Source: Phycisphaerales bacterium (lineage in GTDB: Bacteria > Planctomycetota > Phycisphaerae > Phycisphaerales > SM1A02). Taken from it: DNA of 34,040 nucleotides. The position numbers and the translations under genes were made by a program. Location of the stretch: positions 1 through 34,040 of the forward strand of contig VEQS01000008.1 of assembly GCA_018883105.1 (NCBI GenBank), read 5' to 3'. How positions within the stretch are numbered: position 1 is the stretch's first letter; each line of letters opens with the position of its first letter. Positions 1-34,040 of the stretch are shown here, in pieces. The notes beneath the pieces are model-generated. The model did not search any database. It saw only the letters and a list, made by a program, of their open reading frames with translations, and had not been told where the DNA came from.

Positions 1-874
1 CGGTCCACGACTGCCAGAAGGTGCCGAGGGCAGCGAGCGCACCGAGCGCGACGAGCCACGCGCGTGCGTCGTCGGGCATGGGCTCGATGCCGCGCGTTGC
101 CATGAGCGCCAGCGCTCCGCCGAGGAGCAGCCATCCGCCTGCGAACGACGTGAGCACGCGTGCCACCAGGTTGGTGGCCACGAACCCGAGCAGGAGGCCC
201 GAGAGCGCGCCGGTGGCGATCGAGCCGACGAGGAGCGTCCGGTAGGCGGGCGCCACCGCGGAACAGGCGGCACTCGAGCGCTCCCACGCGCGGCGTGCGG
301 CGTCGGCGGTGTCGCGCAGGAGGTGTTCGCCGGCCGGCGCGGCGGCGTCGGCGGTGCGCGCCAGGGCATCCTCCGATGCATCCGCCGGTGCCAGCACCGA
401 CAGGAGCCGCATGCCGGCGCGCTGGCCGTCGCCGGGGCGCGCGGCCTCGCGTGGGCTGGCGACGAGCGCGTGCCCAAGGTCGCGAGGAGCGGTGTCGAGC
501 GAACCGCCCGCCATGACCGCGAAGGCGATGATGGCGCCCACGGTGGCCCCGACGGACGCCGCGGCGACGGCCACGGTCGGCCGGTAGAGGAGGGCGCCAC
601 CGAGGAGCCCGGCCACGGCGCCCGACGCGGCGGCCGCCCAGAGCGGGACCTGCGGCAGGGCGTGGCGTGCGGCGACGATCGCTCCCAGGAAGCCGATGGT
701 CATGGCGGCCAGCACCACGGCCGGGCGCAGCACGCGCGCGCCGAACAGGATCAGGCAGGTGCCCGCCAGCATGGCCACGGCAAGCGCGGTGCGCGTCCCC
801 GACGGCAGGGCGGCGTCGGCGAGGAACGGTGCCAGGGCGCCTGTCGGGAATTGGATCGCGGCCGCGTGCGTCAC
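1..874 (-). CDS. multi-pass membrane protein, C-terminus cut by window edge
   Basis: An open frame runs from a GTG at 874 off the left edge, giving at least 291 residues. It begins [10 protein letters not shown] and quickly enters a run of hydrophobic helices rich in Ala, Gly, Leu and Val (about residues 25-125, at least four segments). A polar, Ala/Asp/Arg-rich stretch follows (about 130-200), then more membrane helices up to the cut end (for example around [13 protein letters not shown] and [12 protein letters not shown]). Codon positions show the third-position GC bias of the neighbours, which supports a real gene although no start-to-stop frame is closed here. The layout loosely resembles TM7S3/TM198-like (DUF4203) membrane proteins, but I cannot assign a family with confidence. 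It is divergent from the DUF255 gene with only 36 bp between the starts. The GTG start is the best available choice: no ATG lies in frame nearby and the ribosome-binding site is weak. Confidence 0.6.
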
Positions 875-897
875 GCTTCCCGTGTCATCGGCTCGCC

Positions 898-903
898 TAG
901 CCT
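898..903 (+). promoter_or_regulatory. candidate -10 box, leaderless start of the DUF255 gene
   Basis: TAGCCT, preceded by CC, ends 7 nt before the GTG at 911. It matches the TANNNT hexamer seen before several other operon-leading genes here. No Shine-Dalgarno sequence fits between it and the GTG, so a leaderless transcript is inferred. Confidence 0.4.
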
Positions 904-910
904 TCGGGCC

Positions 911-2821
911 GTGAAAGTCGACCCTGACGGCCCCGGCAACCGCCTCCGCGGCGCGAGCAGCCCCTACCTGCTCCAGCACGCCCGGAACCCGGTCGACTGG
1001 TGGCCGTGGTGCGCCGAGGCGATCGCCGAGGCACGCCGGCGCGACCTGCCGCTCTTCGTCTCGGTGGGCTACAGCACCTGCTACTGGTGCCACGTCATGG
1101 AGCGCGAGACGTTTGAGTCGTCCGCCGCGGCGGCTCTCCTGAACGACGCGTGCGTGCCGGTCAAGGTGGACCGCGAGCAGCGGCCGGACGTCGATGAACT
1201 GCTGATGACCGCCTGCCAGGCGTTCACGCAGCTCACCGAGGGGCGTGCGAGCGGCGGCTGGCCGCTCAACGTGTTCCTTGATCCCGGGTCGCTCGAGCCC
1301 TTCTTCTGCGGCACCTACTTCCCGCCCGAGCCGGCGTTCGGCCGGCCGTCCTTCGGCGACCTGGTGCGCGCGGTCGCCACGGCGTGGGCCGAGGACCGTG
1401 CGGGCATGCGCGACCAGGCGCGCCGGATCGCCGACGTGGTGCGCCGGCAGATGGGCGGCATGGCGTCTGCCCCGGCCGAGCGTGCGGGCGGGGCGGCGGG
1501 GCTCGCGTCCGACGAAACCGCCGCCCACGTGGCGTCGGCGCTGGTGCGGCTTTCCGATCCCTCCAACGGCGGGTTCGGCGGCGCACCGAAGTTCCCGACG
1601 CCGCCGTACCCGCGCTTCCTGCTCGAGGCCGGCGGTCCCGGCGCCGAGCAGGTGGTGCGACGTGCCCTGGACGGCATGGCGACGGGCGGCGTGTTCGACC
1701 AGGTCGGCGGCGGATTCCACCGATACGCCGTCGATTCGTCGTGGACGGTGCCGCACTTCGAGAAGATGCTCTACGACAACGGGCTGCTGGCGTCGCTGTA
1801 CGCCGACGCACACCGGCGGTGGGGCGACCCGTTCCATGCCGAGGTGGCGCGGCGCACGTGCGCGTACGTCATGCGCGAGATGACGGGCGAGCACGGCCGG
1901 TTCCTGAGCGCGCAGGATGCCGAGGTCGACGCGCGCGAGGGCGGCAACTACGTGTGGACGCCGGACGAGGCGCGGTCGGTGCTGTCGGGCGCCGGGCTCG
2001 GCGCGGACGACGTGTCGTTCGCCTTCCGGCTGTACGGGCTGGACGGCGCGCCCAACTTCAAGGACCCGCACCATCCCGAGGCGCCGGCGGTGCACGTGCT
2101 GCGCCTGTCGGCGCGCCCGGACGCGCTGGCCGCGGCGTGGAAGGTCGAGCCGCGCGCGTTCGCGGCGGCCCGTGCCCGCGTGGATGCGGCGCTGCTCGCG
2201 GCGCGCGCGCGCCGGCCACAGCCGCTCACCGACGACAAGACCATCGCCGCCTGGAGCGGGCTCATGGCCGAGGGCCTGGCCGACGCGGGCGACGCGCTCG
2301 GCGAGCGCGCGTTGGTCGACGCCGCGGCGCGCGGCGCGCGGTTCGTGCTGGAGCGCATGCGCACGCCGGACGGGCGGCTGATGCGCTGCTGGCGCGGCGG
2401 CACGGCGGAGATCCCTGGTTTCCTGGAAGACCACGCGAACCTGGCGAACGCGTGCCTGGCGATCGCGCGGGCGACCGGCGACGCGGGCTGGCGGGTCCAC
2501 GCGCGCGCGCTGCTCGACGTCGCCGAGCGCCTGTTCCGCGACCCCGCCTCCGGGGCCTGGTACGAGACCGAGGACGGTGCGCCCGACCTCTTCGTGCGCG
2601 TGCGCAGCACGGACGACGGCGCGATGCCCAGCGGCACGTCGTCGGTGCTGCGCGCCTCGATCATGCTGGCCGAGGCCGATGCCGACGTCGCGCGCCTCGA
2701 CCGCGCCGAGGCATCGATCGACGCGGTGGCGCCCGGTCTTCGCGAGCAGCCCGTGGCGGCGAGCGGATCGGTGCTGGCGGCGCGCCGCCTGGCCGCCGCG
2801 CGGGCGCGGATGCGCGGCTAA
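911..2821 (+). CDS. DUF255 thioredoxin-like protein (YyaL/SPATA20 family)
   Basis: A 636-residue cytoplasmic protein of the YyaL/SPATA20 family. The N-terminal thioredoxin-like domain carries NPVDWWPW (about residues 25-32) and the family's CxxC site as [14 protein letters not shown] (about 55-68); most members have CHWC, here CYWC. The following text [35 protein letters not shown] and [11 protein letters not shown] is typical of the family, and the C-terminal half resembles an (alpha/alpha)6 barrel. The length is close to the usual 600-700 residues. The biochemical role of the family is unsettled: a redox or sugar-modifying role is proposed from the folds only. The frame is open upstream, but GTG 911 is chosen because homology begins at once and a -10-like TAGCCT lies 7 nt before it. 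The asparaginase-like gene follows after 17 nt and may be co-transcribed. Confidence 0.88.
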
Positions 2822-2838
2822 CCTCTCGCGCCCCTCCC

Positions 2839-3354
2839 ATGGCTTTCCAGGTCGCGCTCATCTCCACCGGCGGCACCATCGAGAAGACCTTCGACGAGCT
2901 GCACGGCGTGCTGCAGAACCGGGTCAGCGTGCTGGATGCGATCCTCGCGTCGCTGACGCTGGAGGGGATGTCCATCGAGCGCGTCCCGCTCATGAACAAG
3001 GACAGCCTGGAGATGACCGAGGACGACCACGAGCTGATCTCCCGTGCCGCGCTGGAGTGCGCGGCGCGCGCCGACGGCGTGGTGGTGGTCCATGGCACCG
3101 ACCGCCTGGCGGTGACGGGAGAGCGGATCCATGCGCAGCTGTCGGCGGCCGGCGCGCCGCGCCGCGCGGTGGTGCTCACCGGCGCCATGCGCCCCTACGA
3201 GCTGCGCCGCACCGACGCCGTGCAGAACATGACCGAGGCGCTGTGCGCCGTGCAGCTCCTGGCTCCGGGTGCCTACGTGGCGATGCACGGGCGCGTGCTC
3301 GCCTTCCCCGGGGTCCGCAAGGACCACGGGCGGATGACCTTCGTCAAGGGCTGA
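2839..3354 (+). CDS. short asparaginase-like protein (N-terminal domain only)
   Basis: A 171-residue protein matching only the N-terminal domain of bacterial L-asparaginases. Visible motifs are the nucleophile loop ISTGGTIEK (Thr12 equivalent), VVVVHGTDRLAVTGE (the Thr-Asp pair), VVLTGAMRP and the Lys-containing GVRKDHGRMTF segment near the end. The C-terminal domain, which in type I and II enzymes completes the active site across a subunit interface, is absent, so full-length enzymes are about twice as long. Stand-alone short members exist as a recognised subgroup; whether they hydrolyse asparagine is not established by the sequence. The ATG sits 17 nt after the DUF255 stop with no clear Shine-Dalgarno sequence; TAACCT lies 14 nt upstream. 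It converges on the POT gene with a gap of 10 bp. Confidence 0.85.
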   Translation: MAFQVALISTGGTIEKTFDELHGVLQNRVSVLDAILASLTLEGMSIERVPLMNKDSLEMTEDDHELISRAALECAARADGVVVVHGTDRLAVTGERIHAQLSAAGAPRRAVVLTGAMRPYELRRTDAVQNMTEALCAVQLLAPGAYVAMHGRVLAFPGVRKDHGRMTFVKG

Positions 3355-3364
3355 CGGCGCGCGG

Positions 3365-5233
3365 TCAGTGCGCGCCGTGGCCGGCGGCCTCCGCGTCGCT
3401 CAGGTGCATGCGCGCCTTGAGCCACGGCGAGATGGCGAAGAGGATCACGGCCGACACCGCCGCGGCGATCGCGATCCCGCCGAAGACGTCGCCGTAGACG
3501 CCCACCGTCTCGGTGGGAGGCGGCACGGTGGCACCCTCGCCGCCTTCGCTGACGCCGGTCAATCCGGCGATCGCGGCGGCCACGAGGTGGCTGAACGCGG
3601 TGGCCAGGAACCAGGCGCCCATGATGGTGCTGGCGATCGCGGCGGGCGAGAGCTTGGTCACCAGCGACAGGCCCACCGGGGAGAGGCACAGCTCGCCCGT
3701 GGTCTGAAGGAGGTAGCCGAGCAGCAGCCACTGCATCGCCGTCATGCCGTTGCCGTCGGCGGCGCGCGCGCCCATCCAGAAGCAGGCGAACCCGCCGGCC
3801 AGCTGCAGCAGGCCGAGCGCGAACTTCACGCCGGCGCTCGGGTCGCGGCGGCCGAGCGCGCCCCAGAGCCAGCTGAACACCGGCCCGAACAGCAGGATGA
3901 ACGTCGGGTTGGCGGCCTGGAAGACGCTCGCCTTGACCTCGTCGCCGCCCACAACGAGGCCCTTGGCCACGTCCTCGGCGTCGGCGGTGAAGGTGATCCG
4001 TCCCTCGGGCAGGCCGTCCTTCTGCGCCTTCTGGGCGACCTCGATGTCGGTGAGGGTCCACGTCCTGCCGTTGACGTCGACGCCCAGGAACTCCTGCGTG
4101 ACCACCACGTCGGTGTAGACCTGTCCCTCGCGCACGTCGGTGCCGCCGACCACGCGGTCGACGTTGCGGTCGGTGAAGTTGTTGACGCTCGAGCCGGCCT
4201 GCTCGAAGAACGCCCAGAACAGCATGCTGAAGAAGCAGAGCACCAGCACCACCGTCAGCCGGTCGCGCACGATCCGGTCGCTGCGCAGGGCGGTGGCGAT
4301 GATCGAGCCGAAGGCGATCACGCCGACCAGGTTCAGCATCCACGTCGCGTAGGTGTTGTGGGAGACCAGGAGCGCGATCGGGGCGACGGCGGCGAGCGTG
4401 CCGGCCATGATCGGCAGCACGAATCGCGGCCGGACCGGGTTGCCGGCGGCGTCGCGCGGCGCGCCGGTTCCCTCGGGCAGCCCGCCGCCGCCCAGCTTCA
4501 CGAAGCTCACGGCGCCCGCGCCGAGCAGGGCGATCGCGATCGGGAGGTTGAGCAGGACCTGCGTGCGGTCGTCGCGGGCGAACCAGAACATGGTGCCGAC
4601 GATCGCGAACGACGCGAGCAGGATCAGCGCACGCGCCACCCCGCGCGGGGCGACGAAGGTCGCGAGCCCGAGGAGCATCCCGAGCGTCGCAAGCCCGAAC
4701 CCGTAGTGCCAGCCGTAGGTCTCCCCGATGTAGCCGCAGACCAGCGGCGCGAGCGCGGCGCCGAGGTTGATTCCCATGTAGAAGATGGTGAACCCGGCGT
4801 CCCGCTTGGTGCTCTCCCGTGGGTAGAGCGACCCCACCATCGTCGAGATGTTCGGCTTGAAGAAGCCGTTGCCGACGATCAGCAGCGCGAGCGCGCCGAA
4901 GAGCGCCCACTCCTGCTCGATCGCCATGAGCAGGTGGCCGCCCGCCATCAGCACGCCGCCCCAGATCACGGCGAGGCGCGCGCCGAGGTAGCGGTCGGCC
5001 AGGATGCCGCCGAGGTAGGGCGTCGCGTAGACGAGCGCACCGTAGGCGCCGTAGATCGCGTAGGCGCGCTTGTCGTCGGCGTGCAGGAACCCCTTGATCA
5101 GGTAGAAGGTGAGCAGGGCCCGCATCCCGTAGAACGAGAAGCGTTCCCACATCTCCACGAAGAACAGGAGGAAGAGGCCCGGCGGGTGCGAGTCCGCGGG
5201 GCCGGCCGATGCGCGCAGCGTGGCGTTCGTCAT
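3365..5233 (-). CDS. POT/PTR2 family proton-coupled peptide transporter
   Basis: A 622-residue inner-membrane transporter of the proton-dependent oligopeptide family (MFS fold), expected to import di- and tripeptides using the proton gradient. The first helix carries the proton-coupling motif EMWERFSFYG (ExxERFxYY class). Further family signatures are PYLGGILADRYLGAR, GNGFFKPNISTMVG, FYMGINLGAALAP and, near the end, TTGELCLSPVGLSLV. It is longer than the usual 450-500 residues because a soluble insert of about 90 residues (from FTDRNVDRVVGG to the FQAANPTF region) separates two helices; this is predicted to be extracytoplasmic and is seen in several related groups. The C-terminus ends in a His/Ala tail. 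The ATG lies 9 nt after a TACACT hexamer, consistent with a leaderless transcript. It is divergent from the Nudix gene with 26 bp between starts. Confidence 0.92.
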   Translation of the reverse strand: MTNATLRASAGPADSHPPGLFLLFFVEMWERFSFYGMRALLTFYLIKGFLHADDKRAYAIYGAYGALVYATPYLGGILADRYLGARLAVIWGGVLMAGGHLLMAIEQEWALFGALALLIVGNGFFKPNISTMVGSLYPRESTKRDAGFTIFYMGINLGAALAPLVCGYIGETYGWHYGFGLATLGMLLGLATFVAPRGVARALILLASFAIVGTMFWFARDDRTQVLLNLPIAIALLGAGAVSFVKLGGGGLPEGTGAPRDAAGNPVRPRFVLPIMAGTLAAVAPIALLVSHNTYATWMLNLVGVIAFGSIIATALRSDRIVRDRLTVVLVLCFFSMLFWAFFEQAGSSVNNFTDRNVDRVVGGTDVREGQVYTDVVVTQEFLGVDVNGRTWTLTDIEVAQKAQKDGLPEGRITFTADAEDVAKGLVVGGDEVKASVFQAANPTFILLFGPVFSWLWGALGRRDPSAGVKFALGLLQLAGGFACFWMGARAADGNGMTAMQWLLLGYLLQTTGELCLSPVGLSLVTKLSPAAIASTIMGAWFLATAFSHLVAAAIAGLTGVSEGGEGATVPPPTETVGVYGDVFGGIAIAAAVSAVILFAISPWLKARMHLSDAEAAGHGAH

Positions 5234-5242
5234 CGAGGGCGA

Positions 5243-5252
5243 AGTGTAGAGT
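5243..5252. promoter_or_regulatory. overlapping divergent -10 boxes, POT and Nudix genes
   Basis: The ten bases read AGTGTAGAGT. On the minus strand 5243-5248 gives TACACT, 9 nt before the POT ATG (5233). On the plus strand 5247-5252 gives TAGAGT, 7 nt before the Nudix ATG (5260). The two hexamers share two bases, so the two genes can hardly be transcribed from both at the same instant. Confidence 0.4.
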
Positions 5253-5259
5253 GGCCCCG

Positions 5260-5952
5260 ATGGGATCGCCCGAGCACGCCGTTGCCGCGGGTCGGCTCGT
5301 GCCGCTCCGGCGCCCGCCGCTCCTGTCGGTGGTCGAGGGCCCGTTCGTCCCCGAGCGTGCCTCGCTCGACGAGGTGGACCGCGCCTGGCAGGCGCTGGTC
5401 CGGCGCGTGCCGCGGGCCTTCGACGGCCCGATGCTCCATGTGCTGGGAACGAGCCGCAACGGCCACGGCGGCGTCACCATCCACTGCACCCCGTCGAGCT
5501 ACCGCTTCCACGCGGTGATGCACGAGGGGCTCGACACCGGCATGCGGCCGCTGGGGGTGAAGGCCATCACCTTCGGCCCGGAGGGCCGGGTGGTCATGGG
5601 CCGACGCGGCATGGGCACCCTGAACTACCCGGGCCTCTGGGAATTCGCGCCGGCCGGGACGATCGAGCCGGGCGTCCCGCCCGCCGAGATGATCCTTCGC
5701 GAGCTGGCCGAGGAGACCGGCTGGCGCGCATCGCAGCCGCCCGCGCCGCGGGCGCTCCTCTTTGACCCGGTGACGCGGACCTGGGAGGTGGTGTTCACGA
5801 TCGACGCCGTGCCTGGCGACGTGCAGGTGGAGCACTGGGAGTGCGCGGAGGTGCGCGCCGTGGTGCCGGGCGAGTGGCCGGGCGAACTGTCGCCGGTCGC
5901 GCGGCAGATGATGCCGATCCTGGAGGCCGAGCGCCGTGCGCGCGGGTGCTGA
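5260..5952 (+). CDS. Nudix hydrolase
   Basis: A 230-residue protein with a C-terminal Nudix domain (about residues 100-225). The Nudix box contains RELAEETGW, giving the metal-binding REUxEE core, preceded by AGTIEPGVPPAEMIL. The first Glu of the consensus (GX5EX7REUXEEXGU) is Val here (EPGV instead of EPGE). The N-terminal hundred residues contain LSVVEGPFVPERASL and a segment with HCTPSSYRFHAVMHEGL, a pre-domain often found in Nudix proteins of unknown substrate. Such enzymes cleave nucleoside diphosphates linked to another moiety; the substrate cannot be read from the sequence. The frame is open further upstream, but ATG 5260 is preferred because TAGAGT lies 7 nt before it and an earlier start would run into the divergent POT gene. 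It overlaps the next gene by 17 bp. Confidence 0.85.
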   Translation: MGSPEHAVAAGRLVPLRRPPLLSVVEGPFVPERASLDEVDRAWQALVRRVPRAFDGPMLHVLGTSRNGHGGVTIHCTPSSYRFHAVMHEGLDTGMRPLGVKAITFGPEGRVVMGRRGMGTLNYPGLWEFAPAGTIEPGVPPAEMILRELAEETGWRASQPPAPRALLFDPVTRTWEVVFTIDAVPGDVQVEHWECAEVRAVVPGEWPGELSPVARQMMPILEAERRARGC

Positions 5953-6646
5953 GCCGTCGATCGCCGCGGCCGACGTGGTGCGCCGTGGCGCGCGCGAGGC
6001 GGTGGTCGTGAAGCCCGCGGGCCTCTCGAGCGAGGCGCCGGGTGCCGGCCGCCCGGGCGCGCCGCGCACGCTCATCGAGCAGGTGCGCACGCTCCTTGGC
6101 TGGCCCGACGCGCAGCTGCCGCACCGGCTCGACCGGCCGACGCGCGGGTTCGTGGTCGTGGCGCGCGACCGCGAGGCGGTGGCCGAGCACAACGCGTCGA
6201 TCCGCGTCGGCGCGTGGACGAAGCGGTACCTGGCGCGCGTGCGGCCGGCGCCGGGCATCGACCCGGGTGCGCTGGTCGGCGAGCATCGCGCGTACCTGCG
6301 CCGCGAGGGCACGGTGGCGCGCGTGGTGCGCTCGGGCGGTGATCCGTCGACCCTCGCCATCGAGGCCGTCGCGCCCGCACCGGGGCGGCCCGGCGAGTTC
6401 CACGCCGTCGTGCTGCTTGCCACCGGCCGCTACCACCAGGTCCGCGTGATGCTGGCGCACCTCGGTGCGCCGCTTGTCGGCGACCGCGACTACGGCGGTG
6501 CGCCCGGCGCGATGTACCTCGAGCATGCGTGGCTCGCGCATCCTTCGATCGACGAGGGCGTTCGCGTCGTCGACTGGCGGCCCGACGATCCGGGACGCGA
6601 TCCCGTCGCCCCCGCGCTCGTCGCCGCGCTCAGCGCGCGTTCGTGA
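5936..6646 (+). CDS. RluA-family RNA pseudouridine synthase
   Basis: A 236-residue protein of the RluA/RsuA pseudouridine synthase fold, converting uridine to pseudouridine in rRNA or tRNA. The catalytic aspartate motif is PHRLDRPTRGFVVVAR (HRLDxxTxG, about residues 62-77). The later conserved pieces LLATGRYHQVRVMLAHLG and PLVGDRDYGG place the uracil pocket and C-terminal core. There is no N-terminal S4 RNA-binding domain, so it is the short form of the family; the exact target is not predictable. It starts with a GTG inside the end of the Nudix gene (17 bp overlap), so the two are probably translated from one message. The 3' end overlaps the convergent lipoprotein gene by 17 bp. Confidence 0.88.
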   Translation: MRAGAEPSIAAADVVRRGAREAVVVKPAGLSSEAPGAGRPGAPRTLIEQVRTLLGWPDAQLPHRLDRPTRGFVVVARDREAVAEHNASIRVGAWTKRYLARVRPAPGIDPGALVGEHRAYLRREGTVARVVRSGGDPSTLAIEAVAPAPGRPGEFHAVVLLATGRYHQVRVMLAHLGAPLVGDRDYGGAPGAMYLEHAWLAHPSIDEGVRVVDWRPDDPGRDPVAPALVAALSARS

Positions 6647-7241
6647 CGGCGGCTGCGGGCATGCCCACCCAGCGCACCTTGCCGAGTCGGTTGGTGACGA
6701 ACTGGCTGGCCGCGCGTCGCGTGGCGCGCGCGTTGTCGGCGTTCTCGAACGCCCCGAGCGTGCCGGTCATCTCGGCCGGGCTCAGGAGGTCGACGAACCC
6801 GGGGGTCTTGTCGACGAGCGAGATGCTCGAGCCGGTGATGTCCACCTCGATCTCGCCGTCTCCGGCGCGGCCCGCGCGGATGAACCCGAAGCCGCCGCCG
6901 ACGTAGACGCCGACCTCGCCGTTCGAGACCACGACGAAGCGAATCGAGAGGTTGGTCGAGCTCGGCTCGATCGGGGTCTTGCCCGGCCGCGGCCGCCACA
7001 GGACCTCGACGTGCAGGAAGCGCCCGTTGCGGGCGGTGCCGCGCGCCAGGTCCTCGTAGGGAATGTCGCTGAAGACGACGGTGGTCTGGGCGGGTTCGAT
7101 CGCGAACGTGCCAGTCTCGAACCGGCTGCTCAGTCGGATGGCGGTGTCGCCGGCGCCCACGGCGTCGACGGTTCCGCCGGCCTCGATCGAGCAGCCCGCG
7201 CAGCCGAGCGCCAGGGCCGCGGCGGCGGCCAGGCGGATCAT
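6630..7241 (-). CDS. putative lipoprotein of unknown function
   Basis: A 203-residue protein with a short signal peptide, MIRLAAAAALALGCAGCS, ending in two cysteines; either Cys could serve as a lipobox cysteine, though the -3 position is not the usual Leu. The mature part is beta-rich and contains TTVVFSDIPYEDLARG, LSIRFVVVSNGEVGVYVGGGFGF and a small helical, Arg/Ala-rich end. I do not recognise the family. Its start overlaps the stop of the amidohydrolase-like gene as ATGA, so it is probably the third gene of the ubiE operon and translationally coupled. The 3' end overlaps rluA by 17 bp on the other strand. A role in the cell envelope is inferred only from the signal peptide. Confidence 0.7.
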   Translation of the reverse strand: MIRLAAAAALALGCAGCSIEAGGTVDAVGAGDTAIRLSSRFETGTFAIEPAQTTVVFSDIPYEDLARGTARNGRFLHVEVLWRPRPGKTPIEPSSTNLSIRFVVVSNGEVGVYVGGGFGFIRAGRAGDGEIEVDITGSSISLVDKTPGFVDLLSPAEMTGTLGAFENADNARATRRAASQFVTNRLGKVRWVGMPAAAVTNAR

Positions 7242-8158
7242 CGCCGGTCCCGCGAGAGGTCGCCCTCCGCGGCGGCGCGGTCGCCGCGCACGCTTCTCGC
7301 GGCCGGGGAATCGATGCCCAGCACCGAGAACGGGTCGCGCTCGGCGATCGAGCGGAGCGCGGTGCGCGGGATGGCAGGCAGCTGCGTGCCGTGCGCGAAC
7401 GCGTTCACCGAGTACAGGTGCTCGATGGCCTTCGCCGGCTGTTCGTAGGGGAAGCCGCTGCCGAAGAAGAGCTTGTCCAGCACGCCCATCGCCTGCGCGC
7501 CCAGGAGCGCCGTGTAGAGCTGCCACGGCCGGCCGGCCACGCCGCTGATCTCGGCGAAGACGTTCGGGTGCTTGATGAGCATCGCCAGGCACTCGTCGGT
7601 CCACGGCCAGCCGAGCTCGCCCACCACGATGCGCATCTTCGGGTGCGCACGCGCCACCTCGTCGAGGCCGGTCGGACGGTCGAACTCGAGGGTCCCGGCG
7701 GGCACCGGCGGGCCGGGTCGAAGCACGAAGAGCGGCAGGCCCAGTTCCTCGATGCGCGCATAGAGGCGCATGGCGTCCGAGTGCGCCGGGTGGAAGCCCT
7801 GCGCGCTCGGCGAGATCGACACGCCGACGAGGCCGAGCTCGAGCGCGCGCTCGAGCTGCGCCCGGGCGTCCGGCGACATGGGGTCGATGCCCGCGATGCC
7901 GGCAAGGCGCGCGGGGTTGGTGCGCACCACCTCGGCGACGAACTCGTTCGGGATGCCCGCGTCGAGCAGGCGGGACTGGAAGCCGTGCACGAGCGACGCG
8001 GCAACCGGTGCGGAGGCGCGCTCATGGGCGGCGGCGGTCGATTCGAGGCGCGAACCCCGGGAAGCCATCATCCGCCGGACGGCGGCGGCGGTTTCCCGGC
8101 CGAGCTGTTCCGGGGCGTTGAAGACGCGGGTGGCGCAGTCGACGATCATCGGGGTCAT
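7238..8158 (-). CDS. amidohydrolase-2-fold protein lacking metal ligands
   Basis: A 306-residue TIM-barrel protein related to the amidohydrolase-2 family (PF04909). Barrel landmarks are readable: RLAGIAGIDPMSP, ALELGLVGVSISPS, LPLFVLRPGPP, MRIVVGELGWPW, NVFAEISGV and LFFGSGFPYEQP. The residues that bind metal in active members are replaced: the first-strand HxH is Cys8-Ala9-Thr10, the strand-5 His is Arg147, the strand-6 His (GHLG) is Glu181, and the terminal Asp (GSDFP) is Gly235. It is therefore unlikely to be a metal-dependent hydrolase. The ATG at 8158 overlaps the ubiE stop as ATGA and has a good AGGAAGG Shine-Dalgarno sequence at 8163-8169. The lipoprotein gene follows with another ATGA overlap. 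The role is unknown; a link to quinone chemistry is suggested only by the operon. Confidence 0.78.
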   Translation of the reverse strand: MTPMIVDCATRVFNAPEQLGRETAAAVRRMMASRGSRLESTAAAHERASAPVAASLVHGFQSRLLDAGIPNEFVAEVVRTNPARLAGIAGIDPMSPDARAQLERALELGLVGVSISPSAQGFHPAHSDAMRLYARIEELGLPLFVLRPGPPVPAGTLEFDRPTGLDEVARAHPKMRIVVGELGWPWTDECLAMLIKHPNVFAEISGVAGRPWQLYTALLGAQAMGVLDKLFFGSGFPYEQPAKAIEHLYSVNAFAHGTQLPAIPRTALRSIAERDPFSVLGIDSPAARSVRGDRAAAEGDLSRDRR

Positions 8159-9006
8159 CCGTCCTTCCTGGACCCGGCCTGGGCGCGCGCGGTCCCTGCG
8201 CGGGCGTCGGTTCGAGCGGCTCCCAGTGTATCGGGATCCGCGGGTCGCTCGGCACGGTGGAGCGCGCAGATGCCCATGGAGAGCGGCATCCACGAGCAGC
8301 CGGCGAACCCGGCCGCGGCCAGCATCCGCGAGAGGTCATCCGGCTGCGCGAAGGTGCTCACCGAGCGCGGCAGGTAGCGGTAGGCACCCGAGGTGTCCCG
8401 CGCGATCAGCGTGGCCGTGAGCGGCATCACGTGGCGCGTATAGGCGCCGCCGAGCCATCGGATGACGGGGTTTGCCGGATCGGCGAACTCGAGCACCACC
8501 AGTCGGCCGCCGGGGCGCAGGACACGCCGGAACTCGGCGATCGCACGCTCCGGCTGCGCGACGTTGCGGATGCCGAAGGCGATCGAGACCGCATCGAAGC
8601 TCCCGTCCTCGAACGGCAGCGCCATGGCATCGCCCTGCACGTACCGGACGCCGGCGCGGCCCGGCCGCGCGGACGTGCGCGTGGCCTTGTGCCGCGCGAT
8701 GTCGAGCATCTGGGGGGTGAAGTCGAGGCCGGTCACCTCGGCGGCGCCCGCGTCGGCGAAGGCCTCGGAGAGGTCGCCGGTGCCGCAGGCGCAGTCGAGC
8801 ACGCGGCTCCCGGGGCCGATCCCGGCCGCCCGGACGGCCGCCCGGCGCCAGCGCTGGTCCTGGAAGAAGGAGTGGACGCGGTTGTTCAGGTCGTAGCTGC
8901 GGGCGATCGCGGCGAACATCGCCTGCACCTTCCGGGCCTTCTCGGCGTCGGCGTGCGGGTCGCGCGCGAGCGCGTCCGGGGTCCAGACCGTGGCGTCCTT
9001 GGCCAT
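8155..9006 (-). CDS. ubiE: UbiE/MenG C-methyltransferase (quinone biosynthesis)
   Basis: A 283-residue SAM-dependent class I methyltransferase that methylates the ring of demethylmenaquinone (or a ubiquinone precursor), the last step of menaquinone synthesis. Evidence: the entry motif IARSYDLNNRVHSF, SAM motif I as RVLDCACGTGDLS, acidic loop VTGLDFTPQML, motif II LPFEDGSFDAVSIAFGIRNV and motif III VLRPGGRLVVLEFADP. The combination with FGIRN is characteristic of UbiE. An extra C-terminal tail of about 30 Ala/Arg/Asp-rich residues extends beyond the fold. The frame is open to an ATG at 9060, but ATG 9006 is preferred because TACCAT lies 7 nt before it. It is the first gene of a three-gene operon with ATGA overlaps. 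Confidence 0.92.
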   Translation of the reverse strand: MAKDATVWTPDALARDPHADAEKARKVQAMFAAIARSYDLNNRVHSFFQDQRWRRAAVRAAGIGPGSRVLDCACGTGDLSEAFADAGAAEVTGLDFTPQMLDIARHKATRTSARPGRAGVRYVQGDAMALPFEDGSFDAVSIAFGIRNVAQPERAIAEFRRVLRPGGRLVVLEFADPANPVIRWLGGAYTRHVMPLTATLIARDTSGAYRYLPRSVSTFAQPDDLSRMLAAAGFAGCSWMPLSMGICALHRAERPADPDTLGAARTDARAGTARAQAGSRKDG

Positions 9007-9013
9007 TTGGGCG

Positions 9014-9019
9014 ATGGTA
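9014..9019 (-). promoter_or_regulatory. candidate -10 box, leaderless start of ubiE
   Basis: On the minus strand this reads TACCAT, preceded by CC, and ends 7 nt before the ATG at 9006. No ribosome-binding site fits in the gap. The rest of the 174-bp gap up to the B12-domain gene at 9181 shows a possible GAAAGG ribosome-binding sequence about 13 nt before 9181 and nothing else I can support. Confidence 0.4.
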
Positions 9020-9180
9020 GGCGCATTCCGGGACCTTCCCGAGGCGTCCAAGTTGGCCATAACGGCGCCGAAGGTGTCCGAGAACGGCCATGCGCACCGG
9101 GGCTGTCGCGAACGCGCGGACTATCCCGATGCCACTCGTGCGCCGCCATCCGCGGCTCGACACGAAAGGCACCCACCACC

Positions 9181-9879
9181 ATGCACCTCGAATCCACGAT
9201 CGAACAGCTCTTCCACCTCGTCGCCTCCGGTGACCGTCGCCGCGCCCGCACCTTCGTCGCCGACCTGCTCGGCCGCGGCGTGCGCCCCGAGCGCCTGGCA
9301 AACGACGTGTTCTGGCCCGTGCACGAGATGCTGGTCAAGCTCTTCAAGCACGCGCAGATCTCGCGCCTCTCCTACAACTATGCCACGCGCACGCTGCGCC
9401 AGCTGGCCGACCAGGGTGCGCTCGCCTACGTCCGCGCGGAACGCCCGGCGGGCCGCGTGCTCCTGATGTGCGGCCCGACCGAGGGCGAGGAACTCGGCGC
9501 GCAGCTTGCCGTCGACCTGCTGGAAGCGGCGGGCCACGAGGTCTTCTTCGGCGGCGCCGGCGTCTCCAACGACGAGGTCATCGGCGAACTCGCACGCACC
9601 AAGCCGTCGGCCCTGGTGATGTGGGCCTCGGCGGCGGCCGATGCGCCGGCCATCCGCGGCCTGATCGACCAGCTGCGCGAGATCGGCGGCCACCCGAACC
9701 TGCGCATCATCTGCGGCGGCGGCGTCTTCAACCGGGCCGATGGACTGGCCCAGGAGATCGGCGCCCATGCCACGGCCTGCACCCCAGCGGCGCTGGTGGC
9801 GGCCCTGAACGCCCCGACCGACCCGACGCCCGCCGTGGCCTCCCGGCCCGCGGTCCGCCGGCTCCGCCAGGCGGCCTGA
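9181..9879 (+). CDS. B12-binding-domain protein with altered ligand motif
   Basis: A 232-residue cytoplasmic protein with the two-part layout of MerR-type or methionine-synthase-type cobalamin modules. An N-terminal helical cap (residues 5-80, with RARTFVADLLGRG and FWPVHEMLVKLFKH) is followed by a Rossmann-like B12-binding domain (90-205). The domain keeps RVLLMCGP, LAVDLLEAAGHEVFFGGAGV and the loop IICGGGVF, but the usual DxHxxG/ExHxxG, whose His coordinates cobalt, reads E101-G-E103-E-L-G106: the His is Glu. There is no DNA-binding helix-turn-helix, so it is not a complete CarH/LitR repressor. It could bind base-on cobalamin, another tetrapyrrole or nothing. A possible Shine-Dalgarno GAAAGG lies about 13 nt before the ATG. 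It is a single-gene unit, ending in a strong terminator. Confidence 0.85.
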   Translation: MHLESTIEQLFHLVASGDRRRARTFVADLLGRGVRPERLANDVFWPVHEMLVKLFKHAQISRLSYNYATRTLRQLADQGALAYVRAERPAGRVLLMCGPTEGEELGAQLAVDLLEAAGHEVFFGGAGVSNDEVIGELARTKPSALVMWASAAADAPAIRGLIDQLREIGGHPNLRIICGGGVFNRADGLAQEIGAHATACTPAALVAALNAPTDPTPAVASRPAVRRLRQAA

Positions 9880-9901
9880 CCGAACGCTCCTCTGACGATT
9901 G

Positions 9902-9944
9902 CACCCGCCCGCCGGCCACGACGGACCGGCGGGCGGGTGTTTTT
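9902..9944 (+). terminator. strong Rho-independent terminator
   Basis: A perfect 14-bp inverted repeat (9902-9915 with 9926-9939; left arm CACCCGCCCGCCGG) encloses a 10-nt loop and is followed by five T (9940-9944). It lies 22 bp after the stop of the B12-domain gene and before the ECF sigma operon. It is the only classical intrinsic terminator I see in the window. Confidence 0.92.
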
Positions 9945-10023
9945 GCGGCATGGGCGCCGGGGGACGGGCCATCGGGGTGGGGGCCCCGGGGAACGGGCCT
10001 GCAACCCCGGACGCGCCGCGCGG

Positions 10024-10029
10024 TACCTT
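10024..10029 (+). promoter_or_regulatory. candidate -10 box for the ECF sigma operon
   Basis: TACCTT ends 1 nt before an ATG at 10031 and 10 nt before a second in-frame ATG at 10040. If it is a -10 element, transcription would begin close to 10035-10040, which favours the second ATG. It is a weaker member of the TANNNT series (preceded by GG, not CC). Confidence 0.3.
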
Positions 10030-10039
10030 CATGCGCAGC

Positions 10040-10627
10040 ATGCTCTCGAAGGAACGAGAGGCCCAGCTGATCCGGCGCGCCCAGCGCGGCGACGGATCGG
10101 CAGTGGAGGAACTGATCCGCGCCCACCAGGGTGCGCTCTATGCATTCATGCTGCGGCTCTGCCACCGTGCCGACCTCGCCGAGGACATGGTGCAGGAGGC
10201 GTTCGTGCGGGTGCTGCGCAACATCGACCGCTTCGACCCGCGCTTTCGCTTCTCGACGTGGCTCTTCACGATCGCGCGACGGCTCTGGGTGAACCACCAG
10301 CAGAAGCTTCGCCCCGAGAGCGAGGGTGATGGCGTGGCAGCGTGGGCGTCCGAGGAGCCGCGCCCGGAAGACCTGATCGTCGAGGCCGAGCGGCGCGACC
10401 ACGTGCGCCGGATCATCGACGTCGCGGTGTCCTGCCTGAACCCGATCCAGCGCGAGCTGGTCACGCTGTTCCATGACCGTGCGTGGACCATCGAGGCGCT
10501 CAGCCGTCACTTCTCCCTCCCGGAGGGAACGATCAAGAGCCACCTGTTCCGCGCCCGCAAGCGCATGCAGGAGGCCATCACCCGCGACGAGTCCCTGGCA
10601 CGGCAGGCCGAGGAGGTCATGAAGTGA
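10040..10627 (+). CDS. ECF-type RNA polymerase sigma factor
   Basis: A 195-residue group IV sigma factor. Region 2 is clear: LIRAHQGALYAFMLRLC, DLAEDMVQEAFVRVLRNIDRF and FRFSTWLFTIARRLWVNHQ, the core-binding and -10 recognition helices. Region 4 follows a short acidic linker: LNPIQRELVTLFHDRAWTIEAL and SLPEGTIKSHLFRARKRMQEAI, the -35 recognition helix-turn-helix. There is no C-terminal extension. Two in-frame ATGs compete, 10031 (MRSM...) and 10040 (MLSKE...); the second is chosen because a TACCTT hexamer ends just before the first. The stop overlaps the next gene's GTG (GTGA), which is the usual place for a regulator of the sigma factor. The signal it answers is unknown. Confidence 0.9.
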   Translation: MLSKEREAQLIRRAQRGDGSAVEELIRAHQGALYAFMLRLCHRADLAEDMVQEAFVRVLRNIDRFDPRFRFSTWLFTIARRLWVNHQQKLRPESEGDGVAAWASEEPRPEDLIVEAERRDHVRRIIDVAVSCLNPIQRELVTLFHDRAWTIEALSRHFSLPEGTIKSHLFRARKRMQEAITRDESLARQAEEVMK

Positions 10628-11007
10628 CGCCGCACGATGCACGTGTTCCCGACGTGACCGAGGCCGTCATGTCCCGCCTTGGCTACTCCCGCGCGACCGA
10701 CGCGGCCGAGGCGCGCCGCGTGCGGCTTCGCCGCCGCGCGCTGCGTGCCGCGCAGGCCGGGGTGGTGCTGGGTGCGTGCGCGCTGGGCGTCGCATGGTGG
10801 TCGTCGACGCGCCCGGCGCCGTCTCAGCCTCCGGTCGCCGATGCGCTGCGCGGGTCGGTGTCGGGCGGCGTGGAGGTGCTCGGCTCGCTGCGCCTGGGCA
10901 TGCCGCGCGCCAAGGACGCCCCGGGCGTGCAGTCGGCCGATGCGGCCACGCCGGGAACCGCCGCTCCCGCCGCGGCGCCGGGCAGCACCGGCGTCCGTCC
11001 TTTCTGA
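10624..11007 (+). CDS. small single-pass membrane protein, possible anti-sigma partner
   Basis: A 127-residue protein starting at a GTG that overlaps the sigma-factor stop as GTGA, with a strong AGGAGGT ribosome-binding site at 10611-10617, 6 nt before it. The N-terminus (VTPHDARVPDVTEAVMSRLGY, then an Arg-rich stretch RRVRLRRRALRAA) should be cytoplasmic. One hydrophobic helix follows (QAGVVLGACALGVAWW), and the remaining 65 residues are Pro/Ala/Gly-rich and predicted outside. It has no zinc-binding HxxxCxxC motif of ZAS anti-sigma factors. An anti-sigma role is inferred from position and topology only. Confidence 0.7.
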   Translation: MTPHDARVPDVTEAVMSRLGYSRATDAAEARRVRLRRRALRAAQAGVVLGACALGVAWWSSTRPAPSQPPVADALRGSVSGGVEVLGSLRLGMPRAKDAPGVQSADAATPGTAAPAAAPGSTGVRPF

Positions 11008-11021
11008 TCCATCGAGCGTCC

Positions 11022-12524
11022 ATGGGACTGGCCCTTGCCGCGGTCGCCTGCGCTGCCGCCGCGGCGATTGCCGTGCCACCCGGCGACGGTGCCTTCGGCG
11101 GGCTGTCGGTCGCACCCGCCGATGCGCAGCTCGTGGTGCGCGTGCGCGACGGAAGGTCTCTGCGCTCGGATCCGGCGCTGGTGCCCCTCGAGGGTGCGCT
11201 TGCCGAGCTGGCGGGGTCGCGCACGCTCGAGGAAGGCTGGGACCGTCTCGCGGACACGCTCGGCCTCGCGCCCGACGCGCTGCTTGACCGGTTGTTCGGG
11301 ACGGACGCCGTGTACGTGGAGCGCGCGGCATCCGGCGCGGCTGCGGCCGAATGGGCGATCGTCACGCGTACCGATCCCGCGTTCCATGCCGAACTGGTCG
11401 AGCGGCTGAAGCCGGCGGCGGCGGCGGGCGGGCAGGCCGTGCTCGAGGTGCAGCGCGCGACCGTCGCGTGGCGGCCGCCGTGGCTCGTCATCGGACCGAC
11501 TGGACGCACCGGGCTGATGTCCGCGTGCGTGGCGCTCATGGAACGGCCTGACGCCGAGGGATCGATGCTGGCGCTGCCGGCCGCCGTGCCGCTCGCCGCG
11601 CAGGCGCCCGCGCCGGTGGAGGTGGCGTGGCTGCAGGATGGAAGCGGTGCCGTGGGCGGCTTCGGGGTGCGCATGCGCCCGCGCGGACTCACCGTCTCGG
11701 TGCGCGGCGTCGCGGGCCGATGGCCGCTGCGCGTCGCGTCAGGCTGGCCGGCGGACGGGACGCTGGCGACGGCCCTCGCGCGCGGATCGATCCTGGCGAC
11801 GAGCGGAAGCCCGTGGCGCGGGGCGCCGGACCCGGCGTGCCCCGTGGATGCGATCCTCGCCGAGGGCGGCATGGAGGACGCCATGTGGTCGAACCTCGGC
11901 GCGCGCATGGCGATGGTCGTGGGCGAACGGACGCTTCCGGAAAGCGGCATCCGCGTGCCCACGCTGGGCGTTGCGTTCGAGGTGCGCGACGCGCGCCTGG
12001 CCGAGCGCCAGTGGGACGGATGGGCGGCGCGCCTGGCCGCGCGCGTCGCAGCACGCGCAGGGCTTCCGGCGCCGGCCGCACCGCCGCGTGCGCCACGCGG
12101 CGCGGTGCGCGAGACCGATCTCTCGCCCATGCTGGCGGCGGCCTTCAGCGACCATCCGTTCGCGCGCGGCACGGACCTCTGCATGCAGTCGATCGAGGCG
12201 GCGGGTGCATCGTGGCAGCTCGTCGCCACCGACTGCGCGACGTGCGAGCGGATGGCGGAGGCCATGCGTGCGGCCGGCGGCGCGGCATCCATCGCCGTGG
12301 CAGACGAGGTCGGCGAACTCGGGGGCACGACGCTCGCGCGTCATGTCGCGTCGTGGCAGCCGGCCGCGTCGTCGTTCGCGCCGTCGTCGGCCGAGGCGTT
12401 CGCCCGCGGCGTGGCGCTTGCGGCGCGGCTGGCGGAGGCGGTCGACCGGGTGCGATGGAGGATCCGCGCGGGCGCGAACGGCACCATCGAGGGCGAGGTC
12501 GACGTCGACCTCTCGGCACCGTGA
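11022..12524 (+). CDS. exported protein of unknown function in ECF sigma operon
   Basis: A 500-residue protein with an N-terminal signal sequence, MGLALAAVACAAAAAIAVPP, and a mature part without further membrane helices. It begins with SVAPADAQLVVRVRDGRSLRSDP and contains DALLDRLFGTDAVYVERA and WAIVTRTDPAFHAELVERL, a pattern that resembles planctomycete surface proteins with repeated alpha/beta folds (DUF3352-like), but I cannot assign a family. Several Cys occur in pairs (CPVD, LCMQ, DCATC), possible disulphides. The start lies 14 nt after the previous stop with no obvious ribosome-binding site. The stop overlaps the tilS start as GTGA. Likely envelope-associated and controlled by the sigma factor; this is inference from the operon. 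Confidence 0.72.
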   Translation: MGLALAAVACAAAAAIAVPPGDGAFGGLSVAPADAQLVVRVRDGRSLRSDPALVPLEGALAELAGSRTLEEGWDRLADTLGLAPDALLDRLFGTDAVYVERAASGAAAAEWAIVTRTDPAFHAELVERLKPAAAAGGQAVLEVQRATVAWRPPWLVIGPTGRTGLMSACVALMERPDAEGSMLALPAAVPLAAQAPAPVEVAWLQDGSGAVGGFGVRMRPRGLTVSVRGVAGRWPLRVASGWPADGTLATALARGSILATSGSPWRGAPDPACPVDAILAEGGMEDAMWSNLGARMAMVVGERTLPESGIRVPTLGVAFEVRDARLAERQWDGWAARLAARVAARAGLPAPAAPPRAPRGAVRETDLSPMLAAAFSDHPFARGTDLCMQSIEAAGASWQLVATDCATCERMAEAMRAAGGAASIAVADEVGELGGTTLARHVASWQPAASSFAPSSAEAFARGVALAARLAEAVDRVRWRIRAGANGTIEGEVDVDLSAP

Positions 12525-13552
12525 GCGGTGCGGCGCGCGACGCGCTCTTGCTGGCCGCTGGGCGCCACCCGCTGGCCCGTGAGGTGGAGGCGGGGCTTGA
12601 CCGGGCGCGCGTCGAGCGTGGCGCACGGGTGCTGGTGGCCGCGAGCGGAGGCGCCGATTCCACGGCGCTCCTGGCGCTCGCGGCCGGGCTCGCCGCCCGC
12701 GGGCGGATCGAGGTGGCGGCCGGACACGTCGACCACGCGCTGCGCGCGGACAGCGCGCTTGACCGGGACGCGGCGGTGGCGTCGGCGGCGCGCCTTGGCG
12801 TCGGCTGCGCGGTGCGCACCCTGACGCTTGCGCCCGGGAGCGGGCTGCCCGCACGCGCACGCGAGGCGCGTTACCACGCGCTCGCCGAGTCGGCGCGCGA
12901 GGCGGGCTGCGGCATCGTGCTGGTCGCGCACCATGCCGACGACCAGGCGGAGACGATGCTGCTGGCGCTGGCGCGCGGGGCAGGGCTGGCGGGGCTCGGC
13001 GGCATGCCATCGCGGCGGCTGCTGGGGGACGGCGTGGCGCTGGTGCGGCCATGCCTGCGGATCGCGCGTGCGGCGCTGCGCTCGGCGTGCGCCGACCTGG
13101 GCCTCGCGTGGCGCGAGGATCCCGGCAACGCGCGCGACGATTCGCCGCGCGGGCGGGTGCGGCACGTGGTGCTGCCTGCGCTGGAGGCCGTGTCGCCCGG
13201 GGTCGCCGAACGCGCGGCGCGCACGGCGGAATTGCTCCGCGTGGGAGACGCCCTGCTCGGCGCGCACGTCGAGGCCATGCGCGCGCCCGACGGATCGGTG
13301 CCGAGGGCCGCGCTGCGCGGGGCTCCGGCGGCGCTGGCGGCCACCGCGGCCTGGATGCTCACGGGCGATTCACTGGACGATGCCGCGCGCTGGCAGGCGG
13401 CCGAGGCGGCGATCGACGGATCCACCGAGCCGCGTCGGTTCCCGCTCGCGGGCGGCGGCGTGCTGCGCGTCGATGCGCATGCGCTGCGTGTCGACCCTCA
13501 GGGCGCGGGCGCGGCGCCGCCCGATTCCGACGCGGCGCGGCAGCGGTCGTAG
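12521..13552 (+). CDS. tilS: tRNA(Ile)-lysidine synthase
   Basis: A 343-residue enzyme that attaches lysine to cytidine 34 of the CAU anticodon of tRNA-Ile2, using ATP, so that AUA is read correctly; it is normally essential. The N-terminal PP-loop ATPase motif is VLVAASGGADSTALLAL (SGGxDS), followed by AGHVDHALRADSALDRDA and LVAHHADDQAETMLLALARG, both typical of TilS. WREDPGNARDDSPRGRVRH matches the family's D-x-SN-x(3)-R-N-x-R region in degraded form. The C-terminus is shorter than the E. coli enzyme (432 residues). It starts at a GTG overlapping the previous stop and is the last gene of the ECF sigma operon. Its last 55 bp overlap the convergent MauE-like gene. Confidence 0.9.
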   Translation: MSGAARDALLLAAGRHPLAREVEAGLDRARVERGARVLVAASGGADSTALLALAAGLAARGRIEVAAGHVDHALRADSALDRDAAVASAARLGVGCAVRTLTLAPGSGLPARAREARYHALAESAREAGCGIVLVAHHADDQAETMLLALARGAGLAGLGGMPSRRLLGDGVALVRPCLRIARAALRSACADLGLAWREDPGNARDDSPRGRVRHVVLPALEAVSPGVAERAARTAELLRVGDALLGAHVEAMRAPDGSVPRAALRGAPAALAATAAWMLTGDSLDDAARWQAAEAAIDGSTEPRRFPLAGGGVLRVDAHALRVDPQGAGAAPPDSDAARQRS

Positions 13553-14442
13553 TCGGTCCAGGTCACGCAGGTGATGATGCCGTCCTCGACCCTGGCGATC
13601 GTCGGGGTGGTGATGATCCACCGGCGCTTCGCGGGCAGCTCGAGCATCTCGCAGCCCGCGCATGGCACGTCCTCGGCAATCTCCCCGGGGACAAACTCCT
13701 CGCCCGGTCCGTAGGGAACCTTGACCGCGATCACCGACCCGTCCTGCGGCCCGGCGAAGTAGGTGTCCATCACCTGGTGGCAGCGCCCGCACGACGGCCG
13801 GTAGAAGACGACCCACTTCGTTCCTGAGAGCGTGGCCGGCGTCAGCAACGGCACGTGCACCGCCACGCCCGCCTGCGCGAAGGTCTTGCCCGTCCACTGC
13901 GCGGGATCGAGCGCGATGGCCTCGACGCCCCCGGCCCCGAGCGTGACGTCGGTGCGCGGCGTCACCGTCATGCTGCCCGCGACGCCGAAGCTCAATGCCG
14001 CGAGCGTGACCAGTGCCATCGCACGCCACGGCGTGAACCGTGCGGGCGGCGGCGGCTCGGCCGCCGGTCGGTTGGAGAGGAGCCAGAGCCCGCTGCCGCC
14101 GAAGGCGAGTCCGAGGATCGGGCCGATCCACACGCGCCCCGGGAGGGCGCGGTTCCCGGGCGCGGCGATGATCGCGGAGAGCTCGGCGAGGGCGCTGAAG
14201 GCGAACGCGACGCAGGTGATCCACGCCACCGCGCGGGCGCGCCGCGCCGAGAGGAGCGCCAGCCCCGCGCCGAGCAGTTCGAACGCCGCCAGCAGCCGCA
14301 CGGCACGCTCCGGCCCGAGGCCGCCCTTCACGGAGAGGTTCGCGAGCCAGTTGGGCAGCGCGTCGGCGCCCATGCGGAACTCGACCGCCACGCAGGCGAG
14401 CAGGGCCAACGGCACGGCGATGCGGCAGAACGCGCGGGTCAT
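13498..14442 (-). CDS. DoxX/MauE-like membrane protein with C-terminal CxxC domain (second copy)
   Basis: A 314-residue protein. The first 160 residues form about five hydrophobic helices (for example VPLALLACVAVEF, LLGAGLALLS, AWITCVAFAFSALAEL, MALVTLAALSFGVAG) in a DoxX/MauE-like array. The C-terminal half is an extracytoplasmic thioredoxin-like domain with VVFYRPSCGRCHQVM (Cys218, Cys221), a second pair VPCAGCEML (Cys261, Cys264) and a third Cys292. It is a diverged paralogue of the gene before it; it lacks that protein's CGCFG signature in the membrane part. A role in disulphide exchange is inferred from the CxxC pairs. It starts 7 nt after the upstream stop, so the two form one operon. 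Its 3' end overlaps tilS by 55 bp. Confidence 0.75.
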   Translation of the reverse strand: MTRAFCRIAVPLALLACVAVEFRMGADALPNWLANLSVKGGLGPERAVRLLAAFELLGAGLALLSARRARAVAWITCVAFAFSALAELSAIIAAPGNRALPGRVWIGPILGLAFGGSGLWLLSNRPAAEPPPPARFTPWRAMALVTLAALSFGVAGSMTVTPRTDVTLGAGGVEAIALDPAQWTGKTFAQAGVAVHVPLLTPATLSGTKWVVFYRPSCGRCHQVMDTYFAGPQDGSVIAVKVPYGPGEEFVPGEIAEDVPCAGCEMLELPAKRRWIITTPTIARVEDGIITCVTWTDYDRCRAASESGGAAPAP

Positions 14443-14449
14443 GGTTGGT

Positions 14450-15580
14450 TCACCGCGCGCCGATCGCGGCACGCACGGCCTCGGCGTCCTCGGAGTTCGT
14501 GCACACGCCCACCACGACGCCGTCCTGCACCGTGAGCAGCACCGGGGTCGAGAAGACGTAGGTGATGCCCTTCGGGAACGCGGCCTTCGTGCACTGCATG
14601 CAGGGGTTCTCGAGCGGCTCGCCCGAGGCATCCGGCACGGCGATCGAGATGGTCGGGGCGGGAAGCGTGCTCCCGAAGTAGCGAAGCAGCAGCTCGTGGC
14701 AGTGGTCGCAGTCCTCGCGCATCAGGACCACGTGGTGGCGGCCGTCGTTCAGGTTGACCGGCAGCGGACGGATGATGAGCATGACCTCCTGCTCGTCGAG
14801 CCGCTTGCCCTTCCACGTCTCGAACTCCGGGGCGTACCAGGGCTGCGCGGTGGCGGGCATCGCGGGCCAGGGCCGGCTGGCGGCGGCGACCGGGGGCGTC
14901 GGTGCCGGCGGCGTGGCGACCGGCTCGGGCGACGGCGTCGGGGCGGGCGCCGGCGGCGCGGGTGGGGAGACGGCTGCGGGCGGCGCGGCAGCCACGTCTT
15001 CCAACACCACGGCCGCCTTCTGCGGCACCAGGAAGGCGATGGCGGCACCGATCGCGACCGCGATGGCACCCAGGCGCAGCACCGAGGGCGCCGGAGACGC
15101 TGGCATCGACGTGCGCTCGGCCGGAGGCAGGAAGAGAAGTCCCGCCAGGAGCGCCCCGTCGATCGCGATCATCACCGTGGGCGACGGGCCGCTGGCGCCG
15201 AAGCACCCGCACTGCGCGGCGCCGGAGGCGATCAGGATTCCGAGGATCAGGCAGAAGAGCCCCAGCACCGTTGCGCCCAGCCACCGGGCGACGCGCACCG
15301 GCCCGAGCATCATGGCCAGGGCGATGGCGAACTCGGCCGCCACCATCGCGCGCATCGCCGGGTCGAGGTAGCGCTCGCGCGGAATGCCCATGCCGGAGAC
15401 GAAGAGCCAGTCCGTGACGTCGGTGACGGGCTTCGGGAGGAGCTGGGGGTTGCGCTCCCAGAGCTTCACGGCACCGCCGGCGATGATCCACAGCGGCACG
15501 ATCACGCGCGCGAGCAGGGTGCCCGCGAGGGCGGTCGGCGAGACGGCGGATGGGGCGGCGGTGTCGTTGGTGGTGGCCAC
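14450..15580 (-). CDS. MauE/DoxX-like membrane protein with C-terminal CxxC domain (first copy)
   Basis: A 376-residue protein. Residues 20-190 hold about five membrane helices of the MauE/DoxX family, including the conserved QCGCFGASGPSP (Cys124, Cys126) characteristic of MauE-like proteins that handle disulphides. A Pro/Ala-rich linker (195-245, repeats of PAP/PTP) leads to a thioredoxin-like domain with VVLMREDCDHCHELLLRYF (Cys291, Cys294), a second pair ENPCMQCTKA (Cys327, Cys330) and Cys360. MauE is known from methylamine dehydrogenase maturation, but no mau genes are nearby, so a general periplasmic redox role is inferred. The GTG start is supported by AGGAG with a 7-nt spacing (15588-15592) and an upstream TACGAT. 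It is followed after 7 nt by its paralogue. Confidence 0.8.
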   Translation of the reverse strand: MATTNDTAAPSAVSPTALAGTLLARVIVPLWIIAGGAVKLWERNPQLLPKPVTDVTDWLFVSGMGIPRERYLDPAMRAMVAAEFAIALAMMLGPVRVARWLGATVLGLFCLILGILIASGAAQCGCFGASGPSPTVMIAIDGALLAGLLFLPPAERTSMPASPAPSVLRLGAIAVAIGAAIAFLVPQKAAVVLEDVAAAPPAAVSPPAPPAPAPTPSPEPVATPPAPTPPVAAASRPWPAMPATAQPWYAPEFETWKGKRLDEQEVMLIIRPLPVNLNDGRHHVVLMREDCDHCHELLLRYFGSTLPAPTISIAVPDASGEPLENPCMQCTKAAFPKGITYVFSTPVLLTVQDGVVVGVCTNSEDAEAVRAAIGAR

Positions 15581-15587
15581 GGGAAGG

Positions 15588-15604
15588 CTCCTCGTCGCAT
15601 CGTA
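15588..15604 (-). promoter_or_regulatory. ribosome-binding site and candidate -10 box of the MauE-like operon
   Basis: On the minus strand, AGGAG (15592-15588) sits 7 nt before the GTG at 15580. TACGAT, preceded by CC, occupies 15604-15599, 18 nt before the start. Unlike other leading genes here, this one therefore would have a short leader with a proper ribosome-binding site. The 83-bp divergent gap holds no -10-like hexamer that I can see for the photolyase gene on the other side. Confidence 0.45.
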
Positions 15605-15663
15605 GGGGCGTCCCGGCAGGCACGCCCGAATCCGTCCCCGGACCCTTCGCGAACCCGGCTCCG

Positions 15664-17334
15664 ATGGTTTCCTCGCCGATGGATCCGCACGGAGCCGCGC
15701 CCCGGCGGTGGCTCATCCTGCCGGATCAGCTGGACCGGGATGCCTGGCGGGGCCGCATGGCCACGACGGCGGTTGCGCGCGCCGGCGCCGTGCTGGTCGA
15801 GAGCCGCGAGTGGCTGTCGCGGCGGCCGTACCACCGACAGCGGGTGGCGATGATCCTCCTCAATCTGCGGGCCTTCGCCGAAGAGCTGCGCGCCGACGGG
15901 TTCGACGTGCGCCTCGTGCGCACGGACGGCTCGCCGGCCGAGGCGGTGCGCCAGGACGTGTCGATGCACGGGCCGCTGGACGTGCTCGAACCCGCCGAAC
16001 GAGAGGTACGCGCGGAACTCGCCCCGATCATCGAGTCCGGCGGGCTGCGCGTCCACCCGAATCCGCACTGGCTGACCCGGGATTCCGACTTCGCCGCCGC
16101 CAAGGGACGCGATGGCTGGCGGATGGATGCCTTCTACCGCGCGGTGCGCCGCCGGACGGGCCTCCTCATGGAGGACGGCGAGCCGGTGGGCGGCAAGCTG
16201 AGCTTCGACGTCGACAACCGCGCGCGCTGGGACGGCATCCCTGCCGCGCCCGAGCCGCCGCGGTTTGCGCGCACGGCGCTGCGGGACGAGGTCGAGCGCG
16301 AGGTGACGTCGGCCTACGCGGCCCATCCCGGCCGCCTGGACGTGGACGCGCTTCCGGCGACGCACGAGGACGTGCATGCGCTCTGGCAGTGGGGCGTGCG
16401 CGCCTGCCTGCCGCACTTCGGGCCGTTCGAGGATGCGATGAGCGAGCGCAGCCGCGGCCTGTTCCACACCCGGATCTCGCCGGCGCTGAACCTCGGACGC
16501 ATCGCTCCCGCGACGCTGGTCGCCGATGCATGCGCCTCGGGCGCCCCCATCCAGTCGGTGGAGGGATTTGTCCGCCAGGTGATCGGCTGGCGCGAGTTCG
16601 TGCGCCATGTGCACCGTGCGACCGATGGCTTCCGCACGCTGCCGTCGGGGGCGGCCCCCGTCCGCCCTCGGCCGGGCGACGCGGGCTACGCACGATGGGC
16701 GGGACGGGACTGGGTGCCCGCGGCCTCGGCACCGCCAGGCGTCGATGGAGGCGCTGCACCATCGCACTTCGGCGAGGAACGGACGCCGCTTCCGCCCGCC
16801 TACTGGGGCGCGACGAGCGGTCTTCGCTGCCTCGACCACGCCGTCGAGTCGGTGTGGGACGAGGGATGGAGCCACCACATCACGCGGCTCATGGTGCTTG
16901 GGAACCTGGCCACGCTGCTCGACGTCGACGCGCGCGAGCTGGCCGACTGGTTCTGGGTCGCCTACATGGACGCATGGGACTGGGTGGTTGAGCCGAATGT
17001 CCTCGGCATGGCCACGTATGCGGCCGGCGGCGTGATGACCACCAAGCCCTACGTCGCGGGGTCCGCCTACATCGAGCGGATGTCCGACCACTGCGATGCC
17101 TGCGCCTTCACGCCGGGCGGCACGTGCCCGATCACGCGCCTCTACTGGGCGTTCCTCGCGCGGCATGAGCCCACGCTGCGCGCCAACCCGCGCCTCAAGC
17201 TGGTGATGGGATCGCTGCGGCGGCGGTCGGCCGAAGATCGCGAACGCGACCGCGAGGCGTTCGTCCACGTCCGGGACGTCCTGGTGCGCGGCGAGCGCCT
17301 GCAGCCGGCGGCAGCCGCGCGGCGGGGCAGGTAG
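15664..17334 (+). CDS. FeS-type photolyase/cryptochrome (prokaryotic (6-4) type)
   Basis: A 556-residue flavoprotein of the FeS-BCP/CryPro group, which includes bacterial (6-4) photolyases. These repair UV (6-4) photoproducts with light, using FAD, a lumazine cofactor and a 4Fe-4S cluster. The start WLILPDQLDRDAW is the Rossmann antenna domain of this group. The FAD domain shows QSVEGFVRQVIGWREFVR and GWSHHITRLMVLGNLATLL. Four cysteines match the cluster ligands: Cys389 (SGLRCLDH), Cys477 and Cys480 (SDHCDACAF) and Cys488 (GGTCPITRLYW). The 88-residue spacing of the first two fits Agrobacterium PhrB, but the loop before the last Cys is about five residues shorter. A second ATG (15679) is an alternative start. 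It heads a photorepair cluster with two further genes. Confidence 0.9.
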   Translation: MVSSPMDPHGAAPRRWLILPDQLDRDAWRGRMATTAVARAGAVLVESREWLSRRPYHRQRVAMILLNLRAFAEELRADGFDVRLVRTDGSPAEAVRQDVSMHGPLDVLEPAEREVRAELAPIIESGGLRVHPNPHWLTRDSDFAAAKGRDGWRMDAFYRAVRRRTGLLMEDGEPVGGKLSFDVDNRARWDGIPAAPEPPRFARTALRDEVEREVTSAYAAHPGRLDVDALPATHEDVHALWQWGVRACLPHFGPFEDAMSERSRGLFHTRISPALNLGRIAPATLVADACASGAPIQSVEGFVRQVIGWREFVRHVHRATDGFRTLPSGAAPVRPRPGDAGYARWAGRDWVPAASAPPGVDGGAAPSHFGEERTPLPPAYWGATSGLRCLDHAVESVWDEGWSHHITRLMVLGNLATLLDVDARELADWFWVAYMDAWDWVVEPNVLGMATYAAGGVMTTKPYVAGSAYIERMSDHCDACAFTPGGTCPITRLYWAFLARHEPTLRANPRLKLVMGSLRRRSAEDRERDREAFVHVRDVLVRGERLQPAAAARRGR

Positions 17335-17344
17335 ACCACGTCCA

Positions 17345-18721
17345 ATGCCCGTCCACGTCCGCTCCAGCCTGATGCCCGTCGACGCCCGGACGCTTGCCGA
17401 CTGGCACTTCCGTGCCGGGGCCATCGACCGGCTGCTGCCCCCGTGGGAGGAGGTCGAGGTGCTGCAGCGGCCGGGCGCGATGGTCGACGGCGCCGTGGCA
17501 CGCTTCCGCATGCGCAAGGCCGGCCTGTGGATCGAGTGGGTCGCGCGCCACCATGACGTCGAGCCCGGGCGTGGCTTCAGCGACACGCAGGAGCGTGGCC
17601 CCTTCCGGCGCTGGACGCACCGCCACTCCTTCCTGCCGAGGGACGAAGGCACCAGCATGCTCGAGGACCACGTCGACTACGACGTCCCGGGCGGCGTGCT
17701 CGGGCGTGCCCTGGCGGGCGGCATGGTCAAGCGCGACCTCGAGCGCATGTTCGCGTGGCGGCACGCGCGCACGCGGCATGACCTGGCGCACCATGCGCGC
17801 TTCCCGGGCGAGCGCCTGCGCGTGGCGGTGAGCGGCACGGGCGGGATGGTCGGCGGCGCATTCCTGCCGTTCCTCTCGACCGGCGGCCATGACGTGCGCC
17901 GCATCGTGCGCGGTTCCGCCGACCACGCGCGCGGGGACGTGGCGTGGGACGCGAAGGGCAACGCCTTCGACGCCGCGGCACTCGAGGGGCTCGACGCCGT
18001 CGTCCACCTGGCCGGGGCGGGGATCGCCGACTCGAAGTGGACGCCCGAGCGCAAGCGCGTCATCCGCGACAGCCGCGTGCTGCCGACGCATGCGCTGGCG
18101 CGCACGCTGGCCGGCCTGCGTGCGAAGCCCCGAGTCCTGGTGTGCGCGAGTGCCATCGGCTGGTACGGCGACCGCCCGGCGTCGGAACCGGTCGACGAGG
18201 CCAGCTCGCGCGGGCACGGCTACCTCGCCGACGTGTGCGAGGCGTGGGAGCGCGCGGCGGACCCCGCGCGCGACGCAGGCATCCGCGTGGTGCACGTGCG
18301 CATCGGCGTCGTCCTGAGCGCCCGGGGCGGGGCGCTTGCCAAGCTGCTGACGCCGTTCCGGATGGGCCTCGGCGGCCCGGTGGGATGCGGGAAGCAGGGG
18401 ATGAGCTGGATCGACCTCGACGACCTGCTGGGGGTGCTGCGCTTCGCGATGAGCGCCGACGTGCATGGGCCGCTCAACGCGGTCGCGCCGGCGGCATGCT
18501 CGAACCGCGACTTCGGCCGCGCGCTCGGACGGGTGCTCGGGCGGCCGGCGGTGGCGCCGCTGCCGGCGGCGGCCGTGAAGGCGATGTTCGGCGAGATGGG
18601 CGAGCGGCTGCTCCTCGACGGCGCGTACGTGCGGCCGACGGTGCTGGAGCGGCTCGGGTTCCGGTGGGCGCTCGGCGACCTCGAGCACGCGTTCCGGTTC
18701 GAGACGGGAGCCCCGGCATGA
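17345..18721 (+). CDS. SRPBCC domain fused to TIGR01777/SDR39U1 epimerase
   Basis: A 458-residue fusion. Residues 1-150 form a START/SRPBCC-type ligand-binding domain (SSLMPVDARTLADWHFRAG, RWTHRHSFLP, MLEDHVDYDVPGG). Residues 158-455 are an atypical short-chain dehydrogenase of the TIGR01777 (YfcH/SDR39U1) family, with the NAD(P) loop VSGTGGMVGGAFLPF, VVHLAGAGIADSKWT, ASAIGWYGD, VHVRIGVVLSARGGAL and the C-terminal NAVAP and LGFRW motifs. The substrate of the family is unknown. Members are often found next to photolyase genes, and here the gene lies between two of them: 10 nt after the first, overlapping the second as ATGA. The fusion suggests that the SRPBCC domain hands a lipophilic ligand to the reductase. 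Confidence 0.87.
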   Translation: MPVHVRSSLMPVDARTLADWHFRAGAIDRLLPPWEEVEVLQRPGAMVDGAVARFRMRKAGLWIEWVARHHDVEPGRGFSDTQERGPFRRWTHRHSFLPRDEGTSMLEDHVDYDVPGGVLGRALAGGMVKRDLERMFAWRHARTRHDLAHHARFPGERLRVAVSGTGGMVGGAFLPFLSTGGHDVRRIVRGSADHARGDVAWDAKGNAFDAAALEGLDAVVHLAGAGIADSKWTPERKRVIRDSRVLPTHALARTLAGLRAKPRVLVCASAIGWYGDRPASEPVDEASSRGHGYLADVCEAWERAADPARDAGIRVVHVRIGVVLSARGGALAKLLTPFRMGLGGPVGCGKQGMSWIDLDDLLGVLRFAMSADVHGPLNAVAPAACSNRDFGRALGRVLGRPAVAPLPAAAVKAMFGEMGERLLLDGAYVRPTVLERLGFRWALGDLEHAFRFETGAPA

Positions 18722-20178
18722 GCGGCACGGTGCTCTGGTACCGGCAGGACCTGCGGACCTCCGACCACGAGGCGCTTGTCGATGCCTGCGCGCGCGGACC
18801 GGTCACGCCGGTGTTCGTGTGGCACCCATCGGGCGAGGGGCGGTGGCCGCTCGGCGGTGCGCAGCGCTGGTGGCTGCACCGGTCGCTCCTGGCGCTCGAT
18901 GCCGACCTGCGCGCGCGCGGATCGCGGCTCGTGGTGCGGGTCGGCGACCCGGCCAAGGAACTGGCCGCCGTCGCGCGCGCCGTGGGCGCGACGCACGTCG
19001 CATGCAGCCGGCGCCACGAGCCGGCGGCGATGGCCGACGAGGAACGGGTGCACGGCGTGCTCGAAGGCGCAGGCCTGGCCTTCGTGCGCCGCGGGGCGAA
19101 CCTGCTCTTCGACCCGTTCGAAGTCCGCTCGCAGACGGGCACCGCCTACAAGGTGTTCACGCCGTTCTGGCGGGCATGCATGGCACGCCCGGCGCCGGAA
19201 CGCCCGGTGCCTGCGCCCGCGCGCATTCCCGCACCGAAGGCGTGGCCGGAGGGCGTGACGGTCGAGTCGCTCGGCCTGCTGCCCAGGATTCCCTGGGACT
19301 CCGGCATGCGCGACGCATGGACGCCCGGATCCGCCGGCGCGCGCGCGCGGCTGGCGGCGTTCGTCGCGGGCCCCATCGGCGGCTATGCCGACGCGCGCGA
19401 CATCCCCGGCGTGCACGGGACGTCGATGCTCTCGGCGCACCTGCACTTCGGCGAGCTGTCGCCGCGCGAGGCGTGGCATGCGGCGGGCGACCGGCTGAAG
19501 GGAGCGACGCCCGCCGTCACGAGGAACGTCGAGAAGTTCCGCGCGGAGCTCGGCTGGCGCGAGTTCGGTGTCCACGTGCTCGCCAACTTCCCGCGCACCG
19601 CCGAGGATCCGCTCCGCCCGGAGTTCCGGCAGTTTCCGTGGCGAGACGATGCGGCCAAGCTCCGTGCGTGGCAGCGCGGCCTGACGGGCTACCCGTTCGT
19701 CGATGCCGGCATGCGCGAGCTCTGGCACACCGGCTGGATGCACAACCGCGTGCGCATGGTGGTGGCGAGCTTCCTGGTGAAGCACCTCCTGATGCACTGG
19801 ATGCACGGCGCGGAGTGGTTCTGGGACACCTTGGTCGACGCCGATCTTGCCAGCAACACGCTCGGCTGGCAGTGGGCCGGCGGCTGCGGCGCGGATGCGG
19901 CGCCGTACTTCCGCATCTTCAACCCGGTCACGCAGGGCGAGAAGTTCGACGCCGCCGGCGACTACATCCGCCGCTGGGTGCCGGAACTGGCGAAGGTGCC
20001 CGCCGAGCACCTGCATGCGCCATGGGAGGCGCCGCCGCTGTCGCTCGCGGCCGCGGGCGTGACGCTCGGCGAGACGTATCCACGGCCGATCGTCGACCAC
20101 GTGGCGGCGCGCGCAGCCGCGCTGGCCGCGCTCTCGGCGATCAGCGCGAAGCCCGGTCGGCCCGAGGCAGGCGGCTGA
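18718..20178 (+). CDS. phrB: deoxyribodipyrimidine (CPD) photolyase
   Basis: A 486-residue class I photolyase, using FADH- and blue light to split cyclobutane pyrimidine dimers. The N-terminal antenna domain starts TVLWYRQDLRTSDHEAL. The FAD-binding C-terminal domain is well kept: GTSMLSAHLHFGELSPREAW, FRAELGWREFGVHVLANFP, FPWRDDAAKLRAWQRGLTGYPFVDAGMRELW, TGWMHNRVRMVVASFLVKHL and SNTLGWQWAGGCGADAAPYFRIFNP. The Trp-rich positions of the electron-transfer chain and the substrate pocket are present. The length matches the family (450-490). Its ATG overlaps the epimerase stop as ATGA, and GGGAG lies 7 nt before it. Its 3' end overlaps the convergent CNNM gene by 38 bp. Confidence 0.93.
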   Translation: MSGTVLWYRQDLRTSDHEALVDACARGPVTPVFVWHPSGEGRWPLGGAQRWWLHRSLLALDADLRARGSRLVVRVGDPAKELAAVARAVGATHVACSRRHEPAAMADEERVHGVLEGAGLAFVRRGANLLFDPFEVRSQTGTAYKVFTPFWRACMARPAPERPVPAPARIPAPKAWPEGVTVESLGLLPRIPWDSGMRDAWTPGSAGARARLAAFVAGPIGGYADARDIPGVHGTSMLSAHLHFGELSPREAWHAAGDRLKGATPAVTRNVEKFRAELGWREFGVHVLANFPRTAEDPLRPEFRQFPWRDDAAKLRAWQRGLTGYPFVDAGMRELWHTGWMHNRVRMVVASFLVKHLLMHWMHGAEWFWDTLVDADLASNTLGWQWAGGCGADAAPYFRIFNPVTQGEKFDAAGDYIRRWVPELAKVPAEHLHAPWEAPPLSLAAAGVTLGETYPRPIVDHVAARAAALAALSAISAKPGRPEAGG

Positions 20179-21451
20179 CGAGCACCTTGTCCACGCGGCG
20201 ACCGTCGAGGTCCACCACCTCGAAGCGCCAGCCGTGCCAGTCGACGTGGTCCCCCGTGGCGGGAAGGTCGCCGAGCAGCGCCGTCACCAGGCCCGCAGCG
20301 GTCGCGACTTCCGGCAGCTCGTCCGGCGCATCGCGCCCGATGCCGAGCGTCGCCAGCACGTCGGGAAGCGGCAGCCGTCCGTCGATGAGCCATGATCCGT
20401 CGTCGCGGCGCACCGCCGCCGGCTGCTCGTCCTCGCCGCCGCGGCTCAGGTCCCCGAGGATCGCCTGGATCACGTCGTTGGCCGTGGCCAGGCCCTCGAG
20501 CCCGCCGTGCTCGTCGACCACGAACGCGATGCGCGTGCGTTTGGCCTGGAACAGCTCGAGCAGCTTCAGGGCCGGCATGGTGTCCGGGACGTAGGCCGGC
20601 GGCTGCATCACCGCGGAGACCTTGAAGTCGCTGCCGGCGAGCAGCCCGTAGGAGATCAGGTCCTTCACGTGCACCACGCCGCGCAGCCGGTCGATGGTGC
20701 CGCCGCAGACGGGAAAGTGGCTGAAGGGCGCGGTGCCGATCAGGATGCGCACGTCCTCGGCGGGCATGGATTCGTCGATCCAGGTGATCTGCGACCGGGG
20801 CACCATGAGGCTCTTGGCGGTCATGTCCCCGACGCGAAGCGCGCGCTCGAAGATGCGGTGCTCGATCGGGTCGAAGACGCCGGTGCTTGCCGCGCGCGCC
20901 ACGATCGCCTTCACGTCCTCCTCGTTCACCTCGTCCGGCCGCTGGCGGATGCGCATCAGCCGCAGCAGCCCGTCGGTCGAGGCGCTCAGGAGCCGGACCG
21001 GCCAGGCGGCCACGGTCGAGACGATCCACAGGAAGGGCGCGATGAGGGTCGCCACGCGCTCGGGGTAGGCAAGCGCCACGCGCTTGGGGACCAGCTCGCC
21101 GAACACCAGGCTGCAGTAGGTGAGCAGCGCGACGACGATCGCGAGCGCGATCCCCTCGGAGTAGTGCTCGAGCGGCTCGAATCCCTTCACCCACTCGGCG
21201 ATCGGCCCGGTGAGCTGGCGCTCGCCGTAGGCGCCCTGGAACACGGCCACCAGCGTGATGCCCACCTGCACGGTGGACAGGAGCCGAGTCGGCTCGCGCG
21301 ACATCTCGATCGCCTTGCGTGCGCCCACGTTGCCGCGGTCGGCCATCTGCTGCAGCCGCGACGGGCGAGACGTCATCATCGCCAGCTCGCTGGCGGCGAG
21401 CATGGCGTTGAGCGCCAGGAGCAGACCCAGGATCACGAGCGTCGCCGTCAT
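20141..21451 (-). CDS. CNNM/HlyC-CorC family membrane protein with CBS domains
   Basis: A 436-residue protein of the CNNM/CorC (TIGR03520-like 'hemolysin') family. An N-terminal DUF21 transmembrane domain (residues 1-190) starts LVILGLLLALNAMLAASELAMM and includes LVFGELVPKRVALAYPE. Two CBS motifs follow (about 205-330; LMVPRSQITWIDESM, RLRGVVHVKDLI, RIAFVVDEHGGLEGLATANDVIQAILGDL). The C-terminal CorC_HlyC domain (345-430) contains WLIDGRLPLPDVLATLGI and GDHVDWHGWRFEVVDLDGRRVDKVLV. Members take part in Mg2+ or other divalent cation export. It starts at an ATG overlapping the MFS stop as ATGA, so the two share a message. The 3' end overlaps the photolyase gene by 38 bp. Confidence 0.92.
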   Translation of the reverse strand: MTATLVILGLLLALNAMLAASELAMMTSRPSRLQQMADRGNVGARKAIEMSREPTRLLSTVQVGITLVAVFQGAYGERQLTGPIAEWVKGFEPLEHYSEGIALAIVVALLTYCSLVFGELVPKRVALAYPERVATLIAPFLWIVSTVAAWPVRLLSASTDGLLRLMRIRQRPDEVNEEDVKAIVARAASTGVFDPIEHRIFERALRVGDMTAKSLMVPRSQITWIDESMPAEDVRILIGTAPFSHFPVCGGTIDRLRGVVHVKDLISYGLLAGSDFKVSAVMQPPAYVPDTMPALKLLELFQAKRTRIAFVVDEHGGLEGLATANDVIQAILGDLSRGGEDEQPAAVRRDDGSWLIDGRLPLPDVLATLGIGRDAPDELPEVATAAGLVTALLGDLPATGDHVDWHGWRFEVVDLDGRRVDKVLVSRLPRADRASR

Positions 21452-22647
21452 GCCGCGCGGTCCACGCTACCAAAGGCACGGACGCGCCACGCGCGCCACG
21501 CGAGCACCGCAGGAGCCATGCCCACCGCACCGGCACCGCAGATGGTGAGCGCCAGTCCCGCCGACGACGTCGCGGCGGCCATGCCCACGAGCGGCCCGGC
21601 CACGTAGCCGAGTCCGATGAGCGCCTCGAACCGTCCGCCGGCGTCGACCTCGGCGCCCCCGACGGCCATCGCGTAGTAGAGGCTCGAGTAGTAGATGATG
21701 CCGTGCCCGGCGCCGAAGGCGCAGAGGCCCGCGACCAGCAGCGTCGCGCTCGGCGCCAGCACCGCGAGCGCGAACCCGCCCACCAGCAGCAGGACGCCGG
21801 CCGCGAGCGCCGACCACCGTCCATGCCAGAACGTGCGCGTCGCCAGGAGGGCCACCGTCAGCATGCGCGCGAACATCCAGAGCGACGCCACCAGCGTGCG
21901 CATGCCCTCTTCGATCCCCAGGTCGCGCACCAGGAAGGGGAGCACCGGGCCGATGACCGAGACGAAGACGTAGCTCGTCGGCACCACCCACCGCGTGGCG
22001 CGCAGCAGGAACGGGTACTGCGGCGCCAGGTGCGCGTGCGCCTGCTCGGGGGCGTGATCGGCTGGCCGCTCCGGGAACGCCGAGAGCACCAGGACCGAGA
22101 TGCCCGAGGCCGGGATCAGCGCCAGGAGCGCCAGATTCGGGTCCCCGCGCGCCATCAGCGGACCCATGCCGACGAGCGCGATGCCGGTCGCCGACATCCA
22201 CGTCACGTTGAACGCGCCCAGCGCCCGGCGCATCTCGCGGCCGTGGCGCCCGGAGGCCACGTAGCTCTCCATCACCGGCCACAGCGCCGCGCCGACCGCG
22301 CTCATGATGCAGGCCGCCGCCACGACGCCTGCCTCGCCGGTGAGCGACAGCAGCGAGGCCGCCGCCTGCACCCACATCACGCCCCCGAGCCATCCGCGCG
22401 GCGTCACCTCGAACCGGCGCCCGAGCCAGCGCACCAGCGGGCCCGCGCTCATCGCCATCGCCACGTAGATCACGCTCTCGACCAAGGCCAGCAGCAGGTT
22501 CTGCCGCTCCGTGAAGCCGTACTGGCGCTCGGTGACGAACGGCACGCCCGACCACAGGATGCCGCTGCCCAGCGAGTTCAGCCAGGTGACCCCCAGCAGC
22601 GCCCACATCGGCACGCGGCGCCGTCCTGCGTCGTCGGGGGTCTTCAC
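21448..22647 (-). CDS. MFS transporter
   Basis: A 399-residue inner-membrane protein with about twelve hydrophobic helices, beginning VPMWALLGVTWLNSLGSGILW. MFS features include a motif-A-like loop after helix 2 (GPLVRWLGRRFEVTPRG), the repeated pattern of a 6+6 arrangement with a central polar loop (AFPERPADHAPEQAHAHLAPQY), and VLPFLVRDLGIEEG after helix 7. The substrate cannot be told; the layout resembles drug or metabolite exporters. The start is a GTG 9 nt after a TATCCT hexamer (minus strand), so the transcript may be leaderless. The stop overlaps the CNNM start. Whether transporter and CNNM protein share a substrate is not evident. Confidence 0.88.
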   Translation of the reverse strand: MKTPDDAGRRRVPMWALLGVTWLNSLGSGILWSGVPFVTERQYGFTERQNLLLALVESVIYVAMAMSAGPLVRWLGRRFEVTPRGWLGGVMWVQAAASLLSLTGEAGVVAAACIMSAVGAALWPVMESYVASGRHGREMRRALGAFNVTWMSATGIALVGMGPLMARGDPNLALLALIPASGISVLVLSAFPERPADHAPEQAHAHLAPQYPFLLRATRWVVPTSYVFVSVIGPVLPFLVRDLGIEEGMRTLVASLWMFARMLTVALLATRTFWHGRWSALAAGVLLLVGGFALAVLAPSATLLVAGLCAFGAGHGIIYYSSLYYAMAVGGAEVDAGGRFEALIGLGYVAGPLVGMAAATSSAGLALTICGAGAVGMAPAVLAWRAWRVRAFGSVDRAA

Positions 22648-22656
22648 GGGGCGGGG

Positions 22657-22662
22657 AGGATA
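22657..22662 (-). promoter_or_regulatory. candidate -10 box, leaderless start of the MFS gene
   Basis: Minus-strand TATCCT preceded by CC, ending 9 nt before the GTG at 22647. No ribosome-binding site is visible in the intervening C-rich stretch. Confidence 0.4.
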
Positions 22663-22716
22663 GGGGAGTGCCCGCGGCCCGCTGCGGCAGTCGCCGCGCG
22701 TCGTGGAACCGGGCGC

Positions 22717-22722
22717 TAGACT
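22717..22722 (+). promoter_or_regulatory. candidate -10 box of the tRNA-Arg gene
   Basis: TAGACT lies 28 nt before the first base of the mature tRNA, a distance that fits a short 5' leader removed by RNase P. No clear -35 hexamer is seen. It is the plus-strand counterpart in the MFS-tRNA divergent gap. Confidence 0.35.
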
Positions 22723-22750
22723 TCACCACTCGTTCGATGACGTTCCGCCG

Positions 22751-22824
22751 GTCCTCGTAGCTCAATTGGATAGAGCGCCGCCCTCCGAAGGCGGAGGTTG
22801 TGGGTTCGACCCCCGCCGAGGACG
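22751..22824 (+). tRNA. tRNA-Arg (anticodon CCG)
   Basis: A complete cloverleaf folds by eye. Acceptor arm GTCCTCG pairs with CGAGGAC (22817-22823), discriminator base G22824. D arm GCTC/GAGC with loop AATTGGATA. Anticodon stem CCGCC/GGCGG with loop CTCCGAA, giving anticodon CCG (22785-22787), which reads CGG, a common arginine codon in this GC-rich genome. T arm GTGGG/CCCGC (one T-G wobble) with loop TTCGACC. The 3' CCA is not encoded and must be added after transcription. The MazG-like gene begins 37 bp later on the same strand with no promoter visible in between, so they may share a transcript. Confidence 0.97.
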
Positions 22825-22861
22825 TTTGTCCACCGAAGAACACCGTGCCGCGGACGCGCCG

Positions 22862-23146
22862 ATGGCGATCCGCGACTTCCAGCAGCTGATCCGGGACCGC
22901 TACCACGCCACCGACAGCGCGCGCGGGGCGGCGGGCACCTTCCTGTGGTTCTCCGAGGAGGTGGGCGAGCTCGCGCATGCGCTCGGCAAGCTGGAGAAGG
23001 GCACGCCCGACCGTGCGAACCTCGACGAGGAGTTCGCCGACGTGATGGCGTGGCTCGCGACCCTCGCGAACATCGCCGGCGTCGACCTCGAGCGCGCGAT
23101 CCACGCGAAGTACCTCGCGGACGGCGGCCCCAAGGGGACGAAGTGA
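22862..23146 (+). CDS. MazG-like nucleotide pyrophosphohydrolase
   Basis: A 94-residue all-alpha NTP-PPase of the MazG superfamily, which hydrolyses nucleoside triphosphates to monophosphates and pyrophosphate (house-cleaning or alarmone control). The Mg2+-binding helices are visible: FLWFSEEVGELAHALGK (EExxE) and NLDEEFADVMAWLATLANI (ExxD). It is the single-domain form, about half the length of E. coli MazG. ATG 22862 is chosen; an in-frame TTG at 22826 would add 12 residues and directly abut the tRNA. The stop overlaps the HIT gene start as GTGA. Confidence 0.87.
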   Translation: MAIRDFQQLIRDRYHATDSARGAAGTFLWFSEEVGELAHALGKLEKGTPDRANLDEEFADVMAWLATLANIAGVDLERAIHAKYLADGGPKGTK

Positions 23147-23610
23147 GCAACGCGGCCGCCGGGTGCGACGTCTGCCGCATCCATGCCGACGCCGCCCTTG
23201 CGCCGCTCGAGTGCCACCGCGGCCCGCGCTGGATCGTGCGCCACCATGCGCCGCCCGCGCCGATTGCCGGATGGGCGTTCCTGTGCGCCGTGCGCCACGT
23301 GCAGGGGCCCGCGGACCTCGACGACGCCGAGGCGGCGGGGTTCGGCCGCGCACTGCGGGCGGCGAGCCGTGCCGTGCGCTCGGCCACCGGTTGCGACCGC
23401 GTCTACGCGATCGCGTTCGGGCAGGGCGCGCCGCACCTCCATGTCCACCTCGTGCCGCGGTTCGATGCCGAGCCGGGCACGGCCGCCTGGAAGGTGGCCG
23501 ACTGGTACCGGGCGGTCGAGCGTGGCGAGCGTGCGCCGGCCGATGCGGCCCGCGTCCACGAGACGGTCGCCCGGCTGCGCGCGGTGCTCTGCAGCGAACC
23601 GCCCGAGTGA
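23143..23610 (+). CDS. HIT family protein
   Basis: A 155-residue histidine-triad nucleotide-binding protein. The triad is APHLHVHLVPRF (HxHxHxx, near residue 105), the nucleophile site for hydrolysing or transferring nucleoside phosphoramidates or diadenosine polyphosphates. A CxxC (GCDVCRIHAD, residues 8-17) at the N-terminus recalls the zinc site of other HIT proteins. The start is a GTG overlapping the MazG stop; AAGGGG lies a few bases before it. Together with MazG this makes a small nucleotide-clearing pair. The next gene begins 18 bp after its stop. Confidence 0.88.
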   Translation: MSNAAAGCDVCRIHADAALAPLECHRGPRWIVRHHAPPAPIAGWAFLCAVRHVQGPADLDDAEAAGFGRALRAASRAVRSATGCDRVYAIAFGQGAPHLHVHLVPRFDAEPGTAAWKVADWYRAVERGERAPADAARVHETVARLRAVLCSEPPE

Positions 23611-23612
23611 CC

Positions 23613-23618
23613 TACGCT
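23613..23618 (+). promoter_or_regulatory. candidate internal -10 box before the HExxH gene
   Basis: TACGCT preceded by CC, ending 9 nt before the ATG at 23628. It matches the motif found before operon-leading genes and favours 23628 over the overlapping GTG at 23607 as the start. Confidence 0.35.
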
Positions 23619-23627
23619 GCCTCCGGC

Positions 23628-24284
23628 ATGGATGCCGCGGCCACCATCTCCCGGCTCACGCTGCGGGCGCGGCAGGCAATCCACCGCGATGCGCTGGCCT
23701 TCGTCGCCGAGCGCTACGGACTCGACGCCGCGCAATCCGAGGCGCTGGCGGCGATCCCGGTGCGGTGGAAGCGCGCGCGGGGATCCAGTGCCTTCTACCT
23801 GCGCGCCGCGCATGGGTTTGCGGGCCCGCACATCCTGGTGCGCGTCCCCGGCGGGGCGCGTGTGCGCTGGCATACCTATCGCCGCGCCCGGGCGCGGTTC
23901 GCCACGCCGCCCGGAGGCATCGACCTCGCCGTACCGACGTTCGCGGGTGCCGTGCTGGTGCACGAACTGACCCACGCCCTGCAGCACGGCGTGGCCGGGG
24001 AGCCGAAGCGCCGCTACAGCGAGGTGGAGACCACGGAGAACGAGCTCGAGTACGTCCGCCGGCGTGCGCCGGACGCGTACGCGCGGCTCGTCCCCGTCCT
24101 GCCGAAGCCGCGTCGCCGCGCGGGACGCCCGGCCGCACCGCCGACGGCGCTCGCCGCGCTGCGCGCCGCGGTGCTGCGCATGGCGGCGCGCGTGGTGGGA
24201 AGCCTCACGTCGGCTGCGCCGCCAGTGCCGCCACCGCCGAGGTCCCGGCGACGAACCCGCTCGCCCAGGCCCACTGGAAGTTGA
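23628..24284 (+). CDS. small HExxH-motif metallopeptidase-like protein
   Basis: A 218-residue protein with a zinc-peptidase signature, AVLVHELTHALQHG (HExxH, near residue 108-112), followed 20 residues later by YSEVETTENELEYV, whose Glu could be the third zinc ligand. The first 60 residues are helical and Arg/Ala-rich; no signal peptide or membrane helix is seen, so it should be cytoplasmic. I do not recognise the family; it resembles small domain-of-unknown-function peptidases. An alternative GTG at 23607 would overlap the HIT stop as GTGA. The C-terminus (PPVPPPPRSRRRTRSPRPTGS) is low-complexity and overlaps the BaiN-type gene on the other strand by 80 bp, so the true domain probably ends earlier. 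Confidence 0.7.
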   Translation: MDAAATISRLTLRARQAIHRDALAFVAERYGLDAAQSEALAAIPVRWKRARGSSAFYLRAAHGFAGPHILVRVPGGARVRWHTYRRARARFATPPGGIDLAVPTFAGAVLVHELTHALQHGVAGEPKRRYSEVETTENELEYVRRRAPDAYARLVPVLPKPRRRAGRPAAPPTALAALRAAVLRMAARVVGSLTSAAPPVPPPPRSRRRTRSPRPTGS

Positions 24285-25461
24285 ACCCGCCGATCCGGCC
24301 GTCGACGTCGAGCACCTCGCCGGCGAGGTGAAGCCCCGGCACCACGCGGCTCTCCATCGTCTCGAGCCGAACTTCCGACAGCGGCACGCCGCCCGCGGTC
24401 GCCTCGGCGAACGTGAAGCCGCGGTCGCCGGTCACCGGGAGCGGCGTGGCGCCGACGAGCTGCGCCAGCCCCCGGCGGCGATCGCGCGCCAGCTGCTGCG
24501 GCGTGGCGGCGGCATCGACGGCAGCGGCCTCGCACAGGGCACGCACCAGGCGTTCCGGAAGCCATGCGCGCAGCACGGCGCCGACGCCCCGGCCCTTCGC
24601 CTCGACCAGCGCGCGGTCGATCGCCTCGGCCTCCATGCCCGGCGTCCATGACAGCTCGAGCCGCGCCTGCGGGTCGTCGACACGTGCCATCGTCCAGTGG
24701 CGGCTGATGTTCAGGACCGACGGGCCGCTGAGCCCGAAGTGCGTGCAGAGCGTGCTGTCGGCGAACGACACGAGCCGCTTGCCGCCGCCCGACCGCAGCA
24801 CCAGTTCCGCCGGCACGGTCAGCCCGCTGAGTTCCGTGATCCAGTGCCCCTCCGGAAGCCTGAGCGGCACGAGCGATGGGATCACGTGGTCGGTCACGCG
24901 GTGGCCGAGCCCGGCCGCGATCGCAAGCCCCACGCCGTCCGAGCCGGACTTCGGGAGCGCCTTGCCGCCGGTCGCGAGCACCACGCGGCGTGCCACATGC
25001 TCGCCGGTCGCGGTGCGGATCCGGAAGCCGCCGTCCATCGGCGCCACCGACTCCACGCGCTCCGGGTGCCGCAGGTGCACGCCGGCGCGGCGCGCGGCGG
25101 CAAGAAGCGCGTCGAGCACCGTGTGCGCATCGTCGGTGACCGGGAAGAGCTTTCCCGTTTCCTCGCGCTTCAGCTCGACGCCGAGCTCCGCGAAGAACCC
25201 GACCGTCTCCTCGACGCCGAAGCGCCGCAGCACCTTGCGGATCGCGGGCGCGGTGCTGCCGGCGTAGTCCCCTTCCTCGACGCGCCAGTGCGTGACGTTG
25301 CAGCGCCCGCCGCCCGCCACCAGGATCTTCGCGCCGAGCTTCCGTGCGCCGTCGAAGGCGGCGATGCGCGCCGGCACGCCGGCGCCCGCCGCACCGCGCC
25401 CCGCCCAGATCGCCGCGAAGAGCCCCGCCGCGCCGGCGCCGACCACGGCGACGTCAAGCAT
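24205..25461 (-). CDS. BaiN/HI0933-type FAD-dependent oxidoreductase
   Basis: A 418-residue flavoprotein of the HI0933/BaiN (RdsA) family. The dinucleotide loop is at the very start (LDVAVVGAGAAGLFAAIWAG, GxGxxG), then the family signature AGGGRCNVTH (about residues 50-59), VVLATGGKALPKSGSDGVG, FTFAEATAGGVPLSEV and the C-terminal FAD contact LHLAGEVLDVDGRIGGFNFQWAWASGFVAG. One characterised member reduces a bile-acid intermediate; the natural substrate in most bacteria is unknown. ATG 25461 is chosen since the fold begins at once; a GTG at 25491 overlapping the upstream stop (GTGA) would add 10 residues. It is the last gene of the recG run. Its 3' end overlaps the HExxH gene by 80 bp. Confidence 0.9.
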   Translation of the reverse strand: MLDVAVVGAGAAGLFAAIWAGRGAAGAGVPARIAAFDGARKLGAKILVAGGGRCNVTHWRVEEGDYAGSTAPAIRKVLRRFGVEETVGFFAELGVELKREETGKLFPVTDDAHTVLDALLAAARRAGVHLRHPERVESVAPMDGGFRIRTATGEHVARRVVLATGGKALPKSGSDGVGLAIAAGLGHRVTDHVIPSLVPLRLPEGHWITELSGLTVPAELVLRSGGGKRLVSFADSTLCTHFGLSGPSVLNISRHWTMARVDDPQARLELSWTPGMEAEAIDRALVEAKGRGVGAVLRAWLPERLVRALCEAAAVDAAATPQQLARDRRRGLAQLVGATPLPVTGDRGFTFAEATAGGVPLSEVRLETMESRVVPGLHLAGEVLDVDGRIGGFNFQWAWASGFVAGTSAVAALAAQPT

Positions 25462-25487
25462 GCCTTCACCCGCCGACGCCGCGTCGG

Positions 25488-27263
25488 TCACGGCGCCTTC
25501 GCGGGCGCGGCGTCCGCGGCCGATGCGGGCCAGCGGTCGCCCAGCGCGACCGCAAGCTCGATGTCCCGGGCCTTCTGCGCGGAGTGGCGCAGGGTGACCT
25601 TCGTTCCCTTCGCGCCCTCGGCCAGGAAGCGCGCCGCGATCGACGACTGTCCCGGAACGCCGCCCGGGAAGCGCAGCGCGTGCGGACGGAATGCCTGCGG
25701 CTCGAACGTGCGGTCCGTGCGCCGGCCGAGCGGGCCCCCGGCGACCACCGTCGCGCCCGTGAGCTCGAGCACGTCGTCGAGCCCGATCCCGCGGTCCGCG
25801 GCGCGCGCCGTGCGCGAGGGGATCAGGCGGTCGTTCGCCACCGTGACGGTGACTTCCCACAGGCCGGGCGACAGCTCCTTCGTCTCCGCCGACTCGAAGC
25901 GCAGCAGCGGCATCTGGTCGGCGTGGTACATGGTGAAGGCGAAGTTGCGGTGCAGCTCCTCCTCGACCATGAAGGGCGGCGGGATGCGCGCGCTGAACTT
26001 CGTGCCGCCGCCGACGAGCACCGTGCCGTGCTCGGGGTGCTGCACCTCCTTCATGGGCGACTTCGTCTGGTCGAAGAGCATGCGCCGCTCCCACAGGCGG
26101 CGCTCCTCGTCGCTCGGGTCCTGGCCGTCCTGCATCAGGCGCTTCTCGGTCCAGAGCTCGTTGGTCAGGCTGATGACGCCGAGGCCCTCGGCCAGCCAGT
26201 TCACCGCGCCGCCGTGCACGGTGTAGAGGTCCTTGTGGATGACCATGGGGCGATAGAAGGGCAGCATCGCGGCGCCGGTGTCCTGGATGCGACGGTAGGT
26301 CGCGGCGTCCTCGCCGGGGTAGTCCTTGTCGCGGAACGGCGCGCCCGGGCCGCGCAGGATCATGCCGCCCGTGTTGTGGTAGCACTGCGCCGCGGCGAGG
26401 TTCGGCTTCGCAAGCAGCCAGTCGGCCACCGCGCGGGTCTCCGGGTAGCAGAGCGGGTACGCGCCCGCGCCCCCCTGGACGTTCTCCGGCTCCCAGCCGC
26501 TCGGGAAGTTCCGGTTCATGTCGTAGCCGCCGGGACCGTCCTCGTTGATGCGGCCGTCGCCGTCGTTGTCGACGCCTTCCTGGCCGGCCATCGACCATTC
26601 GCCGTACTCGCGCGTGCCGTCGGCACGCGGTTCCGGCGAGACGCGCTCCATGCGGTCCGGGTCGCGCGGGTCGCGGCGGTGCGTGCCGAACGGGTCGCGC
26701 CGCCACATCATGGTGATGTGGCCGTCGCCGTCGAGGTCGTCGGGCCCGTCCTCGTCGTCGGTGCCGTCGCCGTCGTCGTCGGTCGGCTGCTGGCCGGTGC
26801 GCGCCGAGTGCGGCGTGTGCGCGTCGGCGAACCACGTCGCCCGCCCATCGGGATTGACGAGCGGGACCAGCAGGAACACGCAGCGGTCGACGAGCTCGGT
26901 GATGCGGGGCACGGTGCCGTACGCGCCGAGCAGGTACCAGGCCGTGTAGGTCACGGTCTCGCTGGCCTGGATCTCGTTGGCGTGGATCGACCCGTCGATG
27001 TAGATCGCCGGCTTGTCGCGCTCGTCGCCGGTGCGCGGGTTCGCGATCACCATGGCGAGCATGGGGCGCCCCAGCGACGACGTGCCGATCCGCTCCACGC
27101 GGCAGAGCTCGGGGTACGCCTCGGCCAGGCGGAACATCTGGTCGCAGATGCCGTCGGTGTCGACGAAGCGGTTGAACCGCAGGTCGACCTTCGAGGGAAT
27201 CTGCTGCTGGGCGGCGCAGGTGCCGGCAAGGGCCAGCGCGGCGACGGCGGCGAGGGCACGCAT
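25488..27263 (-). CDS. secreted M14 zinc carboxypeptidase (active-type)
   Basis: A 591-residue exported peptidase of family M14. A signal peptide, MRALAAVAALALAGTCAAQQ, is followed by the catalytic domain (about 27-400). Zinc ligands are His94 and Glu97 (DGSIHANEIQASE, HxxE) and His296 (QCYHNTGGMIL); substrate contacts Asn250-Arg251 (YDMNRNFPSGW) and the catalytic Glu369 (SLTNELW) are kept. Two acidic DxDxDG stretches (162-181 and 232-243) look like calcium sites inserted in the fold. The C-terminal 200 residues are beta-rich, probably an accessory domain. It should trim C-terminal residues from peptides outside the cytoplasm. The start overlaps the upstream paralogue's stop (TGATG) and has a strong AGGAGGT. 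Confidence 0.92.
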   Translation of the reverse strand: MRALAAVAALALAGTCAAQQQIPSKVDLRFNRFVDTDGICDQMFRLAEAYPELCRVERIGTSSLGRPMLAMVIANPRTGDERDKPAIYIDGSIHANEIQASETVTYTAWYLLGAYGTVPRITELVDRCVFLLVPLVNPDGRATWFADAHTPHSARTGQQPTDDDGDGTDDEDGPDDLDGDGHITMMWRRDPFGTHRRDPRDPDRMERVSPEPRADGTREYGEWSMAGQEGVDNDGDGRINEDGPGGYDMNRNFPSGWEPENVQGGAGAYPLCYPETRAVADWLLAKPNLAAAQCYHNTGGMILRGPGAPFRDKDYPGEDAATYRRIQDTGAAMLPFYRPMVIHKDLYTVHGGAVNWLAEGLGVISLTNELWTEKRLMQDGQDPSDEERRLWERRMLFDQTKSPMKEVQHPEHGTVLVGGGTKFSARIPPPFMVEEELHRNFAFTMYHADQMPLLRFESAETKELSPGLWEVTVTVANDRLIPSRTARAADRGIGLDDVLELTGATVVAGGPLGRRTDRTFEPQAFRPHALRFPGGVPGQSSIAARFLAEGAKGTKVTLRHSAQKARDIELAVALGDRWPASAADAAPAKAP

Positions 27264-28963
27264 CAGCGCACCTCCTCCGCGGGCACGGAGACGCCGCCGC
27301 GGAACGCATGCCGTTCGACGGCCTTGCCTGCGAAGAGGAGCTCCACCACGATGGTCTCGTCGTCCGGCGCGTTCACGATCCACGAGCACGGGCGCGTGGT
27401 GCCCGGGTCGATGCCGCGCACGATGTCGACGCGGCGCCCGGACTTCACGCGGTCGGCAGGCACCGAGATGCGCACCACGTGCGCGGGGGTCACGCCTTCG
27501 GCGCGTCCGCCGCGCATCACCGACGGCAGGCGGCCGGTGTTCGAGAGCGCCGCGTCGATCCGCCAGAGCGACGGCCCGGCGCGTTCGATGGTCGGCGTCG
27601 AGATCGAGACCTTCGGCCGCGCCTCCGCGACGCGCCCGAGGAACGCGACGAGCTTCGCCGACATCGGCGCCACGTCGGCGAGCGGCGGGTTCTCGCGGAA
27701 GCCCGGCACCCAGCCGCCGACCTCCACCTCGCCGAGCTGCGGATGCTGCTGGCGCGTCCACGGCACGAATCCGGCGCCCTCGCGGGCACGGTCGCTGTAC
27801 TCGAGCCACGCGGCGGCCGACTCGTCCGCGGGCTTCGGCGCCTTCGGGTCCCTGGCGGGCGTCCCGTCCGGGGGCGGCGGCGCGTCCGGGCGGCCCCAGA
27901 GCGTCGTCGCGAAGGCGGGCATGCCACGCTGCGCGTTGAGCCAGGCCACCAGGCTGCCCGCGGTGTCGGCGCCGTCGGCGCGCGACTGGCCGGTGAGCTC
28001 ACGGTAGGCCTTGGCCAGTTCTCCGTAGGCCGCGGCGTCGCCCTCGTCGAGGACCGACGGCATGCCGCCGGGCGTGCGCGACTTGGCATCCGGAACGTTC
28101 ACCACGGTGTCGTGGCGGCCGATCACGAGCGCGGCGAAGAGCTGCGGGTTGGCGATGACGAGGTCCGCGATCGCCTTGCTCTCGATGGCGATCAGCGGGT
28201 AGACGCCTGCCTCGTCCTCGAACTCCGGCCAGCGGTGCGGGAAGTTGCGCTCCGGGTCGATGCCGCCCGGCCAGTCCTCGGCCATGCGGCCGTCGGCGTC
28301 GGCGTCGATGCCCTCGGTCCACACGGTCCATTCCGCGAGCTGCCCCGCGGCTGCGTCCGGCGACTTGAGGAGCCGCGGTTCCGCGGGGTCGGCAACCTGC
28401 GTCGGCTTGCGCCAGGGCGGCACGGTGCCCGACGCGCGCATCTGGGTGATGAGCCCGTCGCCGTTCAGGTCCCGCGGCGGGTCCTCCTCGCCGTAGCCGT
28501 CCTTGTCGTTGTCGTGCGCCACGGCGTTGCCAGACGAGGCACGGCGCGGGCCGCGGACGAACCGCTCCGCGGCATCGGGATTGGCGCAGGGCACCACGTG
28601 CACCGTGATGCCGCGCAGCGACTCCGGCCGGTCGCGCAGGATTCCCTCGGCGATCGCGAGCGCCGCCTCGGTGCTCGACCAGCGGTGGCCATCCATGCCG
28701 CCCACCACGAGCATCGCCGGCCGGCGTCCGGCGGCGGAGGGGTCGTCGGCGATGGTCAGCAGGTGGATGGGGTACCCGCCGACGCTCGTCGCCAGGATCT
28801 GCGACCCGACGCGGTCGGGCCACGTGGCCTTCAGCGCCGCGACCGCTTCGGCGAGCCCGGCGGCGTCGCGGCGCTCGCGCAGCGCGACCGCCGGGGGCGG
28901 CGCGGCAGCGGCGGGCTCCGCCTGGGCGAGGAGCATCGAGACGATCGAGCAGGTGATCAGCAT
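27263..28963 (-). CDS. M14 carboxypeptidase paralogue with lost catalytic residues
   Basis: A 566-residue protein with a signal peptide (MLITCSIVSMLLAQAEPAAA) and the same layout as its downstream neighbour, including two acidic DxDxDG stretches (151-170 and 220-230) and a beta-rich C-terminus. Side by side, the key sites differ. HxxE is Asp91-Gly-His-Arg94 (GGMDGHRWSSTEA), Asn-Arg is Glu238-Arg239 (GIDPERNFPHRW), and the catalytic Glu is Thr354 (FATTLW against LTNELW). Only the third ligand His (His284, VIGRHDTVV) seems kept. It is therefore probably a pseudopeptidase that still binds peptides or its partner. No Shine-Dalgarno sequence precedes the ATG, only a C/T-rich stretch. It starts 31 nt after the DUF3299 stop. 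Confidence 0.85.
   Translation of the reverse strand: MLITCSIVSMLLAQAEPAAAAPPPAVALRERRDAAGLAEAVAALKATWPDRVGSQILATSVGGYPIHLLTIADDPSAAGRRPAMLVVGGMDGHRWSSTEAALAIAEGILRDRPESLRGITVHVVPCANPDAAERFVRGPRRASSGNAVAHDNDKDGYGEEDPPRDLNGDGLITQMRASGTVPPWRKPTQVADPAEPRLLKSPDAAAGQLAEWTVWTEGIDADADGRMAEDWPGGIDPERNFPHRWPEFEDEAGVYPLIAIESKAIADLVIANPQLFAALVIGRHDTVVNVPDAKSRTPGGMPSVLDEGDAAAYGELAKAYRELTGQSRADGADTAGSLVAWLNAQRGMPAFATTLWGRPDAPPPPDGTPARDPKAPKPADESAAAWLEYSDRAREGAGFVPWTRQQHPQLGEVEVGGWVPGFRENPPLADVAPMSAKLVAFLGRVAEARPKVSISTPTIERAGPSLWRIDAALSNTGRLPSVMRGGRAEGVTPAHVVRISVPADRVKSGRRVDIVRGIDPGTTRPCSWIVNAPDDETIVVELLFAGKAVERHAFRGGVSVPAEEVR
27270..27276 (-). promoter_or_regulatory. strong ribosome-binding site of the active M14 gene
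   Basis: AGGAGGT on the minus strand, 6 nt before the ATG at 27263, within the last codons of the upstream paralogue. It fixes the start and allows higher translation than the upstream gene, whose start has no such sequence. Confidence 0.75.
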
Positions 28964-28994
28964 GGGAGGGAGGGTTCCGGCGGTCGCGCGGGAT

Positions 28995-29780
28995 TCAGAG
29001 CTCGGGACGCGCGCCCTGGACCATCGAGGCATCCTCGAGGATGTAGAGCCCGACGAGCCAGTTCTCGACGAGGTAGGGATCGATCTTCAGCCTGCCCTTC
29101 ACGCCGCCGAAGTTGAACGTCGCGTGGGCGCCGGAACGCTTCGCGGGCTCGAGGAGCTTCACCTCGATGGCGTCGTAGGGCGTGGGCGGCACGCCGATGC
29201 AGCAGCCGTCCCACTGGTTGAGCATCACCAGGAGTTCCTTGGTCTCGCTCACCATCAGCGGGAACGCGAGGTATCCCTCGACCTGCACCCACGCGCCGTC
29301 AAGCATCGCGACTCGCTGGGGCAGGTCATGCTCGTTGAGCCGCGGGATGTACGACTCCGACGCGCTCGCCAGGCACTCCCAGCTCATGCGATATGGATTC
29401 TCGGCGGTGCCCTCGCCGCGGATCTCGTACTTGCCGTCGGCGTAGAGGAGGCGCTCGCCGCTCTTCTCGTCGGTGCGCGGGACGATGTTCCCCGGCACGA
29501 TGCGCGCGCTGGCGATGCTGCGTCCGAGCCCGAGGTCGACCGCGTCGGGCGCGCGGACGACGGGGGCCTTCGGGGCGGGCGCGGCGGGCGCCGCCGGTGC
29601 TGCCGGGGCCGCCGGCGCTGCCGGGGCCGCCGGCGTGGCGTTCGCCGGCGCCGTGGGTGCGGGCGTCGAGGCCGGGGTCGGCGCCGACGCGGTGCGCTCG
29701 GGCCGTCCCGTGAGGAGGAGCGCCGCCGCCGCACCGATGAGGAGCGCGCCGACGATCCAGACGAGGCGCATGCCGCTCAC
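28995..29780 (-). CDS. DUF3299 protein with Ala/Pro repeat linker
   Basis: A 261-residue exported or membrane-anchored protein. The N-terminal helix MRLVWIVGALLIGAAAALLL is followed by a long Ala/Pro/Thr linker containing APAAPAAPAAPAAP (coded by an 18-bp repeat). The folded C-terminal domain (about 150-255) matches DUF3299: AWVQVEGYLAFPLMVSE, VMLNQWDGCCIGVPPTPYDAIEVKL. Related proteins are encoded with ABC transporters in many bacteria, and the CC pair might bind metal. Start choice: GTG 29780, which overlaps the permease stop as GTGA and is preceded by GAGG; ATG 29771, three codons later, is equally possible. Function unknown. Confidence 0.8.
   Translation of the reverse strand: MSGMRLVWIVGALLIGAAAALLLTGRPERTASAPTPASTPAPTAPANATPAAPAAPAAPAAPAAPAAPAPKAPVVRAPDAVDLGLGRSIASARIVPGNIVPRTDEKSGERLLYADGKYEIRGEGTAENPYRMSWECLASASESYIPRLNEHDLPQRVAMLDGAWVQVEGYLAFPLMVSETKELLVMLNQWDGCCIGVPPTPYDAIEVKLLEPAKRSGAHATFNFGGVKGRLKIDPYLVENWLVGLYILEDASMVQGARPEL
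29590..29635. repeat. 18-bp tandem repeat coding for the Ala/Pro linker
   Basis: Two full near-identical 18-bp units (29590-29607 and 29608-29625, one base different) and ten bases of a third. In the DUF3299 frame each unit codes for two Ala-Ala-Pro triplets. In-frame units suggest the linker length changes by slippage without breaking the protein. Confidence 0.8.
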
Positions 29781-31075
29781 GCCGCGGGCCTCAGGCTCTC
29801 GGCCACGGGCAGGTGGTAGGCGCGCCACGCGGGAAGCAGTCCGGCGAGCGCGCTCAGCGCGACCGCGCCACCCAGGACGATCACCGTGTCGCGGGGGTCG
29901 AGCGCCGGGTCGACCACCAGTCCGATCGAGGCGCGCAGCCACGCGCTCGCGGCGATCCCGCCGACGAGGGCCAGCACCACGCCCGCGGCGGCGCCGGCGA
30001 AGCCGATCAGCAGGCTCTCGGTCACGACCATGCCGAAGATGCGTCCCTGGCTTGCGCCGAGGACGCGCAGCACGGCCACCTGGCGCGCGCGGGCCGCCAT
30101 CGAGTTGTAGAGGGCCAGCATGGTGCTCAGGGCGCTCGACACCAGCACCACCACCGCCATGCCGATGAAGAGCCCGTCGACGTTCGACACGATCGCGAAG
30201 AGCCGCTGGATCTGCTGCGCCGGCTGCGCCACCACGATCGACGTGTCGCGGCGCAGCGTGTCGAACTGCTGCTGCATCGCGGCGCTCGCGTCGCTTCCGG
30301 GCCGCGTGGGCAGGCGGAGCAGGATGCCGGTGATCAGGCGGTCGGCGTCGGTGAGTTCCGCCGCGCCCACCTTGCCGTGCTGTCCATCGCGCTCGCGGCG
30401 GTCAAAGGCATGCAGGATCCAGCTCGACTCGAGGTCGATGAAGAGGGCGCGGTCGTGCGCGCTGCCGGAGGGCTCCAGCACGCCCACCACCTTGAAGGGG
30501 TACTCCGTGTGCACGTGGCCCGCGTGGTCGCCGCCGCCCTCGCGGCTGCCGCCGGAACCGTGCGTCAGGAACACCTCCTGCCCAAGGCGCAGGCCCGAGC
30601 CCTTCGCCGCGGCCGCGCCCAGGACGATCTCGAACGGCCGCTCGAACAGCCGCCCCTCTCGCAGCTTCCATGGCTCGCCGGCCACGGGCTCGAACTTCGT
30701 CAGGAACTCGGTCGACGTCGCCATCGTCGGGTAGCCGCGGTAGCTGTCGCCCTGCTGGGTGGGGATCGCCCACAGCCACGGGAAGGACCCGCGGATCTGC
30801 TGGTACTTGGCCCAGGGAATCGGGTTCGCCGGGGCGTTGGCGTAGAAGATGCCGTTCAGCACCGCAACCAGCGGGCTCGGGTCCGAGCTCACCAGCAGAT
30901 GCGTGTTCCCCGAGCCGCGGTCGAAGGCATCGCGGGCGCTCGAGCGCATGCCGAGCAGGACGAGGAGCAGGCCGACGCTCGTGGCCACCATGCCGATCGT
31001 GATCCACGTCGAGAGCGGCCGCGCCTGCAGGCTGCGGAGGACGATGCGGGTATCGGTGAGGGGGCGGGAGCTCAT
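29777..31075 (-). CDS. ABC transporter permease (FtsX/MacB/LolC type)
   Basis: A 432-residue inner-membrane protein with one N-terminal helix (STWITIGMVATSVGLLLVLLG), a large extracytoplasmic domain (about 45-305) and three C-terminal helices (GLFIGMAVVVLVSSALSTML, LLIGFAGAAAGVVLALVGG, DTVIVLGGAVALSALAGLLP). The conserved RARQVAVLRVLGASQGRIF coupling region before helix 3 is typical of FtsX-domain permeases. A His-rich loop (GGGDHAGHVHTEYPF, near residue 195) lies in the outer domain and may bind metal. These proteins drive mechanical work on envelope substrates rather than uptake. It starts with an ATG overlapping the ATPase stop (ATGA). Confidence 0.9.
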   Translation of the reverse strand: MSSRPLTDTRIVLRSLQARPLSTWITIGMVATSVGLLLVLLGMRSSARDAFDRGSGNTHLLVSSDPSPLVAVLNGIFYANAPANPIPWAKYQQIRGSFPWLWAIPTQQGDSYRGYPTMATSTEFLTKFEPVAGEPWKLREGRLFERPFEIVLGAAAAKGSGLRLGQEVFLTHGSGGSREGGGDHAGHVHTEYPFKVVGVLEPSGSAHDRALFIDLESSWILHAFDRRERDGQHGKVGAAELTDADRLITGILLRLPTRPGSDASAAMQQQFDTLRRDTSIVVAQPAQQIQRLFAIVSNVDGLFIGMAVVVLVSSALSTMLALYNSMAARARQVAVLRVLGASQGRIFGMVVTESLLIGFAGAAAGVVLALVGGIAASAWLRASIGLVVDPALDPRDTVIVLGGAVALSALAGLLPAWRAYHLPVAESLRPAA

Positions 31076-31743
31076 GCGGCAACCTTCCCTACGAAGGCGT
31101 CCACCGTGTCGATGCGCGTGAATCGCGCCCGCATCGCCGGGTCGTGGCTCGTGCAGAGGAGGGCCGCGCCGTTGGCGCGGCACGCGTCCTGGATCAGGTC
31201 CATGGCGGCGACGGCGTTCTCGGGGTCGAGGCTTGCGGTCGGCTCGTCGGCGAGAACGAGCGCCGGCCTCGCGGCGAGCGCCCGGGCCACCGCGACGCGC
31301 TGCTGCTGCCCGACCGACAGGCGGTCGACCGGTGCGGCCGGGTCGGGGATGCCAAGCGACCCAAGCAGTTCCTGCGCACGCGCCGCGTGCGCCGCCGCCG
31401 GCGAATCGCCGAACATCAGCGCGGCCATCACGTTCTCGAGCGCACTGAAGCCCTGCAGCAGGTTGAAGGTCTGGAAGATCATCCCGATCCGCTGCCCGCG
31501 GGCGCGGTCCCGCGCGGCGCCCGCAAGCGCGCTCATCCGGATGCCGGCCACCTCGATCGACCCGGCATCGACGTCGCGCAGCCCGGCGACCAGCTGGAGG
31601 AGCGTGCTCTTGCCGCGGCCCGAGCCGCCTGCGAGCAGGGCCTGCTCGCCTGCGCCGAGCCGGTAGGCCGGCACGTGGAGCGCGAAGCCTCCGCCCCGGT
31701 GGGCGAAGCGCAGGTCGCGGATGTCGAGGGCGGGTTCTGCCAT
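31072..31743 (-). CDS. ABC transporter ATP-binding protein (LolD/MacB type)
   Basis: A 223-residue ATPase. Walker A is AGGSGRGKSTLLQLVAG (residues 38-54), Q-loop IGMIFQTFNLLQGFSALENV, signature DRLSVGQQQRVAVARAL, Walker B ALVLADEPTASLD and switch His TSHD. All ATPase residues are intact, so it should power the permease encoded next to it (ATGA overlap). The spacing of Q-loop and signature is typical of the LolD/MacB subfamily. The ATG lies 9 nt after a TACACT hexamer in the 31-bp gap behind recG, so a second promoter inside the run is likely. Confidence 0.92.
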   Translation of the reverse strand: MAEPALDIRDLRFAHRGGGFALHVPAYRLGAGEQALLAGGSGRGKSTLLQLVAGLRDVDAGSIEVAGIRMSALAGAARDRARGQRIGMIFQTFNLLQGFSALENVMAALMFGDSPAAAHAARAQELLGSLGIPDPAAPVDRLSVGQQQRVAVARALAARPALVLADEPTASLDPENAVAAMDLIQDACRANGAALLCTSHDPAMRARFTRIDTVDAFVGKVAA

Positions 31744-31752
31744 GGGCGGATG

Positions 31753-31758
31753 AGTGTA
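31753..31758 (-). promoter_or_regulatory. candidate -10 box, leaderless start of the ABC genes
   Basis: Minus-strand TACACT preceded by CC, ending 9 nt before the ATG at 31743. The same hexamer at the same spacing precedes the POT gene. It lies in the gap after the recG stop and could start an internal transcript. Confidence 0.42.
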
Positions 31759-31774
31759 GGTCGCGCGCCGGCCG

Positions 31775-33883
31775 CTACGCGACGTCGGCGAGGCCGAGCG
31801 CGTCGCCATAGGTGCGCAGGATCTTGCGCCGGAGCAGGGCATGCTCCGGGGCATCGAGGCCGGGATCGCGGTCCACGATCGCCTTCGCATCGCGTCGGGC
31901 CAGCCGCAGCAGTTCCATGTCGTGCGCCAGGTCCGCGACTCGGAAGGGCGGCAGGCCGCTCTGGCGGCTGCCGAAGAGCTCGCCCGGGCCACGGATCGCC
32001 AGGTCCATCTCGGCGATCTCGAATCCGTCGTCCGTGCCGGCGATCGCCTCCAGGCGCTTCGCGGCATCCTCGGTGGCGGGGTCGCCGATGAAGACGCACA
32101 GGCTGCGGCGGGTGCCGCGCCCGACCCGGCCGCGCAGCTGGTGGAGCTGCGCCAGCCCGAATCGGTCGGCATGCTCGACCACCATCAGCGAGGCGTTGGG
32201 CACGTCGACCCCCACCTCGATCACGACCGTCGCCACCAGCACGTCGAGCTCGGCGCGCCGGAACCGGTCCATCACGGCCTCGCGCGCGTCGCGGTCGAGC
32301 CGGCCGTGCACCACGCCCACGCGCAGGCCGGCGAAGACGCCGTCCGAGAGCGCACGTGACGTGCCCTCGGCATCCTTCAGCCCGTCGGCGCGTTCCTCGA
32401 CCGCCGGCACCACCACGTAGCACTGCTCGCCGCCGTCGATCCGCTCGCGCACGTATCGGTAGACCTCCTGCTCGCGGTCACGGCCCACCACGCGCGTCGC
32501 CACCGGCTGGCGGCCGGCGGGACGGGAACGGATGGTCGACACGTCAAGGTCGCCGAACACCGTCAGGCTCAGCGTGCGCGGGATCGGCGTGGCCGTCATC
32601 ACCAGGACGTGCGGAACCTCGCCGGACGGGCCCGCGGACTTCTCGCGCATCGCGGCGCGCTGCTCGACGCCGAAGCGGTGCTGCTCGTCGATCACCGCGA
32701 GGCCGAGGTTTCGGAACACCGCGCCTTCAAGGAGCAGCGCATGCGTGCCGACGGCCACGTGCGACTCGCCGGATGCGAGGCGCGCGAGCGACTCGCGGCG
32801 CGCCGCCGCCCCGAGGCTGCCGGTCACCAGCTCCACGCGCACGTCGCTTCCGGAGAGGAACCGGCCGATCGACGCCGCGTGCTGCTCGGCAAGCAGCTCG
32901 GTCGGCGCCACCAGGGCGGCCTGCATTCCGGCCGCCACGGCGGCCAACATGCCGTAGAGCGCGACGGCCGTCTTGCCGCTGCCGACGTCGCCCTGCAGCA
33001 GCCGGTTCATCGGCAGCGCCTGCGCGAGGTCCCCGGCGATCTCGCTGCACGCGCGGTCCTGCTCGCCCGTGAACGGCCAGGGGAAGCGCGCGCGGATCCG
33101 TGCGTCGACCGCCTCGTTGACGGGGATGCGCGGGGCACGCGCCTCCGTGCGCATGCGGTGCTTCTTCATCATGACGCCAAGCTGCAGCTGCAGGAACTCC
33201 TCGAAGGCGAGCCGCCTCCGAGCCTCGAGCTGCTCGTCGCGGTCGCGCGGCGCGTGCATGCGGCGCACGCACTCGTCGAGCGGGGGCAGCGCGCGGGACG
33301 CGCGGTATTCGGCCGGCAGCGGATCCTCGAGCTGCGGCAGGATCGCCGGCATCGCGGCCCGGACGGCGCGCTCGATCGCGGCGCTCGCGATCTCCTCGCT
33401 GGCCGGGTAGACGGGCCGCAGCCGCGCCTCGCGCGCGGGCGGCGCGTCGCCGTCGGCCAGCGGTTCCCAGCGCGGGTTCGAGAGCTCGAGGTAGCGCCCG
33501 CGCAGCTTCGCCTGCCCCTGCAGCATGCCGCGCATCCCGGGATGGAGCCTGCCGCGCATCCATGGGGCGTTGAACCACACCGCGCGCACCGTGCCGGTGC
33601 CATCCTCGAAGGTTGCCTCGGTGCGCGGCTTGGGCCGCGGCGCATGGCGGACCGAGGCGACCTCGACCCGCAGCGCGGCGACCGGGCTCTCCCCGCCTTC
33701 GCAGAGGCCAATCAGGTCCGCGACCGACCGCTCGCCGCGATCATCCTCGTAGCGCAGCGGGAAGTGGCGCAGCAGGTCCGCGGCGGTGCGGATCCCCAGG
33801 TGTCCCAGTGCCTCCGACGTGCGCGGCCCGATGCCGGGGATCGCGCCGACGGGCGTGCTCGGCCGCAGGTCGGTGGCAGGCAT
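31775..33883 (-). CDS. recG: ATP-dependent DNA helicase RecG
   Basis: A 702-residue helicase that remodels stalled replication forks and recombination intermediates. An N-terminal helix-hairpin-helix-like start (VGAIPGIGPRTSEALGHLGI) and FPLRYEDDR lead into the OB-fold wedge domain (about 65-160, with FEDGTGTVRAVWFNAPWM). The motor follows: motif I LLQGDVGSGKTAVAL, Ia LVAPTELLAEQHA, motif II VIDEQHRFGV, motif III MTATPIPRTL, then VVHGRLDRDAREAVM, ATVVIEVGVDVPNA and HQLRGRVGRG, and the TRG-like region with FGSRQSGLPPFRVADL. All motifs are intact and the length is normal. ATG 33883 follows TACGAT by 17 nt. The divergent gene on the right begins 28 bp away. Confidence 0.97.
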   Translation of the reverse strand: MPATDLRPSTPVGAIPGIGPRTSEALGHLGIRTAADLLRHFPLRYEDDRGERSVADLIGLCEGGESPVAALRVEVASVRHAPRPKPRTEATFEDGTGTVRAVWFNAPWMRGRLHPGMRGMLQGQAKLRGRYLELSNPRWEPLADGDAPPAREARLRPVYPASEEIASAAIERAVRAAMPAILPQLEDPLPAEYRASRALPPLDECVRRMHAPRDRDEQLEARRRLAFEEFLQLQLGVMMKKHRMRTEARAPRIPVNEAVDARIRARFPWPFTGEQDRACSEIAGDLAQALPMNRLLQGDVGSGKTAVALYGMLAAVAAGMQAALVAPTELLAEQHAASIGRFLSGSDVRVELVTGSLGAAARRESLARLASGESHVAVGTHALLLEGAVFRNLGLAVIDEQHRFGVEQRAAMREKSAGPSGEVPHVLVMTATPIPRTLSLTVFGDLDVSTIRSRPAGRQPVATRVVGRDREQEVYRYVRERIDGGEQCYVVVPAVEERADGLKDAEGTSRALSDGVFAGLRVGVVHGRLDRDAREAVMDRFRRAELDVLVATVVIEVGVDVPNASLMVVEHADRFGLAQLHQLRGRVGRGTRRSLCVFIGDPATEDAAKRLEAIAGTDDGFEIAEMDLAIRGPGELFGSRQSGLPPFRVADLAHDMELLRLARRDAKAIVDRDPGLDAPEHALLRRKILRTYGDALGLADVA

Positions 33884-33894
33884 GGCGGGTTCCG

Positions 33895-33911
33895 GTTCGT
33901 ATCGTACGAAC
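33895..33911. promoter_or_regulatory. palindrome with overlapping divergent -10 boxes
   Basis: GTTCGTATCGTACGAAC: perfect 7-bp arms around a 3-bp centre, lying in the 28-bp gap between recG and the divergent gene. On the plus strand 33900-33905 reads TATCGT, 6 nt before GTG 33912. On the minus strand 33906-33901 reads TACGAT, 17 nt before the recG ATG. A dimeric regulator could bind here and shut both genes. Confidence 0.4.
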
Positions 33912-34040
33912 GTGGCCCGTCGCCCCTTCGATCCCCGGCTTGCGCGCGGCGGGCTGTTCGATCCGGCGCCGGCCGCGGCGCCGGCCGCACCGCGCGCTGA
34001 GGCACCACCCCCGTCCGACGCGATCTCGGTCACCGAGGCC
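33912..34040 (+). CDS. N-terminus of divergent gene, possibly exonuclease VII large subunit
   Basis: Forty-three codons are open from a GTG at 33912 to the right edge. The visible protein starts VARRPFDPRLARGGLFDPAP, continues with a Pro/Ala-rich linker and ends DAISVTEA. The start and the ISVTEA segment resemble planctomycete XseA proteins, where an SVTEL-like text begins the OB-fold domain; the resemblance is from memory and short. Being divergent from recG would fit a DNA-repair gene. No ribosome-binding site can precede the GTG, because the palindrome ends at 33911; a leaderless message is likely. Confidence 0.42.
   Translation, partial: MARRPFDPRLARGGLFDPAPAAAPAAPRAEAPPPSDAISVTEA

Follow-up and report, generated by a model that had tools for sequence, protein, structure and literature searches.

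Why dead copies of enzymes are kept is a general open question, and two adjacent M14 carboxypeptidase genes of a Phycisphaerales bacterium raise it directly. The genes lie in a window of 34,040 nucleotides (the whole stretch of DNA analyzed; assembly GCA_018883105.1, contig VEQS01000008.1, positions 1 to 34,040), and all features described below are located on its minus strand. An earlier note, made from the DNA alone, had described the genes as adjacent secreted M14 paralogues of which the upstream one had lost its chemistry, and had read them as an enzyme/pseudoenzyme pair. To label both as "zinc carboxypeptidase" misleads for one of the two.

The upstream gene (27263..28963) encodes a putative pseudo-carboxypeptidase of 566 amino acids, referred to here as the dead copy, and the downstream gene (25488..27263) encodes an M14 zinc carboxypeptidase of 591 amino acids that is predicted to be active, the putative catalytic subunit. 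The end of the first gene and the start of the second have one base in common, within a TGATG stop/start overlap (27261..27265) of a kind found in most homologous loci. A strong Shine-Dalgarno sequence (GGAGGAGGTG, 27269..27278) lies within the 3' end of the dead gene and precedes only the active gene; none was found at the start of the dead gene. Both the one-base overlap and this asymmetry had been stated in the earlier note and were confirmed, as were the coordinates and the strand. Homologues of the same genus have N-termini resembling signal peptides at the corresponding position, which supports the start of the dead gene at 28963, and the dead copy has a signal peptide of its own. The overlap suggests that translation of the two genes is coupled.

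Pfam M14 (PF00246) matches both proteins (E 1e-13 for the dead and E 1e-41 for the active copy), NCBIfam has no name for either, and no third PF00246 match was found in the window's own genome (a 2.76-Mb assembly, 87% complete). The two proteins are 27% identical over 497 columns (BLASTP, E 2e-24), and a profile-profile alignment covers the M14 domain and the tail over 514 columns (E 5e-75). For AlphaFold2 modelling, 76 dead and 62 active homologues were aligned, and the models reached a pLDDT of 94 and a pTM of 0.92 for the dead protein and a pLDDT of 90 and a pTM of 0.89 for the active one. The best structural matches of both models (Foldseek, VIA-align) are M14 carboxypeptidases, with a Z of about 29 over about 270-287 residues (rmsd 2.4-2.9 Å) for the dead model and of about 38 over about 290-304 residues (rmsd 1.7-2.9 Å) for the active model, which together with its Pfam match identifies the active copy as having the M14 metallocarboxypeptidase fold. 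These matches, carboxypeptidase T and pancreatic carboxypeptidase A (M14A), are single, self-sufficient enzymes without acidic inserts or a beta tail of the kind seen in the window pair. According to model secondary structure and profile alignment, the C-terminal beta-rich tails comprise residues about 452-566 of the dead copy (27266..27610) and about 454-591 of the active copy (25491..25904). The signal peptides, acidic inserts and beta-rich tails that the two proteins had been said to share are present in both.

The active site differs between the two copies, as seen in the following correspondence, which uses bovine carboxypeptidase A (CPA) numbering by convention and derives from sequence and profile rather than from an atomic overlay: H94 and E97 in the HxxE zinc motif of the active copy (26973..26984) are paired with D91 and R94 of the dead copy (28682..28693), N250 and R251 with E238 and R239 (CPA Asn144-Arg145), the third zinc ligand H296 (26376..26378) with G282 (CPA His196, 28118..28120), and the catalytic E369 (26157..26159) with T354 (CPA Glu270, 27902..27904). 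The replacements of His94/Glu97, Asn250 and Glu369 by Asp91/Arg94, Glu238 and Thr354 had been proposed before and were recovered by the profile-profile alignment. The additional loss of the third zinc ligand (His296 to Gly282) had been missed. Equivalents of CPA Arg127 and Tyr248 were assigned by spacing alone and were not relied on. Another HxxE or Glu elsewhere in the dead protein was considered and rejected, as the profile alignment revealed none. The dead copy combines an M14 fold with lost zinc and catalytic residues, as is characteristic of an M14 pseudopeptidase, and is predicted to be catalytically inactive. The reading as enzyme and pseudoenzyme is supported by this alignment and by the M14-like single-protein models.

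We surveyed homologous loci, with all genomes belonging to the Planctomycetota and many of the assemblies being incomplete. Among the 181 genomes of the window's family, the dead protein had matches in 115 and the active protein in 114, and each was matched in 32 of the 45 genera; as the paralogues cross-match, these tallies are not independent, and the loci were hence read individually. The dead gene was found directly upstream of the active gene on the same strand in 141 loci, 91 in the window's own family and 50 elsewhere in the phylum. Within the family, these 91 stand among 94 active-copy loci; two of the three exceptions are cut by a contig end and one has a gene inserted. In locus L135 (genome G063), a gene for 6-phosphogluconate dehydrogenase lies between the active gene and a fragment of the dead-copy tail about 2.3 kb upstream of it. 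A phylum-wide draw of 244 genomes gave matches in 69, and 60 loci were read. Outside the window's family, the paired active subfamily was represented by 50 loci, and in every one of them the dead copy lies upstream (the order was scored by script for 47 and taken from match positions for L178, L186 and L187). The profile used for this search was built from dead copies and also matches active copies strongly; therefore, unpaired active copies would have shown up. In nine other loci of the phylum, an M14 gene of another subfamily stands alone, and its site is intact. Among the 109 junctions with an assignable start, 71 have a 4-bp and 15 a 1-bp overlap, counts that are somewhat biased by a choice of start favouring ATG and a Shine-Dalgarno sequence. 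The partner gene is the only neighbour conserved throughout the phylum, other neighbour families each occurring in at most four phylum loci. A conserved operon partner pointing to a pathway was rejected as a candidate: the recurrent neighbours, namely RecG, a LolD-like ABC ATPase, an FtsX/MacB-like permease, a small secreted protein and an HI0933-like oxidoreductase, are found at the family level and not phylum-wide. A plasmid search for pairs beyond the phylum returned two separate M14 relatives in the archaeon Halomontanus and partial matches elsewhere. Overall, the locus shows what characterizes two-subunit peptidases, that is, adjacent genes for an active and a dead homologue that are conserved together.

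The dead copy could be a decaying duplicate, a pseudogene in progress. It evolves faster than the active copy, with a mean column identity of 32% compared to 59%, and its frame is split in L185 and L216. However, the median dN/dS over 64 close pairs is 0.12 for the dead copies, with a maximum of 0.26, compared to 0.076 for the active ones, the frames are full-length in nearly all loci and in many families, and non-catalytic residues are invariant. The dead copies are under purifying selection, and decay was rejected on the basis of dN/dS and residue conservation; we give it hardly any credence. Distances among dead copies correlate with those among active copies (0.82 over 94 loci, at most 0.14 in 500 permutations), a value that is partly due to shared genome ancestry. 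In a phylogeny of 116 sequences, the dead copies form one group and the active copies another, each requiring a single label change, and their sub-groups match; for example, lineages such as L152 and L200 are separated from their taxonomic neighbours in the dead as well as in the active half. The dead copy is likely of single origin. This is not certain, because the single branch of the dead group has moderate support (87) and because L174, L176, L181 and L187, the dead sequences that diverge most, are placed between the unpaired enzymes and the main body of dead copies.

Which of the losses are common to all dead copies became evident from the homologue columns. H94, E97, N250, R251, H296 and E369 are invariant in the active copies (all 95-97 covered sequences). 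All 118 dead copies lack His at the third-ligand position, where 101 have Gly and the others D, S, T, R or A, and all lack the catalytic Glu270, a position that varies freely within the window's family and is never Glu there. The first-ligand position is Asp in every dead copy of the window's family and D, H, E, N, A, R or G across the phylum, while the second HxxE position varies within the family already (H, R, N and others). HxxE is kept in only two dead copies, both of which are without the third ligand and the catalytic Glu. The universal losses of the dead copies are those of His196 and Glu270. The earlier note had proposed a homologue survey to see if the dead copy always lies next to an active one and if the DxxR/Thr replacements are maintained under purifying selection. 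The dead copy is indeed essentially always beside an active one and under purifying selection, but the replacements are not kept, nor are they selected for as such: the first position is invariably Asp within the family only and the others vary, and a new site formed by conserved DxxR/Thr residues was rejected accordingly.

Within the window's family, D91, D285 and H243 of the dead copy are near-invariant, and a different catalytic activity carried by such new residues could be envisaged. As the three are not all kept across the phylum, whereas the pairing is, we regard such an activity as very improbable. The same near-invariant residues would allow for a ligand site, as would the Arg at the CPA Arg145 position, which is present in 77 of the 118 dead copies. 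In the window's dead protein this Arg (R239) is kept, and part of the substrate-carboxylate site may therefore be preserved there. The dead copy might accordingly act as an independent binding protein, for example a peptide or cell-wall receptor, that shares pathway and operon with the active enzyme and forms no stable complex with it. The variability of the old cleft, which changes freely across the phylum, speaks against this and argues against one conserved ligand in the pseudo-active cleft, and the strict gene order and a gene fusion (see below) favour contact between the proteins. We consider an independent binding protein to be rather improbable, although translational coupling and fusion would also fit a shared pathway without contact.

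The DxDxDG Ca-type loops are kept in both copies of the window, which had not been noticed in the earlier note. They are predicted to bind calcium and comprise residues 151-176 (28436..28513) and, as an EGxDxDxDG loop, residues 217-230 (28274..28315) of the dead copy, and residues 162-187 (26703..26780) and 229-242 (26538..26579) of the active copy, as delimited by homologue columns, those of the first loops of the dead copy being conserved in both copies phylum-wide. Altogether, 36 columns are common to dead and active copies, mostly acidic-loop and tail positions; the shared acidic-loop columns are D151, D153, D155, E160, D161, D165, D169, E217, D220, D222, D224, E229 and D230. A second group of residues, R176, W402, E414, G477 and W528, is conserved in the dead copies, drifts in the paired active copies, and is kept in 9, 9, 9, 9 and 8, respectively, of nine unpaired active enzymes. 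In paired active copies of the window's family, R176 is replaced by Trp, E414 by Leu and W528 mostly by Phe; outside the family, G477 is replaced in most of them and R176, W402, E414 and W528 are often kept. Conversely, R426, R439 and N440 are found in every covered paired active copy, and H438 and H447 in nearly every one; these residues lie at and along the final helix of the M14 domain, and unpaired enzymes lack them or have them only rarely. This Arg426 and "HRN...HA" helix (residues 426-448, 25920..25988), conserved in paired active copies only, is a candidate contact surface for the partner. Judged from the sequences, the complementary conservation would fit a duplication followed by a division of roles, which is only partial because ancestral tail residues persist in many active copies outside the window's family.

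Further information comes from a natural fusion. In genome G176, a single open frame of 1255 amino acids contains the dead half followed by the active half with no signal peptide between them, and G175, of the same genus, has a second, partial fusion with the same join; the single-chain form was found in this genus only. A natural gene fusion is commonly read as a sign that the separate proteins interact. The fusion also bears on a rival reading, in which the dead copy would serve the active one as a dedicated chaperone or inhibitor. Such a propeptide-like guard would stay outside the working enzyme; it would be made first and would either aid folding or keep the active cleft blocked until the protein is exported or the guard removed. 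M14A zymogens use pro-domains, and the models show none before the M14 fold in either protein of the window; the position of the dead gene immediately upstream of the active one, coupled to it, would suit a guard as well. However, strong purifying selection maintains in the dead copy a signal peptide, the complete M14 domain, the Ca-type loops and the tail, which together exceed what a guard needs, and the fusion in G175/G176 joins both halves, though a subsequent cleavage is possible. A guard function appears unlikely to us.

As the most probable explanation, held with fair but not high confidence, we propose that the dead and the active gene encode one secreted two-subunit metallocarboxypeptidase with an obligate dead subunit. 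Such an enzyme would have originated when an M14 enzyme with a beta-rich tail and DxDxDG loops, probably stabilized by Ca, was duplicated long ago. The dead copy would have given up the chemistry and retained the loops and the tail features of the unpaired active relatives, whereas the paired active copy would have retained the chemistry, let the tail features drift in many lineages and acquired a new invariant motif on the last M14 helix. The start/stop overlap would lead to coupled synthesis of both chains, which would both be exported to the periplasm or beyond the cell and then most likely associate. A possible heterodimer had been suggested in the earlier note, and coupled translation, co-evolution and the natural fusion lend it indirect support. 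In the proposed complex, the dead subunit might hold, position or present the substrate, tether the enzyme and/or stabilize the catalytic subunit. We favour the loops and the tail, more than the cleft, as its working parts, given how much the old cleft varies among dead copies.

Active and dead homologues encoded together are known from other peptidases. In the heterodimeric M16B metallopeptidases (Sph2681/Sph2682, mitochondrial MPP alpha/beta and lanthipeptide PttP1/PttP2), function depends on the dead homologue, whose gene forms a two-gene operon with that of the active one in prokaryotes, and related enzymes include single-chain versions (PMC11266112; PMC8960859, pull-downs). These pairs have the M16 fold and an HxxEH motif, whereas both window proteins match only M14 in Pfam, lack HxxEH and combine an exopeptidase-type site with Ca-type loops and a beta tail; the likeness is a functional analogy and not membership. 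Within M14, the closest counterpart is the inactive third domain of carboxypeptidase D (M14B), in which hardly any active-site residue remains and which may serve to present substrate (PMC11266112). Active and inactive M14 domains occur together there as well, but in one eukaryotic polypeptide that has three domains, transthyretin-like units and a membrane segment, in contrast to the two coupled bacterial genes of the window, which are joined in one chain in G175/G176 only. Both window proteins belong to M14 by their fold and the active copy also by its active site, and the pair is neither an M16B peptidase nor a carboxypeptidase D. The M14 pseudopeptidases listed in a 2024 review are AEBP1, CPXM1, CPXM2, CPD-III and Ecm14, none of them bacterial (PMC11266112). 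AEBP1/ACLP, CPXM1, CPXM2 and Ecm14 resemble the dead copy in being secreted M14 folds with lost catalytic residues; they differ in being eukaryotic, in having no co-encoded active partner and, for most, in keeping HxxE. A study of freshwater Planctomycetes mentions M14 carboxypeptidases held by cohesin-dockerin scaffolds, and the passages found in it do not describe the window pair (PMC6461901). We found no paper on bacterial M14 active/inactive pairs among the open-access papers searched.

We lean, if only slightly, towards the broader reading of a two-subunit M14 carboxypeptidase that occurs throughout the phylum, has a dead sister as an obligate structural part and was born by duplication with complementary loss. 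The dead copy would then be the first M14 pseudopeptidase from bacteria, and the pair the first within M14 to resemble M16B/MPP. In many families of a single phylum, the dead M14 paralogue has remained linked to the active one, and the natural fusions and the unpaired intact relatives provide built-in controls. With two soluble proteins of moderate size, the role of a pseudoenzyme becomes directly testable.

The catalytically dead M14 pseudo-carboxypeptidase gene (window 27263-28963, minus strand) and its active partner (window 25488-27263, minus strand) lie in a same-strand gene run (window 24205-34033, minus strand) that also encodes RecG, a LolD-like ABC ATPase, an FtsX/MacB-like permease, an HI0933-like oxidoreductase and a small secreted protein that matches no Pfam family. 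Comparison of family and phylum loci showed that components of this run are seen again in about 20 to 50 loci of the family, with no phylum-wide recurrence. Directly 5' of the dead gene start, we found CCTCCCTCCC (window 28964-28973, minus strand), the complement of a Shine-Dalgarno sequence standing where the Shine-Dalgarno itself would be; the latter is also absent at this start in homologues of the same genus.

Natural single-frame fusions of both copies occur in two genomes of one genus (L090:4917-8681, plus strand; L202:946-3333, minus strand). The dead copy is broken across two frames at L185:2901-4584 and L216:3509-5232 (both plus strand), each in a single genome, reflecting either a real frameshift or an assembly error. 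In genome G063 (L135:1-4744), a 6-phosphogluconate dehydrogenase gene separates a dead-copy tail fragment from the active gene.

Contigs titled 'Chitinophaga pinensis' (L043) and 'Candidatus Kuenenia' (L044) encode relatives of the planctomycete protein; these MAG names look wrong or merely like nearest-reference labels. A megaplasmid of the archaeon Halomontanus rarus (L219:4923-6584, plus strand) encodes two separate M14 proteins with ~26% identity to the pair, and the one that was aligned has HxxE, the third His and the catalytic Glu.
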